Shown here piece by piece: positions 1 through 64,000 of a stretch of 64,000 bases of DNA (positions are counted from its first letter, which is position 1; each line of letters opens with the position of its first letter). The DNA lies in contig NZ_VAUV01000012.1 in the NCBI RefSeq assembly GCF_005780165.1, positions 1 to 64,000 of the forward strand. The letters are read 5' to 3'. Made by a program: the position numbers and the translations under genes. The stretch comes from Phragmitibacter flavus. Its GTDB lineage: Bacteria > Verrucomicrobiota > Verrucomicrobiia > Verrucomicrobiales > Verrucomicrobiaceae. The notes below the pieces were generated by a model. The model saw nothing but the letters and a program-made list of their open reading frames with translations, had not been told where the DNA came from and did no database searches.

Positions 1-126
1 AATGCGGAATGCGGAATGCGGAATGCGGAATGCGGAATGCGGAATGCGGAATGCGGAATGCGGAATGCGGAATGCGGAATGCGGAATGCGGAATGCGGAA
101 TGCGGAATGCGGAATGCGGAATGCGG
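1..126. repeat. Heptamer tandem array (AATGCGG)
   Basis: Eighteen perfect copies of the 7-bp unit AATGCGG run from the first base of the window, so the array may continue to the left. The unit length is not a multiple of three, so a reading frame crossing it encodes a 7-residue repeat, and gain or loss of a unit shifts the frame. The copies are identical, which suggests recent expansion. Bases 127-219 hold nothing I recognise. Confidence 0.97.
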
Positions 127-219
127 AGGTTTTTGCCACAAGGGATCACAAAGAACGCAAAGATGAAATGAGGTGGGGAGATCGGATGGAGGGGGTGATC
201 GATGAATCAATGACTACTC

Positions 220-402
220 TCACCAGAGAAGTCGGAGGTTTGGAATGGTTTGGAAGGCGGGATCGATGGTGACCAGCGTCAACTCCTCGGAAATGCTTTG
301 TGCTGCGATCATTCGGTCGAACGGGTCGCGATGGGGGAATCGAGCAGCAACCTCATGAATCGGAGCGATCAGAAATGGGGAACCGCAAGGGATCTGAAGC
401 AT
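220..402 (-). pseudogene. VapC-like PIN toxin, C-terminal half only
   Basis: The 60 residues match the second half of a PIN-domain toxin. They include HRDPFDRMIAAQ, the conserved block carrying a catalytic Asp, then LTLVTIDPAF and a terminal LRLLW. A complete PIN toxin is about 130 residues and starts with an LDTHxLLW-type strand with the first catalytic Asp; that half is absent. The preceding antitoxin-like frame runs directly into this segment, so an internal deletion probably fused the two genes. Without the N-terminal acidic residues a working ribonuclease is not expected. PIN-domain identity is inferred from motifs. Confidence 0.75.
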
Positions 403-643
403 GACCTTCCTCCCACAGTTGTAGTTCGGTCTCTGACATGGGTTGCAACAAGGCGTCGGTGTTGCTGATTAGACCTCGACCTCGAAAGCGACCGGGTTGC
501 CGTGGTTGGCGAAGAGTTGTAGAGACGAGTTTTGCGAGTGGAACGCCATTCTAGGCGATGATGATTTCTTCACCACGCGCGACCTGCACAAGAAGGCGCG
601 AAAGATGGGTTTTGGCTTCGTGGATGTTAACGGTAGTCGCCAT
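353..643 (-). pseudogene. Phd/YefM-type antitoxin with in-frame stop
   Basis: From the ATG at 641-643 the frame reads MATTVNIHEAKTHLSRLLVQ and then VARGEEIIIA, a typical Phd/YefM antitoxin N-terminus. An amber codon follows at 551-553. Beyond it the same frame continues as NGVPLAKLV and later MSETELQLWEEG, which is the normal remainder of such antitoxins, so one codon change interrupts an otherwise recognisable gene. The frame then runs into the toxin remnant and stops at 353. With the truncated toxin beside it, this is a decayed toxin-antitoxin locus. The 30-residue N-terminal fragment might still bind DNA, but nothing here shows that. Confidence 0.75.
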
Positions 644-782
644 GGTGAAGATTAGTCTAGGCATTAAACCAAGTAAATAATGTCGAGTATGGGGAGCGCC
701 TTGGAGAATAGTTGTCGGCGACGTGAGTTGAGGGGCGTGAATGAGGTTGCGGGTGGGGGATGTTGCTTCAAGGTGGTAGGAT

Positions 783-1658
783 ATGCATAGCATGACGGGT
801 TTTGGAAGGGGTGAGGCCATCGCGGATGGAGTGGTTTGGCGTGCGGAGGTGAGTTCGGTGAATCGCAAGCAGTTGGAGATCGTGGTGCAGTTGCCGAGAG
901 AACTGGGGGAGCTGGAGGCGGGGTTGCGCGGGAAGATTGCAGAGCGGCTTTCGAGGGGTCGGGTGCAGGCGAGTTTTGTGGCGGATCGCGGAGTGGGGTC
1001 GGCAACGAAGTTGAAGGTGGATGAGGATCTGGCGCGGCAGTATGCGGATTCGTTGACGCGGCTGGGGGCGTCGCTGGGATTGGAAGGTGGGGTGACGGCG
1101 ACGGATGCGGTGCGGTGGCCGGGGGTGTTTGTTTTGGAGCAGTCGAGCTGGTCGGCGGAGCTGGCGTTGCCGTTGTTGGAAAAGGCTATGGAGGGGGCGT
1201 TGGTTCAGATGTTGGCAATGCGGCGGACAGAGGGGGCGAATCTGAAGGTGGACATGCTGGCGCGGTTGGCGTTGCTGGAGGGGATGCTGGACGAGGCGGG
1301 GGTGCTGGCACCGCAGGCGGTGGTTCGGTTGCGGGATGCGTTGCGGGTGAGGCTGGAGGAGGCAGGATTGCCTTTGCCGCTGGACGATGAGCGGTTGGTG
1401 AAGGAGATCGCGATGTTTGCGGATCGTTGTGATATTTCCGAGGAGATCACGCGGGCGGCGAGTCACATCGGACAGTTTCGGGCTTACATGGAAAGCGGGG
1501 AGCCGGTGGGGAGGTCGCTGGATTTTCTGGCGCAGGAATTGTTTCGTGAGTTCAACACGATGGGCAGCAAGGCCAATCATGCGCCGCTGGCGCAGTTGAT
1601 TGTGCGGGCGAAGACGGAGCTTGAGAAAATCCGTGAACAGGTGCAAAACATTGAATGA
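783..1658 (+). CDS. yicC: YicC/YloC-family endoribonuclease
   Basis: The 291-residue product starts MHSMTGFGRGEA, the signature of the YicC family, and has the usual family length (about 290). YicC proteins form hexamers and act as endoribonucleases in small-RNA and stress-related RNA turnover; that is family knowledge. The C-terminal DUF1732 part is visible as ISEEITRAASHIGQFRAYM and DFLAQELFREFNTMGSKAN, which carry the conserved acidic, His and Asn residues. A purine-rich AGGTGGTAGG lies just upstream of the ATG. It overlaps the next gene by 4 bp (ATGA), so translation is probably coupled, and gmk lies one gene further on, a common bacterial association. Confidence 0.93.
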   Translation: MHSMTGFGRGEAIADGVVWRAEVSSVNRKQLEIVVQLPRELGELEAGLRGKIAERLSRGRVQASFVADRGVGSATKLKVDEDLARQYADSLTRLGASLGLEGGVTATDAVRWPGVFVLEQSSWSAELALPLLEKAMEGALVQMLAMRRTEGANLKVDMLARLALLEGMLDEAGVLAPQAVVRLRDALRVRLEEAGLPLPLDDERLVKEIAMFADRCDISEEITRAASHIGQFRAYMESGEPVGRSLDFLAQELFREFNTMGSKANHAPLAQLIVRAKTELEKIREQVQNIE

Positions 1659-2881
1659 GTTTTCGCACGGTTTTTTTGTTGGGCGCTTTGGTGGGGCCTT
1701 TGTCGTTGTTGGCGGCTGATCCGGATGCGCCGAGGAAGATCACGGTTTCGGCGGGAGATGTCGATAGGGTGGAGAGTCCGGTGCGGTTTGAGGTGCCGGG
1801 ATTGAGTGCGGGGATTTATGGGTTGAAGTCGGAGGGCGTGCAGACGGTGTTGCAGGTGGATGCAAGTGGTTGGGGCGTGATGGTGGAGCCGAAGCTGGCG
1901 AAGGGGGAGTCGAAGGTGTATGAAATCGCGCCGGCTTCGATGGAGGAGGCGACGGAGCAGGTGATCGCAAAGGTGGAGGGGGATGTGCTGGCGTTTGTGG
2001 GAGCAGGCGGGCCCTTGTTGAGTTATCAAATGGGGGCTTCGAAGGTGCCGGAGGGGACATCGGAGATTTTTTCGCACGGGGCGTATCTGCATCCGGTGTT
2101 TAGTCCGGGTGGCAAGGTGGTGACGGCGGATTATCCGGCGGATCATCAACATCATCGGGGGATTTGGATGGCGTGGACGAAGACGAGTTTTGAAGGTCGG
2201 TCACCGGATTTTTGGAACATGGGCAAGGACAAGTCGGGGAAGCTGACGGGAGAGGTGCGGTTTGATGCGTTGCATGAGTCGTGGGGCGGACCGGTGTATG
2301 GCGGTTTTGGTTCGTCGCACCGGCATCTGGATCATACCAGCGGGACGGAGAAAGAGGTGTTGGGAGAGCTTTGGAATGTGCGGGTGTATCGTCCGATAAT
2401 GAAGCCGGTGGCGCTGACGTTGTTTGATTTTAACTCGGTGCAGACGACGGCGGGGGCGGAGCCGCTGAAGCTGCCAAAGTATCATTACGGCGGTTTGGGC
2501 GTGCGGGGGAATCGGGCCTGGGATGCGGAAGATGCGGTGGTGATGCTGACGTCGAACGGGGATGATCGAAAGAAGGGCGATGCGACAAATGCGAAATGGG
2601 TTTATTTGGGTGGCGATGTGGAAGGGGCGAAGACGGGGATGGTGGTGTTGATTCATCCAGACAATTTTCGGTTTCCACAGCCGTTGAGGTTGAATCCGAA
2701 ACATCCGCAGTTGAGCGTGGCTCCGTCACAGGGTGGGGATTGGGCGATTGCGTCGGACACGACTTATGTTTCCAATTACCGTTTTGTGGTGATGGATGGA
2801 GCGCCGGATGCGGATTTGTTGGAGCGGCTTTGGCTGGACTATGCGAAGCCGATCATGGTGAAGGTGGGCAAAGGAAAGTAA
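1655..2881 (+). CDS. Secreted DUF6807 (PmoA-like) protein
   Basis: The 408-residue protein begins with a hydrophobic signal segment (VFLLGALVGPLSLLAA) and is probably exported. The body fits the DUF6807/PmoA-like family, common in Verrucomicrobiota and Planctomycetota. Typical signs are YPADHQHHRGIWMAW, HLDHTSGTEKEVLGE and a C-terminal FRFPQPLRLNP. The His-rich blocks suggest a metal or carbohydrate site, but no activity is established from the sequence. Homologues often occur in polysaccharide-use gene sets; here the gene sits between yicC and gmk instead, coupled by ATGA overlap to yicC. The placement of a secreted protein inside this housekeeping pair is unusual. Confidence 0.8.
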   Translation: MSFRTVFLLGALVGPLSLLAADPDAPRKITVSAGDVDRVESPVRFEVPGLSAGIYGLKSEGVQTVLQVDASGWGVMVEPKLAKGESKVYEIAPASMEEATEQVIAKVEGDVLAFVGAGGPLLSYQMGASKVPEGTSEIFSHGAYLHPVFSPGGKVVTADYPADHQHHRGIWMAWTKTSFEGRSPDFWNMGKDKSGKLTGEVRFDALHESWGGPVYGGFGSSHRHLDHTSGTEKEVLGELWNVRVYRPIMKPVALTLFDFNSVQTTAGAEPLKLPKYHYGGLGVRGNRAWDAEDAVVMLTSNGDDRKKGDATNAKWVYLGGDVEGAKTGMVVLIHPDNFRFPQPLRLNPKHPQLSVAPSQGGDWAIASDTTYVSNYRFVVMDGAPDADLLERLWLDYAKPIMVKVGKGK

Positions 2882-2903
2882 AGTTGAGGGATTTTTTAAT
2901 GCA

Positions 2904-3527
2904 ATGATGACTGAGATTAAGATGCCGGATTTGAGGCTTGGGGTGTTGCTGGTGGTGTCGGGTCCATCGGGCTCGGGCAAAACAACATTGTGCCGGCGGT
3001 TGTGCCGTGATGGGGAGGCGGTGTTTTCGGTGTCATGCACGACGAGGCCGCCACGGGTGGGGGAGGTGAATGGCCGGGATTATTTTTTCCTCGATGAGGA
3101 GACGTTCATGGCGCGGGTGGAGAAGGGGGAGTTTTTTGAATGGGCGCGGGTGCACGGCAATTTGTATGGGACGCTGAAGAGTTATGTGACGGAGTTGTTG
3201 TTGCGGGGGGAGGATGTGATGCTGGACATCGATGTGCAGGGGGCGGCGCAGGTGAGGGAGTGCGAGGATGAGGTGATCCAGCGTTGTTTGGCGGATGTTT
3301 TCATTTTGCCACCGAGTGTCGAAGAGTTGGATCGGAGGCTGACGGGCCGGGGTTCAGAAAGCGCGGAACGGCATGCGTTGCGGATGGAGAATGCGGTGCA
3401 TGAGATGGCGCATTGGAAAAGTTACCGGCATGCGCTGGTGAGTGGGGCGCATGAGGAGGATTATGTGCGGTTTGGAGCGCTGCTGGTGGCGGAGCGGATG
3501 CGGGTGTCAAGGTATTTGGGGGTGTGA
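2904..3527 (+). CDS. gmk: Guanylate kinase
   Basis: Guanylate kinase phosphorylates GMP to GDP with ATP, an essential step in nucleotide supply. The 207-residue length is normal. The P-loop GPSGSGKTT lies near residue 20. The GMP-binding block follows (SCTTRPPRVGEVNGRDYFF, with the conserved Arg and Tyr), then the DIDVQGAAQVRE strand with the catalytic-site Asp. The LID is visible as RLTGRGSESAE. A GAGGG motif lies about 15 bases upstream of the start, and ATG codons at 2904 and 2907 are both possible. The last 24 bases of the gene recur almost unchanged at 4166-4189. Confidence 0.95.
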   Translation: MMTEIKMPDLRLGVLLVVSGPSGSGKTTLCRRLCRDGEAVFSVSCTTRPPRVGEVNGRDYFFLDEETFMARVEKGEFFEWARVHGNLYGTLKSYVTELLLRGEDVMLDIDVQGAAQVRECEDEVIQRCLADVFILPPSVEELDRRLTGRGSESAERHALRMENAVHEMAHWKSYRHALVSGAHEEDYVRFGALLVAERMRVSRYLGV

Positions 3528-3542
3528 GGTTGACGCTGCGGG

Positions 3543-3568
3543 ATCATGATATATGATGACGTTATCAT
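3543..3568. promoter_or_regulatory. Possible autoregulatory operator of the TA pair
   Basis: Two overlapping perfect 5-bp inverted repeats sit directly in front of the antitoxin: ATCAT (3543-3547) with ATGAT (3553-3557), and ATGAT with ATCAT (3564-3568). The second touches the antitoxin start codon. Ribbon-helix-helix antitoxins commonly bind such short palindromes to repress their own operon. That the site is bound is inference. Confidence 0.4.
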
Positions 3569-3788
3569 GAGAACAATTGTGGATTTACCGGATGAACAAT
3601 TGGGGGCGTTGAGTGCGATGTGCGCGCGGGAGGGGATTTCGCGGGCTGAGGCCATTAGAAGGGCGTTGTCGGCGATGCTGGTTGAGAAAAGCGCGCGGGG
3701 GCGGGATGAGGCGTTTGGAGCTTGGAAGAAGAAGAAAGTTGATTCGAGAGAGTTGGTCGATAAAATGCGTGAGGAGTGGGATCGGTGA
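3567..3788 (+). CDS. Ribbon-helix-helix (CopG/Arc) antitoxin
   Basis: From the ATG at 3567 the product is 73 residues: MRTIVDLPDEQLGALSAM, then REGISRAEAIRRALSAML and a charged tail. The strand-helix-helix pattern with a short N-terminal beta strand (RTIVDLP) fits an RHH DNA-binding antitoxin; the C-terminal part would bind the PIN toxin. An in-frame start at 3546 is less likely because it would lie inside the palindromic operator. The stop codon overlaps the toxin GTG start (GTGA, 3785-3788), the classic coupled arrangement. The partner toxin is frameshifted, so this antitoxin may be an orphan. Confidence 0.8.
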   Translation: MRTIVDLPDEQLGALSAMCAREGISRAEAIRRALSAMLVEKSARGRDEAFGAWKKKKVDSRELVDKMREEWDR

Positions 3789-4149
3789 AGGCGTTGTTCG
3801 ATAGCGATGTGTTGATTGATTACCTTCAAGGGCTTCCCCAGGCAAAACGGGAGTTGGAGCTCTACGACGAATTTTTTATTCCATGATCTCATGGATGGAG
3901 GTGATGTGTGGAGCAGGCAATGAGGATGAGCGGCAGGCTGCGAAGGCCTTGTTTGCTTCAATGAAGGCTGTGGAAATATCGATGGAGGTGGCCATGAAGG
4001 CAGTTGGTTATCGAAGGACACAACGGCTTAAGTTGCCTGACGCGATCATTCTGGCGTGCGCGGATTGTCAAGGATGCATTTTGGTGACGCGCAATACGAA
4101 GGATTTTGATGTGGGGAATCCGATGGTGAGGATACCCTATCGCGTGTGA
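3785..4149 (+). pseudogene. VapC-like PIN toxin interrupted by a frameshift
   Basis: The GTG start overlaps the antitoxin stop. The first 33 codons give MKALFDSDVLIDYLQGL (first catalytic Asp), then YDEFFIP and a stop at 3884. A second frame, opening before the ATG at 3883, continues as MISWMEVMCGAGNEDE (Glu of the active site) and LPDAIILACAD (later Asp), ending KDFDVGNPMVRI. The break falls at a run of six T (3872-3877). A seventh T would join the halves as DEFFYSMISWMEV, giving a normal PIN domain of about 121 residues. This is either a true inactivating single-base deletion or a homopolymer sequencing error. Programmed frameshifting is less likely. Confidence 0.8.
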
Positions 4150-4165
4150 TGGTAGATGTGGGAGT

Positions 4166-4189
4166 GGGTGTCGAGGTATTTGGGGGTGT
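4166..4189 (+). repeat. Copy of the gmk 3' end
   Basis: The 24 bases match the last codons of gmk (3503-3526) at 23 of 24 positions, but here they are not followed by a complete toxin-antitoxin pair. A fragment of the toxin 3' end lies 240 bp further on. Together they suggest that a segment from the gmk end through the toxin was once duplicated in tandem and then mostly lost. Confidence 0.7.
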
Positions 4190-4315
4190 ATTGGTGGGGA
4201 GGGAGATGATCGATCGCGGTTTACGACCGGCTATGGTCGGAAGGCATCAAGGTATGCCATGGACCGAAACGCCGGTGGAGCGGGCTTTCAGCCCTATGCC
4301 ATTGCTGCCACCCCA

Positions 4316-4360
4316 CCTTGGGCGTTGCCCAAGGCTGTCATGGGCCGCGCCGTTGGCGCT
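4316..4360. repeat. Twin-hairpin dispersed element, copy 1
   Basis: Two hairpins with GTT loops: TTGGGC-GTT-GCCCAA (4318-4332) and GCGCC-GTT-GGCGC (4347-4359). A second copy at 62875-62919 matches at 39 of 45 bases, and its differences in the stems are compensatory. The rest of 4190-4423 holds further short inverted repeats and no convincing gene. Confidence 0.75.
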
Positions 4361-4423
4361 ACGGTGGCGGATGCCATAATCTCGCCTTGGGGCGCTACGG
4401 AGTTCGGCGCGGAGAGCCCTAGG

Positions 4424-4489
4424 ATGACATGCGATGCGAAGGATTTCGATGGGGGTGATCCGATGGTGGGGATTGCTGATCGGATGTGG
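4424..4489 (+). pseudogene. Fragment of a second VapC-like 3' end
   Basis: The frame reads KDFDGGDPMVGIADRM, which parallels KDFDVGNPMVRIPYRV at the end of the frameshifted toxin (4099-4146). At the DNA level about 36 of 50 bases agree. It is too short to encode anything functional and is best read as the far edge of the decayed tandem duplication that begins at 4166. Confidence 0.6.
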
Positions 4490-4522
4490 AGGCGGGTGGG
4501 GAAGGTTTTTACGTTGAGGCGC

Positions 4523-4570
4523 TTCGCACGGGTTTTGGTGATGACCGCACGAGACGGCGGCGCTCCCGGG
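4523..4570. repeat. Dispersed 3'-flank element, copy 1
   Basis: The block ending GACGGCGGCGCTCCCGGG lies just beyond the stop of the DUF1501 gene (4579). A similar block ends just beyond the stop of the large kinase gene (20233-20280): 26 of 30 bases agree over the last part, and the preceding bases are also similar. Both sit in the same orientation relative to the neighbouring gene. Confidence 0.6.
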
Positions 4571-4578
4571 TTCAGGGA

Positions 4579-5844
4579 TTATGAGAACAGGGCGGAGATG
4601 GGGTGGCCGCCGTCGGTGATGGGGATGGGGCGGCTGGCGTCCATGAGCTCGTGATAGGGGTTGATGCCCATGGCGGCGTGGATGGTGGCGTGGAAGTCGG
4701 GGACGGAGACAGGGTTTTCGACCACGGTTTTGGAGAGTTCATCGGTGACGCCGTAGGCTCCCTGGTGTTTGAGTCCGCCGCCGGCGAGGACCATGGTGAA
4801 GGCTTTCCCTTGATGGCCGCGTCCGCCGCCGCCGTCGAACTCGGGGGGGCGGCCAAATTCGGTGGCGATTACGATGAGGGTTTTGTCGAGGAGCTTTTTG
4901 GATTCGAGGTCGGTGATCAGGGTGGAGAGGACAGCGTCGAGTTCCTTGATGAGGATGTGTTGTTGGAGCTGGCCGTCGTTGTGGGTGTCCCAGCCGGTGC
5001 CGTTGACGAAGCCGGGGTTGTGGGAGACTTCGACAAAACGGACGCCGTCCTGGATGAGGCGGCGGGCGAGGAGGCAGCGCTGACCGAATTCGCCGGCGTA
5101 GGCGTTGCGGAGATCGGCGGGTTCGGCTTTGAGGTTGAAGTTGCGCATGAACTCGGGTCCGGCGAGGCGCAGGGCTTCGCGTTGGGCGGTTTCGTATTCG
5201 GCAATGGCGGCGGCCTGGGCGACGTTGGCCTGGAGGGGTTTCAGGAGTTTCTCGCGGGCGGCCATGCGGGCGCTGTCGACGTCTTCGGGTCGGGTGAAAC
5301 CGGAGGGGCCGGCTTCGGTGTCGACGAGGTAGATGTTGCCGTATTTGGAACCGAGGAAGCCGGGGCCGCGGCTGACGCTCGGATAGCCGATGAGCATGTA
5401 GGCGGGGACGCGGGGGTTGGCGGCGCCGCGTTGGTGGGCGACGATGGAGCCGATGGAGGGATAGGTGACGTTGCCGCTGACGGGGCGTCCGGTGTGGACG
5501 AAGTTGGTGGCGATGGCGTGTTCGTCGATGACGGCGTGGTTGACGGTGCGCACGGCGGTGATGTGCTCCATGAGCTTCGCGGTTTTGGCGAGGTGCTCGG
5601 TGACGCGGACGTGGGGGACGCTGGTGTCGATGGAGGGGTAGTCGGAGCCGGCGGCGCGGGGTTTCACCTTGGACGGGCTGTGGACTTTGGGATCGAAGGT
5701 GTCGATTTGGGCCATGCCACCGCCGAGCCAGATGAAGATGCAGTGTTGGGCTTTTCCGAGTTTTGGTGTGGCGGAGGAGGCGCTGAGGAATGCGGGAGCG
5801 AAGGGGGCCAGGGCGGTGGAGCGGAGGAAGTGGCGGCGGTTCAT
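4579..5844 (-). CDS. DUF1501 secreted protein
   Basis: Starting at [19 protein letters not shown] the product is 421 residues. The twin-arginine-like RRHFLRS motif plus hydrophobic stretch suggests export by Tat; an upstream extension has no such logic, so I use this start. DUF1501 proteins are related to the alkaline phosphatase/sulfatase fold. Seen here are [19 protein letters not shown] near the start, [13 protein letters not shown], and the [12 protein letters not shown]...GRGHQGKAF block near the C-terminus. Members are nearly always paired with PSD1/DUF1549/DUF1553 cytochrome-type proteins in Planctomycetota and Verrucomicrobiota. Here that partner starts the operon 32 bp upstream. The pair's role, possibly in polymer degradation, is not established. 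Confidence 0.9.
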
Positions 5845-5876
5845 GGGAAGTCGGAAGATTGGATCTGTTTTTTGGG

Positions 5877-8800
5877 TTATGGGGCGAAGACGGTTTCGGG
5901 GGCGTTGAGGAGGGCCCAGAGGGTGTCTTCCATGCGGAGACGCCACTCGGGAGTGAGTCGGTTGGTGGGGGGATCGCCTTTTCTTGCGGCGACTTCTTGT
6001 TGCTGACGAAGGACGTTAGCTTCGGCGTCGAGGTGGTTGGTCCAGGTGACGTATTTTTCGGGTCGGCGCTCTTTGGGCTGAGCGACGGGGATGGAGCCGG
6101 TGAAGATGCGGGTGTCGTAGCCTTGGCTGAGGTAGTCAATGTAGGTTTCGCGCTCTTCAGCGGTGGGTTTGCGGGTGAGGAGTTGGAGGAAGAGGGTGTC
6201 GATGAGTTGTTCGACGGACTGGTCTTTGAGGGCGAGCTGGGTGATGCCGTGGTCGTCGCTGAGACGGGTGAGCCAGATGGCCATGGTTCCGTTGGAGAGG
6301 ATGGCGGGTTGGAGGGCGCTGGGGGAGAGGTCGCGGGTGCTGAGGGGATCTTGTCGTGAGCCGCGCCAGCCGAACGCTTGCAAGACGTCGTTGATGGCCT
6401 GAATGCGGGGCAGGGCGAGGCTGGGTCGGTCGCGTTCGTTGGAGGTGCTGGTGAGTTCCCAGGCGCGGTTGGGAAGGCCGAGGTTGAGGGAACTGCCCAT
6501 GTCGCGGCGTCCGTCGATGTCGAGGCTGATTTCTTCGGTGCGCATCGGTTTGCCGGTGGCGGCGAAAGCGGAGTCGACGATTTGTTCGGCGGAGAGTCGG
6601 CGTGGGGCGGGGGCGGTGAAGAGGGGGCTGGCTTCGCGCAGGGCGGGGTCGGTGGCGCGCTGGTAGGCGTGGGAGTTGAAGATGAGGCGCGAGAGGTTTT
6701 TGAGGCTGTAGTTTTGGCGGGTGAATTCGCGTCCGAGCCAGGCGAGGAGTTCGGGATGGGTGGGTTTGCCTTTTTCCCAGTCTTCGACGGGGTTGATGAT
6801 GCCGCGTCCCATGAGTTCTTTCCAGACGCGGTTGGCAATGACCTGGGCGAAGCGCTGGTTTTGAGGGGCGGTGATGAGGGTGGCGAGTCGGTCGCGGGTG
6901 TCGGTGGGGGTTTCAGCGAGGGTGTCGGCGAGGGCGGCGGGGATGAGGTCTTCGAAGGGCCAAGCGGGGTCGACTTTGGTGCCGGGGTTGAGGGTGACCT
7001 GGATGAGCGGTTTGCGGCCGCCTTCGTGAAGTTTGTCGATGGGAACGCTGCTGGTGGTGGGGACGTCGAGGGAGGCTTTTTGCATCATGGCACCGAGTTC
7101 GAAGAGGTCCTGCTGGCTGCTTTCGTGGGCGGGCGAGTCGTGGCAGCGGGCGCATTTCATTTCGATGCCGAGAAAGGCGGTGGAGACGATGGTGCCTTTG
7201 GCGGCCATGGGGACGTCGTTTTGCGACGCGATACCAAAGCCGGCGGGGCCGCCGAAGCGGTTGGAGCCGCGCATGCGCAGGAGTTCGGTGACGAAGAGGT
7301 CGAAGGGTTTGTCGTCGCTGAGGGATTCGTGAAGGAAGAAGCGGAAGGGGCCGGTGTTGTTGAGGGTGGGGTTGAGGATGTTGGGGTTTTCGGCGAGGAC
7401 GTCCTGCCAGTAGCCCATCCAGCGGTCGGCCCAACGGGGGTCGGCGAGGAGGCGGTCGATGGTTGCCGCGCGTTTGTCTTTGGAGGTGTCGGCGAGGAAG
7501 GCTTCGATTTCTTTGAGGGTGGGGGGAATGCCGATGGTGTCGAGGGTGATGCGGCGGAGGAAGTGGAGGTCGGAGGTGGTGTCGGTGAGTTCGATGCGTT
7601 CGACATTGAGTTCGGGCCAGACGGCACCTTCGTCGATCCAGCGGCGCAGGATGTCGATTTGTTCGGCGGTCAATGGATGGCCTTTGGGGGGCATGATGTA
7701 GTCTTCGTCGGTGGTGGTGACGCGGTGGAAGAGGGAGCTTTCGGCGGCTTTGCCGGGGGTGATGGCGGGTCCGTCGGATTCGCCGCCGATGAGGGCGGAG
7801 GCGAGGTTGTCGAGGACGAGGTCGCCTTTGGTTTTGGTGCCTTGGTGGCAGCTGTAGCAGTTGGCTTCAAGGATGGGGAGGACTTCGCGGTAGAAGTTGA
7901 CGCCGTCTTTTTTGGCTTTGGTGTATTGGGTGGCGACGGTGGCGATTTTTGAGTTGATGAAGTGGTCGATGGCGTTGTTGGCCGGGTAGTCGGGGGTGGG
8001 GGCGGGGACGGGGATGTCCTTGGTGCTGGTGAGGTATTGTTGGGCGGCTTCGCGGCGTTTGTTCCAGTAAGGGGCGTGCTGCTGGCGGAGCTCTGCGCGG
8101 CGCTTTTGGTTGAGGGTGGTGAGTTGGGCAAGTTGGGCGTTCCGGTAGGCGGGAATGGCGGTATCGGGGTAGTCGATCCTTTGGGTGCCGGGGGTTAGCA
8201 GTTGCCAGGTTTGGGTGCCTTGGAGGGAGATGGCGACGATGGATTCGCCGAGTTCGGGTCGACGGTTGCTTCTGCCGACCATGCCTCCGACCATTTGCTC
8301 GTAGATGATGAGGTGTGAGCCGCCTTGGGATTCGAATTCGATCCAGGCTTCGCTGTCGCCGGGTTGGACCCAGCGGAAGTTGGGATCGCCGAGGTCGAGG
8401 AATTTGTCCTGTTCGCTGACGAGGTTGTGGGCGCTGGTGTTGTTTTTGGGGAAGGGGGTGGTGAGGGTTTGTTTGCCGTTGATGTGGAGTCGGGCGGCGC
8501 CGCGTCCGCGCATGAGGAGACGATGTTTGCCGACAGGGATTTCGACCTTGGCGGCGGCGCGGATGACGGAGGGGTTGGGGCGGTCGGCGCGGATGCCGGT
8601 ATCGATGTATTTCTGAGGGAGTTCGAAGAAACCGAAGGCGGACTCCTGGTAGGTCTCGGTGGGCTGTGGTGGATGATCGGGCCAGGCGTTTTTCCTGGGG
8701 ATGTTTTCTTCGCAGATTTGCACGAGGACTTTGCCGTCAGGGATGGTGGCGGGGTCGACCGTGGGGGGCGGGGGCATGAACTGGAAGCGCTGGGCGAGGG

Positions 8801-9656
8801 TGGTGCCGGGAACGGATTTGCGGTAAATGGCGATTTCATCGAGCGCTCCATTCAGGGTGTTGCCGGGTCCGCCGCCATTGCCGGTGCCGATCAGGATGTC
8901 GTCGGCATCGTGAACGGGTGGGGCGGTGGTTTTTCCGGCCATGTCCCAGGTGCCGCTGGAGATTTTTTTGCCGTCGATGTAGCCGCTGATGCTGTCGGGT
9001 TTGCCGAAGGTGTAGGTGACGGCGACGTGGTGCCAGCCGGGGCCGGGGGTGAAACCATCTTTGGCGACCCAGCGATGGGAGTTTTCCTCGCCGCTGGTGG
9101 TGCGGCTGCGGAACAGGAAGGTGGGTTTGGCTTCGCCGTTTTCGCCTTTGAGTCGGAGTGCCCAGTTTTGGTTTTCGGAGGGGAGGCCGGGGGTTTTGTT
9201 GCGGCCTTTGCCGATGAGGTAGACGTAGCGGCCGTTGGCGATGTCTGCCGATTGAACCCAGGTTTCGATGGTGATGGTTTCGCCTTGTTTGAAGCGCAGA
9301 TTGTCGTCGGGGAGTTCGGATTCCTTGACGCGGATGGAGCTGTCTTTGCCGGTGAAGGTGGCGGCTTGGTTGCCAGCGGGGAAGGCGGGATAGGTGGGGG
9401 TTTGTGGACCGGCGGGGGCGATGGCGGCTTTGCCTTCGAGGGTGCCGGGCTTGGGTTTGGAGTCGGGGGTGTCAAAGGTCCATTTGGCGACGGGGGCGAC
9501 TTTGGGGATGACGACCGAGTCGTTGTTGGTGGTTGGTTCGGTTGGGGTGGGGGTTTTGTCGCCGGAGTCACCGGAATCGTTGGCGGCGGAGAGCACCAGG
9601 TTGGCGGGGAGGACGAGGATGCAGAGCGTGAGGATGATGAAGCGGGAAAGGTGCAT
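5877..9656 (-). CDS. LamG-PSCyt1-DUF1549-DUF1553 (PSD1) protein
   Basis: Start chosen at [20 protein letters not shown], a clear signal peptide, giving 1259 residues; the open frame continues upstream through a heptamer array but lacks a start signal there. Domain order: LamG-like concanavalin fold (about 60-275, VAKWTFDT ... [10 protein letters not shown]). Then comes a planctomycete cytochrome c domain with a CYSCH haem motif (about 570-670, ending [14 protein letters not shown]), and DUF1549 ([21 protein letters not shown]). A second CARCH motif follows, then DUF1553 to the C-terminus ([19 protein letters not shown]). The two CxxCH motifs imply covalent haem in the periplasm. It is transcribed ahead of the DUF1501 gene. 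Binding a carbohydrate through the LamG domain is plausible but unproven. Confidence 0.92.
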
Positions 9657-9754
9657 GGCGGGCGGCGACGGATTTTGGGGTGATGATAACAGAATTCGTC
9701 TGTGGAAGTAAACGTTACTGGGGTGGCAAAGTGAATAACTCTTTCGTGGGGGGC

Positions 9755-9880
9755 GGGAAGTGGGAAGTGGGAAGTGGGAAGTGGGAAGTGGGAAGTGGGA
9801 AGTGGGAAGTGGGAAGTGGGAAGTGGGAAGTGGGAAGTGGGAAGTGGGAAGTCGGAAGTCGGAAGTCGGAAGTGGGAAGT
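9755..9880. repeat. Heptamer tandem array (GGGAAGT)
   Basis: Eighteen 7-bp units, fourteen of them GGGAAGT up to 9852 and then mostly CGGAAGT variants, fill the gap between the divergently transcribed PSD1 gene and galU. The frame of galU remains open through the array (repeating GSGKWEV), and on the other strand the PSD1 frame does too (repeating HFPLPTS). The rest of 9657-10026 shows no gene. Confidence 0.97.
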
Positions 9881-10026
9881 CGAAACGAGGGGTGGTTGGC
9901 GGCGTTGGGAGATGGCGAAAGCGGTGTCGCGCCCTAGGGCTTGCCAACGTAGTCCAAATTTTAGGGGCTTGCGAGCGATGGAAAATTGCGATTGTCAGGG
10001 GCGGGGCGGCATTTATAGAGGGAGCG

Positions 10027-10920
10027 ATGATTTCCCAATCCCGACCCATTCGCAAAGCTGTGATTCCTGCTGCTGGTTTTGGCACGCGTTTTTTGCCAAT
10101 CTCCAAAGCGGTGCCGAAGGAGATGCTGCCGGTGGTGGACAAGCCAGTGATTCAGTATGTGGTGGAAGAGGCGGTGGCCAGCGGGATCACGGACATTTTG
10201 ATGATCATCAGTCGTGGCAAACGGGCGATTGAAGAGCATTTCATGACGAACGTTGAGCTGGAGGCGGATCTGGAATCCAAGGGCAAGATCGAGTTGCTGG
10301 AAGAGTTGCGGGCATTGTCGAAATTGGCGCGGATTCATTATGTGTTTCAGCCCAAGATGGGCGGGCTGGGGGATGCGATCCGTTGTTCAAGGGATCACGT
10401 AGGGGATGAACCATTTGCGGTGTTGTTGGGTGATGCATTGGTTTCACCGGGCGAGGGAGCGAAACCGGTGCTTCGGCAGTTGATGGATGTGCAGGAGGAA
10501 TTCGGCGGTAACGTGGTGGCGCTGGAGGAGGTGCCGCTGGAGAAGGTGAGCCGGTATGGGATTTTGGGCGGGGCGGAAGTTCGGCCGGGAGTGATCAAGG
10601 GGGAGGTGTTTGTGGAGAAACCTTCGGTGGAATCGGCACCATCAAGACTGGCGGTTTCGGCGAGGTATTTGCTGACGGCGTCCATCTTTGATGAGCTGGA
10701 CAAGACGCCGAAAGGGAAGGGCGGAGAGTTGCAACTGACGGATGCGATGGCGTCTTTGATGACGAGAGAACCGTTGTATGGCGTGAAATATGACGGGCGT
10801 CGGAATGACATTGGCAACAAGCTCGATTTCATCAAAGCGAATGTTGAATGGGGCATGAAACGCGAGGACATTGCAGGTGATTTACGGGCATACATCGAGA
10901 AACTACTTCAGGCATCTTAA
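10027..10920 (+). CDS. galU: UTP-glucose-1-phosphate uridylyltransferase
   Basis: The enzyme makes UDP-glucose from glucose-1-phosphate and UTP, feeding envelope polysaccharide and trehalose/glycogen routes. From ATG 10027 it has 297 residues, a normal GalU length. The nucleotide-binding motif AAGFGTRFLPISKAVPKEML opens the protein, followed by VVDKPVIQYVVEEA. FQPKMGGLGDAI and LGDALV (metal-binding Asp) follow, and YDGRRNDIGNKLDFIKANV lies near the end. GAGGGAG lies about five bases ahead of this ATG, which supports it over the much longer open frame that runs back through the heptamer array. Confidence 0.95.
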   Translation: MISQSRPIRKAVIPAAGFGTRFLPISKAVPKEMLPVVDKPVIQYVVEEAVASGITDILMIISRGKRAIEEHFMTNVELEADLESKGKIELLEELRALSKLARIHYVFQPKMGGLGDAIRCSRDHVGDEPFAVLLGDALVSPGEGAKPVLRQLMDVQEEFGGNVVALEEVPLEKVSRYGILGGAEVRPGVIKGEVFVEKPSVESAPSRLAVSARYLLTASIFDELDKTPKGKGGELQLTDAMASLMTREPLYGVKYDGRRNDIGNKLDFIKANVEWGMKREDIAGDLRAYIEKLLQAS

Positions 10921-10994
10921 GCATCTCGATCGCTTCGTTTGGTCGGCGCTGAGGAATTGATGATGAAGAAGGGTGAAAAATTTGGCTTTTCCCC

Positions 10995-11022
10995 TTGCAC
11001 TTCAGCTCTTGGCTGCTAAACA
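10995..11022 (+). promoter_or_regulatory. Possible promoter of the ribosomal cluster
   Basis: TTGCAC (10995-11000) and TAAACA (11017-11022), 16 bp apart, resemble sigma70 -35 and -10 boxes about 65 bp ahead of rpmJ. The -10 match is weak. Confidence 0.3.
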
Positions 11023-11088
11023 TCCTTCCCCTCCGCCCCACAATGACTGTGGCCAACGGGTGGGTAAGCCACTTTATCTGTTATTTCC

Positions 11089-11202
11089 ATGCGAGTCCGT
11101 CCTTCTGTAAAACGTTTGTGCGAAACCTGCCGAGTCATTCGGCGTCGTGGGGTCGTGCGCATTGTCTGCAAGAACCCACGCCATAAGCAGCGTCAGGGCT
11201 AA
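11089..11202 (+). CDS. rpmJ: Ribosomal protein bL36
   Basis: A 37-codon gene, [16 protein letters not shown] then [18 protein letters not shown], is plainly bL36 of the large subunit. The zinc ribbon ligands are intact: Cys11, Cys14, Cys27 and His32. The zinc-binding form is thus present. It opens the cluster rpmJ-rpsM-rpsK-rpsD, the usual order in bacteria. No purine-rich ribosome-binding site is visible; the leader just before the ATG is pyrimidine-rich. Confidence 0.96.
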
Positions 11203-11240
11203 TCTTCACCACCTCGTATAACCGTCACCGAAAACGCATT

Positions 11241-11636
11241 ATGGCACGTCTGCTTGGAGTCGAAATCCCGAATGAGAAGCGCATCGAAGCTTCTCTCCCT
11301 TATATTTATGGCATTGGCCCTTCCCTCACCCGGAAGATCCTTGCTGAAACCGGCGTTGATCCTAACATTCGCGCTGGCGAATTGTCCGACGATCAGCTTG
11401 CTGAAATCAGCCGTGTGATCGCCGCCAAAGGCATCATCGTTGAAGGCGACCTTCGTCGTGAGCTTGGCGCCCATTTGAAGCGTTTGAGCAGCATCAACTG
11501 CTACCGCGCCACCCGCCACCGTCGTGGACTTCCTGTCCGTGGCCAGCGCACCAAAACCAATGCCCGCACTCGTAAAGGCAAGCGTAAGACCGTCGGCGTG
11601 CAGCGCAACCCGAATGCCAAAACCGGCAAAGTCTAA
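11241..11636 (+). CDS. rpsM: Ribosomal protein uS13
   Basis: uS13 sits in the head of the small subunit and contacts the large subunit and P-site tRNA. The 131-residue product starts MARLLGVEIPNEKRIEASLP and has the helix-two-turn-helix segment YIYGIGPSLTRKILAETGV. The RNA-binding C-terminus carries RHRRGLPVRGQRTKTNARTR. It follows rpmJ by 38 bp. No Shine-Dalgarno sequence is visible upstream (the leader ends CCGAAAACGCATT). Confidence 0.97.
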   Translation: MARLLGVEIPNEKRIEASLPYIYGIGPSLTRKILAETGVDPNIRAGELSDDQLAEISRVIAAKGIIVEGDLRRELGAHLKRLSSINCYRATRHRRGLPVRGQRTKTNARTRKGKRKTVGVQRNPNAKTGKV

Positions 11637-11703
11637 TTTTGTTAATTTGATTGATAAGAGTCAAAGGATGTCGTGAAGACGTTCTAATTTTTCCCTGAAT
11701 ATC

Positions 11704-12285
11704 ATGGCCGAAGAACAAGACAACACCATTGAGCCAACCGCTCCAGTCGCAGAAGCGGCTCCGGTTGCTCCCCAAACCGACGCGGCTCCTGCTGCTCCAG
11801 CAACTGCAACCGCCGCTCCAGCAGCCGCACCTGCAGCTCCTGAAAAAGAAAAACAAAAGACCATCAATGATGTGTTCTTGAGCCTTGATGGCGGTGCCAC
11901 TGAGCAGCCCAAGGTCATCAAAGCCAAGGGGAGCAAAAACGTTTCCAGCGGTATCGTTCATGTCACCGCGACTTTCAACAACACCCTGGTCACCGTGACC
12001 GATCGCAATGGCAATGTCATTGGCTGGTCGAGCGCTGGCAAGATGGGTTTCAAAGGTTCCCGTAAAGGCACCGCGTATGCCGCCCAGGTGGTTTCGCAAG
12101 ATGCCTGCCGTCAGGCCATGGGCCACGGTTTGCGTGAAGCTGAAGTTCGTTTGAAGGGACCTGGTTCAGGTCGTGAATCCGCCGTTCGTGCCGTTCAAGC
12201 TCTTGGCATCGACGTTGCGATCATTAAAGATGTGACCCCCGTTCCACACAACGGTTGTCGTCCACCAAAAGCGCGCCGCGTCTAG
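11704..12285 (+). CDS. rpsK: Ribosomal protein uS11 with Ala/Pro-rich N-terminal extension
   Basis: The C-terminal 125 residues are ordinary uS11 of the small-subunit platform: [41 protein letters not shown], and the terminal [13 protein letters not shown]. Ahead of this lies an unusual extension of about 65 residues, starting [20 protein letters not shown] and dominated by Ala, Pro and acidic residues, then a short lysine-rich link. Typical bacterial uS11 is about 129 residues; this is 193. No internal ATG sits at the usual start of the conserved part, and the ATG at 11704 is spaced normally after rpsM. The extension therefore appears to be translated. Its function is unknown. Confidence 0.95.
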
Positions 12286-12315
12286 TCTGAATTTTAGTTT
12301 TTACCTTTTACTGTC

Positions 12316-12927
12316 ATGGCACGTTACACTGGTCCTAGAGAAAAAATCGCCCGTCGTTTTGGAGTCGCCCTTTTTGGCCCTTCCAAGGCGCTTGAAACCC
12401 GCAACTTCCCACCCGGGCAGCACGGCGTTCGCAACACCCGTCGCAAACTTTCCGATTACGGCACCGCCCTTGCGGAGAAACAAAAACTCCGTTTCACCTA
12501 CGGCGTTCTTGAGAAACAATTCCGTCGCGTTTTCGCTGAAGCGGTTCGTCGCAAAGGCGTGACCGGCACGATCCTTCTTCAGTTGCTTGAGCTTCGTCTC
12601 GACAACGTCGTTTACCGTCTTGGTTTTGCCAACACGCGTTTCGCTTCCCGTCAGATGGTCAACCACGGTCATATCACGGTGAATGGCAAATCGGTCGACG
12701 TGGCCAGCTACCTTTGCGGACCTGGCGATGTGATCGCGGTGAAAAACAACGTGCGTTCGCAGCAGTTGGTGAATCGTTTCCTTGATCTTACTCAAGGCGT
12801 GATCACTCCTGACTGGGCGACCGTTGATCGCGACAACAAGACCGGAACTGTCAATCGTGCTCCTGAGCGCGAAGAGATCGAAGTGTTCTGTAACGAGCAG
12901 TTGGTCGTTGAGCTTTACTCCCGTTAA
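12316..12927 (+). CDS. rpsD: Ribosomal protein uS4
   Basis: uS4 is a primary 16S-binding protein that organises the 5' domain of the small subunit. The 203-residue product starts MARYTGPREKIARRFG. It includes the S4 RNA-binding domain (LELRLDNVVYRLGFANTRFA, then ARQMVNHGHITVNGK-like sequence) and ends with the usual EIEVFCNEQLVVELYSR-type tail. The N-terminal cysteines of zinc-type S4 are absent, as in many bacteria. In most bacteria rpoA follows; here a terminator follows instead. Confidence 0.97.
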   Translation: MARYTGPREKIARRFGVALFGPSKALETRNFPPGQHGVRNTRRKLSDYGTALAEKQKLRFTYGVLEKQFRRVFAEAVRRKGVTGTILLQLLELRLDNVVYRLGFANTRFASRQMVNHGHITVNGKSVDVASYLCGPGDVIAVKNNVRSQQLVNRFLDLTQGVITPDWATVDRDNKTGTVNRAPEREEIEVFCNEQLVVELYSR

Positions 12928-12949
12928 TTCGGTCGATTAGTTTTTGGAA

Positions 12950-12981
12950 AACGGCGCGCACGAAAGTGGGCGCCGTTTTTT
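12950..12981 (+). terminator. Rho-independent terminator after rpsD
   Basis: AACGGCGC (12950-12957) pairs with GCGCCGTT (12970-12977) and a T run follows (12976-12981). It lies about 20 bp beyond the rpsD stop and ends the ribosomal operon. Confidence 0.85.
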
Positions 12982-13112
12982 GTGGTGAATGAGTTGGGAG
13001 CGAAGATGCGGAAAAGAATCAGGGCGGTGAATTGAATATGTCGGCAGCGATCAAAATCGGGCCCAACCTCCTCTATCTCAGGATAACCGACGCCTATTTG
13101 GTTGGGGCAGTT

Positions 13113-13216
13113 ATCTGTGTCTATCTGTGTTCATCTGTGGTTTTGAATAGAAGTCTTCAAAATGGTGAAACAGGGGTTTGATTTTTAACCACAGATGGAC
13201 ACAGATAAACACCGAT
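13113..13216. repeat. 30-bp inverted repeat (ATCTGTG family)
   Basis: A 30-bp left arm (13113-13142, containing CATCTGTGGTT) and right arm (13187-13216, containing AACCACAGATG) match as inverted repeats at 27 of 30 positions, with a 44-bp spacer. Within each arm the motif ATCTGTG recurs about every 10 bp. Similar sequence is a known kind of dispersed repeat in related phyla. The remainder of 12982-13299 holds no gene that I can see. Confidence 0.8.
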
Positions 13217-13299
13217 CAAATGAGTTGAGCTGGTGGCTTTTTGATGACCTTGGCTCGTAACTACTTTTGTCTATTTAACGCTTTAACCTCTACGCCATT

Positions 13300-14070
13300 G
13301 TGACCCGTTTTCGTCCCTGTATTGATCTTCATGATGGCAAGGTGAAGCAGATTGTGGGCTCGACGCTGCAAGACATCGGGGCGGGGCCCAAGGAGAATTT
13401 TGTAAGTGATCAGTCGGCCGCGTGGTTTGCCCATCGATATCGTGAGGATGGCTTGACGGGCGGGCATGTGATCATGCTGGGAGGTGGCAATGAGGAGGTG
13501 GCGCTGCAGGCGTTGGAGGCGTTTCCGGGAGGATTGCAAATTGGGGGCGGGATCAAGGCGGTGAATGCGTTGAAGTATCTCGAGGCGGGTGCGAGTCACG
13601 TGATCGTGACCAGTGCGATTTTTGATGCGGACGGGAAGTTTAACGAGCGGGAGTTGGAGACGATTGCTGAGGTGGTGGGGCGTGATCGGTTGGTGCTGGA
13701 TTTGAGCTGCAAGGCGCACGAAGGAGGCTGGCGCGTGGCAATGAATCGGTGGCAGTTGCTGACTGATCTAAAGGTGGATGAGGCGGCCTTTCGGCGGTTG
13801 TCGCCTTACTGCGCGGAGTTCTTGATTCATGCGGTGGATGTGGAAGGCAAATGTGAAGGGATTGATGAAGATCTGGTGGTGCATCTGGCGGGGTGGTGCG
13901 GGTTGCCGATGACTTATGCGGGAGGGGCGAGGTCGTTGGAGGATTTGAAGCTGGTCGACCGGTTGAGTGATGGGAAGATCGACGTGACGATTGGCAGTGC
14001 TTTGGATATTTTTGGTGGCAGCGGAGTGAAGTATGAGGAGTGCGTGGCGTTTAATCGCAGGGTTGGGTAG
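13300..14070 (+). CDS. hisA: Eukaryote-type HisA (ProFAR isomerase)
   Basis: The enzyme isomerises ProFAR to PRFAR in histidine synthesis. The 256-residue TIM barrel reads RPCIDLHDGKVKQIVGSTL, CHVI-like GGHVIMLGGGNEEVALQAL, LQIGGGI, VLDLSCK with GGWRVAMNRWQ, EFLIHAVDVEGKCEGID and YAGGARSLEDLKLVDRLSDG. This pattern fits the eukaryotic HIS6/HISN3 branch much better than classical bacterial HisA. Catalytic Asp residues at DLHDGKV and in HAVDVEG are present. The start is a GTG at 13300 with no clear ribosome-binding site. No other his genes are nearby, so the gene stands alone. Confidence 0.88.
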   Translation: MTRFRPCIDLHDGKVKQIVGSTLQDIGAGPKENFVSDQSAAWFAHRYREDGLTGGHVIMLGGGNEEVALQALEAFPGGLQIGGGIKAVNALKYLEAGASHVIVTSAIFDADGKFNERELETIAEVVGRDRLVLDLSCKAHEGGWRVAMNRWQLLTDLKVDEAAFRRLSPYCAEFLIHAVDVEGKCEGIDEDLVVHLAGWCGLPMTYAGGARSLEDLKLVDRLSDGKIDVTIGSALDIFGGSGVKYEECVAFNRRVG

Positions 14071-14142
14071 AGGGGAGTGTTCGGGTTTGAATACCAATTT
14101 ACCCGCGGGCTAAAATGTGGGGAGTGTTCGAAAAGGGTTTTT

Positions 14143-14341
14143 GTCCCGACGGGACAACTCATAAAAGCCCGGCACGAAGTGCCGGGTGGTGGTCATGATG
14201 GGGATGGCGTCCTGTAGGGACGCTTTATGCGAGGGGAGGAGCGATCGCGGCTCTGCATGAGGCGTCCCCACAGGACGCTCAAATCAGCCCGCCCGAACCC
14301 GGCACCTTGTGCCGGGCTATTATGAGTCGTCCCGTTGGGAC
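14143..14341. repeat. ~200-bp nested palindrome of six hairpins
   Basis: The outer arms 14143-14187 and 14297-14341 match as inverted repeats at 41 of 45 positions. An inner pair (from about 14198 and ending about 14279) matches at about 20 of 24. Within each arm are small hairpins in mirror order: GTCCC-GAC-GGGAC, CCCGGCAC-GAA-GTGCCGGG and GCGTCC-TGTA-GGGACGC, with counterparts on the right. The centre holds GCGATCGC. No gene is present between 14071 and 14486. Confidence 0.9.
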
Positions 14342-14486
14342 GTGAATTTCGGATGCAAACAAGACATCCGAACCGACGGTTGTTACATCACTGCCACCGC
14401 CGTTTCTTAACACGAAAAACCGACCAGGCAGACGGGGCTGTTGGTCGGTGGATGAGGTTGATAAAAGGGCTAGTGACTATGACTGA

Positions 14487-14651
14487 CTAGACCTTGGGTT
14501 TGCGTCCGGTGATAAGGGAGACAATGAACAGCACAAGGAAAACGACGAAGAGAACTTGGGCGATCCAGGCGGCGGTTCCGGCGACTCCGCCGAAGCCAAG
14601 AACTCCGGCAATAAGGGCGACAACGAGGAAAATGATGGCGTAGTGAAGCAT
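14487..14651 (-). CDS. DUF1328 small membrane protein (YtjA type)
   Basis: A 54-residue protein, [20 protein letters not shown], then [19 protein letters not shown] and a basic end GRKPKV. Two transmembrane helices separated by a Gly-rich turn are characteristic of DUF1328/YtjA inner-membrane proteins. These are common beside stress-related genes, and here it is beside a YciE/DUF892 gene on the same strand. No function is established. Confidence 0.9.
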
Positions 14652-14771
14652 GGTATTTGGTAGGTTGTGGGTTGTTTTTTTCTGGTTTGGATTCCCGTTC
14701 GAAGCCTTCAGGCTGGAATGGAGAAGAGTTTAAATGAACTGATTGATTGATGAGAATTGAACAAAGAGAGA

Positions 14772-15290
14772 CTAGGCGGCGACGTCAGCAGCCTCGTTGT
14801 TGATGCCCGAGTTGAACCAGCCGCCGGTGGCGATTCGAGTGAGTTCTTGATCGGTCGTGACAGCTCGTTGCAACATCTCGTTGAGAGTCTTGGAAATCGT
14901 CTTGTGACTGAGCACGCGGGCAAACTCTTTGGCGGTGCCGAAGCCGGCGATCTCGTAATGCACAATGCGCTGGGCGTTGGCAATGAGGGCGGCGTCGATG
15001 GTGGCAGTATCACCCCAGTCACTGGTGGTGTCCTTCGCTTCGCGGATGAGACCATCCATGGCTTCGCAGGTGACTCCCTGGGGGGGGACGCCAAGTTCGT
15101 TGCACATTTCTGCGAGGAGCTTGATGTTTTGACGAGTCACTCCCTCGACGGTTTTGAGTTGCTCGCGAAGCTTGATCGAAGTCGCCGTGGTGATGAAGCT
15201 GGCGAGGTGCCGATTATAATTCTCCTCAGCATTGAAGAGGTCACGCAATTGCTCGCGCAGCAGATCTTCAAGGGAAAAATATTTCTTCAT
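14772..15290 (-). CDS. DUF892 (YciE/YciF) ferritin-like protein
   Basis: Starting at MKKYFSLEDLLREQLRDLFN (172 residues). The pattern DLFNAEENYNRHLASF, then EGVTRQNIKLLAEMCNELG, DAALIANAQRIVHYEIAGFG and LNEMLQRAVTTDQELTRIA fits the DUF892 four-helix bundle, related to ferritins. The Glu and His residues expected to bind a di-metal centre are visible (AEENY, EGVTRQ, HYEIAGF, TDQELT). Such proteins are linked to stress responses, but their substrate is not settled. It lies upstream of the DUF1328 gene and may be co-transcribed. Confidence 0.88.
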   Translation of the reverse strand: MKKYFSLEDLLREQLRDLFNAEENYNRHLASFITTATSIKLREQLKTVEGVTRQNIKLLAEMCNELGVPPQGVTCEAMDGLIREAKDTTSDWGDTATIDAALIANAQRIVHYEIAGFGTAKEFARVLSHKTISKTLNEMLQRAVTTDQELTRIATGGWFNSGINNEAADVAA

Positions 15291-15494
15291 ACACCTTAAC
15301 ATAGCAGGGATGGGACCAGTGAAGATCCTGTTGGTGCAATTACCTGAGGATGAGTGGATTAGGGGTTTTCATGGGGGTCGATTCCACAGAGCAGATGGCA
15401 TCATTCCAAGGCAATTTGCACATGGCTGTGGGCGAATTGCACGAAGCGTTGATGTTTAACGTCCCAGTTGCCAACTTGAGCGTTTGGGGTTTGA

Positions 15495-17660
15495 ATGAAC
15501 AGCTTGACGACGCCTTCTCACAACGCCCGGACGATTGCGGTTTGCTTTGCGGCGGCAATGTCGGTCACTGCTCTGGTTTTGACGGCAGTGACGTGGTCGA
15601 AGATGCACCGGAGCATTCGTGTGATGCAGGAGACGCTGGAATTGCGGATGGAGTGGGAGCGCACTTTGTCGTTGATGAAGGACGCGGAAACGGGGCAGAG
15701 GGGGTATTTGCTAACGGGGGTTGAGGAGTATCTTGAACCGTTTGAACGGGCGAAGAGTTCTCTGCCTGATATGGTGAGCCGATTGTCTGAGCTGACGACG
15801 AAGGCGGGTAAAAGCGATGGGGAGGCAAAGGCCGTGGGGGAGTCGATGAGGCAGCTGTTGGATGCGATGTCGGAGACGGTGGTGGTGAGGCGTCGTGAGG
15901 GGATCGAGGCGGGATTGCAGATGATGCAAAAGGCGGACAGCAAGCGATTGATGGACGCCATCCGTGTGAGAATTTCAGAGGTCGTGGACGAGCAGGAGGT
16001 ATTTATCGAAAAGGGGGCGAGGGCGATGCAGATGGATTTGCGCTGGGGTTACGTGAGCGCGATCTCCACGGGGGCGATGGCCTTGCTGGCGGGGGTGGTG
16101 GCGCTGTTCCTTTTGCGTGAGGCGCACTATCGGGCAAGACGCGAGGAGCGTTTGATGATGGAGAAAAAGCGGGCGGAGGAATCGAACCAGCAGAAAAGCA
16201 CGTTCCTGGCGACCATGAGTCACGAAATTCGCACGCCGATGAATGCGATCTTGGGATTTGGCGAGTTGCTGGAGGAGGAGGTGAAGTCGGAAAAGGAGAA
16301 GCGATATGTGCAGTCGATTCTGACGGGCGGGAGGTCGCTGCTACAGCTGATCAATGACATCCTGGATCTCTCAAAAATTGAGGCGGGGATGATGCAATTG
16401 AAGGAGGAGCCGATGGATGTGCGGGATCTGGGGGCGTTTGTGCAGCAGTTGTTTGGTCAGCAGGCGGCGGAGAAGGGCGTGATGCTGCGGGTGGAGGTGG
16501 ATGAGAAGCTGCCGCATTCGCTGTTGCTGGATGGGGTGCGGTTGCGGCAGATTTTGATCAATGTGGTGGGCAATGCGTTGAAGTTCACTGATTCAGGCAA
16601 GGTGGAGGTGCGGTTTTATGCGGATGATGGACGGGAGGCGACCCACAGCCGCTTGGATTTACACATGGAGATTGACGACACGGGGCGGGGGATTGCGCCG
16701 GAGTTCCAGCGCGACATTTTCCAGCCGTTCATTCAGGTGGAGGAGGTGTCGGGATCGAAGCGTAATCATGGCACGGGTCTTGGTTTGACGATCGTAAAGC
16801 GACTGACGGAGCTGGTGAACGGTCGGGTGTCGATGAAGAGTGAGGTGGGCAAGGGCACGCAGTTCCATTTTGAGTTCCCCGGGGTGACGGTGTCGGCGAG
16901 GCTGCCTTTGGTTCAGGGCGGTCGGGATGCGGAGGTGAATTTTGATGACCTGCAGCCGAGCAAGATTCTGGTGGTGGACGACAACGAGACCAACCGGGAA
17001 TTGTTGAAGGGAATTTTTGAGGGGTCGAGGCACACACTGCGTTTTGCCACCAATGGACGGGAGGCGGTGGACGAGGTGGGGCGGGAGCTGCCGGATGTGG
17101 TGTTGATGGACATTCGCATGCCGGTGATGGATGGCCGGGAGGCGTTGCGGGCGATTCGGTCGAAGAAGGATTTGAGTTTGCTGCCGGTGATTGCGGTGAC
17201 GGCGTCGAGTTTGTCGGAGGATGAGCGTCAGTTGCGGAGTTCGTTTGACGGGTATGTGCGCAAGCCCTTTTCGAGATTGCAGCTTTACCTGGAGCTGGCG
17301 CAGTTCATTGCGCGGGTGGATGCGGTGGAGGCACCGTCGGAGTATGTGGTGGAGCCGGGGATAGTGCTGGACGAAGGGCAGCGGTCGGAGTGGCGGAATC
17401 TGGCGGGGAGGTTGAGGGAGATTGAGGTCGAGGTTTGGCCGGGGGTGCGCGACGGGATGCTGATGTCAGAGGTGCGGGCGTTTGCGACCAACTTGCTGGA
17501 GACGGGGCGCACCTCGCGTTGCAGCGTTTTGGAGCTGTATGCCAAACGGTTGCTGGCGGACATCGACTCATTTTCGTTGTCGTCTTTGGAGAATGGTTTG
17601 CAGGCGTTCCCCAAATGTATTAAGGAAATTGAAATGCTTTCGAATTCGGATCATCCATGA
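15495..17660 (+). CDS. CHASE3 hybrid sensor histidine kinase with receiver
   Basis: 721 residues. TM1 is about 13-33, then a CHASE3-type periplasmic helical domain (MKDAETGQRGYLLTGVEEYL) to about 180, and TM2 is about 187-207. The HisKA dimerisation domain has the H-box at His243 (ATMSHEIRTPMNAI). The HATPase region shows the N box NVVGNALKFT, G1 DDTGRGIAPE and G2 GTGLGLTIVKRL. A receiver domain follows from about 488, with phospho-acceptor Asp539 (VVLMDIRMPVMDG). A tail of about 110 residues has no clear HPt motif. The stop overlaps the next gene by 4 bp (ATGA), so the signalling genes are coupled. The ligand is unknown. Confidence 0.93.
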   Translation: MNSLTTPSHNARTIAVCFAAAMSVTALVLTAVTWSKMHRSIRVMQETLELRMEWERTLSLMKDAETGQRGYLLTGVEEYLEPFERAKSSLPDMVSRLSELTTKAGKSDGEAKAVGESMRQLLDAMSETVVVRRREGIEAGLQMMQKADSKRLMDAIRVRISEVVDEQEVFIEKGARAMQMDLRWGYVSAISTGAMALLAGVVALFLLREAHYRARREERLMMEKKRAEESNQQKSTFLATMSHEIRTPMNAILGFGELLEEEVKSEKEKRYVQSILTGGRSLLQLINDILDLSKIEAGMMQLKEEPMDVRDLGAFVQQLFGQQAAEKGVMLRVEVDEKLPHSLLLDGVRLRQILINVVGNALKFTDSGKVEVRFYADDGREATHSRLDLHMEIDDTGRGIAPEFQRDIFQPFIQVEEVSGSKRNHGTGLGLTIVKRLTELVNGRVSMKSEVGKGTQFHFEFPGVTVSARLPLVQGGRDAEVNFDDLQPSKILVVDDNETNRELLKGIFEGSRHTLRFATNGREAVDEVGRELPDVVLMDIRMPVMDGREALRAIRSKKDLSLLPVIAVTASSLSEDERQLRSSFDGYVRKPFSRLQLYLELAQFIARVDAVEAPSEYVVEPGIVLDEGQRSEWRNLAGRLREIEVEVWPGVRDGMLMSEVRAFATNLLETGRTSRCSVLELYAKRLLADIDSFSLSSLENGLQAFPKCIKEIEMLSNSDHP

Positions 17661-18763
17661 TTATACCCTCTGTCTCTGATGGCCGTGATACGATTCTGAT
17701 TGTTGATGATCAGGAGCAGAACCTGAAAGTGGTGGGGACGGTGCTGACCATGACGGGTTACGAGGTGATTCCTGCGTCGAGTGGCGTGCAGGCTCTGAAG
17801 CGGCTGGAGGCGCATGTGCCGGATCTGATTTTGCTGGATGTGCTGATGCCGGAGATGGATGGCCTGGAGGTGTGCCGACAGATCAAGGGGATGCCTGAGC
17901 TGGCGGAGATCCCGATCATTTTCCTTTCGGCGGCGGATGACAAGAACCTGATCGTGCAGGCACTGGAAACGGGCGGGGTGGATTATGTGACGAAGCCGTT
18001 CAACAAGGCGGAGTTACTGACGCGGGTGCGCGCGCATCTGGCATTGAAGCATGCACGGGACCAGTTGCGTCATCTGGCGGAGGACAAGGATGAGCTGTTG
18101 GGCATCATGGCGCATGACTTGAAGAATCACCTGGCGGGGATGCGCATGAGTGCGGGCCTGTTGCAGAGTCGGGAGGCCGAGCTGCCGGAGAAGTGTGTGA
18201 AGATGGTGGGCAACATCATTCAGTCGACGGACAGCATGATCGCGTTTGTGCGGGAGTTTTTGGCGAATCAGTCGGCCGAGCGATTGCAGTTGCGGAGTGA
18301 GGCGGTGGATTTGGGATTGATCATCAAAGGGTCGGCCGCACGGCACGAAGCCATGGCGGCGGCGAAGAACATTGCGCTGGTGCTGGATTTGTCTTCGGAA
18401 CCGGTGGTGGCGCAGGCGGATGCCGAGGCGGTCACACGGGTGTTGGACAACTTGGTTTCGAACGCGCTGAAGTTCACGCCATCGGGCGGGACGCTGACAC
18501 TTGCGACGGCGAACGGGCCGGGTCGATGGGTGCAGTTTTCGGTGATCGATGACGGACCGGGCTTCACAGCATCGGACGAGGAGAAGATGTTCCGTCGTTA
18601 TGCGCGATTGAGTGCGCGGCCGACCGGTGGGGAGCCTTCAACGGGGTTGGGATTGTCGATTGTGAAACGGCTGCTGGAGGGCATGAAGGGGATCATTTCT
18701 TTGAACAAATCGGTGGAGCGCGGCAGTTGTTTTGTGATTAAGCTGCCGGTGGTGGGGTCGTAG
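17657..18763 (+). CDS. Receiver-histidine kinase protein (REC-HisKA-HATPase)
   Basis: The 368-residue cytosolic protein has an N-terminal receiver domain with Asp61 (LILLDVLMPEMDG) and the conserved Lys in VTKPFNKAEL. A dimerisation helix with His153 (GIMAHDLKNHLAGM) follows, then a HATPase domain with LDNLVSNALKFTPSGG, DDGPGF and STGLGLSIVKRLL. No membrane segment is present. This inverted order (receiver first) suits an intermediate that takes phosphate from the hybrid kinase and modulates its own kinase. It overlaps the hybrid kinase gene by ATGA, and the sigma54 activator starts 67 bp downstream. Confidence 0.92.
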   Translation: MIIPSVSDGRDTILIVDDQEQNLKVVGTVLTMTGYEVIPASSGVQALKRLEAHVPDLILLDVLMPEMDGLEVCRQIKGMPELAEIPIIFLSAADDKNLIVQALETGGVDYVTKPFNKAELLTRVRAHLALKHARDQLRHLAEDKDELLGIMAHDLKNHLAGMRMSAGLLQSREAELPEKCVKMVGNIIQSTDSMIAFVREFLANQSAERLQLRSEAVDLGLIIKGSAARHEAMAAAKNIALVLDLSSEPVVAQADAEAVTRVLDNLVSNALKFTPSGGTLTLATANGPGRWVQFSVIDDGPGFTASDEEKMFRRYARLSARPTGGEPSTGLGLSIVKRLLEGMKGIISLNKSVERGSCFVIKLPVVGS

Positions 18764-18830
18764 CTGGGGCCGCAGTCGGCGAGGGTTGCTGATTGGGTGG
18801 AAGGTGGTAGGTTTCTATTTTTGATTGCAC

Positions 18831-20192
18831 ATGGATATTCTGATTGTTGATGACGAGAAAATCATTCGCGACGTGACGTCGCAGTTGATCGAGGACGCGG
18901 GCCATTATGCGGAGTCGGCGGCAAATCCTGAGATCGCGTTCGAGACGCTGAAGGAGAGCAATTACGATCTGGTGCTGCTGGACATGAATCTGGGCGCGGA
19001 GAACGGGCTGGATGTGCTGGAGAAATTGCAGAAGCAATATCCACAGGTGCCGGTGGTGGTGTTTACGGCGGCGGCATCGGTGACCACGGCGGTGGAGACG
19101 ATGCGGCGCGGCGCGATGGACTTTTTGGAGAAGCCGTTTACGCATGCACAGTTGAGCATGGTGCTGGCAAGGGTTCAGAAGCACAAGCTGCTGGCGGAGC
19201 GAGTGGTGGAGCTGGAGACGCAGGTGGCGGGTCAGGCACCGGAGTATATTTTTGATTCGACTTCAGCGCCGGTTCAGTCGGCGTTTGGCGTGCTGTTCCG
19301 TGCGGCAGAGACGCCGGCTTCGGTGTTGATTCTGGGAGAAAGCGGCACGGGGAAAAGTGTGGTGGCGAAGGCGGTGCATGATCGCAGTCGACGCTTGAAC
19401 AAGCCGTTCATCACGGTGAACTGTCCGAGTTTGTCCAAGGAGTTGTTGGAGAGTGAATTGTTTGGTCATGTTCGTGGCGCATTCACTGGCGCGATGAAGG
19501 ATCACTGGGGCAAAGTGAAGGCGGCCGAGGGCGGGACCTTGTTTTTGGACGAGATTGGGGAGCTGCCGCTGGAGATTCAGCCGAAGCTGTTGAGGCTGTT
19601 GCAGGATCGCGAGTATGAGCGCGTGGGGGAGAACGTGACGCGGTCGGGAGACGTGCGCATCATTGCGGCGACGAACCGAGATCTGTCGGAGGCGGTGGCG
19701 AATGGGACGTTTCGTGAGGATTTGTTTTATCGTCTGAATGTGATCACCGTGGAGATGCCGCCGCTGCGCCAGAGGCCGGGGGATTTGGAGCGGTTCGCGG
19801 AGAAGTATCTATTGTTTTTCGCGAAGCAGTGCGCCCGCAAGGCGCGGAGTTTTTCGCCGGAGGCGAGGGCGTGCATGCTGGCCCATGGTTGGCCGGGGAA
19901 TTTGCGGGAGCTGCGCAATGCGATTGAGCGCGCGGTGATTTTGAGTCAGGGTAAGGAGATCGAAGCGTCGGATTTGCCGAACTCGGTGACGGGCAATCAA
20001 CCCGTGGCAATGACCGGTGGGGCGGTGGTGGGAGATTTGATTTCTTTGGAGGAATTGGAGACCTCACACATTCGCGCCGTGCTTTCGCGCACGACCAGTT
20101 TGCATGCGGCGGCTGAGGTGTTGGGGATTGATCAGGCGACCCTGTATCGCAAGCGCAAGAAGCTGGGGATGGCCGGAGATGGGGAGAAGTAG
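18831..20192 (+). CDS. NtrC-family sigma54-dependent response regulator
   Basis: 453 residues from the ATG at 18831. The receiver domain starts MDILIVDDEK and the phospho-Asp lies in LVLLDMNLGAENGL. The AAA+ domain has Walker A GESGTGKS, the sigma54-contacting GAFTGA loop, Walker B LFLDEIGELP and the arginine-finger region LFYRLNVITVEMPPLR. A Fis-type helix-turn-helix ends the protein (LHAAAEVLGIDQATLYRKRK). It is the probable output of the preceding two kinases. Target promoters are unknown; no -24/-12 element was located with confidence. Confidence 0.95.
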   Translation: MDILIVDDEKIIRDVTSQLIEDAGHYAESAANPEIAFETLKESNYDLVLLDMNLGAENGLDVLEKLQKQYPQVPVVVFTAAASVTTAVETMRRGAMDFLEKPFTHAQLSMVLARVQKHKLLAERVVELETQVAGQAPEYIFDSTSAPVQSAFGVLFRAAETPASVLILGESGTGKSVVAKAVHDRSRRLNKPFITVNCPSLSKELLESELFGHVRGAFTGAMKDHWGKVKAAEGGTLFLDEIGELPLEIQPKLLRLLQDREYERVGENVTRSGDVRIIAATNRDLSEAVANGTFREDLFYRLNVITVEMPPLRQRPGDLERFAEKYLLFFAKQCARKARSFSPEARACMLAHGWPGNLRELRNAIERAVILSQGKEIEASDLPNSVTGNQPVAMTGGAVVGDLISLEELETSHIRAVLSRTTSLHAAAEVLGIDQATLYRKRKKLGMAGDGEK

Positions 20193-20232
20193 GGGGGCGG
20201 GAGTTGGCGAAGCGGGACATTTATTTTAGGCA

Positions 20233-20280
20233 CTTCGTGCGGGGTTGTTGATGGTCGCTCGGGACGGCGGCGCTCCCGGG
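20233..20280. repeat. Dispersed 3'-flank element, copy 2
   Basis: Partner of 4523-4570. It starts with a small GCACTTCGTGC hairpin and ends with the shared GACGGCGGCGCTCCCGGG, abutting the stop codon of the kinase gene at 20282. Confidence 0.6.
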
Positions 20281-20281
20281 G

Positions 20282-23200
20282 TTACTTGGGGTATTGTTGG
20301 AGCCACTTGGTGGCGGAGGGGTGGCCTAGGCTGGCGGCTTGTTCGATCAGTTGACGGGCGCGGGTTTGATCGAGTTTTGCGGGGGGCTGGCCGGCGTAGT
20401 GCCAGATGCCGAGGGTGTAGAGACAGAGGGGGTCTTTGGCGATGACGCCTTTCTCAAGGGCGTCGAGGGCGCGCTGAGGGTTCTTTTTGACGGCGTTGAA
20501 GTAGGATTGATAGAGGAAGAAGTTCGCGTTGGGCTGGTTGGCTTCGACGGCTTTTTGGAGGAGTTGGGTGGCCTGGTCGAAGTGCTCGGCTTCACCGGTG
20601 GTTTCGCCGAGAAAGAGGAGGGCTTTGCCTTTGAGGTAGTCGGCACCGGGATGGTTTTTGGCCTGGGCGCGGGTGGCAAGATCGAGAGATTGCTGAGGGT
20701 CTGCGGTGACGCCGCGTCCGGCAAAGTAGGCTTCGCCGAGGAGGACCATGGCGTCGGGATCGTCGGCGTCGACGGCGGATTTGAGTTTGGTGATGCCTTG
20801 TTCGATGAGCTGGGGGTTGTTCTGGGCGATGCCGGTGTCGAGCTGGGCGCGACCGACGTAGGCAATGGCTTTTTGACTGCCGGTTTGTTCGGCGAGCTTG
20901 AAGTAGCGGAAGGCGGTGTCGGGTTCAGAGTGCTGGGCGAGGATGAGCCAGGCTTGGGGGAGTTTCCAGGTTTCGGCGGCGAGTTCGATTTGTTTGAAGA
21001 TGGGGAAGATGGCGGCGGGCTGGAGCTGGCTGAGCTGGTCGATGATGTCGGTGGCCTGGGATTTGAGTTCGGTGGTCCAGTTGGAGTTGGTCTGGACGGC
21101 GTCGAGCAGGAGGTTGAGGGCCTGGATGTAGTTGGAGCCGCGGAATGCCTGGTCGGCGTGGAGTTGGTGGGCGAGGAGGTTGATGGGAGGGGCGGTTTCG
21201 GAAGGGCTGGAGGCGCGGAGTTGTTCGAGTTTGTCGAGGATGGGCTGGTGGGAGGCGATTTGCCGGGCGAGCATTTGCTGGCGGATGGTGTCGAGGATGG
21301 CGGCAAGTTCGGGGGCGAGAGGTTTGGCGTAGTCGGGGGAGGCTTTGATGGCGGCGAGGTAGAGGTCGATGGCTTGGGATTGCTGGCCGGTGGCGGTGGC
21401 GGCGGGGATGAGGAGTTTGGCGGTAAGAAGGTGACGTTGTTTGTCGAGGGGCCAGGGTTTGGTTTTGTTGAGCTGGTCGATGAGCTTGTTGCGGTCGGGG
21501 GAGGTTGAGGGAGGGATTTGCTCGGGGGATACAAGGAGGCCGGTGATGGCGCGGTCGGCGTCGAGATAGATTTCGTTGAGGTAGCGTTCGACGGCGTCTT
21601 TGCTTTCGGGGCTGGTGCGGAGGGTTTCTTCGGCGGCGGTGCACCAGGCGAGGAGGCTGGCCCATTGCTGGTTTTCTTTGGCGCTGTTGCGTTCCTGCTG
21701 GAGGGCCTGCCATTGTTTGCTGCCGGTGAGTTCGCGGAAGTCGACGGCCTGAAGTTCGATGCGGCCTTTGATGAAGTAGGCGGCGGTGGTGGCAAGGATG
21801 ATGGCGCCGAGGCTGCCGAGGATGAGGATAAGGAGACGGCTTTTTTTGGTCTCGTCGAATTCGCTGGCTCGTTGTTCGAGCTGCTGGCGCATTTCCTCGA
21901 GTTTGCGTTCTTCGACGGCGAGTTTTTCTTTGGCGAGTTCTTCGGCGAAGACTTCTTCCTGGACGCGGCGGGATTGCTGGACTTCGAGCTGGCGGACGGT
22001 GAGGTATTCCTGCTGGACTTCTTCTTCGAGCTGGGCGGCTTCGTTTTTGAGGGCTTCGATGCGTTCGAGGCTTAGTTTTTCGCGTTGCTGGAAGTCGAGT
22101 TCGCGGGCTTGCAGGGCCTCTTCGACGGCGGCGCGCTGGCGCTGGAGGTCGGATTCGCGGGCTTTGGCTTCCTCCTGGAGTTTTTGGAAGTCGAGCTGGG
22201 CGCGAAGCTGGATTTCCTGTTCGAGGCGCTGTTGTTCACGGCGTTTTTCTTCGAGGAGAGCCTGCTGTTGTTCGAGTTGTTGTTTTTGCTCGGCGAGGCG
22301 TGCTTGTTCGTCGGCGAGGCGCTGGGCGCGTTCGCGTTCGTGGGCGGCGACGTCGTGACGGGCCTGTTCGAGGGCAGCGCGTTCGCGGGCGATCCAGTCG
22401 CGTTCGGCCTGGACGCGTTCGTCTTCGCGGAGGCGTTCGGCTTCGGCATCGAGTTCGGCGCGGCGTTTGTCGAGGTCGCGCATGCGGTCGGACACGGGGG
22501 CTCCGGCGGCGGCCATGAAGGTGTCGGAGTCCATCAACGCGCTGAGGCCGGTGAGGCCACTGCTGCCTCCAGAACCAGAAGGCCCGCGCGGGGCGATGGT
22601 GGTGGCGTCGTCGGGGGAGGAGGTGAAGGCGACGCTGGGGGCGGGGGGATTTGGATTGGGTTTGGATTTGGCGGGACCGACGGCGCGGCGGGTGACGAGT
22701 CGGGTGGCGTAGGGGTCTTCGAGTTCGTCTTCGGGAAGTTGGGGGGCGGGGATGCCTTCGGCGACGCAGAGGAGGCGGAGGAGGGTGTGGCAGGTTTGCG
22801 GTGTCTGCGGGCGTTGACCGGTGAAGTGGCGTTCGAAGAAGTCGTTGCTTTCGGCGGTGAGCGAGGGTGAGGGGATGTAGGCGTTGCCGCTGCGACCCTG
22901 ACCTGTGAGGAGCCGGTAGCAGAGCTGGATGAAGTCGGTGGAGAGCCGGGTGATCGCCTGGGCGGCCTGGCTGTCGGAGGGCAGAACGTAGTCCTGGGTG
23001 GAGTTGCTGAGGCGCAGGGGGCAGACTTTGACGCTCCAGTTGGTCCAATCTTTGAGGGGGCGGCGGAGAAGGGCGCTGCGTTCGGGCTCGGTGAGCTTGT
23101 CCCATCCTTCGACGGCGATGCTGAGTCGCTCGATGGCGGTTTCCATGGCGGTGAGGCCCTGGCTGGCGGCGAAGTCCATGGCTTCGGCGATCTGGGTGAG

Positions 23201-24433
23201 CAGCGGGAGGATGTGGGCGAGGGAAAGCTGCTGGTGGGCTTTGAGGAGATGGAGCGCAGTGGGGCCGGAGATGCGTTCGGTGGCGAGCCGGCATTCAGCT
23301 CCGGTGTGTTCAAAATGGAGGAGGCGTTGCCAGCGGGGGTGGTCGAGGGGACGAAGGACGGCGGCGAGGCGTTGAAGGCGCAGGATAAGGCCTTGTTTCT
23401 GGGCGAATTCGGGAGGGAGTTCGCGGAGGTTGACGATGTTGCCGGTGAGGATGTCGCGGGCGAGCGAGAGTTTGCCGAAGTCGTCGCTGCCGATGACTTC
23501 GATGGGTTCGTAGCCGCCGAGGCCGGATCTTTCGTTGTCGTGACTGCTGGTGCGAAGCTGCAGGGTGTTGCCGGTGGCGGCGGCGATGCCGAGGAGGTTT
23601 TGCAGGGCCTGGACGAGGGCGGCGGGGGAGGCGTAACGTTCTTCGGCGGATTTGGCGAGCAGCCGTTTGAGGATGGTCAGGCTGGCTTCGGGCATTTCTG
23701 GCAGCAGACGCCAGTCGGGCTCCGTGTTCACATGATGAAACATGATCTCGAACTGGGAGCCGAGGAAGGGTGGGTTGCCGGTGAGACAGAACCACATGAC
23801 GGCACCGAGCGAGTAGAGGTCGGAGCGGGAGTCGAGATGCGAGGCTTCGAGAAGTTGTTCGGGACTGGCGAAGGCGGGGGTGCCGATGAAGCCGCCTAAG
23901 GTGAGTCCGCCGGTGTCGGTGGGAGTGCCTTCGCGGGCGACGCCGAAGTCGATGAGTTTGACGTGGGCTCCGCCGGTGCTGTCGCTGGTGAGGAGGATGT
24001 TGGAGGGTTTGAGGTCGCGATGGATGAGCTCGTGCGATTCGAGTGCCTGGAGGGCGGCGGCGGCCTGGACGGCGAGGCGAAAGGTGTCCTGGACTTCGAA
24101 GGGGCCGTGCTGGTCGACGTAGTCATGGAGGGACGGACCGTCGCAAAACTCCATCGCGTAGAAGGGGCCCGAGGAGGATTCGCCGTAGTAGAAGACGTTG
24201 GCCACATGGGGGTGGCGGAGGCGGGCCATCATCTGCGCCTCTTGAAGAAAACGCTGGCGGGCGGCGGGGTAGCCGAGCAGTTCGACGGAGGGAACTTTGA
24301 CAACGGCGAGGGAAAGAAGATGTTGATCGAGGGCCTTGTATGTGGCGCCCATGGCACCCTGGCCCAGCATGTGGGGCGAACCGTCCGAGCGCATGAGCAC
24401 TTCAAAGTGGGCGAATCGGAGCGGCTGTGGCAT
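20282..24433 (-). CDS. Giant membrane Ser/Thr kinase with pseudokinase, coiled coil and Sel1 repeats
   Basis: 1383 residues. The first kinase domain (about 8-285) is complete: Gly loop GQGAMGATY, Lys46 in VVKVP, HRD with Asp140 and DFG with Asp162, then a GTPAFASPEQ activation segment. A second kinase-like domain (about 310-560) starts YEPIEVIGSDDFGKLSLA but lacks HRD and DFG motifs, so it is probably a pseudokinase. A long Gln/Glu/Arg coiled coil follows (about 660-860). One membrane helix sits near 863-885 (LILILGSLGAIILATTAAYF). An extracytoplasmic region with Sel1/TPR-type repeats ends it (AMVLLGEAYFAGRGV, CLYTLGIWHYAGQ). Substrates are unknown; the repeats suggest a protein-binding sensor outside the membrane. 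Confidence 0.9.
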   Translation of the reverse strand: MPQPLRFAHFEVLMRSDGSPHMLGQGAMGATYKALDQHLLSLAVVKVPSVELLGYPAARQRFLQEAQMMARLRHPHVANVFYYGESSSGPFYAMEFCDGPSLHDYVDQHGPFEVQDTFRLAVQAAAALQALESHELIHRDLKPSNILLTSDSTGGAHVKLIDFGVAREGTPTDTGGLTLGGFIGTPAFASPEQLLEASHLDSRSDLYSLGAVMWFCLTGNPPFLGSQFEIMFHHVNTEPDWRLLPEMPEASLTILKRLLAKSAEERYASPAALVQALQNLLGIAAATGNTLQLRTSSHDNERSGLGGYEPIEVIGSDDFGKLSLARDILTGNIVNLRELPPEFAQKQGLILRLQRLAAVLRPLDHPRWQRLLHFEHTGAECRLATERISGPTALHLLKAHQQLSLAHILPLLTQIAEAMDFAASQGLTAMETAIERLSIAVEGWDKLTEPERSALLRRPLKDWTNWSVKVCPLRLSNSTQDYVLPSDSQAAQAITRLSTDFIQLCYRLLTGQGRSGNAYIPSPSLTAESNDFFERHFTGQRPQTPQTCHTLLRLLCVAEGIPAPQLPEDELEDPYATRLVTRRAVGPAKSKPNPNPPAPSVAFTSSPDDATTIAPRGPSGSGGSSGLTGLSALMDSDTFMAAAGAPVSDRMRDLDKRRAELDAEAERLREDERVQAERDWIARERAALEQARHDVAAHERERAQRLADEQARLAEQKQQLEQQQALLEEKRREQQRLEQEIQLRAQLDFQKLQEEAKARESDLQRQRAAVEEALQARELDFQQREKLSLERIEALKNEAAQLEEEVQQEYLTVRQLEVQQSRRVQEEVFAEELAKEKLAVEERKLEEMRQQLEQRASEFDETKKSRLLILILGSLGAIILATTAAYFIKGRIELQAVDFRELTGSKQWQALQQERNSAKENQQWASLLAWCTAAEETLRTSPESKDAVERYLNEIYLDADRAITGLLVSPEQIPPSTSPDRNKLIDQLNKTKPWPLDKQRHLLTAKLLIPAATATGQQSQAIDLYLAAIKASPDYAKPLAPELAAILDTIRQQMLARQIASHQPILDKLEQLRASSPSETAPPINLLAHQLHADQAFRGSNYIQALNLLLDAVQTNSNWTTELKSQATDIIDQLSQLQPAAIFPIFKQIELAAETWKLPQAWLILAQHSEPDTAFRYFKLAEQTGSQKAIAYVGRAQLDTGIAQNNPQLIEQGITKLKSAVDADDPDAMVLLGEAYFAGRGVTADPQQSLDLATRAQAKNHPGADYLKGKALLFLGETTGEAEHFDQATQLLQKAVEANQPNANFFLYQSYFNAVKKNPQRALDALEKGVIAKDPLCLYTLGIWHYAGQPPAKLDQTRARQLIEQAASLGHPSATKWLQQYPK

Positions 24434-24597
24434 GGCTAAAGGTTAGAGTAGAGGTGGGGCGGGCACAAGTGCGGGGGCGGTGGGAAATGCTACCGGCAGG
24501 GTTGATTGTGCGGGCGACGGAGGCAGTGACTTTTTTCGGCACCGTGGTGAACCTTTTCTTGCTCACGACTGGTGGAGGTGGCAAACTTTGCGCCATT

Positions 24598-25407
24598 ATG
24601 AAATTGAACATCCCACAAGCAATTCTGTCGGCGGTCATTTTGATGGGTGGTTTTTCAGTGCAGGCCGGGGATTCGAAGGCGATTGTGACGCCGATCGAAG
24701 CAGAGGTTCCGTATGAAGCGGGTCGGGGTTTGTTGACGATCCAGCGTCCATCAGGGGTGGTGATCAACCCGACTTCGGCCACGTTGCCGCAGCATGCGTT
24801 CACGGCGCAGTATTGCTTTTTCCTTCCCAACAACGACAGCAAACCCTGGATGACGCATGGGGCGATGTTTGCCTATGGGGTGACGGACTGGCTGGAGGTG
24901 GCGGGTTTGTTCACGGCGCGCACGGAGGAGATTGTGGACGACTACATCAGCGGCGGGGTGCTGGTGCGGGCGCGGATTTTGAAGGACGAGGGGTTCGTGC
25001 CGCAGTTCAGCGTGGGGTATTACAGCTTTCACGGCGACATCGAGAGTTACAATGCGTTTGCGGCTTTTTACAAAAGGCTGCCGATTGGCGATGAGAGTGG
25101 TTTTGTGAAGTCGGTGGGTTTCCATGCGGGGATTCGTGAGACCTGGTTGGAGGACGGTCCAACGACGGACAAGAGCGATCGTCCCGTGGGTTATGTGGCG
25201 ATGGAGATCCAGTTGCCTGCGCGTTTGTATTTGGTGGGCGAGGTTTCCACGGATGACAAGGATCTTGGTGATCGCACGCCTTATGGCTTCGGGATTCAGT
25301 GGCGTGCGGGCGGCATCAACATCACCACAGCGTTCACCGAGTTGGGTGCCAATGGGATTACCGAGCCGAGCTTCTTCTTTGGGATCGGCACGCAGTATGC
25401 GTTTTGA
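24598..25407 (+). CDS. Predicted outer-membrane beta-barrel protein
   Basis: The start at MKLNIPQAILSAVILMGGFS gives a signal peptide ending VQAG and a 269-residue product; an upstream in-frame extension is antisense to the kinase start and unlikely. The mature part alternates aromatic and polar strands (FTAQYCFFLP, FVPQFSVGYYSFHG, YGFGIQWRAGGINITTAF) and ends with the Phe of YAF, a typical outer-membrane barrel terminus. I do not recognise a specific family. It runs divergently from the kinase gene and precedes two other envelope-type genes. Confidence 0.7.
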   Translation: MKLNIPQAILSAVILMGGFSVQAGDSKAIVTPIEAEVPYEAGRGLLTIQRPSGVVINPTSATLPQHAFTAQYCFFLPNNDSKPWMTHGAMFAYGVTDWLEVAGLFTARTEEIVDDYISGGVLVRARILKDEGFVPQFSVGYYSFHGDIESYNAFAAFYKRLPIGDESGFVKSVGFHAGIRETWLEDGPTTDKSDRPVGYVAMEIQLPARLYLVGEVSTDDKDLGDRTPYGFGIQWRAGGINITTAFTELGANGITEPSFFFGIGTQYAF

Positions 25408-25457
25408 TTTTGATAGGGTAGGGTCGGCGGATTTGTAGGTGCCGGTGTTGTCACGAC

Positions 25458-26306
25458 ATGAAAGCTAGAGTTCGAAAGTTTCATCAACTGTGCGCGGTGC
25501 TGGTCGGTGCCAGCATGGTAGGTGGTCCGTGCTTATGTTTGACGAGTTGTGAGGGGTTGGATTATTCGGCAGGGGCTGAGGGGACTGGCGTGCAGTTGCT
25601 GGGTGCCGTCGTCGTGCTGGCGAAATATCGAGCGAGTGAGAGGCAGAAGGCGATTGCTGAGGAGAAGGCTCGTGCGGTGGTGGCACGCATGGTCAAGCCG
25701 GCCTATGTCGAGAGGCGTGCGCAGGTGACTTCGAACTCGGCGAAAAAGATTCAGTCCACTCAGAAGACCTACGACAAGAAAATTGCGACGGCCCGGCCCG
25801 CGAAGACAGCGAGCAAGGCGGAGCCGAAACCCAAGGTCAAGCCTCAAGTCGATGTTGTGGTTGATCCCGCAGTTGTGGAGGTGAAGCGTTTGGAGAAGGA
25901 GAAGGCGGAGGCGATGGTGGCCTTGCAGAAACAGGCGGCGGCTGAGCTGGCTTCGTTGGACACGGCATGGCGTTCGATTGGAGGAGTCAGCAACCACTCG
26001 GTTTCAAGTGGACTGACGACGGAATCGGCGACCCCTCCAACGGGAGAGGTGCCGGTGAGCAGCACGCGGGATCGTGAGGTGTTGATGGCGTCGGCAGGAG
26101 CCCATCTTTCGACTTACATCGCAGTCACCGTTCCGGCCCAAGGCATTGCTGCGGAACGCGGTGGCAAGGCAACGGTCATGTTATGGAACACCCGGCTCCA
26201 AAGGTTGGCCAGCGATGAGGTGCTGGTGCTTGACCGTCAACCTGGCGGCGGAAAAGACATCAAAGTGGAAGGTCTGACGGCGCAATTTGTGGCGTCAACT
26301 CCATGA
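25458..26306 (+). CDS. Putative lipoprotein, unknown function
   Basis: 282 residues with a basic start and hydrophobic stretch (AVLVGASMVGGPCLCLTSCEG). LTSC is a possible lipobox giving an acylated Cys. The middle (about 60-180) is Ala/Lys-rich and helical (KAIAEEKARAVVARMVK, EVKRLEKEKAEAMVAL), likely coiled coil. The C-terminal 80 residues look like a small beta domain (THIAVTVPAQ-like STYIAVTVPAQGI, KATVMLWNTRL). No family recognised. Together with the barrel upstream and the OmpA-like protein 71 bp downstream it may be part of an envelope set. Confidence 0.55.
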   Translation: MKARVRKFHQLCAVLVGASMVGGPCLCLTSCEGLDYSAGAEGTGVQLLGAVVVLAKYRASERQKAIAEEKARAVVARMVKPAYVERRAQVTSNSAKKIQSTQKTYDKKIATARPAKTASKAEPKPKVKPQVDVVVDPAVVEVKRLEKEKAEAMVALQKQAAAELASLDTAWRSIGGVSNHSVSSGLTTESATPPTGEVPVSSTRDREVLMASAGAHLSTYIAVTVPAQGIAAERGGKATVMLWNTRLQRLASDEVLVLDRQPGGGKDIKVEGLTAQFVASTP

Positions 26307-26377
26307 AGGTAATCGGCGCATTTTTGAATCCTTAGTTGACATGGCGCTGAGTTTCGCCACTGCGGTAGTAGCCCATT

Positions 26378-27322
26378 ATGTCCAGCCCGTCCACCGGTCG
26401 TCCCAGTATCCTGGCCAATCTCATTCTCATGCTGTTTGTTGGCAGCATGTTGGTGGGATTTTTTGTTCTGTTGCGGAGTTGCGAGGAAAAAGCCGGGAAT
26501 GCCATGGTGGGTCCATTGAACCAGGAGAAGCCGGAAAAGGTGCCGGGGTCGACGGACTCCAAACCGGTGGCGGAACCAACCAAGGAAGATATCGCGAAGA
26601 AAGTGGCAGAGGCCAATCAGGTGCGCAAATCGCAGCCCGTCGCCAAGGAAGAGGAAGAGATCGGTAAACCTTTCAGCACGCCTCCAGCGGCTCCAGAACC
26701 GACACCGATGGTGGCAACGGCCGAGCCCACTTCGATGCCGAATTCGACCGCAACCCCTCCAAGCGCGACCCTCGTGACCGATACTCCGCCTGCGGCAACG
26801 ACGCCTGATGCATCATTGGACATCCTGCCGCCCAAAGAGCCGGTGCGTGAAGTGGCTGCCGGTTCGGCTGAGGGCAATGCGCTTATCAAGGACGCGGCGG
26901 CGAGGATCGACGAGGCACCTACTGAATTGTATTCCGACAAGGCCAAGGCCAAGGTGCGTGAGGGTTTGCAGGCGGCGCGACGCATTTTCAAAGTGCATAC
27001 CGTTTACTTTGAGAAGGGCGGGGCAAAACCCGGTGCGGCCGATTCGGGTGAGCTGGTCAAATCTTTAGGGGAAGGCTCGTTGGCTGAGGTAATGGATGAT
27101 CCGCGCGCCGTGTTTTTTGTTTTGGGTTTTGCGGATCGCACCGGGGACGCAGCGACCAACAAGAAGCTCTCGAAAGATCGTGCAGACGCGGTGATCAATC
27201 TTCTCAAAAGCGCTGGAGCGCTCAATTTGACGTATCCGGTGGCAATCGGATCGACCGAGCTGGTCGCGCCGGAGAACCAAAACAAGAACCGGGCGGCCGA
27301 AGTCTGGCTGGTGCTTCCCTGA
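26378..27322 (+). CDS. Membrane-anchored OmpA-like domain protein
   Basis: 314 residues. One N-terminal membrane helix (ILANLILMLFVGSMLVGFFV) is followed by a Pro/Ala/Thr-rich linker (about 40-180). The C-terminal domain shows VYFEKGG, FVLGFADRTGDAATNKKLSK, DRADAVINLLKSAG and KNRAAEVWLVLP, the pattern of an OmpA/MotB-type peptidoglycan-binding fold. The usual Asp and Arg that hold diaminopimelate are seen in ADRTGD and KNRAAEV. It would link the inner membrane to peptidoglycan. The neighbouring barrel and lipoprotein fit an envelope role; the exact function is not known. Confidence 0.75.
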   Translation: MSSPSTGRPSILANLILMLFVGSMLVGFFVLLRSCEEKAGNAMVGPLNQEKPEKVPGSTDSKPVAEPTKEDIAKKVAEANQVRKSQPVAKEEEEIGKPFSTPPAAPEPTPMVATAEPTSMPNSTATPPSATLVTDTPPAATTPDASLDILPPKEPVREVAAGSAEGNALIKDAAARIDEAPTELYSDKAKAKVREGLQAARRIFKVHTVYFEKGGAKPGAADSGELVKSLGEGSLAEVMDDPRAVFFVLGFADRTGDAATNKKLSKDRADAVINLLKSAGALNLTYPVAIGSTELVAPENQNKNRAAEVWLVLP

Positions 27323-27482
27323 TCGGATTAGAGACGCCGACGACGGCTTGATCGGTTGAAAGAAAAGGTTCAGGAGTCGAAAATAACCTTGCAATCAGCT
27401 TGACCCCGTTCTGCAAGCGTATAACATAGCATCCCCCTTCCGCGATGCGGACGGGCCGAATGCCAAATCACATTCGACTGCC

Positions 27483-27734
27483 ATGAAAAAGGAACTACAT
27501 CCAACCACTTTCGAGACCAGCATTACCTGCACCTGTGGCACGGTTTACAAAACTTGGTCTACCGTTCAGAACCTCAAAATCGGCATTTGCGCTGGTTGCC
27601 ACCCCTTCTTTACGGGTGAACAACGTTTCGTTGATACCGCCGGTCGCGTTGACAAATTCGCCCAACGTTATGGTTCGACCGCCGCGACTCGTCGTGGCAA
27701 GCCAAAAGCGGCTTCGGTTACGGCCTCCGCTTAG
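27483..27734 (+). CDS. rpmE: Ribosomal protein bL31, zinc type
   Basis: The 83-residue product starts MKKELHPTTFETSITCTCGT and continues GICAGCHPFFTGEQRFVDTA with GRVDKFAQRYG, which identifies bL31. The four zinc ligands Cys16, Cys18, Cys36 and Cys39 are intact, so this is the C+ form. The tail after GRVDKFAQRY is extended by about 20 residues rich in Arg, Lys, Ala and Ser. It is followed by a terminator and then prfA. No Shine-Dalgarno sequence is visible. Confidence 0.96.
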   Translation: MKKELHPTTFETSITCTCGTVYKTWSTVQNLKIGICAGCHPFFTGEQRFVDTAGRVDKFAQRYGSTAATRRGKPKAASVTASA

Positions 27735-27755
27735 CGCTTCAGATTTATTTTCAGC

Positions 27756-27796
27756 AAAACGGTGCTCGTGCCTTGATGGCGCGACACCGTTTTTTG
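27756..27796 (+). terminator. Rho-independent terminator between rpmE and prfA
   Basis: AAAACGGTG (27756-27764) pairs with CACCGTTTT (27785-27793) around a 20-base loop, and a T-rich tract follows. It may attenuate rather than fully separate rpmE and prfA. Confidence 0.7.
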
Positions 27797-27829
27797 TTTG
27801 TGCATTTTTTCGCCGACTGAATCAGCGCC

Positions 27830-28906
27830 ATGGACTACTCATCGATCATTGAAAAAAAGAAACTCCGTCTCTCCGAATTGGAGATGCAGATGGAGCAGCC
27901 GGATTTTTACGAAGACAACCGCAAGGCCAGCGGATTGCTGCGCGAACATCGGCATTTGCAGGCGCTGGACAATTCTTGGGAAGAGTTTTTGCGTGTTGGA
28001 CAGCAGATCGTCGACAATGAAGATCTCGCCAAGTCCGGAGATGCCGAACTGGCCGAGATGGCCGAAGAAGAATTGCCCTCGCTGAGGAAGCGGCTCGAGG
28101 AACTCGAAGGTTTGGTGCAGCTGGCCATTCTGCCACCGGATCCTTTGGAAGGTCGCGATGTGATCATGGAGATTCGCGCGGGCACGGGGGGAGATGAGGC
28201 GGCGTTGTTTGCCGGGGATTTGATGCGGATGTATGGCCGGTATGCCGAAGAGCGCGGTTGGAAGGTCGAGCCCTTGGAAGCCAGCCCGGCGGATCTGGGT
28301 GGGTTCCGCGAGGTGGTGTTCAAGGTGAGCGGCGAGGATGTGTTCAGCACATTGAAATATGAAAGCGGCGTGCATCGAGTGCAGCGCGTTCCTGCCACGG
28401 AAGCGCAGGGGAGGATTCACACATCCACGGCAACGGTGGCGGTGCTTCCTGAAGCCGAGGAGGTGGACATCGAGTTCAAGCCGGACGAGGTGCGCATTGA
28501 AGTTTGTCGTGCTTCGGGAAACGGTGGACAGGGGGTCAATACGACCGATTCCGCCGTGCAGGTGATGCACATGCCGACGGGCACCATTGTGCGTTGTCAG
28601 GATGGTCGCAGCCAGTTGAAGAACAAAGAGAAGGCGTTGTCGATTCTGCGTTCGCGACTGTTGGAGCGCAAACAGAACGAGGAGGCGGCCAAGTATTCGG
28701 CTCACCGCCGTTCATTGATCGGCAGTGGTGGCCGGGAGGAGAAGATCCGCACTTACAACTATCCGCAGAACCGCATCACCGATCACCGCATTGAAGTGAC
28801 GCTTTACAACCTTGAAATGTTCGTCGAAGGGCGCATTCAGGAGATGGTTGAGAAGCTGAAGGCAAGCGACGTGCATGATCGTCTTGCTGAGGCAGGGCTA
28901 CGTTGA
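27830..28906 (+). CDS. prfA: Peptide chain release factor 1
   Basis: RF1 reads UAA and UAG stop codons and releases the finished peptide. The 358-residue length is standard. The GGQ motif appears in ASGNGGQGVNTTDSAVQ, and the codon-reading PxT motif as RVQRVPATEAQGRIHTS, which marks RF1 rather than RF2. The first domain starts MDYSSIIEKKKLRLSEL. The usual downstream partner prmC (Gln methylase for GGQ) is not adjacent. No Shine-Dalgarno sequence is seen before the ATG. Confidence 0.97.
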   Translation: MDYSSIIEKKKLRLSELEMQMEQPDFYEDNRKASGLLREHRHLQALDNSWEEFLRVGQQIVDNEDLAKSGDAELAEMAEEELPSLRKRLEELEGLVQLAILPPDPLEGRDVIMEIRAGTGGDEAALFAGDLMRMYGRYAEERGWKVEPLEASPADLGGFREVVFKVSGEDVFSTLKYESGVHRVQRVPATEAQGRIHTSTATVAVLPEAEEVDIEFKPDEVRIEVCRASGNGGQGVNTTDSAVQVMHMPTGTIVRCQDGRSQLKNKEKALSILRSRLLERKQNEEAAKYSAHRRSLIGSGGREEKIRTYNYPQNRITDHRIEVTLYNLEMFVEGRIQEMVEKLKASDVHDRLAEAGLR

Positions 28907-29047
28907 TCGATTCATTAAATGTATTCACCAAGTAGTGGTTAACGACGGTGGATTCCGGTTTTGTATTGACAGCGATACACGACATGGGCCAAGCTCAAGG
29001 TCCACTAAGGCGGTTTTGTTTCTAATCCATTTGTCTAATTTTCGAAA

Positions 29048-30724
29048 ATGTCACTTCCATTCCTCCGCTCTTATTTCATGGCGAATTCGACCTTGTCCGT
29101 CATTTGTGGACTGGGTTTAAGTTTCATTTCGAGTCACGCAGCGACCGTGGTTTGGAATGGCGCAGGAGCGGACAATAACTGGGGGACTGGTGCGAATTGG
29201 GGAGGATCGGGCAGCACGGTTCCGGGGACGGCACCGGTGAACCCGGTCGCCCCTGCGACGGGGGATATCATTCAGTTTGCGGGTTCGACACGTCTGAACC
29301 CGTTGTTGGGCGCTGAGTTATGGCGGGCAGATCGAATCGTTTTTAACAGTGGTGCCGGAGCTTTCACTTTGGGGAATGAGGCGGATCGCAAGACCATCCG
29401 CTTGAGAGCAACCACCGCAACGGGCCATGATTCCAATGAATTTCTGGTGAACAACGCCTCAAATCTTCAGACCATCAACGACCACCTGGTGATTGAAGGA
29501 TCGGGGGTGAACAACACAACGGGGGGTGGCATTCAGGCAATCAATGGAGACATCGTGCTCAATGGCAATTTGTCGGCGGCAACCACCCTGAGTGGTCTTC
29601 GGCTGAAGCCCAATGGTGGGCGCACGCTGACCGTCAACGGGGTGATTTCCGGCAACTGGGGCCTCACTGCCGTGAACAGCGGCGGCACGGTGGCTTTGAA
29701 TGGATTGAACACCTACACCAATGGCACGGCGGTGTGGAGCGGAACGGTCAGGGTCGGAGTCAATTCCCTTTCCGGGGCAGCCGGTGCATTTGGGAATGGC
29801 ACTTCAGCCATTGCCATGGCAAATGGGGGAACCTCCCCCACTGACTCAGCCAACTACAACTCAGCGATCCTGACGAGCGCTGCGGTGACGATTGGGAGAG
29901 ACATCACGCTCACGACACGGACACAAGGAGCGGTGAATGCGACCAACAGCTTTCGGTTGGGTGGGGACACCGCCCATTTGTCCAGTTTTACGGGAACGGT
30001 GCTGATGTCGCATTTGCATCCGTTGACCGTGACGGCAGCAGCGGGGGGACGGGTAAACTTTAGCACGCTCAGCCGCACTTCGACCAACGCGTTGATGGAG
30101 GATGATTTGATCAAACAAGGGCTTGGCATCGTGGCACTGACCGGCACGGCCAACTATGCGGGCGAGACCTTGATCAATCAGGGGACACTTCTGGTGAACG
30201 GTATCTTATCGAAGACAAGCACGGCAGTTTCTACTCAGGTGGGCGCGGTCATCGTCAGCACCAACGCTGCTTTGGGAGGATCAGGCACCATTGCTCGCAA
30301 TGTGACCATCAACACCGGAGGGATTTTTGCTCCAGGGGATATGAGTCTTGCCAGCGTGAGTTCGACGGGGCTGTTGACCATTGACGCGGATCTCACCCTG
30401 AACACTGGCAGCATCCTGCGTTTTGATCTTGGCAGTAGTTCGGGCGATTGGGTGGATGTTAATGGAGCCCTCACATTGCGTGGAATTCTGGAGGTCACGA
30501 ATGCGGGAGGTTTTGGCAATGGATCCTACAAGTTGTTTGAATATGGAACCCTCGCCTACAACTTGGGCGATGTGGTCCTGGCAAGTCCGAACTACAGCCT
30601 GGTTGTTAACGATGCGCAAAAGGCGGTCTATTTGAATGTGGTGCCGGAACCGGGTCGCGTGGTTTTGCTTCTTGCGGGATTGGGACTTTTGGTGATCCGT
30701 CGTCGCCGTCGCTCCGTTGTTTAA
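29048..30724 (+). CDS. Autotransporter-type beta-strand repeat protein with PEP-CTERM tail
   Basis: 558 residues with a signal peptide (LSVICGLGLSFISSHAAT) and a repetitive, Gly/Asn/Thr-rich body of autotransporter-associated beta-strand repeats (VWNGAGADNNWGTGANW, GGTVALNGLNTYTNGTAVW, ALTGTANYAGETLINQGTLL). It ends with VPEPGRVVLLLAGLGLLVIR and an Arg cluster, a classic PEP-CTERM sorting tail processed by an exosortase. No exosortase gene lies in the window. The protein is probably surface-exposed or secreted. The start could also be the ATG at 29078. Confidence 0.88.
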   Translation: MSLPFLRSYFMANSTLSVICGLGLSFISSHAATVVWNGAGADNNWGTGANWGGSGSTVPGTAPVNPVAPATGDIIQFAGSTRLNPLLGAELWRADRIVFNSGAGAFTLGNEADRKTIRLRATTATGHDSNEFLVNNASNLQTINDHLVIEGSGVNNTTGGGIQAINGDIVLNGNLSAATTLSGLRLKPNGGRTLTVNGVISGNWGLTAVNSGGTVALNGLNTYTNGTAVWSGTVRVGVNSLSGAAGAFGNGTSAIAMANGGTSPTDSANYNSAILTSAAVTIGRDITLTTRTQGAVNATNSFRLGGDTAHLSSFTGTVLMSHLHPLTVTAAAGGRVNFSTLSRTSTNALMEDDLIKQGLGIVALTGTANYAGETLINQGTLLVNGILSKTSTAVSTQVGAVIVSTNAALGGSGTIARNVTINTGGIFAPGDMSLASVSSTGLLTIDADLTLNTGSILRFDLGSSSGDWVDVNGALTLRGILEVTNAGGFGNGSYKLFEYGTLAYNLGDVVLASPNYSLVVNDAQKAVYLNVVPEPGRVVLLLAGLGLLVIRRRRRSVV

Positions 30725-30795
30725 AACAGCTACCACCCCAAGCGCGCAGGGTGGCGACTGAATGCGGCAATGTGATTCAGCACGACACGAAACAG

Positions 30796-31782
30796 TCAGC
30801 GGCCTCTGCGACGGCGCAGGGCGAGGGAGCAAAGCCCAGAGAGGAGCAGGACGGCGCGGCTTGGCTCCGGGGCGGCAAAGATGGCCAGCACTTCCTGTTG
30901 GGTAAGCGCAGTATCGAACAGAGCCAGATAATCCATGGCACCGTTAAACGCTTTGCGGTGATTGCCACTGCCCGTGCCTGGCGTTTCGCTGCCGAGCAGC
31001 AGGTTGCCATTGGAAGTGGGGCTGACCCATGTGGTGGCGTTGCTGGTGAAGGTGCTTAGGATGCCATTGGCACCGACCAGATAAAAAGTGACCTGCCCGG
31101 TTTTTTTATCGGCATCGCCGTTGTCATTAAGCACCATGGCGATGTCATACCATTCACCGACGTTGAGGATGGCTGCGGGGTTATAAACATGACTGGCACC
31201 CGAGGAAGTCTGACCCGCTCCGGCACCAGCGGTGTAATAATAGAGGCTGCCATTGGTGTTGAGGCCGAACATGTAACCAAAGGAGGCCAGGCTGGGTTCA
31301 CTCCACCCTCCGAAGCCATTGCTGACGATCCATTGATTGGTGCCATCATCAATGAAGCCTCCACCGGCTGCCAAAGGGATCGCTCCATCCCAGCGCATGC
31401 GGGTGATCATGGTAGAAGATCCGCTGACGCTGGCGTTGGTGGCGATGAAGGTGGCGGAGGATACCGTGTCGGCCCCAGTTCCCGTCACCTGTGTGGTCAC
31501 CGTCGGGCTGAATTTGATCGCGTGACCTCCGGGATATTGCGGGGCTCCCCCATAAGGACCGTTCGCAGGACCTGCCACCCAGGAGAGATTGGCGAAGTTG
31601 CCTGAGGTGACCTGATGGTTGTTGACGCTTGAATCGACGACCTGGGTAAAGGTGGCGGCGGTGCTAACCGTGCCTCCGTCGAATTTCCAGAACGAGTCCG
31701 CGCTTTCCAAAGTGACAACGGCGCTCGCAGGGGAGCAACACAGGGCGGTGGCGAGGAGGACGGACTGGGAAACTAATTTCAT
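30796..31782 (-). CDS. LamG-domain protein with PEP-CTERM tail
   Basis: 328 residues from MKLVSQSVLLATALCCSPAS, a signal peptide. The body is a concanavalin A-like/LamG fold: SADSFWKFDGG, SAATFIATNASVSGSSTMITRMRWDG, GEWYDIAMVLND and FNGAMDYLALFDTALTQQEV. The C-terminus APEPSRAVLLLSGLCSLALR plus Arg-rich end is a PEP-CTERM tail. It faces the preceding PEP-CTERM gene tail to tail with about 70 bp between. An upstream in-frame extension to 31920 has no signal sequence and is not used. The ligand is unknown. Confidence 0.88.
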   Translation of the reverse strand: MKLVSQSVLLATALCCSPASAVVTLESADSFWKFDGGTVSTAATFTQVVDSSVNNHQVTSGNFANLSWVAGPANGPYGGAPQYPGGHAIKFSPTVTTQVTGTGADTVSSATFIATNASVSGSSTMITRMRWDGAIPLAAGGGFIDDGTNQWIVSNGFGGWSEPSLASFGYMFGLNTNGSLYYYTAGAGAGQTSSGASHVYNPAAILNVGEWYDIAMVLNDNGDADKKTGQVTFYLVGANGILSTFTSNATTWVSPTSNGNLLLGSETPGTGSGNHRKAFNGAMDYLALFDTALTQQEVLAIFAAPEPSRAVLLLSGLCSLALRRRRGR

Positions 31783-32002
31783 GCGTGATTGGGAATCGAT
31801 AAACGGCAAAGGATTGATAATGAGCCAATGACACGACTCTTTCAACCTGAAGCTTGTAGGCCGGAAGACACCAGACTCACGAAACACGCCAACCGAAGAA
31901 GCATGGCCTGTCGAAAACACTTCGCGTTGCGGCGTTCAGGATTGACTCGACACGCGGTCATGCGCTGAAATAACGACAACCCTTTGACCTCATGCGGAAA
32001 TC

Positions 32003-32521
32003 ATGAAATCACGAATTTACCAAGTGACCGTGGCGGCCGATGCACCGGTGATGAAGTTGAAGGATGCGGCACAAAATGCAGGGTTGCTTCCATTTGATGG
32101 ATCGGAGAAGTCGGATCTGTCGCCCAAGAAGTCTTTCGAGGTCGTGCATGAATCAAGAGTGGTTGACCCGAAGAGCTTTTGGTTTCTGGCTCCCGGCGTG
32201 CTGGTGTATCCCGAGGCGATGATCGGCGAGGATGTCTATGAATCCCCTTATTATAGCTGGGCTTACGATGTTGAACTGCTGTCGATGGTGAGTGAGACCG
32301 ATCATTTTTGGGCGATGAACACCACCCAGGTCTTTCCCCATCCGAACACCGGATATGTGTTTAATTTGAAGTATAACTATCCCTTGTTTCGGTTGGAAGG
32401 CGAAGCGAAGACCGATCTATTTTGTCTTGAGGGGCAGGAATCGACCGGTGATGAGCTGCTGGTGAACTATCGCCAGTATGGGTTGAGCGGTTTGACGTTT
32501 GAGGAGTTCTGGGTGGGGTGA
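32003..32521 (+). CDS. Hypothetical protein
   Basis: A 172-residue ORF starting MKSRIYQVTVAADAPVMKLK. It is rich in aromatic residues (SFWFLAPGVLVYPEAM, DVYESPYYSWAYDVELLSM, YVFNLKYNYPLFRLEGEA) with no signal peptide and no membrane segment. I recognise no family. It stands alone between the PEP-CTERM gene and the accessory region. Codon use resembles its neighbours, which supports coding. Confidence 0.6.
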   Translation: MKSRIYQVTVAADAPVMKLKDAAQNAGLLPFDGSEKSDLSPKKSFEVVHESRVVDPKSFWFLAPGVLVYPEAMIGEDVYESPYYSWAYDVELLSMVSETDHFWAMNTTQVFPHPNTGYVFNLKYNYPLFRLEGEAKTDLFCLEGQESTGDELLVNYRQYGLSGLTFEEFWVG

Positions 32522-32651
32522 TGGGGGGACCAATGGAGAATGGATTCCGCTGTCGCTAACCCAAAAAGATCGTTTCACGACGAATCGAAAACGCCATGGC
32601 AGCAATACGGGGTGCAAGCTGCCATCATCGGAACGGCGAGGGCTACGCAGT

Positions 32652-33008
32652 TCACGCTACTGCGCTCTTCCGAGCCGGGCGTTTGCGTTCACTCTTCTTG
32701 GTGCCGCCCGCTTTCTCGTATTCGTCGCTGTTCTTGCCGAATTTGGTGGCGACTCCGGTGAGCATGCGATCGGAGAGGTCATCCAACTCTTTTTCCAGGG
32801 CATCAAACTGATTTTTCAGTTCGTCGACCGTGGAGAGGGCGGCGTTGTAGGCGGTTTGTTTTTGAATGGTTTCCTGGATTTTGGCGTTGTAGGCGACGAG
32901 GGTTTGCCCGTTGCCGAGGTCTAGAGCGGCGTCGATGGAGGAGAGTCCGGCGGCGCGGCCATTGGCTTTGAGGATGGATTCTGAATTGAGTTTTTTGAGT
33001 CTGGCCAT
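32652..33008 (-). CDS. Conserved-looking hypothetical with coiled coil
   Basis: 118 residues: MARLKKLNSESILKANGRAA, a helical middle (STVDELKNQFDALEKELDDL) and a basic end with GVATKFGKNSDEYEKAGGTK then KSERKRPARKS. A similar 'GKxSxEYExAGG-KSERKR' ending occurs in small proteins of other bacteria as far as I recall, but no function is known to me. The leucine heptads suggest an oligomer. It lies downstream of the 21-bp array and the large NTPase gene, on the same strand. Confidence 0.65.
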   Translation of the reverse strand: MARLKKLNSESILKANGRAAGLSSIDAALDLGNGQTLVAYNAKIQETIQKQTAYNAALSTVDELKNQFDALEKELDDLSDRMLTGVATKFGKNSDEYEKAGGTKKSERKRPARKSAVA

Positions 33009-33165
33009 GGGGATTGCTTGTTGGGGTTGGGGGTGATGGCTAGATCAATGATTTTGATCTCGCCTGTTGGGGTTTGGTTTGAATGCTGATGAACAGCTTG
33101 GCGAAATTCTATTCAAGTGATCCATAAATGCAAAATATTTACTGCGTTTATCGGAAAACAGCTCC

Positions 33166-33417
33166 TTCTTTTTATCAGGAGGAACCTTTTTCTTTGCAGG
33201 AGCAACTTCCTTTCGATCAGAAGGTTCTTTCTGAAGAGTGGATGGTTCCTTCTATTGAGTAGAAGGTGCTTCTAGAAGTCTGGAAAGTTCTGTCTTCTTT
33301 GTGGAAGGAACCTTCCGAAAGATTGGAGATACCTGCTATCAAATGGAGGGTTCCATCTGGAAAGAGGACGGTAATGTCCGTTATAGGGGAGGTTCTGGCT
33401 AGAGAGTGAAAAGGACA
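33166..33417. repeat. Array of twelve degenerate 21-bp repeats
   Basis: The stretch divides exactly into twelve consecutive 21-bp units with no indels. The consensus is TTCT, five variable bases, RTG, then GAAGGTTCY. Position 13 is G in 11 of 12 units and position 20 is C in 11 of 12; the other conserved columns are 3, 16 and 17. The 3' part contains the inverted repeat GAA-GG-TTC. Read on the minus strand in one frame, units 4 to 12 are free of stops and give a seven-residue pattern such as GTIHSSE, STFYSIE, RTFQTSR and GSFHKED; units 1 and 3 contain stops. The flanks (33009-33165 and 33418-33509) show weaker or no periodicity and no gene. Confidence 0.88.
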
Positions 33418-33509
33418 AGGACACGAGAATCGGCTTCAGACTAACAAGTGTTGCAAACCTCTTCGTCAATGAGTTGATCGTAATATCAATTCTAAGGTAT
33501 TAGATGTAT

Positions 33510-36500
33510 TTATCTTACAGGCGGAGAAAAGTGAATTAATAGTATCTCTAATCCCGAAACGCCAAGTCGATTCTGAAGGATTTCTTTGGATTTTTGCCGA
33601 AGAATGGCAAGCATTTGTTCACAGTTGATACGAGGACCTCCATTTAGTGAGTCCCACTTCCGATCTCTATTAAAAAGTGCAAGGACGTAAATTCCGTAGC
33701 GGGCACGGTGATCGCGGAGATAGGAGCCCACCAATTGATCCTCTAAACCATTAATTAAACCTTGAAAGGTCCAATTGTCGGCAATTTTAAGCTCCATTGA
33801 TACAGGAGCGGCGTCTGGAATTACCAGGCGAAGATCTGGACGTAATGATTGGTCAATTTCCCATTCTTGCGGAACGCTGTAGCGTCCTCTGGAACTTTCA
33901 TTGAGTCGTCGTTGAAGCCAACGGCGAAAGCTTGTTTCATTGTCTTCATGGCGAACTTCCTCTCGAGGGCTGTCTTCGCCGAATTCAACCCAGCGTTTAA
34001 TATCGGACAGCCTGCGGATGCCAATTTCAAATAGATCGGAGTCACTTCTAGGCTGCCGCTCATACTCGGTTGCGAATTCACGCATGTCTGTCGTATGCCA
34101 AGGGCTGATATCAGCAAATTTTTGGCGAGACTTATTAAGGAGGTATTTTATGTAGTCTTGTAGATGAGAGAGCAAGGGGTCGGCCAAAAGTGCCTGTAGC
34201 GTTTGACAGACATCGGGATGATCAGTCGCGACCAATCTGTCTAGTAAAGCGCCTCTGAAATCCTGAGCGTCGTCCCTAGTCGTTACATTATAAGCGCCTC
34301 CGCTTGAACGATTGGTATCCTCTTCACGACGAATATATTGGTATACCAGTGGGATGAATCTTAGCATGGCTATTGGATGCACCCATGATGGATTTGCACT
34401 CAGTGGAACATGATCGTCATAGCGGGAGCTAAGACTCGCAGAAACTGAGATCATCAATTCTGTAGGATCGATTGAATTTGGTAAATGTGAATCCAGAGCA
34501 TCTAAAGCATTGATCGCATCAAACTCAAGCCACAAGGCCATCCAAGTGGGAAAGCCAGGTGAAGTGCTGGCAATGGAATGGGCTTTATTTTGTATTAATC
34601 TGGTCAGTTCGTCCTCGGATGATAGAGGTGCTGAAAACAAGATTTTGATGGCATTATACAGTATGAAAAAATTCTGTGGCTCTTTGTCCGTCAATAGCTC
34701 GTAAATTTGGGGTTTCATCAACGCAGTTGCTCGACTGTTCGACCAAGCAAGGTAGTTGATAGCGATATGATAGAGTTCAAGCCCGGTAGAGGTTTGCCAT
34801 TCAGCAGCGATGCATTCAGCTAAAATTGATTGAACTGCCTGAGGCTGTGCTGATGTTAGATCATCAAACCATGGAGGGAATCCATTCATCTCTTGAAGAG
34901 CATATTTGGTGGCTCGTTGGGCGTCAGAGAATGGAAGGTCTGAGAATATTAATCTGCCATCCTGCCAGGCGGCCATGATTCCAGCAAGTCCTGCAATACA
35001 GCCATGTGTTGTGTTCCCGGAAGGATTTTTTTCATGAGGTAAATCTGGAGTATAACGTTTCCAGACTTGAAAGCATCCCTCTTTTGCGGCTTCTACACAT
35101 CGCCGTCCCATTTTTTTCTCAAGGGGCGACCAATCAGTCGGCGTCCATTTATCATGAGTCTCGTGACGGGCATCATCTATAAGGTGAACTAGCCAATTCA
35201 CATATTCGCCAGAACGCAGTTTGTTGCGGTAGCGCCAAAGGTTATATTGTTCACGGATTTTGAGAAACGGTTTTTTTACCTTTTTCAAAGCCATCCTACG
35301 TCGATAAGGTCTGAATTTTGGTTGTATTCGAATGTGCCAGAAGGCTTGTGCTCTGAAAAGTAGATTAGGGCAAAAGCGCTTTAATATCTCTCTGGTATTG
35401 GCGGATGAGTTGGCTAACCGCTTGATTTCTGCGAATTTTGAAGAGGATCGTCCTGTCTGGTGCCACACCTCTAAAGACCACTCAATCGCCCGTTTAAAAT
35501 CTGCGGGGGAAGTTGCTGCTGCTGCCCACTTTAGAAGCCAATCAAGGTCGGCGGCTACTGGCCTGATTCTATCATAATAGATTTGCACGCAGGACAAGTG
35601 AGAGGCTGCCTGCTCGTGATCTTTCTCTAGGCTATCCGCAGCGATACGAAAGTATTGTTCACGCACCTTCGGATGACGCTCAGTGCGTCCCGGTAAAGAG
35701 TCGTCACGTTCGACAGAAGGGCGATGATCACTGATCCGGACAATCACTTCCGCGATGGCAGTAGCTTCTGCTTCGGAAACCGTGGGCCAATCAAGAAGAA
35801 CTTCTGAGATCGCTAGCGCTGTTTTGAGACTCCAGGGTGGTTCGTAATCCTCTTCATTATCGTTATCGTCTACCGGATACCCGAGGAGCCCACGAAGGAG
35901 CGACAAACCATTCTCTTTGTATGTGACGGTAGGGAGGTATTGAGAAAGTGTGTAATCCCACCCAATCACGCCTTGAGTTGAAAACCTCAACCGACTGAAT
36001 GTGCGAAAGAGTTCCTTTGCTCCCCATATGCCTGGAAAAAGAAGTTTGCACAAAGGCATGCAAACTCTTCTGGGGAGAAGTTTGATCTCGTCCGCTGCCG
36101 CAGCTAGAGATCGCAGTTCTGATTCAGTGGCTGTGAGCGTCAGCGCACGAGAGGCGGTTGGGAAGATATCGCCTTTCTCCAGATCCTTAATCGCTATCGT
36201 CAGAACGACGTTTGTGCAGCCAGTTAATTTTCCCGCAATGACAATTTCCAGCGCCAGTTCTTGAATTTCACGGCCATTAGATGGGGTTGTCAGTAGTGTA
36301 TTAATATCCTCTGAGAGAGAGTCGTCGGCAAGTCGTGAAAGAGTTGCCTTTTCATGTTCCCACCAAAGACGTTCACGACCTTCTGCTTTTTGCACTAGAG
36401 CCTTCAACAGTGCACGCTTGTTCTCAGAACTTAATTGTGCTGGGTCACTGTAGCGAAGTAAAATTTCGGGGGCTGTCTCCAAGATGCACCGAAACACAAC

Positions 36501-37760
36501 AATGTTCCATTGATTGACACCTGCGGCAAGCCACGCCGCGAGTGGTGCGAGTGAGGGACGAAGAACTGGTTCAAGGCCACGGGTGTCAAAAAGAAGATCT
36601 TCCAGCACATCCACAGGACAACCCTGTTCCATAAGGTTTTTTAGCCACTTGAAAGCTAAAAATTCTGAGAGCCGTCGATGATGGAAACGAATGTGGCCGT
36701 AGCTCGCGCCATCGAAAATTGGACGTGTGAGAAGTGTTTGGATTTCTTCTTTACGCCAATCTGATGGAAGGCATCTGGACGCGTCAATTGCGTTTAAAGA
36801 AAAATGAATTTCTCCAGGAATTTGGAAGATGAATTTGCGACAAAACAGCGTTGCTGCTGCGAGATATTCAGCACCTGAACGTGCTCTTTCCAAAGAGAGT
36901 AGATCCCAACGGTCTCTATCGGATGCTTTTATGAGTTGGCGATCACATGTGAAATCGAGGATTTCGGTTAGAGTTCCTAAATTCTTCTTTTCTTTCCAAT
37001 AGGCGAGCAGATCGTTTACATCAGCGGGGCGTCTAGCGAACTCCCAAGAGTGAGTTCTTTCTAGCGCTTCGAGGAAGCTTTCCGCATGCGATGCTTGCCG
37101 TGCCGTTACATAAGTTTTTATGCCAGATTCATCTAGCGGCAATAAACTGACAACAAACGGATAGGGTTCTTCGGCTTTGTCCTCTTTTTCAAGATTAGGG
37201 ATCCGCATCCTTACTTCGTGTGCGTCAATCGTGGGAAGCCATTCTGTGATTCTCGAACTGATGACCACATTGGCTCGCAGCATTGCTCGTGCTCCGATGA
37301 GGTCGGTGAATCGATCAATCGCACGATGGAAATCCGCATTTTGCTGTATTTTCGCTTCATCCACCGAGTCGAGGAAGAAAACCGCGCGTGAGATCGAACC
37401 TTTCCATGCAGTCAAACTCGCTGAGTCTTCATTCCGCAATCTGATCTCGCTGCCCAAGGTAGCGAGTTCGTCTAAGCGCATATAAAACCGCGGAGCTTGC
37501 TGTGATCCTAAACTTGCTTGTGCTTGTAGTTCGTAACTTTTTCCACTACCGGGTTCGCCTAATATGACGACTAGGCGTCGCTTCAAGAGCTGTTCCCAGG
37601 TGTATCCATTGGTGAGAATGCCTTGGTCTGGATCAAAAACATAGTTTTTGTAAGCATAGTCCTCTAGGTCGCCATCTTCCCGCACAAGGGCGAATTTCCG
37701 GCCGAGGTCGATATAGTCTACAGGAGCGAGCATGATTGTGATTTTACATAAGGATGACAA
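33510..37760 (-). CDS. Large P-loop NTPase with C-terminal PD-(D/E)XK-like domain (candidate defence protein)
   Basis: 1416 residues. Near the N-terminus is a NACHT/STAND-like ATPase: Walker A GEPGSGKS (68-75) and Walker B VFFLDSVDEA (127-136). A following arginine-bearing strand VVISSRITEW is sensor-like. About 1100 residues of predicted helical repeats follow with no family I recognise. The last ~115 residues hold RPDLRL (Asp1309) and SMELKIAD (Glu1323, Lys1325), then a QLVGSYL helix, as in PD-(D/E)XK nucleases. A TTG at 37758-37760 has GGAGG four bases upstream; an ATG at 37731-37733 (MLAPVDYIDLG) is an alternative start. The gene is visibly richer in A+T than its neighbours and stands alone, which fits horizontal transfer. 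The defence role is inference. Confidence 0.8.
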   Translation of the reverse strand: MSSLCKITIMLAPVDYIDLGRKFALVREDGDLEDYAYKNYVFDPDQGILTNGYTWEQLLKRRLVVILGEPGSGKSYELQAQASLGSQQAPRFYMRLDELATLGSEIRLRNEDSASLTAWKGSISRAVFFLDSVDEAKIQQNADFHRAIDRFTDLIGARAMLRANVVISSRITEWLPTIDAHEVRMRIPNLEKEDKAEEPYPFVVSLLPLDESGIKTYVTARQASHAESFLEALERTHSWEFARRPADVNDLLAYWKEKKNLGTLTEILDFTCDRQLIKASDRDRWDLLSLERARSGAEYLAAATLFCRKFIFQIPGEIHFSLNAIDASRCLPSDWRKEEIQTLLTRPIFDGASYGHIRFHHRRLSEFLAFKWLKNLMEQGCPVDVLEDLLFDTRGLEPVLRPSLAPLAAWLAAGVNQWNIVVFRCILETAPEILLRYSDPAQLSSENKRALLKALVQKAEGRERLWWEHEKATLSRLADDSLSEDINTLLTTPSNGREIQELALEIVIAGKLTGCTNVVLTIAIKDLEKGDIFPTASRALTLTATESELRSLAAAADEIKLLPRRVCMPLCKLLFPGIWGAKELFRTFSRLRFSTQGVIGWDYTLSQYLPTVTYKENGLSLLRGLLGYPVDDNDNEEDYEPPWSLKTALAISEVLLDWPTVSEAEATAIAEVIVRISDHRPSVERDDSLPGRTERHPKVREQYFRIAADSLEKDHEQAASHLSCVQIYYDRIRPVAADLDWLLKWAAAATSPADFKRAIEWSLEVWHQTGRSSSKFAEIKRLANSSANTREILKRFCPNLLFRAQAFWHIRIQPKFRPYRRRMALKKVKKPFLKIREQYNLWRYRNKLRSGEYVNWLVHLIDDARHETHDKWTPTDWSPLEKKMGRRCVEAAKEGCFQVWKRYTPDLPHEKNPSGNTTHGCIAGLAGIMAAWQDGRLIFSDLPFSDAQRATKYALQEMNGFPPWFDDLTSAQPQAVQSILAECIAAEWQTSTGLELYHIAINYLAWSNSRATALMKPQIYELLTDKEPQNFFILYNAIKILFSAPLSSEDELTRLIQNKAHSIASTSPGFPTWMALWLEFDAINALDALDSHLPNSIDPTELMISVSASLSSRYDDHVPLSANPSWVHPIAMLRFIPLVYQYIRREEDTNRSSGGAYNVTTRDDAQDFRGALLDRLVATDHPDVCQTLQALLADPLLSHLQDYIKYLLNKSRQKFADISPWHTTDMREFATEYERQPRSDSDLFEIGIRRLSDIKRWVEFGEDSPREEVRHEDNETSFRRWLQRRLNESSRGRYSVPQEWEIDQSLRPDLRLVIPDAAPVSMELKIADNWTFQGLINGLEDQLVGSYLRDHRARYGIYVLALFNRDRKWDSLNGGPRINCEQMLAILRQKSKEILQNRLGVSGLEILLIHFSPPVR

Positions 37761-37867
37761 AAATCCTCCGCATTTTCGACAATGAAATGTCTTTAAGGCA
37801 TGGAGCCCTGTCGACTGTGCTCATCCACAGGCGTGAGCCCCAACATTGGCCGCAACGTAGCGTGACA

Positions 37868-38315
37868 CTAGTGGTCGTTTGATGACACACGGATAAAGTC
37901 CGCGTTTCTTAGAGATTTGCCCCCTGCTCTTGAGCACTTGCATGAAAGCTTCTTGGGGAGGTTGAGTTTGCCGATACTCTTCATGCGCTTTTTGCCTTCT
38001 TTCTGCTTCGCGAGGAGCTTGCGCTTACGACTGATACTGATGTCGCCGCCGTAGCATTTGGCGGTGACGTCTTTTCTCAGGACGCTGATGCGTCCGCTGG
38101 CGATGGATGATCTTGCCACCTATGGCGGCTTGGATGGAGACGACGAAGAGTTGTTGGGGGATGACTTCCTTGAGTTTGGCGGCGAGGGCTCGACCGCAGG
38201 ATTCGGCTTTGCTGCGGTGGACGATGCGGGCGAAGGCGTCGACGGATTCGCCCGCGATTAGCATTTCCGTTTTGACGAGGTCGGCGGGATCGCAAACACC
38301 ATGGCGAGCGACCAT
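37868..38315 (-). pseudogene. lepA: lepA (elongation factor 4) 3' fragment
   Basis: The minus strand reads [40 protein letters not shown] and QAAIGGKII in one frame. A second frame then gives [20 protein letters not shown] and [20 protein letters not shown], and a third EAFMQVLKS. These are consecutive C-terminal blocks of EF4/LepA, so at least two frameshifts are present, plus a six-base duplication (DISIS for DIS). The GTPase and central domains are missing. The fragment cannot make EF4; a functional copy is presumably elsewhere. It lies just upstream of the NTPase gene and may mark a junction of the accessory region. Confidence 0.85.
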
Positions 38316-38372
38316 TCCAGATGAGCCTCAATGGCCCATGGATGGCGGCGCAGAAGATGTCGCAAGGTATTG

Positions 38373-38407
38373 AAAGGCTAAAGGCTAAAGGCTAAAGGCT
38401 AAAGGCT
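38373..38407. repeat. Heptamer tandem array (AAAGGCT)
   Basis: Five perfect copies of AAAGGCT, plus a partial sixth (AAAG), end a few bases before the stop codon of the next gene at 38416. Confidence 0.9.
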
Positions 38408-38415
38408 AAAGTGAT

Positions 38416-38853
38416 TCAAACGGTGGGGGTATCGAATTTTTGGCGGACGCTGTTGCGGCAGAGGACGATGATGGTGAAAATGCCAAGGGCGGTGCCGATG
38501 GGGAATTGCACGCAGTTGAGTCCGGCGGTGATGAGGGAGAACATGCGGTGGCGTCGTTTGCGCATGAAGATGGCGGAGAACAGATTGAGCAGCGCGGCGG
38601 CGAGAAGGCCGATGCCGATGATGAGATAAAAGATGACCATGAGCTGCTGGATCTCCGGCGGCATGGGCGTTGAATCCGGTGTTGGATGGTCCTCGGCGAA
38701 TTTCATGATCGTCGTCATCAGAAAATAGTGACCGATGATGAAGAGCGTTCCCACGAAGCCGAGTCCGGCCATGATGAAATGGAGGATGACGAGAATTTTT
38801 AGATGGTCGTCATCCACGTCGGTAGGACGCGGCAGGGGTGGTGCGGTGTCCAT
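38416..38853 (-). CDS. Small multi-pass membrane protein, unknown
   Basis: 145 residues with an acidic, Pro-rich start (MDTAPPLPRPTDVDDDHLKI) and about four hydrophobic segments: LVILHFIMAGLGFVGTLFII, LMVIFYLIIGIGLLAAALLN, MFSLITAGLNCVQFPIGTAL and GIFTIIVLC. A motif RKRRHRMFSLI lies on a cytoplasmic loop. The architecture resembles widespread small membrane proteins of unknown function in Bacteroidota and Verrucomicrobiota. The start is 12 bp from the stop of the TIM-barrel gene, which is transcribed first, so the two may form an operon. Confidence 0.75.
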   Translation of the reverse strand: MDTAPPLPRPTDVDDDHLKILVILHFIMAGLGFVGTLFIIGHYFLMTTIMKFAEDHPTPDSTPMPPEIQQLMVIFYLIIGIGLLAAALLNLFSAIFMRKRRHRMFSLITAGLNCVQFPIGTALGIFTIIVLCRNSVRQKFDTPTV

Positions 38854-38865
38854 GTCGAAAGGAGG

Positions 38866-39693
38866 TCAGGCTTTGGCTTGGCTGGCGATGATTTGTTTGA
38901 GGTAGTCGATGCTGCGTTGGGCGATCACTTTGGGGCCGAGTTCGTATTTGAAAACTTCGGTGCTGAGCCAGCCGGTGTAGCCGACCTCGTTGAGGGCGGC
39001 GATGATGGGTTCGTATTTCACTTCGCCCATGCCGGGACCGAGGAGGTTGGGATCGTTGGTGTGGAAGTGAACGAACCACTCTTTGCTGTCGCGGATGATG
39101 TCGGGAATGGGTTTGTCTTCGGCGCTCATGGCTTTCACATCAAGATGGAGTTTGCAGGCCGGATGGTCGACCAGTTTGCAGAATTCGATGCCTTCGGCGG
39201 CGGAGTTCATCCAGTTGGTTTCCTTGGGTCCGAGGGGTTCCATGGCGATGGTGACGCCGTGTTTGACGGCTTCTTCAGCGACGCCGCGAACGACGTCAAC
39301 GGCGCGCAGGTTGGCTTCGTTGCGATCCCATTCGGGTAGGAGGTTGCGGGCTTTGGGGCTGCCCCATACCATGACCTTGCCACCGAGGGCACCGCAGAAG
39401 CGGGCGAGGGTCTGGCCAAAGATTTTGGCATCGTTGTTGAGAAGCGGATCAGGTGCGGTGATGTGCAGCCAGGCGGGTTTGGTCAATAACCAGTGCAGGC
39501 CGATGATTTCGAGTCCGAACGAGTTCGCGATGCGGACCAGACGGGTCGCGTCGGCGAGGTCGAGGGTCCGAGGATCGGCCTTGAGGGTGAAAGGGGCGAG
39601 TTCGAGTCCCTGATAACCGCAGGCAGCGGCATCTTCACACACCTTTTCGAAAGGTGCGTTGCCCCAGTGTTCGTTGCAAATGGCGAAGCGCAT
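38866..39693 (-). CDS. Sugar phosphate isomerase/epimerase (AP endonuclease 2-type TIM barrel)
   Basis: 275 residues from MRFAICNEHWGNAPFEKVCE. It fits the xylose-isomerase-like TIM-barrel family of sugar isomerases and epimerases. Metal-ligand positions are seen as MEPLG (Glu), LHLDVKAM (Asp), HFHTND (His) and STEVF (Glu). GYQGLELAPF is the typical second-strand block. The substrate cannot be told from sequence. The open frame extends upstream through two heptamer arrays, but the family start is clearly at MRFAIC, so I use that. Little purine-rich sequence precedes it. Confidence 0.85.
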   Translation of the reverse strand: MRFAICNEHWGNAPFEKVCEDAAACGYQGLELAPFTLKADPRTLDLADATRLVRIANSFGLEIIGLHWLLTKPAWLHITAPDPLLNNDAKIFGQTLARFCGALGGKVMVWGSPKARNLLPEWDRNEANLRAVDVVRGVAEEAVKHGVTIAMEPLGPKETNWMNSAAEGIEFCKLVDHPACKLHLDVKAMSAEDKPIPDIIRDSKEWFVHFHTNDPNLLGPGMGEVKYEPIIAALNEVGYTGWLSTEVFKYELGPKVIAQRSIDYLKQIIASQAKA

Positions 39694-39755
39694 AGGGTTT
39701 GATAAGGGAAAAGGGAAAAGTGAAAAGAGAAAAGTGATGGGAAGTGGGGACAGGA

Positions 39756-39811
39756 GTTCTTGGTTCTTGGTTCTTGGTTCTTGGTTCTTGGTTCTTGGTT
39801 CTTGGTTCTTG
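39756..39811. repeat. Heptamer tandem array (GTTCTTG)
   Basis: Eight perfect copies of GTTCTTG. It lies ten bases before a second array of a different heptamer and upstream of the TIM-barrel gene. The interval 39878-39986 between the arrays and the tRNA holds no feature I recognise. Confidence 0.96.
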
Positions 39812-39821
39812 GTTTGGCAGT

Positions 39822-39877
39822 CGGAAGGCGGAAGGCGGAAGGCGGAAGGCGGAAGGCGGAAGGCGGAAGGCGGAAGG
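39822..39877. repeat. Heptamer tandem array (CGGAAGG)
   Basis: Eight perfect copies of CGGAAGG, the same number and total length (56 bp) as the neighbouring GTTCTTG array. Confidence 0.96.
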
Positions 39878-39986
39878 AGGAGAGCCTCCTCACGTCGGCT
39901 GCTACGTGGGCTCGGGCGCGGAAAGGTGTGTTTCATGTTTGACAACGACGGGCTTCTGGGTAGTCTGCCCATCCTCAATCGCACAT

Positions 39987-40061
39987 GGCAGGGTAGCTCA
40001 GCGGTAGAGCAGGGGACTCATAAGCCCTTGGTCGGGAGTTCGATTCTCCCCTCTGCCACCA
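39987..40061 (+). tRNA. tRNA with CAT anticodon (elongator Met or Ile2)
   Basis: The acceptor stem GGCAGGG pairs with CTCTGCC (one G-T pair), followed by ACCA, so the CCA end is encoded. The D arm is AGCTCAGCGGTAGAGC. The anticodon CAT is at 40019-40021 within CTCATAA. The T arm is GGGAG-TTCGATT-CTCCC. The anticodon stem has a G-T pair and an A-G mismatch next to the loop. G at position 1 pairing with C72 argues against initiator tRNA. CAT could also be read as Ile after lysidine modification. Confidence 0.93.
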
Positions 40062-40252
40062 TATTATTAGATCGCTTTCTGGCCTTTTGAAAAAGCACAG
40101 ATTTTTGTGAGGATCTTTGCGAAACCTTTGATAAGGGGCTCTACACGAAGCGCCTTTGCGCTTCGTTCAGCACAAAAAAAACACCCATGGCTATTCCCTC
40201 TTTGACGAGGCGGCGCATGGGCGGTAGCGGGGGGGTTTGTGGCGGACTTTTT

Positions 40253-40594
40253 TTACTTGGCCTGGCCGATGACGGAGGAGACGCGGTCGACAAATTTGAG
40301 GGCGTCGTCGTAGCGGGCGAATTTGTATTTGATGCTGATGCCCCCGTTGCCGGCTTCGCGGATGGAGGTGATCCAGACTTGATAATATCCGTCGCTGCTC
40401 TGGGCTTTTTCGCACATCACGCAGGCAATCTGAGATTTGCGCACGGAGAAAACGCCGTGGCTGCTGACTTCGGGGTTGGTCTCGGTGTAGAATCGAACGA
40501 ACTCGCCCTGGCTGGTGACTTCGGTATCAGGGACGTTGGCGAAGACAGAGGGAACGGTGAGGATCAGGGTAAGGATGAAGATCGCGAGTTTCAT
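40253..40594 (-). CDS. Small secreted protein, unknown
   Basis: 113 residues with a signal peptide (MKLAIFILTLILTVPSVFAN). The mature part carries IACVMCEKAQ, a CxxC pair, within an otherwise plain sequence (FVRFYTETNPEVSSHGVFSV, YYQVWITSIREAGNGGISIK). No family recognised. It lies between tRNA-Met and the PilT-type genes and appears monocistronic. Confidence 0.65.
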   Translation of the reverse strand: MKLAIFILTLILTVPSVFANVPDTEVTSQGEFVRFYTETNPEVSSHGVFSVRKSQIACVMCEKAQSSDGYYQVWITSIREAGNGGISIKYKFARYDDALKFVDRVSSVIGQAK

Positions 40595-40715
40595 GATGGA
40601 AGAACAGGGCAGGTTGATATTTTCTCCGTGAGATTAGCGCAACTAATCAAACGCGCCAGCAACTTATTCAGGTTCAGATGAACTGGTTGTTTGCGGTGAA
40701 ATGGGGGAATTGCGA

Positions 40716-41819
40716 TCAACTGCCGAGGACACGACTGAACCAGCCTTTGCGATTTTTCTGGCGGGCGTTTTGGAATTGCTCCTTGAAGTAGTTGGGCTCG
40801 GAACAGTGGGCGAGGGCGTCGGAGAGGGAGATGCGGTTGTCGAGGAGGAGTTCCATGAGGCTGTCGTCAATGGTGTGCATGCCGTCGGCGGAACCGATCT
40901 GCATGAGGCCCTGGAGCTGGGAGAGGCGGCGTTCGCGGATGCAGGCTCCGATGGCGGTGTTAACGGCCATGAGTTCGGTGGCGAGCACGAGGCCGGGCTG
41001 GTCGTGGCGGGGGAGGAGGTATTGGCAGACGACACCGCGGAGCGAGGCGGCGAGCTGGGCACCGACAAAACGGTGGCGGTTTTCCGGGTAGGCGTCAAGA
41101 ATGCGGGAGACGGCGCTGGCGGCATCGGTGGTGTGAAGGGTGCCGATGATGAGGTGCCCGGTATCGGCGGCGGTGAGGGCGGTGTGGATGGTTTCTTCAT
41201 CGCGCATTTCACCGACGATGATCACGTCGGCGTCCTGACGGAGTCCACTGCGCAGGGCCTGGGCGAAGCTTTGGGTGTCGGAGCCGATTTCGCGCTGGTG
41301 AACCAGGCTGTGTCCTTGTTCGAACACGAATTCGATGGGGTCTTCGACAAGGACGATATTGGCGAGTCGGCAGCGGGCGATGGTTTGGGTGATGCTGGCT
41401 AGGGTGGTGCTTTTGCCGGAGCCGCTGGTGCCGGTGACGAGGATGAGTCCGGATTTGGCCTGGCACCATTCCTGGACGGTGGGGGAGTGGCCGAGTTCGG
41501 AAAGCGATGGGATCTTCCCGGCGATGAAGCGGAAGTTGGCTTCGACGTTGCCGAGGGCGAAGCTGGCGTTGGCGCGGAAGCGTCCGAGACCTTCGATCTG
41601 GATGGCGAAGTCGAGTTCCCAGTCATGCTCCAATCGGGCGCGCTGGTTTTCCTTCAAGACGCCGTAGACGATTTCGCGGGTTTCGAGTGCGCTGAGGGGT
41701 TTGTCGCTCAGGGGTTGCAGGGCACCGAAGATGCGTGCGGTGGGCGGGGCGTTGGGGGTGATGTGGAGGTCGGAAGCTCCGCGTTCGCGAGCGAGGGTGA
41801 GGTAGTCGACGAGGTCCAT
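40716..41819 (-). CDS. pilT: PilT/PilU-type pilus retraction ATPase
   Basis: 367 residues. An N-terminal PAS-like domain begins MDLVDYLTLARERGASDLHI. The ATPase core has Walker A GTSGSGKST, the Asp box VLVEDPIEFVF, Walker B VIIVGEMRDEET and the His box GHLIIGTLHTTDA. These are the hallmarks of hexameric ATPases that depolymerise type IV pili (twitching motility). The C-terminal AIRE-type motif is seen as AIGACIRERRLSQL. A second, divergent PilT-like gene lies 94 bp upstream on the same strand. No pilin or other pil genes are in the window. Confidence 0.9.
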   Translation of the reverse strand: MDLVDYLTLARERGASDLHITPNAPPTARIFGALQPLSDKPLSALETREIVYGVLKENQRARLEHDWELDFAIQIEGLGRFRANASFALGNVEANFRFIAGKIPSLSELGHSPTVQEWCQAKSGLILVTGTSGSGKSTTLASITQTIARCRLANIVLVEDPIEFVFEQGHSLVHQREIGSDTQSFAQALRSGLRQDADVIIVGEMRDEETIHTALTAADTGHLIIGTLHTTDAASAVSRILDAYPENRHRFVGAQLAASLRGVVCQYLLPRHDQPGLVLATELMAVNTAIGACIRERRLSQLQGLMQIGSADGMHTIDDSLMELLLDNRISLSDALAHCSEPNYFKEQFQNARQKNRKGWFSRVLGS

Positions 41820-41913
41820 GGAAGGAAAGTGAAAAGTGAAACGGGAAGAGTGAAAAGTAGTGAGAGGAGAAGTGGAGGTCGGCGGTGGTTGGAATCGACT
41901 TCTCTTTCAACCC

Positions 41914-42969
41914 CTAAGCGATTCCCCGCATGGCGCGGCGGAACTCGGATTCGTTGCCGGTGGATTCGATGGCGACTTCTTCGGTGATGATGCCGGACTT
42001 CCAGGCTGTGAGGGCGGAGCGGAGGAAGGAGGAGTTGTTGGGATCGGTGCCGCGGCTGAGGTGTTCCTGCAGGTTGCCGCCTTCACGTCGGCGGATCCAG
42101 TCGCGCGTGGCACCGCCGTTTTGCAGGTGTTCAACAAGGAGATGAAGGCCGCCGGAGGTGCTGCGGACAAGTTTTTGGCAGAGGATGCCGATGAGGTGGT
42201 CGGCGAGGAGGTTGGCGCCGTAGCCGAGCTGGTCTTTGGTGAAGAGGTTGTAGTAGCGGTCGATGGTGTCGGAGACGCGTTCGGAGTGGAGGGTGGCGAG
42301 CACGAGGTGGCCGGTTTCGGCGGCTTGCAGAGCGGTGAGGGCGGTTTCGAAATCGCGGATTTCGCCGACGAGAATGACATCGGGGGCCTGGCGCATGGCG
42401 GAGCGCAGGCCATGGGCGAAGGTGGAGGTGTCGCGTCCGACTTCTCGTTGGGTGAAGTGGGATTGCTGATTGAGGAAGATGTATTCGACGGGGTCTTCGA
42501 TGGTGACGATGTGGCGGGCGAGGTTTTGGTTCATCCATTGAAGCAGGGCGGCGAGGGTGGTGCTTTTGCCAGAGCCGGTGGGGCCGGTGACGAGGATGAG
42601 GCCGAAGCCGCGTTCGGCCCATTTGGCGAGCAAGGCTTCGGGGACGCCGAGGGTGTCGAGCGTGGGGACTTCGGTTTTGATGCGACGTAGGACGGCGGCG
42701 AGTCGGCCCATGGTGCGGTGAAGGTTGACCCGGAAGCGGACGTGCTGATGGGAGAGGAGGCCGGAGTCGCGGTCCATGTCGGTGCGGGGATCGGCTCCGC
42801 AGGATTGCCAGAGGGCGGTGAGCTGTCCGAGGGACATGGGTTCGGTGTCGAAGACCATGATCTGCTCGTTGATCTTCATGCGTGGGATCTCGCCTTCCTG
42901 AAGGAACACATCGCTGGCTTGGTGTTGTTCGGCGGCTTCGAGAAGGGAGTCGATGGAAGGGGAAGACAT
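41914..42969 (-). CDS. Second PilT-family ATPase
   Basis: 351 residues from MSSPSIDSLLEAAEQHQASD. The core motifs are complete: Walker A GPTGSGKST, VTIEDPVEYIF, Walker B VILVGEIRDFETA and His box LVLATLHSERV. It differs from the next gene in the N-terminal domain (LQEGEIPRMKINEQIMVF) and lacks the RERR-type C-terminal motif. Such PilT/PilU pairs can act together in retraction. Arrangement in tandem, this gene first, suggests an operon and a combined complex. The frame is open further upstream, but the family start is here. Confidence 0.88.
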   Translation of the reverse strand: MSSPSIDSLLEAAEQHQASDVFLQEGEIPRMKINEQIMVFDTEPMSLGQLTALWQSCGADPRTDMDRDSGLLSHQHVRFRVNLHRTMGRLAAVLRRIKTEVPTLDTLGVPEALLAKWAERGFGLILVTGPTGSGKSTTLAALLQWMNQNLARHIVTIEDPVEYIFLNQQSHFTQREVGRDTSTFAHGLRSAMRQAPDVILVGEIRDFETALTALQAAETGHLVLATLHSERVSDTIDRYYNLFTKDQLGYGANLLADHLIGILCQKLVRSTSGGLHLLVEHLQNGGATRDWIRRREGGNLQEHLSRGTDPNNSSFLRSALTAWKSGIITEEVAIESTGNESEFRRAMRGIA

Positions 42970-43110
42970 GATGGGCGGCGCTATTAAAGCAGGATAACCA
43001 GGATTTGTTTTGGAGGAACAGGCTTTTTGTTTGGGGGGTGGGATTTGGATGGAGGTCGGCAGGACAGTCGGAGAGTTTGACGGCACGGTCATCCGGTGAG
43101 AAGTTTCGCG

Positions 43111-43443
43111 ATGAAGGCTTTGAAGTTGGCGCTGGTTGTTTCGCTGGTGACGAATCTGGTTTTGGTGGTCGAGGTTCTTCGAGACCGGCAGTTGGGGGGA
43201 AAGGAGGTGAGTTCAGGTTCGGAAGTGGTGACTCTTGAGCAGCTCAATGAGGACTATTGGTCGTGGTTTGGATCAGAAGAGCCTGAGGTGTTGATGACGG
43301 ATCCATTGAAGGTCGACTTCGGGATTCCGGTAGAAAGCGACTACAATGACACAAGGGAGCGGTGGTTTGATCACCATTGGCAGACACCGCCTTCGGTGCC
43401 GGTGAGGTTGGGGATCCCCAACAACGCTCGGATGGACAGCTAA
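43111..43443 (+). CDS. Small membrane-anchored hypothetical protein
   Basis: 110 residues from MKALKLALVVSLVTNLVLVV, which is a signal anchor or uncleaved membrane helix. The rest is acidic and Trp-rich (LNEDYWSWFGSEEPEVLM, DTRERWFDHHWQTPPSVPV). A GTG 15 bases upstream is an alternative start. No family recognised. It diverges from the PilT pair. Confidence 0.55.
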   Translation: MKALKLALVVSLVTNLVLVVEVLRDRQLGGKEVSSGSEVVTLEQLNEDYWSWFGSEEPEVLMTDPLKVDFGIPVESDYNDTRERWFDHHWQTPPSVPVRLGIPNNARMDS

Positions 43444-43468
43444 GGGGGGGGCGTGGGAAATAAGGATG

Positions 43469-43551
43469 CTGGAAATCAACTTCCAGTGAGTGACCAGGCA
43501 AAAAGAAGGACAGGCAAAATGCCTGTCCGACCCACAGGCTGCAAGCCTGTG
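43469..43551. repeat. Three consecutive hairpins between convergent genes
   Basis: CTGGAA-ATCAAC-TTCCAG (43469-43486), GGACAGGCA-AAA-TGCCTGTCC (43508-43528) and CACAGGCT-GCA-AGCCTGTG (43533-43551) are all perfect. They separate the convergent hypothetical gene and acs. They may act as bidirectional transcription stops, although no T run follows. Confidence 0.8.
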
Positions 43552-43578
43552 TCACGACGATGATGATTGAAGTTCGAC

Positions 43579-45534
43579 TTAGTCTTCGTCTTTGCCGGAG
43601 GCCTGGAGGGAGGCGATGACGTTGAGGTCTTCGAGGGTGGTGGTGTCGCCTTTGATCACGCCACCAGCACAGATTTCTTTGAGGAGTCGGCGCATGATTT
43701 TGCCGGAACGGGTTTTGGGGAGACCCGCGGCGAAGCGGATGTCGTCGGGTCGGGCGATGGCACCGATGACATTGGCGACGTGTTTTTTCAATGCGGCGGC
43801 GAGTTCGGGGGTGGGGTCGACTCCGCCTTTGACGGTGACGAAGGCGACAACGGCCTGGCCTTTGAGTTCGTCGGGACGGCCAACAACGGCGGCTTCGGCG
43901 ACGGATTCGTGGGAGACGAGGGCAGATTCGACTTCGGCGGTGCCGAGGCGGTGACCGGAGACGTTGAGCACGTCATCAATGCGGCCCATGATCCAGAAAT
44001 AACCGTCGTCGTCGCGGCGGGCGCTGTCGCCGGCGAGGTAGATGTTTTCGTAGGTGCTCCAGTAGACTTCCTTGTAGCGATCATTGTCGCCGTAAAGGGT
44101 GCGCAGCATGGAGGGCCAGGGTTTGCGGATGACGAGTTTCCCGCCTTCGTTGGGTCCGACTTCTTTGCCGTCTTCATCGAGGATGGCGGCGTCGACGCCG
44201 AAGAAGGGGAGGGTGGCGGTGCCGGGTTTGGTGGGGGTGACGCCGGGGAGCGGGGTGATCAATATGGAGCCGGTTTCGGTCTGCCACCAAGTGTCGACGA
44301 TCGGACAGCGGCCACCGCCGATTTTGTGGTGATACCACATCCATGCTTCGGGGTTGATGGGTTCGCCGACGGAGCCGAGGAGGCGGAGGCTGGAGAGGTC
44401 GAATTTGTCGACGTGGTCATCGCCCCATTTGATGAACGCGCGGATGGCGGTGGGGGCGGTGTAGAGGATGCTGACCTTGTATTTTTCGACGATTTCCCAA
44501 AAGCGGCCCTGATGCGGGGTGTCGGGGGCTCCTTCATACATGAGGATGGTGGCACCGTTGGAGAGAGGACCAAAGACGATGTAGGAGTGGCCGGTGATCC
44601 AGCCGACGTCGGCGGTGCACCAGTAGACGTCGTCTTCGCGCAGGTCGAAGATGTATTTGCTGGAGACGTAGGTGCCGGTGAGGTAACCGCCGGAGGTGTG
44701 GAGGATGCCTTTGGGTTTGCCGGTGGAGCCGGAGGTGTAGAGGATGAAAAGGGGATGCTCGGAGTCAAAGCCGTTGGCAGGGGCGCCTTCGGTGACTTTG
44801 GCGGTTTCGTCGTGCCACCAGGCGTCGCGACCTTCCTGCATGGCGATGTTCTGTCCGGTGCGTTTGAGGACGATGACGGTGGTGACGTGAGGGGCGTTTT
44901 TGAGGGCGGTGTCGACGTTGTCCTTGAGGGGGACGACTTTGCCTCGTCGGTAGCCGCCATCGGCAGTGATGACGGCGGTGGCACCGGAGTCGAGGAGACG
45001 GTCCTTGATGGATTCGGAGCTGAAGCCGCCGAAGATGACGCTGTGGACGGCGCCGATTCGGGCGGTGGCGAGCATGGCGATGGCGGCCTCGGGCACCATG
45101 GGCATGTAGATGATGACGCGGTCGCCGGCTTTGATGCCATGGTTGAGGAGGACGGCGGCGAAGGTGGCGACTTCGGTTTGCAATTCGGCGTAGGAGATGG
45201 TGCGGGTGTCGCCGGGTTCGCCTTCCCAGAGGATGGCGGGTTTGTCGCCTTTGCCGGCGGCGACGTGGCGGTCGACACAGTTTTCGCTGACGTTGAGTTT
45301 GGCGTCGACGAACCATTTGGCGAAGGGAGGCTGCCAGTCGAGGACTTTGGTCCAGGGTTGCTGCCAGGTGAGCTCGGAGGCTTCGCGGGTCCAGAAGGTG
45401 TCGGGGTCGTTGAGGGATTCGGCGTGCAGACGCTGGTAGTCTTCCATGCTGCTGATGCGGGCCTTGCTTTTGAATTCGGCGGAGGGTTCGAACAGGCGGT
45501 TCTCAGTCAGGATGGATTTGAAGTCGGAGCTCAT
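43579..45534 (-). CDS. acs: Acetyl-CoA synthetase, AMP-forming
   Basis: Acs activates acetate with ATP to acetyl-AMP and then acetyl-CoA. The 651-residue length is typical. Motifs: [20 protein letters not shown] (AMP-binding P-loop), [28 protein letters not shown]-region [20 protein letters not shown] and the C-terminal [12 protein letters not shown]. The last contains the Lys that is reversibly acetylated in this family. It is a single gene. The 45535-45837 interval upstream, shared with divergent grpE, holds a direct repeat GAATATT (45644, 45654) but no gene. Confidence 0.96.
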
Positions 45535-45767
45535 GGGTGAAATAGGGCAGGGAGATGTCGGTCTAATCGGATATCTGATCTTCTTTTTGGCAGGAGGGTG
45601 ATGATGGGAAAAGTCGGGGGCTGCGTCAATAGCGAAGGTGGGGGAATATTGGCGAATATTGCAAACGTGGCGGATGGGGAAGTTTATCGACGGATGTGGA
45701 TGGTGGAGGGGTTTGATCGGCTGGAGGGGTTTTGGGAGACGTAATGGGGAAGGGGATCAACCGGGGG

Positions 45768-45795
45768 TTGCCTGTTTGGGGATTGGGTGCATAGT
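45768..45795 (+). promoter_or_regulatory. Possible sigma70-type promoter of grpE
   Basis: TTGCCT (45768-45773) and CATAGT (45790-45795) are 16 bp apart and 43 bp before the grpE ATG. No CIRCE inverted repeat (TTAGCACTC/GAGTGCTAA) was seen. Confidence 0.3.
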
Positions 45796-45837
45796 GCCGG
45801 TCCCCTGAAATTTTTTTCTTCCATTTACCGATTTATC

Positions 45838-46440
45838 ATGAGCCAGCCAGAGACCGTAGAACCGATTGTTGAAAAAGAGATTGAAGCCGTGGTGAGCGAC
45901 GAGCAGTCACCGATTGCTGGAGCCGAACAGGCGCAAGAGGGCGAGGTGATGCAGGAGCAGGAGCAAGCGCGCGATCCGATGGCCGAACTGGAGGCGGAGG
46001 TGGCGAAGTGGAAGGATCTGGCGTTGCGCAATGCGGCGGAGCTGGACAACTATCGCAAGCGTTCGGCGCGGGAGATGCAGGAGTCGCGGGCTTATGGGAA
46101 TGCGGACTTGTTGCGTTCGTTGTTGCCGATCATGGACAATTTTGAAATGGGCCTTGAGGCTGCACGTGTGGAAAATGAGAAGAGCATGATTTTCCTTGGG
46201 CTGAACATGGTGAAGCGTCAGCTGGCGGACTTTTTGAAGGAGCAGGCGGTGGAAGATGTGAGCCCTGAGGTGGGCGGGGTTTTTGATCCGAACATGCACG
46301 AAGCGGTGAGCCAGGAGGCGAGTGAGGAAGTGGCGGATGGTGGGGTTCTGCGGGTGTTGCGTCGCGGGTTCAAGTTGAAGGAGCGTTTGTTGCGTCCCGC
46401 CAATGTGGTGGTTTCGAGTGGGCCGGCGAAAGCGGAGTAA
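45838..46440 (+). CDS. grpE: GrpE, nucleotide exchange factor of DnaK
   Basis: GrpE releases ADP from DnaK in the heat-shock chaperone cycle. From MSQPETVEPIVEKEIEAVVS the protein has 200 residues. It has an acidic N-terminal tail, the long coiled-coil helix (MAELEAEVAKWKDLALRNAA, ELDNYRKRSAREMQES) and a C-terminal beta domain with GGVFDPNMHEAVSQEAS and RRGFKLKERLLRPANVVVS. It lies 45 bp before dnaJ. dnaK is not adjacent, unlike in many genomes. The open frame starts further up at 45787 but the ATG at 45838 fits the family. The leader just upstream is T-rich with no Shine-Dalgarno sequence. Confidence 0.95.
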   Translation: MSQPETVEPIVEKEIEAVVSDEQSPIAGAEQAQEGEVMQEQEQARDPMAELEAEVAKWKDLALRNAAELDNYRKRSAREMQESRAYGNADLLRSLLPIMDNFEMGLEAARVENEKSMIFLGLNMVKRQLADFLKEQAVEDVSPEVGGVFDPNMHEAVSQEASEEVADGGVLRVLRRGFKLKERLLRPANVVVSSGPAKAE

Positions 46441-46485
46441 GGTTTAAGTTGGAGTGATTTTACCAGGGTAGATTTGTTGTAACAC

Positions 46486-47643
46486 ATGGCCACCAAGCGC
46501 GATTATTACGAAGTTCTCGGCGTCAGCAAAACGGCGACGCAGGAAGAGATCAAAAAGGCTTACCGCAAGCTGGCGGTGCAGTATCATCCAGACAAAAATC
46601 CTGGGGATGCGACGGCAGAGGACAAGTTTAAGGAGTTGAGCGAGGCGTATGATGTGCTGAGCGATGAGCAGAAGCGCGCGGCGTTTGACCGGTATGGTCA
46701 TGCGGCCTTTGCTGGTGGAGCGGGTGGTGGTTCGCCGGGCGGACATGATCCGTTTGATATTTTCCGCGAAGTGTTTGGCGGTGCGGGAGGTGCTGGTGGG
46801 GCGGGCGATATTTTCGAGACGTTTTTTGGTGGTGGCGGTGGTCGGCGCAGCCGGCGTTCGGATGGTCCGCAGCGTGGTGGGGATTTGCGTTACGGATTGG
46901 AGATTTCGCTGGAAGAGGCGGCGAGGGGGATGGAACGCGAGTTGGAATACGAACGGCTGGTGGGTTGCAAAAAGTGCAGCGGCAGTGGTTCGAAAAGTGG
47001 CAGTGGCACAAAGCAGTGCCGGACTTGCGGCGGCGTGGGTCAGGTGGTGAGTTCGCGTGGATTTTTTCAGGTTCAGCAAACGTGTCCGGAGTGCATGGGC
47101 ACGGGGCAGATGATTTCGGATCCGTGTGGCGATTGCGCAGGCAGTGGTCGGATGAAGGAGCGGACGAAGATCACCATCAAAATTCCTGCGGGGATTGATG
47201 AGGGATCACGCGTGCGGTTCACCGGGGATGGCGAAGCAGGCGTGAGAGGCGGTCCGAATGGTGACCTTTATGTCGTGGTGCAGATCAAGGCGCATGATGT
47301 GTTTGAGCGTGACGGGCATGATCTGCATTGTGCGGTGCCGTTGTCCTATCCGATTGCGGCGTTGGGCGGTGAGTTGTCGGTGCCGACGTTGCAGGGCAAG
47401 GCGAATGTGAAGATTCCGGCGGGGACTCAAAACGGGGCGACGTTCCGATTGAAGAACCAGGGGGTGAAGCACCTCAATGCGGATCGCAAAGGCGATCTGT
47501 ATGTGCATGTCAAGATCGCCGTTCCAACGAAAATGACGCAGGAACAGAAAGACAAGCTGTCGGATTTTGCGAAGGTGCTGGGCGAAAATCATTCGCCGAT
47601 GCATGAGAGCTTTCTCGACAAGGCGAAGCGGTTTTTCGTCTGA
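46486..47643 (+). CDS. dnaJ: Chaperone DnaJ
   Basis: DnaJ delivers substrates to DnaK and stimulates its ATPase. The 385-residue protein has the J domain ([21 protein letters not shown] in [10 protein letters not shown]) and a Gly/Phe-rich region. The zinc domain has all four CxxCxGxG repeats: [24 protein letters not shown] and CGDCAGSG. The C-terminal substrate domains follow ([20 protein letters not shown]). It is therefore a full type I DnaJ. It is co-directional with grpE and probably in the same transcript. Confidence 0.97.
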
Positions 47644-47679
47644 GTTTGATAGGTTCCTGGTTAAATTGACGATTCGATT

Positions 47680-48090
47680 ATGGCTGACGCGGCGACCACC
47701 GGTGGATTTTTGCAAAGGTTTTTGGAGCCGGTGCTGGGGGGATGGTTGTATGCGGATTCGGCCCTGTGGACCGCGACGGGATTTCTCGGTGCGGCGATTT
47801 TTGGAAGCCGGTTTGTGCTTCAGTGGCTGCAGAGCGAGAAGGAGAAGAAGTTGGTGATCCCCTGGTATTTCTGGCATTTGAGCTTTTGGGGAAGCGTGCT
47901 GAATTTGCTGTATTTCCTGCACATCGACAAAGCGCCGCTGATTCTGGGGAATTGTTTTTTGCCGTTTTTGTATGGTCGGAACATCATTTTGTTAAGGCGT
48001 GACGGGACGCGCGGTGGGCGCAAGGTGTTTGCAGCGGTGGCGGTATTGTTGTTGGTGGGCGCGGTTTGGGCCTTGGTGGTAAGGAGATGA
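47680..48090 (+). CDS. Lipid-A-disaccharide synthase N-terminal-domain protein (LAB_N)
   Basis: 136 residues. Four hydrophobic segments are visible, with the family signature GSRFVLQWLQSEKEKKLVIP and WYFWHLSFWGSVLNLLYF then YGRNIILL. This is the LAB_N membrane domain, which in some bacteria is fused to LpxB or stands alone. Its exact role in lipid A or glycolipid handling is unresolved. It follows dnaJ by 36 bp and precedes guaB, so the run grpE-dnaJ-LAB_N-guaB may be co-transcribed. Confidence 0.88.
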   Translation: MADAATTGGFLQRFLEPVLGGWLYADSALWTATGFLGAAIFGSRFVLQWLQSEKEKKLVIPWYFWHLSFWGSVLNLLYFLHIDKAPLILGNCFLPFLYGRNIILLRRDGTRGGRKVFAAVAVLLLVGAVWALVVRR

Positions 48091-48144
48091 TGGGTTTCCT
48101 GAAAAAATCACCTGACAAGAGTCTTGGCTCGGCTTAGATGGAAC

Positions 48145-49602
48145 ATGGGCGAAATACCACTGTCTCTTTCTTTTGATGATGTCCTCCTGCTGCCGGCGAG
48201 AAGCAGCGTTTTACCGGGTGAGGTCCTGTTGGATACCCGGCTTTGTCCAAGTCTTCCGCTGAATATTCCGATTCTGTCCTCGGCGATGGATACAGTGACG
48301 GAGAGTGAACTGGCGATCGCTTTGGCGCGTCAGGGTGGGATGGGTGTGGTGCATCGCGCTTGCACCATTGAGTATCAAGTCGAGGAAGTTTCGCGGGTGA
48401 AGCGGTCGGAGAACACGGTGATTCTTAGGCCGTTGACGGTGACGCCGGATACGACGTTGGGCGAGTTAAATCATTTGATGCAGGTCAAAGGCGTGAGTGG
48501 TTTTCCGGTGGTGGATGATGCGGGGGTTTTGGTGGGGATGGTGACCAGTCGGGACACTTGGTATTTGGAAGATGATTCGACCCCGGTGCATGTGATGATG
48601 ACGCCGAAGGAGCGGTTGGCAACGGGGGCTCCGGATACCAATTGGGAAGAGGCGTTAAAGATTATTTACGCGAAGCGGATCGAGAAGCTGCCGTTGATGG
48701 ATGCGGAGGGAAAGCTGGCGGGGTTGATCACCAAGCAGGACATTGAGAAGCGTCGGATGTTTACCAATGCGGCGAAGGATGAGCGGGGTCGGTTGCGGGT
48801 TGGCGCGGCGGTGGGAGTGGGCGAAGATTGTGTGGAGCGGGCGCTGGCGGTGCAGGCGGCAGGGGCGGATGCGGTGTTTATTGATGCGGCCACGGGTCAC
48901 ACCACACGGACGCTGCAGGTGATTGAAAAATTGCGTGAGGCGTTGGGTGATGGCACGCCGGTGGTGGCGGGGAATGTGGTGACGGCGGACGGGGCGCGTG
49001 CCCTTTGTGATGCGGGTGCGGCGGCGATCAAGGTGGGGGTTGGACCGGGTTCGATCTGCACGACGCGGGTGATTTCTGGGGTAGGCATGCCGCAGTTTAC
49101 GGCGGTTCAGGAAGTGGCGGAAGTTTGCCGACCACGTGGAGTTACGGTGATTTCTGATGGTGGGGTGAGGTTCTCCGGCGACGTGGTGAAAGCGATCGCT
49201 GCCGGCGCGGATTTGGTGATGATTGGTGGTTTGCTGGCAGGGACGGAGGAGAGTCCGGGTGCGATGGTGAAGTGGCAGGGCCGGACGTTTAAGGAGTATC
49301 GCGGAATGGGTTCGTTGAAGGCGATGCGCAAGGGAGCGGGTGACCGATATGGGCAGAATTCTTCGGGCAAACTGGTGCCGGAAGGGGTAGAGGCGAGGGT
49401 GCCGTTCAAGGGGCCGTTGAGTGATGTGGTGTTCCAACTGATGGGCGGATTGCGCAGTGGGATGGGGTATGTGGGCGCGAATACGTTGCAGGAGTTGAGG
49501 GAGAAAGCGCGGTTTGTGCGGATTACGGCGGGGGGGCTGAAGGAGAGTCATCCTCATGATATTGTGATCACGGAGGAGCCGGTGAATTATCAGGTGGGGT
49601 AA
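48145..49602 (+). CDS. guaB: IMP dehydrogenase
   Basis: The enzyme oxidises IMP to XMP with NAD+, the committed step to GMP. From [20 protein letters not shown] it has 485 residues. Two CBS domains interrupt the barrel (about 90-205; [20 protein letters not shown], then [12 protein letters not shown]). The catalytic Cys loop is [17 protein letters not shown], and [18 protein letters not shown] and [10 protein letters not shown] follow. The flap shows RYGQ in place of the more usual RY(F/S)Q; the essential Arg is present. A TTG start at 48124 would add seven residues and is less likely. Confidence 0.96.
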
Positions 49603-49622
49603 GCTCGACTGATGGTGGGATG

Positions 49623-49672
49623 GCCGATGAAACATCGGCACTCCATGGGTTTTGGCCGACGACACGTCGGCC
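49623..49672. repeat. Two REP-like hairpins in tandem
   Basis: GCCGATG-AAA-CATCGGC (49623-49639) and GGCCGACG-ACA-CGTCGGCC (49654-49672). The first differs from the family form by a compensatory pair change (C-G to T-A). It is followed by ACTCCATGG, like the tail of other copies. Confidence 0.8.
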
Positions 49673-49732
49673 TTCCCAGTGGGCGTGCGGTTCTCAGGTT
49701 GATTTATTGGCGGGGGGTGGAACGTATAGGGT

Positions 49733-50029
49733 ATGATGAATCGTCCTCCGCAGATCGATCAGTCCGCCACTCCTGCTGGTGGTAGTGGTGTCAAAGCCAA
49801 AGTGTTCGCTGCCTTGGGGGCGGTATTTTGCGCGGTTTATTTGCTGAATCCGGGAGCGGGTTTTATTGAGCTGATTCCAGATAACGTGCCGCTAATTGGT
49901 AACATTGATGAGGCGGCGGTGACGGGGTTGCTGATCTATTGTTTGTCGATTTTGGGGGTGAAGTTGCCTGGTGCGAGGGCAAGGAAAGATGAGGAGATGA
50001 AGGATGTGGGGCCCGGGTCGGGGAGGTGA
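49733..50029 (+). CDS. DUF1232-like small membrane protein
   Basis: 98 residues (MMNRPPQIDQSATPAGGSGV at the start). The core AVYLLNPGAGFIELIPDNVP followed by LIGNIDEAAVTGLLIYCLSI matches the DUF1232/YkvA pattern of a membrane hairpin with the conserved Pro-Asp and Asp-Glu residues (the usual form is YxxxPxDxIPDxIPxxGxxDD). Function unknown. It sits alone after guaB, separated by REP-like hairpins. Confidence 0.7.
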   Translation: MMNRPPQIDQSATPAGGSGVKAKVFAALGAVFCAVYLLNPGAGFIELIPDNVPLIGNIDEAAVTGLLIYCLSILGVKLPGARARKDEEMKDVGPGSGR

Positions 50030-50061
50030 GGTGCTGGTATGGAGCGGTCAATTAAGGTCTG

Positions 50062-50295
50062 ATGCTTGAAAAGTTCACAGTATCAAAGTCGGTTTTTGGT
50101 AACATCTTTGCATCGCTAGGTGTCCAATTGGTGCTAATAATCGTTTCTGTGTTGCTCACGGATGGGGGGGCGACTCTCCAACTCGTTACTTACGGTGTCG
50201 GGATTAATGCGATATTAACGTTGCTGATTGTGTTACGCCGTGGTCGCCTTGCGACGAGGGGAGATTTAGTTGCCTTGAGGTATGGATTTTTTTAA
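50062..50295 (+). CDS. Small two-helix membrane protein, unknown
   Basis: 77 residues: MLEKFTVSKSVFGNIFASLG, then VQLVLIIVSVLLTDGG and ATLQLVTYGVGINAILTLLI, ending LRRGRLATRGDLVALRYGFF. Two hydrophobic helices are likely. Base composition is more A+T-rich than in the neighbours, with codons such as ATA, TTA and AAT. The ORF starts 32 bp after the previous gene. No family recognised; coding is likely but not certain. Confidence 0.5.
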   Translation: MLEKFTVSKSVFGNIFASLGVQLVLIIVSVLLTDGGATLQLVTYGVGINAILTLLIVLRRGRLATRGDLVALRYGFF

Positions 50296-50362
50296 TTTTT
50301 TTCCCACTTGCTATAGTGCTAAGCATATCGTGGTGGCTCCGAGGATTTAACTAGACCACTAA

Positions 50363-50388
50363 GCCGACGACACGTCGGCGCTCCATGG
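50363..50388. repeat. REP-like hairpin with CTCCATGG tail
   Basis: GCCGACG-ACA-CGTCGGC followed by GCTCCATGG. The whole 26 bp recurs unchanged at 61612-61637. It lies 24 bp before the stop of the downstream gene on the opposite strand. Confidence 0.85.
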
Positions 50389-50411
50389 TGGGCCACAGGT
50401 CGGCAAAGAGA

Positions 50412-53400
50412 CTACTCGTTGCGTCGGTTTTGGAACTGGCGGGAGGTGACCAGGGTGAGGACGGCGGAGGGGAAACGGGTGTCGTTTTGATTCATGGATT
50501 TTACCATGGTTTCAATGAGGACTTTGTCGGTAGGTTGGACCGAGCGACCGAGGGAGTAGCCGATGAGTTTGCGGCTGAGAAGTGTTTGGAATTGGGCGTT
50601 GCGGGTGCCGAGGTATTTTTTGAGGCTGTCCATGCCGTCGAGGTCGGTGCCGTCGGCGGTGGTGGCACGGTTGTCGATGGGGACGCCTGACTCGTCGTTG
50701 GTTCGCAGGCGACCGATGGGATCGTAGGCCTCCAGGGCGAATCCGAGGGGGTCGATTTTGTCGTGGCAACTGGCGCAGGCGGCGGCGGCGCGGTGGGCTT
50801 CGAGCTTGGCGCGCAGGGTGGTGGCTTTGCTGGCGGAGTCGTCGAGTTGGGGGACATCGGCGGGAGGTGGGGGCGTGGGGGTGCCGAGGATGGCATGAAG
50901 GAGCCAGTCGCCGCGCAGAACGGGACTGGTGCGCTGAGGGAAGGAGGTTTTGGTGAGCAGGCTGCCCATGCCGAGGACGCCGCCGCGCTGGTGGTTGGAG
51001 ACGCTGACTTTGCGGAACTCGGAGCCGGTGATGTTGGGGATGTTGTAGTGTTTGGCGAGGCGCTCATTGAGGAAGGTGTAGTCGGCAAGAAGGATGTCGG
51101 TGACGGGTCGGTCTTCACGGATGAGGTGGGTGAAAAACTCAGTGGTTTCTCGATACATATCGCGGCGCAGGTCGCCGGTAAATTCGGGAAATTTGGTGGG
51201 ATCGGGCGTGGTGTTTTTGTCGAAGGCGTGGAACTGGAGCCATTGACCGGCAAATTCGCGGGCGAGGTTGGCGGCACGGCGGTCTTTGAGGAGTCGGCGG
51301 GTTTCGCTTTCGAGGACTTCGGGTTTGAGAAGGCTGCCGTCGGCTCCGGCTTTGCGGAGTTGGTGGTCGGGTGGGGATGACCAGAGGAAATAGGCGAGTC
51401 GGGTGGCTAGCTCAGGGCCGGTGATGGGGTGTTCGCCGGGCTTGGTGGAGCCTTCAAGTTTGAAGATGAAGTCGGGGGCGATGAGGAGTCGGACGACGAC
51501 TTCACGGGCGGCGGATTCGCGGTCGAGATCGCGTTTGAGAGCTTCGGTGTAGAGAGTGGTGACGTGGGATTTTTCGCCGTCGGTGATGGGTCGACGCCAC
51601 GCGAGGCTGGCGAAGTAGTGGAGGTGGCGTTGGACGGAGGTGTCCCATTCGATGGCGTCTTTTGGATCAAGCTTGGTGCGGCGGGTGAGGCGTCGGTCGG
51701 TTTGCATGCGCAGGAAGTTTTCCTGTTCGGCGGGTGGGAGGATGGACTTGAGCTGGGTGTCGCTGAAGTAGTAAACGCCGGGATAGAAATTTTTGCCGGG
51801 AGGGTTGTCGGGGTTGCGATTGGGGTTGCGGGTGATTTCCTCGAGACGTCGGTTGTATTCGTCGGGGAAGGCTTGTTTCATGACACTGAATTCCTTCATG
51901 ATCAGGTTATGGGCTGGTGTGCTGCGTTTCCAGATGATGAGTTCGCCGGGGATGATTTTATTGGGGTCGGGAACGGGGCCGGTAGTGGCGAGCCATTGGG
52001 TGGAGGCGAAGTCGGCGTCGGGATGGCGGAGGTCGAGTTGACCGCGGGCCTCGAAGCGAAGGTTGTCTTCGGGCAGGGGGAGGGAGAGCGCAATGGGGGC
52101 CTGGAGGTAGAGGGCGGTGGGTTCGGTGGTTTTGCCTGGGACAGTGTGTTTGCCGAATTTGGCGAGAAGCGTTTCGGCTTGGGTGATGCGTTTCTTTAAC
52201 GAATCGATGGCGGATTGATTGTTTTCGGTGGTGGCTTTTTGGAGGGCCTGACGGTCGGTTTCGAGTCGGCGCTGGAGCCAGGGTTGATAGGCTTCGCGTT
52301 TTTTGTTTTTGCCGCGGATGAGGGTAAGGTTGCTGAAGAGGACATGGTCGCCACGATTGCCGTCGTCGAGCTGGCCGAGGACGATGGTGACCTGACTTTT
52401 GCCGTGGGTGTCGGCGCTGAAGGGGTAGGGGCGGATGCCGTCGGAGTCCTGCTGACGACGTTGGACGCGGCGATCGTCGCGCCAGGAGCGGTCGTTGGTT
52501 TGGATGGTGGTGACGGCTTTGCGGACGGAGTCGGGGATCTCCTTGGGATTGGCGGGGTCGGGTGGGGGGAGATCGCGCCAGGCGTGGCGGGTGAGGTCGA
52601 GGAAGCGGGACTGGGGAGTGGGGGTGTTGAGCATGTTCCACCAGTTTTGCAGGAAGATGGGGTTGAGGTTGTTCTGTTTGGCGAGTTCGGGGAGGGAACT
52701 TGCGCCGGTGAGGTCCTGGTGTTTGTGACGCCAGGCGGCGAGCAGGTAGTCGTCTTCGAGGAGATCGTCGCCGTCTTTGGGGAGGTGTTCGGCGGACATT
52801 TTTTGATACCAGACATAGAGGGCTTGTTCGGCCTGGTCGCGAAGTTGTTCGGGGCCGCGCATGCCGACCCGGGTGGGCTGGAAGCGGACGCCGGTGCCGG
52901 GGAGGATGGTGGCCTGGTCGGCGAGTTTGCGGGCGGCGGAGAGGTATTTGTCGAGTTGCTGGGGGCTGACGAAGAGGACATCGCCGACGTTGGAAAAACC
53001 TTCACCGCCGCCGCCGTCGGGGAGGAAGTCGGCGGACAGATTGAGGTCGAGTCCGCCGGTGAGGGCGCGGATGGTGTTGTCGTATTCGACGTTGGTGAGT
53101 CGGCGGACGGTGACGAGGCCAGGGTCGCCGGCGTTGGCGCGGGCGACTTTGTCGAGTTCGCCGTGGAGCCAGGTGGTGAGCTGGGTTTTGGCGTGGGGTG
53201 GGAGCTTCTTTTTGGGAGGCATTTCGCCACTGGCGATGGCGTGTTCGACTTTGGTCCAGATCTCGTATTGGGCGAACAAGGCGGGGTCGCCGTGCAGGGC
53301 CTCGAGGTTGAGGTTGGCCTCGGGGTCTTCGGGGCCGTGACAGTGGTAGCAGGATTCTTCAAGAACGACGGCAATGTCGTTCCAACCGGCGGGGATGGCG

Positions 53401-53474
53401 GGGGCAGATTCGGCACGAAGAAGGAGGCCGGTGACGAGGAGGATGGGGATGAAAAGGACGGAACGATGGAGCAT
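50412..53474 (-). CDS. Secreted cytochrome-type DUF1587/1595/1592/1588/1585 protein
   Basis: 1020 residues with a signal peptide (FIPILLVTGLLLRAES). A CYHCH haem motif lies near residue 43, with MPPKKKLPPHAK about 50 residues on. In order then come DUF1587 (VRRLTNVEYDNTIRALTG) and a variable region. DUF1595 follows (ASLAWRRPITDGEKSHVTTL), then DUF1592 (GPELATRLAYFLWSSPPDHQ), DUF1588 (QRTSPVLRGDWLLHAILGTP) and DUF1585 near the C-terminus (AACASCHDKIDPLGFALEAY with a second CxxCH). This is the other large planctomycete/verrucomicrobial cytochrome family besides PSD1, and it usually pairs with a DUF1552 gene; none is adjacent here. Periplasmic location is likely. Function unknown. Confidence 0.9.
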   Translation of the reverse strand: MLHRSVLFIPILLVTGLLLRAESAPAIPAGWNDIAVVLEESCYHCHGPEDPEANLNLEALHGDPALFAQYEIWTKVEHAIASGEMPPKKKLPPHAKTQLTTWLHGELDKVARANAGDPGLVTVRRLTNVEYDNTIRALTGGLDLNLSADFLPDGGGGEGFSNVGDVLFVSPQQLDKYLSAARKLADQATILPGTGVRFQPTRVGMRGPEQLRDQAEQALYVWYQKMSAEHLPKDGDDLLEDDYLLAAWRHKHQDLTGASSLPELAKQNNLNPIFLQNWWNMLNTPTPQSRFLDLTRHAWRDLPPPDPANPKEIPDSVRKAVTTIQTNDRSWRDDRRVQRRQQDSDGIRPYPFSADTHGKSQVTIVLGQLDDGNRGDHVLFSNLTLIRGKNKKREAYQPWLQRRLETDRQALQKATTENNQSAIDSLKKRITQAETLLAKFGKHTVPGKTTEPTALYLQAPIALSLPLPEDNLRFEARGQLDLRHPDADFASTQWLATTGPVPDPNKIIPGELIIWKRSTPAHNLIMKEFSVMKQAFPDEYNRRLEEITRNPNRNPDNPPGKNFYPGVYYFSDTQLKSILPPAEQENFLRMQTDRRLTRRTKLDPKDAIEWDTSVQRHLHYFASLAWRRPITDGEKSHVTTLYTEALKRDLDRESAAREVVVRLLIAPDFIFKLEGSTKPGEHPITGPELATRLAYFLWSSPPDHQLRKAGADGSLLKPEVLESETRRLLKDRRAANLAREFAGQWLQFHAFDKNTTPDPTKFPEFTGDLRRDMYRETTEFFTHLIREDRPVTDILLADYTFLNERLAKHYNIPNITGSEFRKVSVSNHQRGGVLGMGSLLTKTSFPQRTSPVLRGDWLLHAILGTPTPPPPADVPQLDDSASKATTLRAKLEAHRAAAACASCHDKIDPLGFALEAYDPIGRLRTNDESGVPIDNRATTADGTDLDGMDSLKKYLGTRNAQFQTLLSRKLIGYSLGRSVQPTDKVLIETMVKSMNQNDTRFPSAVLTLVTSRQFQNRRNE

Positions 53475-53687
53475 GGGGACTTAAGGAATACGGAGGCAGA
53501 TGGGCGATTTTGAGGGCGATTACGGTTTTTTCGGGAAGAGGACGAGATGCAGGGTCGGAGTGGAGTGAATCCTCGCGAAGAAGCGAACCGTCGGAATCAA
53601 TGAAATCCGCACGGAAATTACGGGCACCGGATGGGCACCAGCCTTGCGAGCTGACCATCGAAGGGGGAAAATTTTGGCACCTGCTGC

Positions 53688-55310
53688 CTACTTGGGAGGG
53701 GAAGTGCTGAGCGGAATGGTGGGGTTTTTTTCGGTGAAATACTTGAGGGCCCAGGAGTCGGGGAAGAGGAGGGCGGGCTGGTCGGCGGCGTCGCTGACGA
53801 AGGTGATGCCGCTGGGCATGACGGCGGTGCTTAAACTGGCGACGGTGGTTTCTTTGGGGAGCCAGCGGACGGCTTCGTAGGAGGTGATTTCGAGACGGGT
53901 TTCGGCACCGTATTCGGATTCGAGTCGGGCTTGGACGACTTCAAACTGGAGGGGGCCGACGGCGGCGAGAAGGGGGAGACGTTGGGCGTTGTCGCGCATG
54001 TAAAACGACTGGACGACGCCTTCTTGAAGGAGCTGGTCGAGGCCTTCGCGGTAACGTTTGGTCTGGGCGCTGGAGGTGCTGTGGAGCCAGGCGAAGTGTT
54101 CGGGACAGAATCGGGGGATTTCCTGGTATTGGAGGTCGGGGTCTTGGGCGAGGGTGTCGCCGATTTGGAAGTCGCCGTGACCGACAATGCCGACGACGTC
54201 GCCAGCGTAGGCTTCATCGACGGTTTCGCGCTCGCGGCCAAAGAGTTTGTGGGAGCTGGAGAGGCGGAGTTTGCGACCGGTGCGGGTGTGAATGACGTTC
54301 ATGTCGCGCTCGAATTTTCCGGAGCAGATGCGGATGAAGGCGAGTCGGTCGCGGTGTTTGGGGTCGAGATTGGCCTGGATTTTGAAGATGAAGCCGGAGA
54401 AGTCTGGTTGGGCGGGGTGGATGGTTTTTTCGCCGACTTGGTGGTCGGAGGGGGGCGGGGCGTATTTGAGAAAGGCGTCGAGGAGCATGTCGACGCCGAA
54501 GTTGTTGGCGGCGGAGCCGAAGAAGACGGGGGTGAGTTCGCCGTCGAGGATTTGGGGGAGGTCAAAGGTGGCTCCGGCGCCGTCGAGCATTTCGATCTCG
54601 TCGCTGAAGCGCTGGTAGAGGTCGGGGTCGAGCATGTTGCGCAGGCTGTCGTCTTTGGCGCCGTGGACGGCGACGGGGGCGCGGGAGGAGCCGTGGCTGG
54701 TGCGTTCGTAGGTGTGGACGAGGCTGTCGATGCGATCAAACACGCCGCAGAAGGCTTTGCCGTCGCCGAGGGGCCAGTTGACGGCGTAGGCGTGGAGGCT
54801 GAGGACGCGTTCGATTTCGTCCATCAGTTCGAGGGGATCGCGCGCGGGGCGGTCCATTTTGTTGATGAAGGTGAAGATGGGGATGCCGCGCTGGCGGCAG
54901 ACTTCGAAGAGTTTTTGGGTTTGGGATTCGATGCCTTTACCGGCGTCGATGACCATGACGGCGGCGTCGACAGCGGTGAGGACGCGGTAGGTGTCTTCGG
55001 AAAAGTCCTTGTGGCCGGGGGTGTCGAGGAGGTTGATGACGCAGTCGTGGTATTCGAACTGGAGGACGGTGGAGCTGACGGAGATGCCGCGTTTTTTCTC
55101 GAGCTCCATCCAGTCGGAGGCGGTGGCGCGCTGGGATTTGCGGGCGGTGACGGAGCCGGCGAGCTGCAGTGCGCCGCCGTAGAGGAGGAATTTTTCGGTG
55201 AGGGTGGTTTTGCCGGCGTCGGGGTGGGAGATGATGGCGAAGGTGCGGCGTCGGTTGACTTCGCTTTGGAGTTTGGGGGAGAGTGAGGGACTGGCGGCGG
55301 CGGAACTCAT
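53688..55310 (-). CDS. prfC: Peptide chain release factor 3
   Basis: RF3 is the GTPase that recycles RF1 and RF2. Starting at MSSAAASPSLSPKLQSEVNR the protein has 540 residues, close to the family norm. G1 is SHPDAGKTT, G3 is DTPGHKDFSEDTYR and G4 is NKMDRPARDPLEL. GDFQIGDTL and YFTEKNPTIP-like C-terminal blocks are present. The E. coli-like RRRTFAIISHPDAGKTTLTE start confirms it. An upstream extension to 55373 is open but unlikely. Confidence 0.95.
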   Translation of the reverse strand: MSSAAASPSLSPKLQSEVNRRRTFAIISHPDAGKTTLTEKFLLYGGALQLAGSVTARKSQRATASDWMELEKKRGISVSSTVLQFEYHDCVINLLDTPGHKDFSEDTYRVLTAVDAAVMVIDAGKGIESQTQKLFEVCRQRGIPIFTFINKMDRPARDPLELMDEIERVLSLHAYAVNWPLGDGKAFCGVFDRIDSLVHTYERTSHGSSRAPVAVHGAKDDSLRNMLDPDLYQRFSDEIEMLDGAGATFDLPQILDGELTPVFFGSAANNFGVDMLLDAFLKYAPPPSDHQVGEKTIHPAQPDFSGFIFKIQANLDPKHRDRLAFIRICSGKFERDMNVIHTRTGRKLRLSSSHKLFGRERETVDEAYAGDVVGIVGHGDFQIGDTLAQDPDLQYQEIPRFCPEHFAWLHSTSSAQTKRYREGLDQLLQEGVVQSFYMRDNAQRLPLLAAVGPLQFEVVQARLESEYGAETRLEITSYEAVRWLPKETTVASLSTAVMPSGITFVSDAADQPALLFPDSWALKYFTEKNPTIPLSTSPPK

Positions 55311-55375
55311 GGCAAAAATGGCAGGGGCGAAAATGGGCAGAAGAGATGAACAGGGGATTTCGCGGGGAGTCAATG

Positions 55376-55403
55376 AAAGGATAAAGGCGAAAGGATAAAG
55401 GCT
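55376..55403. repeat. Short degenerate heptamer array (AAAGGNN)
   Basis: Four 7-bp units AAAGGAT, AAAGGCG, AAAGGAT and AAAGGCT, a diverged relative of the AAAGGCT array at 38373-38407. Confidence 0.75.
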
Positions 55404-55447
55404 AAGGGTTGATGGAGAGGTTGGTCGGTGTCAGTTTGGGGGTTCAT

Positions 55448-57097
55448 ATGGTTGAGGAAAGGCGCGGTTCTAGCACGAAGGTTGGGATGAAGCTACGCTG
55501 GGGCGTGGGGTTGTGCTGGTTGCCGGCGTTGCTGGTGGTGGTGCCTATTTTAATGGTGTTGTCGCGGGCGTTTGAGCCGGGAGGGGAGGCGTGGGCGCAT
55601 GTGGTGGAGTCGTTGCTGGCGGGGTATGTGTGGCAGACGGGAATGCTGGTGGGGTTGGTGTTGGGATTGGCTTTGGTGTTGGGGGTGCCGACGGCGTGGT
55701 GGATGGCGACTTGTGATTTTCGGGGCAAGTGGGTGTTGAGATGGGCACTGGTCTTACCGCTGGCGATGCCGGGGTATGTGGCGGCGCTGGCTTATGCGGA
55801 TGCGGTGCAGGGGCTGGTGCCGGTTTATGTGTGGGTGAGGCAGCAGTTTGGAGTGGAGGCTTTTCTTTTGGCACAACAGGTGGCGAGGTGGAGTCTGGCG
55901 GTGGTGGTGATGGGGGCGACGTTGTATCCCTATGTGTATCTGACGGCGCTGGCGTCGTTCTCGCGGCAGGCGGCGGCATCGTTGGAGGCAGCGCGAATGT
56001 TGGGGGTGGGGCCGTGGAAGATTTTTTGGAGGGTGGCGCTGCCGATGTCGCGTCCGGCGGTGGTGGCGGGGTCGAGTTTGGTGGTCTTTGAGACGCTAAA
56101 TGACTACGGGGTATCGCATTATTTTGGGATCAGTTCGCTGACCGTTGGGGTGTTTCGCGCGTGGCTGAGCGAGGGGCATCTGCATGTGGCGATCCGACTG
56201 GCGTTGTTGTTGCTGGCGTTTGCGATGGCGGGGGTGTTGATGGAGCGGGGGCAGCGTGGCAGGCGTGGATTCGAGGGGGGGAGTGGCGAGGTGTTTTTGA
56301 CGCCGCGAAGGGTCAGAGGGTGGCGGGGGATGTTGGTATTGTTGGGATGTTTGGTGCCGGTGGGATTGGGTTTTTTGGTGCCGGGGGTGAGGCTGGGGCG
56401 CTGGGCATGGGCGACGCTGGGAGAGGCGTTTGGATGGGAGGCGTCGCTGCGGGCGGCGTGGCATAGTTTTTCGCTGGCGGGGGGGGGGGGTGTTTTGATT
56501 GTGTTGGGGGCGTTGCTGGTGGTGGCGGGGAGGCGGCTTTTTGGGGCTCCGTCGTTGCGATGGGCGCAGCGGGTGGGGTTGATTGGTTATGCGTTGCCGA
56601 GTGCGCTGGTGGCGGTGGGGGTGGGGGCGATGGTGGCAATGATTTCGAAGTGGCCGGGGATGGGGTGGACGGCGTTGAGTGCGTCGGTGTTGGGATTGGT
56701 GTTCGCTTATTACACGAGGTTTTTGGCGGTGGGGATTCAGCCGGTGGATGCGGGGTTTCGGCGGATTTCGGGGAGTTTGCATGAGGTGTCGCGCACTCTA
56801 GGAATGGGACCGTGGCGGACATTGTGGCGGGTGGATCTGCCGTTGGTGTGGCCGTCATTGCTGGCGGGGGCGACGCTGGCGTTTGTGGACATTTTTAAGG
56901 AGTTGACGCTGACGCTGGTGTTGAGACCGTTTGATTTTGAGACGCTGGCAACTTTGATCGTGAGATTGACGGATGAGAGTCGTATTCCTGAAGCGGCGGT
57001 TCCTGCGTTGATTTTGGTGATACTGAGTCTTGTTGGCTTGATCCCATTGACGCATCTGTCTATGGATAGTGGCGGTCGCCGCCAGGAGCGGTTATGA
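55448..57097 (+). CDS. ABC transporter permease, iron(III)/thiamine type (two-domain)
   Basis: 549 residues from MVEERRGSSTKVGMKLRWGV, with about twelve membrane helices. The start was chosen because a GGGGG lies seven bases ahead; an ATG at 55412 and one at 55487 are possible. The protein has two fused permease halves, each with an EAA loop: SLEAARMLGVGPWKIFWRVA then LPMSRPA, and SLHEVSRTLGMGPWRTLWRV then LPLVWPSL. This two-domain layout is typical of FbpB and ThiP. It overlaps the ATPase gene by 4 bp. A substrate-binding protein gene is not adjacent, so the substrate cannot be assigned. Confidence 0.88.
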   Translation: MVEERRGSSTKVGMKLRWGVGLCWLPALLVVVPILMVLSRAFEPGGEAWAHVVESLLAGYVWQTGMLVGLVLGLALVLGVPTAWWMATCDFRGKWVLRWALVLPLAMPGYVAALAYADAVQGLVPVYVWVRQQFGVEAFLLAQQVARWSLAVVVMGATLYPYVYLTALASFSRQAAASLEAARMLGVGPWKIFWRVALPMSRPAVVAGSSLVVFETLNDYGVSHYFGISSLTVGVFRAWLSEGHLHVAIRLALLLLAFAMAGVLMERGQRGRRGFEGGSGEVFLTPRRVRGWRGMLVLLGCLVPVGLGFLVPGVRLGRWAWATLGEAFGWEASLRAAWHSFSLAGGGGVLIVLGALLVVAGRRLFGAPSLRWAQRVGLIGYALPSALVAVGVGAMVAMISKWPGMGWTALSASVLGLVFAYYTRFLAVGIQPVDAGFRRISGSLHEVSRTLGMGPWRTLWRVDLPLVWPSLLAGATLAFVDIFKELTLTLVLRPFDFETLATLIVRLTDESRIPEAAVPALILVILSLVGLIPLTHLSMDSGGRRQERL

Positions 57098-58059
57098 GTT
57101 TGCTTGAAGTCCAACAGGTTTCGAAAAGGTATGAGCGTGGTGCCCGTCCAGCGGTGCACGACGTGAGTCTGGTCGTGCAGCCTGGCGAGTTTGTGTCGTT
57201 GGTGGGGGAGAGCGGGAGTGGTAAGACGACGTTGTTGCGTTTGATCGCCGGATTGGAAACGGCGGATGCGGGGACCATCAAGTTGGGGGAGCGGGTGATT
57301 TCAGGGGCGGGTTTGCATGTGGTGCCGGAGAGGCGTGGGGTGGGGTTGGTGTTTCAGCACCATGCATTGTTTCCGCATTTGACGGTGGGGCAGAATGTGG
57401 GTTTTGGGATTTCGAAAATGGCCAAGGCCGAGCGGGTGAAAGTGGTGGAGGGGTTGCTGGAGTTGATTGGATTGGCGGGGTATGGTCGGCGGTATCCGCA
57501 TGAACTTTCGGGAGGGGAGCGGCAGCGGGTGGCGCTGGCTCGGGCGTTAGCGACGAATCCGGGGGTGATGTTGCTTGATGAGCCGTTTAGCAGTTTGGAT
57601 CCGTTGTTGCGGGAGTCGCTGCGGGATGAGACGCGCCGGGTGTTGAGGGCGTGCGGGGCGACGGCAATTTTGGTGACGCATCACACGCGGGATGCGTTGG
57701 CGGTGAGTGACCGGATCGTGGTGATGCACAACGGGTTGCTGGAGCAGATGGGCACGCCGGATGAGGTGTATCATCGGCCCGTGAATGGTTATGTGGCGTC
57801 GCTATTTGGGCCGTGCAATTTTATGGCGCGGGCGGGAGCGGGTGCCGAGGGTTGGGTGAGGCCGGATGAGCTGGAATTGGTGCCGGTGGAGCGGGTGGGT
57901 GGGTATCGGATGGCGGGGATCGTGTCGCAGGTGACTTATGGCGGCGGGTGTCAGGATGTGACGCTGGTTTGTGAGGGGGGTGGGGAGTTGAAAGTTTGCC
58001 ACCAGGGGGATTGGGTGGTGAAGGAAGGGGAGACTTGGGGAGCGGCGCTGAAAGGATGA
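57094..58059 (+). CDS. ABC transporter ATP-binding protein (FbpC/PotA type)
   Basis: 321 residues. Walker A GESGSGKTT, signature LSGGERQRVALARAL, Walker B VMLLDEPFSSLDP and H-loop VTHHTRDAL are all present. A TOBE-like regulatory domain forms the last ~80 residues (AEGWVRPDELELVPVERVGG). It is translationally coupled to the permease by the ATGA overlap. The family usually powers iron(III), spermidine or sulfate uptake. Confidence 0.93.
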   Translation: MSLLEVQQVSKRYERGARPAVHDVSLVVQPGEFVSLVGESGSGKTTLLRLIAGLETADAGTIKLGERVISGAGLHVVPERRGVGLVFQHHALFPHLTVGQNVGFGISKMAKAERVKVVEGLLELIGLAGYGRRYPHELSGGERQRVALARALATNPGVMLLDEPFSSLDPLLRESLRDETRRVLRACGATAILVTHHTRDALAVSDRIVVMHNGLLEQMGTPDEVYHRPVNGYVASLFGPCNFMARAGAGAEGWVRPDELELVPVERVGGYRMAGIVSQVTYGGGCQDVTLVCEGGGELKVCHQGDWVVKEGETWGAALKG

Positions 58060-58107
58060 GGGATGAAGGCGGAAGGATGAAATGGGGAGACGGGCTGGTG
58101 GTTCTTG

Positions 58108-59490
58108 TTAATCTTCGGCTTTTTCGCCGGGGGGACACATTTTGACGATTTTGGGGTCGAAGCGACCGAGGATATCGACGAGATCGGTTTGGGCGGCCAT
58201 GACGGTTTCGATGTCTTTGTAGACGCCGGGGACTTCGTCAAGGCCGGAGGAGAGGAGGTCGACGCCGGCATTTTTGAGTTGTTTTTTGACGGCGCTCCAG
58301 GTGAAGGATTGGAGGGCTTTGGTGCGGCTCATGATGCGGCCGGCGCCGTGGGAAGCGGAGTTAAGGGAGGCGGGGTTGCCTTTGCCGCGCACGACATAGC
58401 CGGGAGTGGCCATGGAGCCGGGGATGATGCCGAGGACACCGTTACCAGCGGGGGTGGCACCTTTGCGGTGGACGATGACTTCGCGACCGTGATGGGTTTC
58501 CTTCCAGGCGAAGTTGTGGTGATTTTCGATGTCGAGGAGGATGTGGGCACCAACTTTTTTGGTGATGTGTCTGTGGATGATGTCGTGGTTGGCGGCGGCG
58601 TAGCGACCCATAAGGTTCATGGCGGCCCAGTATTCTTGTCCGTCGGCTTCGTCGAGGGTGAGCCAGGCGAGGTGTTTGAGCTGGTTGGGGAGTTCGTTGC
58701 GGCGCGACATGGCGCGTTTGCTGTAAACATCGCAGACCTGGGCACCGGTGCCGCGTGAGCCGGAGTGGCTGAGCAGGGCGAGATATTCGCCGGGAGGGAT
58801 GTTGAGGGAGGGGTCGGTGACGGTGAAGGCGCCGAATTCAACGAAGTGGTTGCCGCTGCCGCTGGTGCCGAGTTGTTTCCAGGCTTTTTCATGGAGGCGT
58901 TTGGTGATGGGGGTGATGCTCCAGTCTTCGTCCATGACATCGTGATGGCGACGGACTTCGAATTCACAGCCCATGCCGAAGCGGGTTTCGTGTTCGAGGA
59001 GGTTTGCCAATCGGTCTTTTTGGCCGGGGATGACATTGGCCTTGCGCTCGTAGACGGTGAGTTTCATGCGACACGCGATATCGACACCGACGGCGTAGGG
59101 GATGACCGCGTTTTCAGTCGCGAGGACGCCGCCAATGGGAAGCCCGTAACCGACATGGGCATCGGGCATGAGGGCACCGGCGAAGGCGATAGGGAGGGCG
59201 CAGGCGTTGGCGATTTGTTTGATGGCTTCGGGGTCCAGATCGTCGCCCCATTGCTGCCAGGGGGCGAGTTCGGCGCGTGGGGTGTAGGCGGGTCGGTAGA
59301 GGGCGCGGGCGAGAGAGGCGCGGTCGGGGTCGTTGAAGTAGGAGGGGGGATCGGCGACGATGTTCATGAGGTCGGTTTCGACTTGGGGGCGATCGAGTCC
59401 GCCCGCGAAGAGTCGACGCATGTGGACGTTGGCGAATTTGAGGGCATCGCCAAGGGGAATGCCGAGATTGATGAGGTCCTGGGTGTTCAC
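58108..59490 (-). CDS. rtcB: RtcB-type RNA ligase
   Basis: RtcB joins 2',3'-cyclic-phosphate and 5'-OH RNA ends using GTP and manganese. The 460-residue product has the family blocks MPDAHVGYGLPIGGVLATEN, AVGVDIACRMKL (Mn-binding Cys), GTSGSGNHFVEFG, SHSGSRGTGAQV and NSASHGAGRIMSR, the last holding the His that is guanylylated. RtcB here is on its own; no archease, RtcA or RtcR is visible in the window. Roles include RNA repair and tRNA maturation. Confidence 0.93.
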   Translation of the reverse strand: MNTQDLINLGIPLGDALKFANVHMRRLFAGGLDRPQVETDLMNIVADPPSYFNDPDRASLARALYRPAYTPRAELAPWQQWGDDLDPEAIKQIANACALPIAFAGALMPDAHVGYGLPIGGVLATENAVIPYAVGVDIACRMKLTVYERKANVIPGQKDRLANLLEHETRFGMGCEFEVRRHHDVMDEDWSITPITKRLHEKAWKQLGTSGSGNHFVEFGAFTVTDPSLNIPPGEYLALLSHSGSRGTGAQVCDVYSKRAMSRRNELPNQLKHLAWLTLDEADGQEYWAAMNLMGRYAAANHDIIHRHITKKVGAHILLDIENHHNFAWKETHHGREVIVHRKGATPAGNGVLGIIPGSMATPGYVVRGKGNPASLNSASHGAGRIMSRTKALQSFTWSAVKKQLKNAGVDLLSSGLDEVPGVYKDIETVMAAQTDLVDILGRFDPKIVKMCPPGEKAED

Positions 59491-59512
59491 TGGAATTGAT
59501 GAGGCTAGAACC

Positions 59513-60196
59513 TCAATTGGAGCTGGCGGGTCTGGAAAGGAATTTCAGAAGGTCGCCGAGGGTGTGTTGGGGGCGGTCGAGGAGGTAGGGGTGCCAGCCG
59601 GCGAGCAGGGCGCCGTCGTGGTCACATTGTTGGTCGTCGCCGACGAGGAGGCAGTGGGTGGGGTCAGTGATGTCGGCCTGGGTTTGCGCGTGGGCGAAGA
59701 TGCGGGGGTGGGGTTTGCTGGCACCGACTTCGCTGGAGAGGGTGATGGTCGTGAAAAAATGATGGATGCCGAGGCCGTGGAGGATGGAGTGAAGGCGGCG
59801 GTCGAAGTTGGAGAGGATGTGGAGAGGGTAGTTTGGGGCGAGGCTTTGGAGGGTGGGGAGGACGTCGGGAAAGAGCTGCCAGGCGTTGGGAGATTCGAAG
59901 TGATGGTAGAGATCGTGAAAGAGCGGGAGGAGAGTGGTGTCGGGAAGAGGTTTGCCCAGGGTGATGGCGAAGGTGGTGGCGACGAGGGACTGCCACCAGG
60001 AGCGGTCGTCGTCGGGGGAGGGTCCGGTTTCGTGGAGGACGGGTGGATGGGTTTTCCATGCGGTGCGGAAATTTTGTTGGAGCTGGATGGGGTCGACGTT
60101 GAGGCCGTGGGTAGCGGCGATGCGGGAATAGGTTTGGCCGACGGATTCACGGAGTTCGATAAGGGTGCCGGCGGCGTCGAAGAACAGGTGTTTCAA
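59513..60196 (-). CDS. HAD-superfamily hydrolase (subfamily IA-like)
   Basis: 227 residues. Motif I is FFDAAGTL: the nucleophile Asp is present, but the second Asp of DxDGT is Ala. Motif II is HILSNFD (Ser/Asn-type), motif III is the Lys in GASKPHPRIF, and motif IV is LVGDDQQCDHDGA. The Asp-to-Ala change at the acid/base position occurs in some HDHD3-like HAD proteins, so phosphatase activity is uncertain. It lies 22 bp downstream of the rtcB start in reading order on the same strand, so the two may be co-transcribed. Substrate unknown. Confidence 0.85.
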   Translation of the reverse strand: MKHLFFDAAGTLIELRESVGQTYSRIAATHGLNVDPIQLQQNFRTAWKTHPPVLHETGPSPDDDRSWWQSLVATTFAITLGKPLPDTTLLPLFHDLYHHFESPNAWQLFPDVLPTLQSLAPNYPLHILSNFDRRLHSILHGLGIHHFFTTITLSSEVGASKPHPRIFAHAQTQADITDPTHCLLVGDDQQCDHDGALLAGWHPYLLDRPQHTLGDLLKFLSRPASSN

Positions 60197-60199
60197 AGT

Positions 60200-60227
60200 C
60201 GGAAGTGGGAGGTCGGAAGTCGGAGGT
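60200..60227. repeat. Short degenerate heptamer array (GGAAGTN)
   Basis: Four 7-bp units, CGGAAGT, GGGAGGT, CGGAAGT and CGGAGGT, directly upstream of the HAD gene. The units resemble the array at 9755-9880. Confidence 0.75.
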
Positions 60228-60257
60228 GGTTTTTGATGACGAAGTGGGGCTTGGAAT

Positions 60258-60314
60258 GTAGAAGGCTCGTCCCGAGCCTTGGGTGGGATGAAAGGCTCGG
60301 GACGAGCCTTCTAC
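60258..60314. repeat. BIME-like pair of GTAG hairpins
   Basis: Two perfect 23-bp inverted arms (60258-60280 and 60292-60314) around an 11-bp spacer. Each arm is itself GTAG plus a hairpin, AAGGCTCG-TCC-CGAGCCTT, so the left unit begins with GTAG and the right unit ends with CTAC. This is the layout of two REP units facing each other. It lies between the HAD gene and the permease gene. Confidence 0.9.
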
Positions 60315-60320
60315 TTTATT

Positions 60321-61508
60321 TTAGGTCTCGCGGAGGGCGCTCGCGATGGGGAGTCGGGCGGCGCGGATGGCGGGGAAGAGGCCGCCGAGGAGGCCGAGGA
60401 TGCTGGCCCAGATGATGGCCTGGAGGAGCAATGCAGGGGTGACGGCGAAGGCGAAGGTGACCTGGCTGAACGTTTGCCAGTTCATGGTGGAGGTTTGCAT
60501 GCCGTTGAAGGCGATGTAGGCGAGGGCGGCCCCGAGGGTGCCGCCGATGAGAGCAAGGGCGAGGGATTCGACGAGAACGGAAATGACGACGGGGCCGGAT
60601 CCGAAGCCGAGGGCGCGGAGGGTGGCGATCTCGCGGGTGCGGGTGGAGATCGCGCCATACATGGTGTTGAGGGCTCCGAAGAGGGCACCAAGGGCCATCA
60701 TGCCGGCGATGAAGGTGCCGATGGTGGTGATGAAGTTGGAGAGCATGTCGGACTGGGAGGCGTAGAAGTCGGAGAGGCGTTCGGTTTTGACTTCGAGTTG
60801 GGGGTCTTTGGTGACGGCATCGCTGAATTGCTGGAAGGCTCCAGGGGAGGCGAGACGGGCGTAGACGGATTGGAAGGTGGTGCCGCGTTTGTAGGCGGGT
60901 TGGAGGACACCGGCGTCGGTCCAGATTTCAGATTCGGCAAGGCCGCCGTTGGCGCTGAAGATGCCGACGACTTCCCATTTGTTTTGTCCGATTTCGAGGG
61001 TTTTGCCGAGTTCGAGTCCGGCGAAGGAGGAGGCGGCTCCGGCACCGACCATGATTTCGTTTTTGCCGGGTTCGATGCGGCGGCCTTGAAGAAGTTTGAT
61101 GGTGCCGCGGACGTCGAAGGCACCGGGTTCGACGCCGCGCATGGGGACGTTGGCATCGGTGCCGGTGCTGATTTTGGGAAGGCTGATGATGACGAAGAGT
61201 TCGGCGGAGGTGATGGGTCCTGCGGCGTTGCGGGCGATGCCGGGGGCGTCGGCGATGATGCGGGTTTGTTCGCGGCTGATGCCGCTGGACATTTCATCGG
61301 TGGAACCTTTGCGCAGGACGATGGCGACGTCAGGGCTGCCGGCGGAAGTCATGGCTTTTTTGAATCCTTCTGCGATGGAAAGGACGCCGACGAGGACGGC
61401 AACGACCCCGGCGATGCCGATGGCGGCGGTGATGGAGGAACCGGTGCGCTGGGGGATGGTGCGCAGGTTGAAGAGGGCGATGGAGAAGATTTGGGAGAGG
61501 TAGTTCAT
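60321..61508 (-). CDS. MacB/FtsX-type ABC transporter permease 1
   Basis: 395 residues. An N-terminal helix (IAGVVAVLVGVLSIAEGF) is followed by a large periplasmic MacB_PCD-like domain and three C-terminal helices (FITTIGTFIAGMMALGALFG, VVISVLVESLALALIGGTLG, LLQAIIWASILGLLGGLFPA). REIATLRALGFGSGPV is the FtsX-type signature facing the ATPase. It is the last gene of the operon: adaptor, ATPase, permease 2, permease 1. Confidence 0.9.
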   Translation of the reverse strand: MNYLSQIFSIALFNLRTIPQRTGSSITAAIGIAGVVAVLVGVLSIAEGFKKAMTSAGSPDVAIVLRKGSTDEMSSGISREQTRIIADAPGIARNAAGPITSAELFVIISLPKISTGTDANVPMRGVEPGAFDVRGTIKLLQGRRIEPGKNEIMVGAGAASSFAGLELGKTLEIGQNKWEVVGIFSANGGLAESEIWTDAGVLQPAYKRGTTFQSVYARLASPGAFQQFSDAVTKDPQLEVKTERLSDFYASQSDMLSNFITTIGTFIAGMMALGALFGALNTMYGAISTRTREIATLRALGFGSGPVVISVLVESLALALIGGTLGAALAYIAFNGMQTSTMNWQTFSQVTFAFAVTPALLLQAIIWASILGLLGGLFPAIRAARLPIASALRET

Positions 61509-61535
61509 CGAAGGGCTAAAGGCTAAAGACTGATG

Positions 61536-61638
61536 ACCGACGACACGTCGGTGGTCCGATTTGGAGGACGCGATGGGTGGGAGAGACGTGGCTAATGGTT
61601 AAAGGTTGATGGCCGACGACACGTCGGCGCTCCATGGG
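61536..61638. repeat. Two REP-like hairpins between the permease genes
   Basis: ACCGACG-ACA-CGTCGGT (61536-61552), with a compensatory outer pair change, and GCCGACG-ACA-CGTCGGC (61612-61628) followed by GCTCCATGG. Two heptamer units resembling AAAGGCT lie nearby at 61515-61528. Confidence 0.85.
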
Positions 61639-61641
61639 GGA

Positions 61642-62805
61642 TTATCGTCGCAGGGCGACGGCGATTTGGAGGCGCATGGCTTGGAGGGCGGGGATGATGC
61701 CGGCGATGATGCCGAGGACGATGACGAGGATGAGGCCGGTGATGAGGTCGCGGTCGGAGAAGTTGAAGATGGGCAGCATTTCGGGAACAGGGCTGCCGGC
61801 GAGGGCGATGAGTTTGGCGACGGTGAGGCCGAGAAGCCCGCCGATGAGGGCGATGACGGTGGATTCGGCGAGGACAAGGAAAAGAACGAGGCCGTTGGTG
61901 AAGCCCATGGCTTTGAGGACGCCGATCTCTTCGGTGCGTTCGCGCACGGCCTGGCCCATGGTGTTGCCGGCGACGAGGAGGATGGTGAAGAACACGGCGC
62001 TGAGGACGGCGGTGAGGATGGTGCCAATGTCGCCGACTTGGGAGGCGAAACCTTGCATGGCGGCGGCTTCGGTTTGGGCTTTGGTTTCGTAGGCGGAGTT
62101 GGCGAATTCCTTGTCGATGGCGGCGGCGATGTCCGGGGCGCGGTCGGGGTCTTTGACGCGGACACTGAACCAGCCGATTTCGCCTTTGCTGAGGGTTCGG
62201 CCTTCGTCGAAGTAGTCGTAGTGAAAGAGGAACTGGGTGTTGTCGGCTCCTTTTTTGGTAACGTCGTAGACGCCGACGATTTCGAATTCCCAAGTTTCGT
62301 TGTCGCCTTCGCGACGCCAGATGGGGGAGTTGACGGGGATGACGCTGCCGATCTTCCATCCGTCGGATTTGGCGTAGCGGTCGAAGAGGCCTTTCCCGAC
62401 GATGACGCCGTTGCGTTTGGCTTTCCAGGCGGCCATTTGTTCGGGGGGAACGGTGAACTCCGGGAACATGGCGAAGTAGGTGTCGGGATTGACGGGAAAA
62501 CTGGCGAGGAAGTTTTTTGGGTCTTTGTAATAGCCGCCGAACCAGGAGAGATGGGTGATGGCGGCGACGCCGGGGAGGTTGGCGATGCGGTCAGTGTAGC
62601 TGATGGGGAGGGACTGAATGATGGACATCTTATGCATGACCATGAGGCGGTCGGCTCCGGCCATGGAGATGCCGCCGGTGAAGGCTTCCTTGATGATGCA
62701 AAGGGTGCCGAAGAGCACGAAGGCAACGAAGATGGAGAGCACGGTGAGGACGGTGCGCAGCTTCTTGCGTTTGAGGTTGCTGAAGACTAATGAAAGGAAT
62801 TTCAT
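61642..62805 (-). CDS. MacB/FtsX-type ABC transporter permease 2
   Basis: 387 residues starting MKFLSLVFSNLKRKKLRTVL. The N-terminal helix (VLTVLSIFVAFVLFGTLCI), a periplasmic domain (about 45-255), and three C-terminal helices (FTILLVAGNTMGQAVRERTE, LVLFLVLAESTVIALIGGLL, LITGLILVIVLGIIAGIIPA) are visible. RTEEIGVLKAMGFTNG is the FtsX signature. The two permeases are clearly different and probably form a heterodimer. It is 165 bp from the ATPase gene, a gap holding a twin-hairpin element. Confidence 0.9.
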   Translation of the reverse strand: MKFLSLVFSNLKRKKLRTVLTVLSIFVAFVLFGTLCIIKEAFTGGISMAGADRLMVMHKMSIIQSLPISYTDRIANLPGVAAITHLSWFGGYYKDPKNFLASFPVNPDTYFAMFPEFTVPPEQMAAWKAKRNGVIVGKGLFDRYAKSDGWKIGSVIPVNSPIWRREGDNETWEFEIVGVYDVTKKGADNTQFLFHYDYFDEGRTLSKGEIGWFSVRVKDPDRAPDIAAAIDKEFANSAYETKAQTEAAAMQGFASQVGDIGTILTAVLSAVFFTILLVAGNTMGQAVRERTEEIGVLKAMGFTNGLVLFLVLAESTVIALIGGLLGLTVAKLIALAGSPVPEMLPIFNFSDRDLITGLILVIVLGIIAGIIPALQAMRLQIAVALRR

Positions 62806-62874
62806 TGGAGGAAGATAGGGTGCCCGTTCGCTTCGCGGCTTCGCAGCAGGGCTTTGCGGTTTCTTGTTAAACGA

Positions 62875-62919
62875 CCTGGGGCGTTGCCCCAGGCTGTCGT
62901 GGGTCGCACCGTTGGTGCT
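62875..62919. repeat. Twin-hairpin dispersed element, copy 2
   Basis: CTGGGGC-GTT-GCCCCAG (62876-62892) and GCACC-GTT-GGTGC (62906-62918). It differs from copy 1 (4316-4360) at six positions; four of these fall in stems as two compensatory pairs. Confidence 0.8.
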
Positions 62920-62970
62920 GGGAAGCGGGACGATGTCGAGGACGAGTAGGAGTAAGAGGAAGAGTAGGAT

Positions 62971-63666
62971 TTACTGAGCGGTGGAGGAAAGCTGGCCCTT
63001 GTCGAGGTGGACGGTGCGGGAGGCGCGCTCGGAGGCGTGGGGGTCGTGGGTGACCATGATGATGGTTTTGCCGTGCTCTTTGTTGAGGGTCTGAAGAAGA
63101 GTGAGGATGTCGTCGCCGGATTTGCGGTCGAGATCGCCGGTGGGTTCGTCGCAGAGGAGGAGGGTGGGATCGGTAACGATGGCGCGGGCAATGCCGACGC
63201 GTTGTTGTTCACCACCGGACATGGTGCGGGGGTGGTGTTTGAGACGGTGCGAAAGGCCGACAACGGTGAGGGCGGTTTCGGCGTGCTGGCGGCGCTGGGC
63301 TTTGTTGAGATGGGTGAGGAGAAGGGGGAGTTCGACATTTCGCTGGGCGCTGAGGACCGGGAGCAAGTTGTAGAACTGGAAGATGAAACCGATGTGGCGG
63401 GCGCGCCAGGCGGCGAGCTGTCGGTCAGAGAGGTGGTTGATGGGTTCGTTGCCGATCTCGACGGTGCCGGTGGTGGGTCGGTCGAGGCCGCCAATGAGAT
63501 TCAAGAGGGTCGATTTGCCAGAGCCGGAGGGACCCATCAACGCGAGGAATTCGCCTTGCTTGACTTCGAGGTTAAGGCTGGAGAGGACATGGATGTCTTC
63601 GGAGCCGCGCTTGAAGGTTTTGCTGACGCCCTGGATGTTGACGATGGCGGGATGGGTGGTGCTCAT
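62971..63666 (-). CDS. MacB/LolD-type ABC ATPase
   Basis: 231 residues. Walker A GPSGSGKST, Q-loop region HIGFIFQFYNLLPVLSA, signature MSGGEQQRVGIARAI, Walker B LLLCDEPTGDLD and H-loop VTHDPHAS. The PTGDLD ending is typical of the LolD/MacB/FtsE branch, which drives mechanotransmission type exporters. Its ATG overlaps the stop of the adaptor gene (63663-63666), so the two are coupled. Confidence 0.94.
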   Translation of the reverse strand: MSTTHPAIVNIQGVSKTFKRGSEDIHVLSSLNLEVKQGEFLALMGPSGSGKSTLLNLIGGLDRPTTGTVEIGNEPINHLSDRQLAAWRARHIGFIFQFYNLLPVLSAQRNVELPLLLTHLNKAQRRQHAETALTVVGLSHRLKHHPRTMSGGEQQRVGIARAIVTDPTLLLCDEPTGDLDRKSGDDILTLLQTLNKEHGKTIIMVTHDPHASERASRTVHLDKGQLSSTAQ

Positions 63667-64000
63667 GATTTTTTCTCGGTGACTTTGGTGCCTTCTTTGA
63701 GGTCGGAGGGGGCATCAATGATGATGGTTTCGCCGGGGGCGATGCCGGAGGAGAGGAGGGTTTGGTCGCCGTTGGTTTGGGCGACGGTGACTTCGCGTTT
63801 CTGGGCGCGGTCGTTGTCGATGATCCAGACGATGTCGAGGTTGTCGATGCTGCGGAGGGCAGCCTGGGGGATGAGGGTGAGGCGTGGTCCGGATGGTTTG
63901 GTGGCGGTTTCATCCTGCTTTTGAGGGGCGCTTTTGAAGGCGACTTTGACACCCATGTCGGGAAGGATGCGAGGGTCGCGAACTTCGATGGCGACCCGGA
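63663..64000 (-). CDS. Periplasmic adaptor (HlyD/MacA-type), C-terminal part
   Basis: The open frame enters from beyond the right edge and ends at 63663. Seen here are RVAIEVRDPRILPDMGVKVA, LIPQAALRSIDNLDIVWIID and TLLSSGIAPGETIII, which are the C-terminal beta-barrel and membrane-proximal blocks of RND/MacA-type adaptor proteins. It would connect the inner-membrane ABC complex to an outer-membrane channel. It is the first visible gene of the export operon; its start lies outside the window. Confidence 0.85.
   Translation of the reverse strand, partial: RVAIEVRDPRILPDMGVKVAFKSAPQKQDETATKPSGPRLTLIPQAALRSIDNLDIVWIIDNDRAQKREVTVAQTNGDQTLLSSGIAPGETIIIDAPSDLKEGTKVTEKKS

Follow-up and report, generated by a model that had tools for sequence, protein, structure and literature searches.

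Direct repeats that lie about two helical turns apart are familiar from plasmid origins, where the iterons are well conserved and are found by a replication gene. Bacterial minisatellites and VNTR loci are built of head-to-tail units of fixed length, which lie outside genes and vary by point mutation. Heptameric simple sequence repeats form tandem arrays in bacterial intergenic regions (PMC4692102), and the REP/BIME repeats are palindromic and extragenic, dispersed and of high copy number, with one consensus per genome (PMC2817692; PMC3733652).

Here we describe a degenerate tandem array at positions 33166-33417 of the window, the whole stretch of 64,000 nucleotides from Phragmitibacter flavus that was analysed. 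The array resembles minisatellites and VNTR loci in its head-to-tail arrangement outside genes and in its variation by point mutation, but its units are far more diverged (48% mean unit-unit identity), show no recent copying, measure exactly 21 bp and are dyad-symmetric. It shares with the iterons a direct-repeat step of about two helical turns, yet it lacks both their conservation and an adjacent replication gene. It is palindromic and extragenic like the REP/BIME repeats, but here each consensus occupies one locus and the units stand in tandem at 21 bp. The likeness to the heptameric repeats is that both are intergenic and tandem; moreover, the genome is rich in 7-nt arrays, 21 is three times seven, and one of two sister arrays described below (A2 and A3) meets a 7-nt array. 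However, the three 21-bp units contain no internal heptamer (p 0.26-0.48), and the period-7 signal of the array equals that of a column-permuted null (p 0.48). A derivation from 7-nt repeats was therefore rejected. In agreement with the original prediction, we found no named 21-bp repeat of this kind in the literature.

Near-perfect heptanucleotide arrays (AATGCGG, GGGAAGT, AAAGGCT, GTTCTTG, CGGAAGG) occur in the window at 1-127, 9755-9880, 38373-38411 and 39756-39881, and further ones on contigs C2, C6, C9, C21 and C24 of the same genome.

The array has the consensus TTCTNNNNAGTGGAAGGTTCC and no assigned strand. It comprises twelve units, eleven of them good; the last, at 33397, is weak, so that a fair count is 11-12. 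All twelve keep the phase, no indel separates any of them, and no out-of-phase units extend the array on either flank. The concentration of bases in the 21 columns is 0.524, compared with 0.321 +/- 0.011 in dinucleotide-preserving shuffles; none of 2000 shuffles of the same composition reached the observed value, even if allowed the best period between 15 and 29. Autocorrelation peaks at 21, 42, 63 and 84. The array is thus a run of fixed-length, head-to-tail units well above chance, as the original prediction had it. Tandem Repeats Finder missed it because the units are merely 48% alike. The columns proposed as conserved are indeed the most informative (13 and 20, 1.59 bits each; 3 and 16, 1.35 bits each; 17, 1.18 bits), but the remaining columns do not all vary freely, as had been supposed: columns 1, 4, 14, 15 and 18 are partly conserved.

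The unit profile is dyad-symmetric about an axis between columns 18 and 19. Complementarity at this best axis is 0.471, as against 0.357 +/- 0.026 for permuted columns, a value reached in 0 of 20000 permutations, and the information content of the columns is itself symmetric about the axis (r 0.71, p 0.004). Each unit thus consists of a 14-bp near-palindrome, AGAAGGWWCCTTCT, plus 7 variable bp; an example of the core, GAAGGTTCTTTCT, lies at 33220-33234 (no strand assigned), and the core recurs every 21 bp. The original prediction had made no mention of this symmetry. The divergence among the units is star-like: similarity does not decay over distance, and neighbours are no closer to each other than to other units. 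Copying of the units thus probably ended long ago.

On one side, 92 bp from the array as first described, lies the stop codon of a minus-strand gene (33510-37760) whose 1416-aa product had been put forward as a candidate defence protein. It scores 1246 bits against NCBIfam NF058534, the equivalog model for the NACHT antiphage protein HyoA, over a cut-off of 1200 and across positions 1-1429 of the 1430 in the model, and we assign it as hyoA; the gene has no match in Pfam or PADLOC. On the opposite side, a minus-strand gene for a 118-aa protein of unassigned function, taken from the open reading frame list (32652-33008), starts about 160 bp from the array and also has no Pfam or PADLOC match. 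The array and hyoA have a GC content of 43-47%, or 43-51% in 500-bp windows, and the whole window has 58%, which suggests that both sit in imported DNA. Beside hyoA, the minus strand also carries a fragment from the 3' part of lepA (elongation factor 4) that is frame-shifted (37868-38330); an intact copy of lepA is present on contig C5, and one of the heptanucleotide arrays lies on the far side of hyoA and this relic.

HyoA homologues are rare. They were found in 3 of 57 relatives, and full or partial matches in 6 of 388 genomes of the phylum, the present genome being counted in both cases. Recurrence of the array next to such homologues had been envisaged, but 77.7 kb of sequence surrounding full or partial homologues in five genomes contained no 21-bp array. 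Nor do these loci carry the segment as ordinary coding sequence, the finding that would have spoken against the original prediction; it is simply missing from them.

A consensus-free scan for periods of 11-39 bp, covering 2.45 of the 5.91 Mb of the genome, found three arrays that do not lie in clear genes, and every one has a period of 21 bp. The scanned arrays with periods of 18, 24 and 39 bp lie within long open frames. A2 is the second of the three (L237:4515-4892, contig C7); its roughly 18 units have the consensus GTTCCAAAAGGGATTTGGAAG and are dyad-symmetric (p 0.001-0.016), and it includes two 20-bp steps, 1-bp indels that would break any frame. A3, the third (L320:10303-10720, contig C23), consists of 19 units with the consensus AATGTAAGCGGCCGGTTTTTG, shows no dyad (p 0.7-0.8) and continues into a GGAAGTS heptamer array. 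A coding 21-bp array used as a control has no dyad either. The three consensus sequences are mutually unrelated; a kinship of the hyoA array with A2 through a common GGAAGGTTCC was considered and is not significant (p 0.37). A type ISP restriction-modification gene has its start codon 178 bp from the beginning of A3 and a SLATT_5 gene after it (together L320:4316-10125), and a SUKH-1 (SMI1/KNR4) gene lies about 4.5 kb from A2. Two of the three arrays directly adjoin defence genes, which is suggestive, although the count is post hoc with n = 3.

A 423-codon minus-strand frame spans A3 and a set of dispersed palindromes beside it, and we take it as probably spurious. These palindromes, at L320:10786-11200, are built around CCGACG-CGTCGG, often with GGCGCTCCATGG, and are present in several copies; about 40 of this type occur in 2.39 Mb of the genome, and four in the window.

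The sequence profile of the array, run against 143 genomes (its own and 142 relatives, none of them a second genome of the genus), recovered the array alone, all other matches being at chance level, and exact patterns of its consensus had no match in the genomes or in viral contigs. A looser tandem pattern matched at least 116 stretches in species genomes and 7 in viral contigs, including 21-bp arrays of Akkermansia, Puniceicoccales, Prosthecobacter, Lysinibacillus, Treponema and others. Among the matches listed, open frames contain 64 of 88 distinct stretches, and a dyad is not convincing in those columns that the pattern did not fix; accordingly, we do not claim a single cross-phylum family of 21-bp arrays. 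Four Lysinibacillus genomes (L105, L125, L178, L180) carry long, partly degenerate 21-bp arrays, sometimes several per locus, and one such set flanks a gene that encodes S-layer homology domains. Arrays of the common form CCCCC-N7-GGGGGAACT, in which the 7 bp vary between arrays, occur in metagenome-assembled genomes of Treponema, Planctomycetota, Prevotellaceae, Puniceicoccales and Spirochaetaceae (L104, L109, L142, L143, L213), a form that the search pattern favoured.

The reading that we prefer, and to which we give about an even chance, is that the array is a non-coding, degenerate intergenic tandem repeat of the minisatellite type whose period is exactly two helical turns. It would be one of a few arrays in the genome, unrelated in sequence, which have in common only their period and a place outside clear genes, near defence or conflict genes. 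A 21-bp seed in the low-GC, probably imported DNA beside hyoA would have been multiplied by slippage or unequal exchange; copying would then have stopped, and the units would have diverged independently through point mutation. The array would have no present function. The periodicity far above that of the shuffles agrees with this, as do the stops found in all six frames across the array, which leave no frame open for a coding heptad repeat. The star-like divergence is as expected once copying had stopped. The two further arrays with unrelated consensus, one of them with altered steps, the want of any other copy in the 143 genomes or at the loci of HyoA homologues, and the low GC content shared with hyoA point in the same direction. 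However, the columns are too unequal for uniform star decay (p 0.014-0.035; 0.004 for A2) and the dyad is highly significant, and neutral decay predicts neither. Moreover, zero indels for about 86 inferred substitutions is, by our own estimate, below what is usual in neutral DNA, and this reading does not account for the preference for 21 bp over other non-genic periods. Unequal columns, dyad and missing indels hint at a possible constraint at the DNA level.

Such a constraint is what would be expected if the units were phased binding sites, with a putative dimeric DNA-binding protein on each 14-bp dyad and all dimers facing the same side of the helix, where they would build a filament or regulate the adjoining imported defence gene. 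We consider this rather unlikely. Each unit does share a dyad at a fixed helical spacing, as a phased array should, and the phase is exact through every unit. The dyad is present in A2 as well and absent from the coding control, the columns are unequally conserved when measured against the star null, and A2 and A3 likewise lie near defence or conflict genes. Conversely, A3 lacks the dyad, the units are just 48% identical, and a single protein would be unable to read three unrelated consensus sequences by sequence. Measured against a random-tree null, the inequality of the columns loses its significance, and no array adjoins the other HyoA homologues examined. Phased sites had been part of the original prediction; what stands of it is the exact 21-bp phasing, with the named columns and the adjoining defence gene, joined now by the dyad and the unequal columns, and what finds no support is a link to the NTPase itself. 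A broader form of the idea, in which the lineage has a class of intergenic arrays of two-turn period, each with its own consensus and beside imported defence genes that would be controlled by a putative protein, reading spacing and dyad more than sequence and assembling along a single face of the DNA, strikes us as improbable.

It is also unlikely, though somewhat less so than this broader form, that the array is the relic of a small heptad-repeat protein. The best reading frame lies on the plus strand (33128-33409; pattern SxEWKVP), and not on the minus strand where a dying repeat protein had been proposed. It opens with ATG at 33128, is broken by one TAG (33260-33262) and ends with TGA (33407-33409), so that its two ends bracket the array. 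It has a single internal stop where about four are expected (p 0.02-0.03), the codons are coherent (p 0.003-0.007), and the twelve units contain no frameshift; in addition, 21 bp is seven codons, and the 18-, 24- and 39-bp arrays of the genome are coding. The coherence test was discarded as proof of coding, however, as a Lysinibacillus control array, read in a frame where nearly every unit has a stop, gave an equally positive result. Third codon positions are no freer than the others, with 198, 208 and 181 differences at first, second and third positions, respectively. As judged by eye, no clear ribosome site precedes the ATG. The translated frame has no match in Pfam or the PDB and a sole plasmid match at E 5, and the weak matches inspected in relatives were 7-nt arrays or chance. 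The 7-residue pattern is not itself evidence of coding, because any 21-bp period yields heptads in all six frames. Furthermore, the 1-bp indels of A2 do not suit a coding origin, and coding would not require the dyad, which is significant against a codon-block null (p 0.003). We conclude that support for a dying repeat protein is weak at best and that coding by the array today is unlikely.

Finally, it is highly improbable that the array is transcribed into an RNA whose predicted tandem or long hairpins are functional in themselves. The plus strand does fold strongly, into two long hairpins (-100.8 kcal/mol, z -3.5 against shuffles), but the consensus dyad explains the hairpins, the fold is no better than with random unit order (fraction 0.27) or shuffled columns (0.14), covariation of pairing within units was not found, and the sole Rfam match (E 0.14) is far below threshold, for which reasons a functional RNA structure was rejected.

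If these arrays are aged minisatellites only, then 21 bp is a favoured length of non-genic repeats in this genome, a point of interest for the origin of tandem repeats. If they are constrained, they would represent phased elements of an undescribed kind, situated near defence genes. With three loci within one genome, both readings can be put to the test.

Follow-up and report, generated by a model that had tools for sequence, protein, structure and literature searches.

The window, that is, the whole stretch of DNA analysed (64,000 nucleotides of a Phragmitibacter flavus contig, NZ_VAUV01000012.1), contains one long reverse-strand gene whose predicted product starts as an NTPase and ends in a nuclease-like domain, which raises the question of whether this is an antiviral STAND protein built in reversed order, as an earlier note on this DNA had proposed. 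The open reading frame is real, remaining open for all 1416 codons from a TTG (Table 1), and the residues Lys74 and Glu1323 singled out previously are correctly numbered when counted from that codon. A GGAGG motif lies immediately 5' of the TTG, but alignments with homologues begin at an ATG nine codons downstream, so that the start codon may be either of the two. The gene is alone, as had been said, and it is A+T-rich as claimed, with a G+C content of 47.1%, whereas none of 1008 further window segments of equal length falls below 53.4%. The supposed flanking pseudogene proves to be a fragment with LepA_C homology, and positions 37926-38288 are 87% identical to a lepA locus elsewhere in the same genome (C5:339671-340024). 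The flanking repeat array stands in part: degenerate 20-mers and an AAAGGCT array are both present, but the 20-mers are absent from the list given by Tandem Repeats Finder at its default score. A multi-gene system in a low-G+C island was considered and rejected, Pfam being empty for the ORFs at 32003 and 32655, and a tRNA-Met at 39987 was set aside as an attachment site, lying 2 kb away. No named defence or toxin-antitoxin genes were recognised near the gene within the window.

Table 1. Coordinates of the hyoA-like gene, the parts of its predicted product (residues counted from TTG) and the flanking features
Feature	Position in window	Strand	Remarks
Degenerate repeat, four 20-mers at spacing 21, 21, 42	33163..33266	.	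one genomic place at the sensitivity used
hyoA-like gene	33510..37760	-	1416 codons from TTG, or 1407 from ATG at 37733
PD-(D/E)XK-like domain, about residues 1223-1416	33513..34094	-	alignment A3, 19 rows
Presumed active-site stretch, E1299-x9-D1309-x13-E1323-x-K1325-x16-Q1342	33735..33866	-	
All-helical, HEAT-like stretch, about residues 421-1190, presumed sensor	34191..36500	-	predicted secondary structure
NACHT module, about residues 54-420	36501..37601	-	includes HHRR..EFLA motif from residue 357
Walker B, VFFLDSVDE, residues 127-135	37356..37382	-	D131, D134 and E135 kept in 21/21 bodies
Walker A, GEPGSGKS, residues 68-75, K74	37536..37559	-	Lys in 20/21 aligned bodies
lepA 3' fragment (pseudogene), flanks hyoA-like gene	37871..38119	-	Pfam LepA_C, E 3.6e-19
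AAAGGCT x5.6 array	38373-38411		

The protein scores 1246.4 bits with NF058534, the NCBIfam equivalog for 'NACHT domain-containing antiphage protein HyoA', whose curated cut-off is 1200 (1245.1 bits in the genome-wide profile search), and the match runs from protein residues 19-1413 onto positions 1-1429 of the 1430 in the model. By this profile match the window protein is a member of the already named antiphage family HyoA, which has a NACHT start and a nuclease-like end just as the window protein does. The score is only 46 bits over the cut-off, and the nearest same-family relative in our tree (L006) falls under it at 1018.5 bits. A second antiphage equivalog, EruA (NF058535), aligns from window residues 57 to 1401 and is thus a distant full-length relative, but at 183.6 bits against a cut-off of 1000 it was rejected as the better name. 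No paper behind the names HyoA and EruA was found in the open-licence literature, where EruA is the name of an unrelated E. coli regulator; the system described in the portion of PMC13236601 available is CARD-NLR-like and belongs to a different family.

At the N-terminus, the Walker motifs, the NCBIfam match and a predicted NACHT fold together bear out the STAND/NACHT NTPase that had been proposed. The only exception to the Walker A lysine among the 21 aligned bodies is L006, with Arg in its place. The match to Pfam NACHT (E 0.0039, 17.5 bits) lies under the gathering score of 26.7, which is a limit for detection and says nothing of structure. In a predicted model of residues 10-1209 (mean pLDDT 69.9), residues 10-490 superpose on the NACHT modules of NLRP3, NLRC4 and NOD2, with VIA Z scores of 15.6 (model residues 1-478), 15.2 and 14.9, respectively; among the best 32 VIA rows, with Z from 10.2 to 15.6, 29 have titles that name an NLR and three are oocyte cytoplasmic-lattice entries. 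Judged from this model, the window protein appears to be a bacterial immune-type switch protein related to human NLRs. The top Foldseek match of the body model is the STAND antiphage protein Avs4 (PDB 8dgf, E 4e-7), with poor superposition. The helical stretch that follows the NACHT module, putatively the sensor, includes the less conserved part of the aligned bodies, residues 521-920.

The PD-(D/E)XK motif is defined as D ... (D/E)xK, and this motif is invariant in all 27 HyoA-type copies. The fuller set of E, D, E, K and Q is likewise kept in 27 of 27, including eight copies outside the 19 rows of alignment A3, and this conservation upholds the proposed nuclease-like C-terminal end. The 39 nuclease-domain matches that were aligned comprise these 27 and 12 others, four of which retain all five residues (L014, L041, L013 and L044) and six of which differ at one or more; L031 and L018 span only part of the active-site columns. 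The predicted model of the domain, built from three alignment rows, has a pLDDT of 52. With this low-confidence model, Foldseek returned nothing at E<=0.001, and VIA gave PaqCI (5.9), a P. abyssi repair endonuclease (5.2), HamA (5.1) and Avs4 (4.5), nuclease scores that are all below 8 and intermixed with unrelated folds. Profile comparison with PDDEXK_3 gave a probability of 5.4, Pfam reported PDDEXK_3 once over the 19 nuclease rows (E 0.055), and a search of the nuclease profile against sequences of solved structures gave one chance-level row only. The low-confidence model is suggestive at most of a PD-(D/E)XK fold.

The reversed order of parts noted earlier holds across the family, in that homologues begin at the NACHT module and the nuclease-like domain is C-terminal, and it is strengthened by changes at the C-terminus itself. 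In a tree of 28 full or nearly full bodies (the split or partial L050, L094, L095, L096, L098, L018 and L082 and the distant EruA-like rows were left out), well supported branches force at least three changes of C-terminal label. The window protein's own subclade, with support of 100/100, includes a relative with a nucleoside-phosphorylase domain in place of the nuclease-like domain; in L002 this is PNP_UDP_1 at residues 1277-1469 (E 8e-15). L062 has a hydrophobic segment at its C-terminus, and in L090 and L091 a body without a tail is accompanied by an overlapping Fic gene with HPFxDGNGR intact; these two loci are near-identical and were therefore counted as one event. The phosphorylase variant comes from Gemmataceae and the pair of body and Fic gene from Rhizobium. 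L095 is without a nuclease match and its end is uncertain, so it was not counted as an effector change. These sequence comparisons suggest that the C-terminal domain of HyoA bodies is an exchangeable effector slot.

Relatives are patchily distributed, a match over essentially the whole NF058534 model being present in three of the 57 relatives, the window protein's own genome included, and 60 plasmid records hold relatives. The earlier note had named housekeeping contexts in all relatives as what would count against its reading; this is not the picture here, since by raw count 11 of 23 annotated neighbourhoods contain named defence or toxin-antitoxin genes and 12 contain none. Some relatives adjoin restriction-modification genes, and in one further genome a relative adjoins HsdM. 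The window gene and two other Verrucomicrobiota copies (L135 and L136, surroundings read by eye) sit among ordinary genes. The predicted antiviral role is backed by the name of the HyoA family, and partly by the neighbourhoods of relatives.

We consider it likely that the gene was acquired horizontally and that its one protein makes up an antiphage STAND system of the HyoA type, in which an NLR-like sensor of infection carries its effector at the C-terminus and acts by abortive infection. At rest, the NACHT module would bind ADP and the helical superhelix would hold the protein monomeric. The helical stretch may detect either a product of the phage or the disturbance that a phage causes in some host process, upon which NTP exchange would lead to oligomerisation via the NACHT module; the oligomer would gather the C-terminal PD-(D/E)XK domains and turn on DNA cleavage, and the infected cell would be killed or stalled. 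We infer the nucleotide switch, the oligomerisation, sensing by the helical part, the DNA target and the abortive outcome from other STAND proteins.

The roles could be assigned otherwise, the C-terminal domain being a sensor of DNA or another ligand, with acidic residues that bind ligand or metal, and the effect arising when NACHT modules assemble or through a partner. The poor C-terminal model, without a significant Foldseek match and with only low VIA scores, would suit such a sensor, as would the relatives that are without this domain and several more distant copies in which, by a low-certainty alignment, at least one of the residues E, E and K seems to be missing. However, the replacements (phosphorylase domain, hydrophobic segment, adjacent Fic gene) are all effector types, and the five-residue set is complete in every HyoA-type copy, and we find a C-terminal sensor unlikely. 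It is also conceivable that the protein is restriction-like, recognising and cutting invading DNA itself while the host survives, in keeping with the nuclease-like domain and with relatives on plasmids and beside restriction-modification genes. Against this, the phosphorylase of L002, the hydrophobic segment of L062 and the Fic gene of L090 and L091 are not of DNA-cutting kinds, although the remainder of the protein is conserved; since such variants share a conserved body, the body more likely senses a signal of infection than a site of cleavage, and restriction seems quite unlikely.

The ordinary surroundings of the window gene, L135 and L136, together with the 12 neighbourhoods without a named defence gene, would fit a housekeeping or developmental regulator or scaffold of the NACHT family with no part in defence. 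This we regard as very unlikely, given the rarity of whole-model matches, the low G+C content and adjacent lepA scrap, the plasmid-borne relatives, the exchange of C-terminal domains and the assignment to an antiphage equivalog.

On the preferred reading as an infection sensor, the window gene itself is an ordinary outcome, a member of a named family. Effector exchange at the HyoA C-terminus, as far as could be seen, appears new. We lean slightly towards a wider proposal, in which HyoA bodies are NLRs of a general, inverted kind, with a NACHT module, a helical sensor and a C-terminal slot. The effector in that slot, be it a nuclease, a nucleoside phosphorylase or a membrane segment, would have been replaced at least three times, or else shifted to an overlapping Fic gene, a presumed AMPylase. 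If so, one fixed sensing body would drive chemically unrelated attacks, and NACHT paired with Fic would represent a kind of antiphage system that has not been described; a search of the open-licence literature for NACHT, Fic domain and phage together found no paper. Effector exchange on a conserved body would also provide a natural set of chimeras in which to ask whether effector choice is set by geometry or just by being brought together.

STAND immune proteins are described, in the part of PMC12169576 available, with the effector N-terminal and the sensor C-terminal, and the HyoA family runs opposite to this order; the tripartite bNACHT layout given there does not fit the window protein. The predicted make-up of the window protein resembles that of bNACHT25 and bNACHT32 in the same text, bacterial proteins that combine NACHT with a PD-(D/E)XK DNase effector, a nuclease residue of which is required for defence. 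Their nuclease is N-terminal and their sensor C-terminal, whereas the window protein has nothing before NACHT and carries its nuclease-like domain at the C-terminus. Avs4 differs similarly, the weak nuclease alignment to 8dgf_A falling at chain residues 2-159, its N-terminus; no PADLOC Avs model was matched, and only mad8 (0.0053) and PDC-S68 (0.019) appeared at E<=1. According to the accessible sections of PMC8195603, GT4 effector domains are often C-terminal on STAND NTPases, NACHT included, which resembles HyoA in position but with a different effector, and those sections hold no series of PD-(D/E)XK, PNP, TM and Fic on a single body, unlike the HyoA relatives. DS-8 of DefensePredictor, as presented in the available part of PMC13092281, likewise pairs NACHT with an enzymatic effector, both required for defence, but that effector is a metallophosphatase, in contrast to the nuclease-like domain of the window protein.

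The window gene opens from a TTG on the minus strand, with GGAGG directly upstream, and encodes 1416 codons; aligned homologues start at an ATG 9 codons further on, and residues are numbered here from the TTG, as in the earlier note. The NCBIfam model NF058534, 'NACHT domain-containing antiphage protein HyoA', scores 1246.4 bits on the protein (cut-off 1200) over model positions 1-1429 of 1430, which settles its identity. The gene is a further member of an already named family. EruA, a second antiphage equivalog, is the second NCBIfam match and falls far under its cut-off (183.6 bits versus 1000). At E<=0.001, which is not the curated bit cut-off, the HyoA model matches 18/18 members of the protein alignment, including the window protein, and the EruA model matches 15 of the 18. 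The Pfam NACHT match is sub-threshold (E 0.0039), PADLOC models gave no convincing match for the window protein, and no paper using the name HyoA for this protein was found in the literature searched. The earlier note had described an NTPase start and a nuclease-like C-terminal end, read as a reversal of the usual STAND order; the observation is confirmed and the interpretation is supported.

The C-terminal domain is a putative nuclease by motif and possibly of the PD-(D/E)XK fold. From residue 1223, 19 proteins align with E1299, D1309, E1323, K1325, Q1342 and Y1347 invariant, and among 39 nuclease-domain matches collected from all loci the E, D, E, K, Q set is retained in 27/27 HyoA-type copies and is mixed in the 12 others, which are distant or partial. 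A D-x13-E-x-K spacing is compatible with PD-(D/E)XK, a fold expected to run helix, strands bearing D and ExK, helix, strand, helix, strand; this order is seen in a low-confidence model of the domain (three rows, pLDDT a poor 52.4). Foldseek with this model returned nothing at E<=0.001. Structure comparison by VIA gave rows covering the domain for PaqCI, a P. abyssi repair endonuclease, HamA, EcoT38I, SfsA and Avs4, all of which we take to have the PD-(D/E)XK fold, with Z scores of 4.5-5.9 that are all below 8 and equalled or exceeded by unrelated folds. When profiles were compared, D, ExK and Q lined up with their counterparts in PDDEXK_3 sequences, but at a probability of only 5.4 (E 0.0072 for one comparison).

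This C-terminal end appears to be exchangeable. We compared 28 full or nearly full bodies (the protein without its C-terminal domain), and 24 carry the nuclease-like domain. A Gemmataceae MAG protein (L002) instead carries PNP_UDP_1, which spans residues 1277-1469 (E 8e-15), and one from an IMG/VR contig (L062) ends in a hydrophobic segment with a mean hydropathy of 2.84 over 19 residues, the window protein maximum being 1.79. On two Rhizobium plasmids the proteins stop at the end of the body, and a Fic gene precedes the body gene with a four-base overlap (L090:4712-9615, L091:3727-8612); both Fic proteins are recognised by Pfam Fic (E 1.7e-14 and 1.4e-14) and retain HPFLDGNGRVAR. Fic with a nuclease-less HyoA body is a possible NACHT-Fic two-gene system. 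In a maximum-likelihood tree from the bodies alone, which has long branches and composition-bias warnings, the window protein, L002 and another relative, L006, form a 100/100 clade with L002 its sole member lacking the nuclease, and the rows with the putative transmembrane segment (L062) and with Fic lie in a separate clade of 10 that includes seven nuclease rows. The starred branches of this tree force at least three changes of C-terminal end, and the simplest reading is a nuclease ancestor with later replacement. What most merits further work is the exchangeable C-terminal effector, together with the variant that is paired with Fic. At another locus (L018), a frame of 217 codons stop-to-stop (191 from the first start codon), with the same place in L138:6348-6920, fuses the first ~108 body positions with the final third of the nuclease-like domain; it is either a mini-gene or a hyoA gene that has lost its interior by an in-frame deletion.

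No domain lies ahead of the NACHT module. Across 21 aligned bodies D131, D134 and E135 never vary, and 20 of the 21 have K74, with Arg in L006. The Walker A of L006 reads GEPGSGRS, whereas both the Walker B and the nuclease motif of this protein are preserved. The predicted model of residues 10-1209 (five input sequences, mean pLDDT 69.9) has an alpha/beta N-terminal part followed by nearly all helices. The best Foldseek match was Avs4, at E 4e-7 but with a TM-score of 0.17, and VIA gave NLRP3 (Z 15.6), NLRC4 (Z 15.2) and NOD2 (Z 14.9) over approximately model residues 1-480; among the best 32 VIA rows, 29 are NLR by title and three are oocyte cytoplasmic-lattice entries. In both searches the later part matches helical-repeat proteins, importins and condensin subunits among them, and the statistics of these matches are weaker. 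Conservation is highest in the NACHT part and, the first 41 residues aside, lowest at 521-920 and 1021-1120.

In bNACHT25/32 an N-terminal PD-(D/E)XK DNase is required for defence and activation leads to DNA degradation, and bNACHT proteins, like all STAND NTPases, are stated to have an N-terminal effector and a C-terminal sensor (PMC12169576); the HyoA family departs from this order. A C-terminal effector on a STAND protein does have precedent, as GT4 effectors are often C-terminal on STAND proteins including NACHT (PMC8195603). By analogy with bNACHT25/32, a ligand would trigger NACHT assembly, which would activate the C-terminal domain to damage DNA and so end the infection.

The G+C content of the ORF, 47.1%, is under that of all 1008 other same-length stretches tested in the window (minimum 53.4%), and this, together with the adjoining lepA scrap, suggests that the gene was acquired by horizontal transfer. 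The degenerate repeat has no second place in the genome at the sensitivity used.

Features of the window gene and its surroundings
Feature	Coordinates	Description	Location
hyoA-like ORF	33510-37760		
lepA 3' fragment	37871-38119	87% identity to lepA region on contig 5, same genome	adjoins gene
Degenerate repeat	33163-33266	units ~21 nt apart, rich in GAAGGTTCC	
7-nt tandem arrays GTTCTTG x8.4, CGGAAGG x8.6	39756-39881	perfect or nearly perfect	just before tRNA-Met at 39987
Similar 7-nt array AAAGGCT	38373-38411		

Matches over HyoA model positions 1-1429 occur in 3/57 relatives, own genome counted, with partial matches in five further relatives; across the phylum, 24/387 genomes have any match and two are above the cut-off. 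Body matches at E<=1e-10 were found in 9/294 genomes of the phylum of L002. By tblastn, relatives are present in 60/72,556 plasmid records and in 2/50,697 phage records, both Acinetobacter contigs.

We retrieved 25 annotated regions with flanks of 5-12 kb, two of them without annotation, and counted 23. At least one gene scored by our own word list (SIR2, TIR, DUF262, HEPN or HepT, restriction endonuclease, toxin-antitoxin) is present in 11/23 and absent from 12/23, a count that is a description and not an enrichment; two of the 11 positive neighbourhoods are the same element. Neighbours of the other two Verrucomicrobiota copies with surroundings inspected (L135, L136) differ by eye from those in the window. 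At L137:10216-14220, from the phylum of L002, a PLD-like protein, HsdM and a SoFic-like Fic protein lie near the hyoA relative. The Klebsiella copy is found again on the chromosome in 3/5426 E. coli genomes, and at the one E. coli locus with a Klebsiella-type copy that we examined, SIR2, toxin-antitoxin and hsdR genes lie around it.
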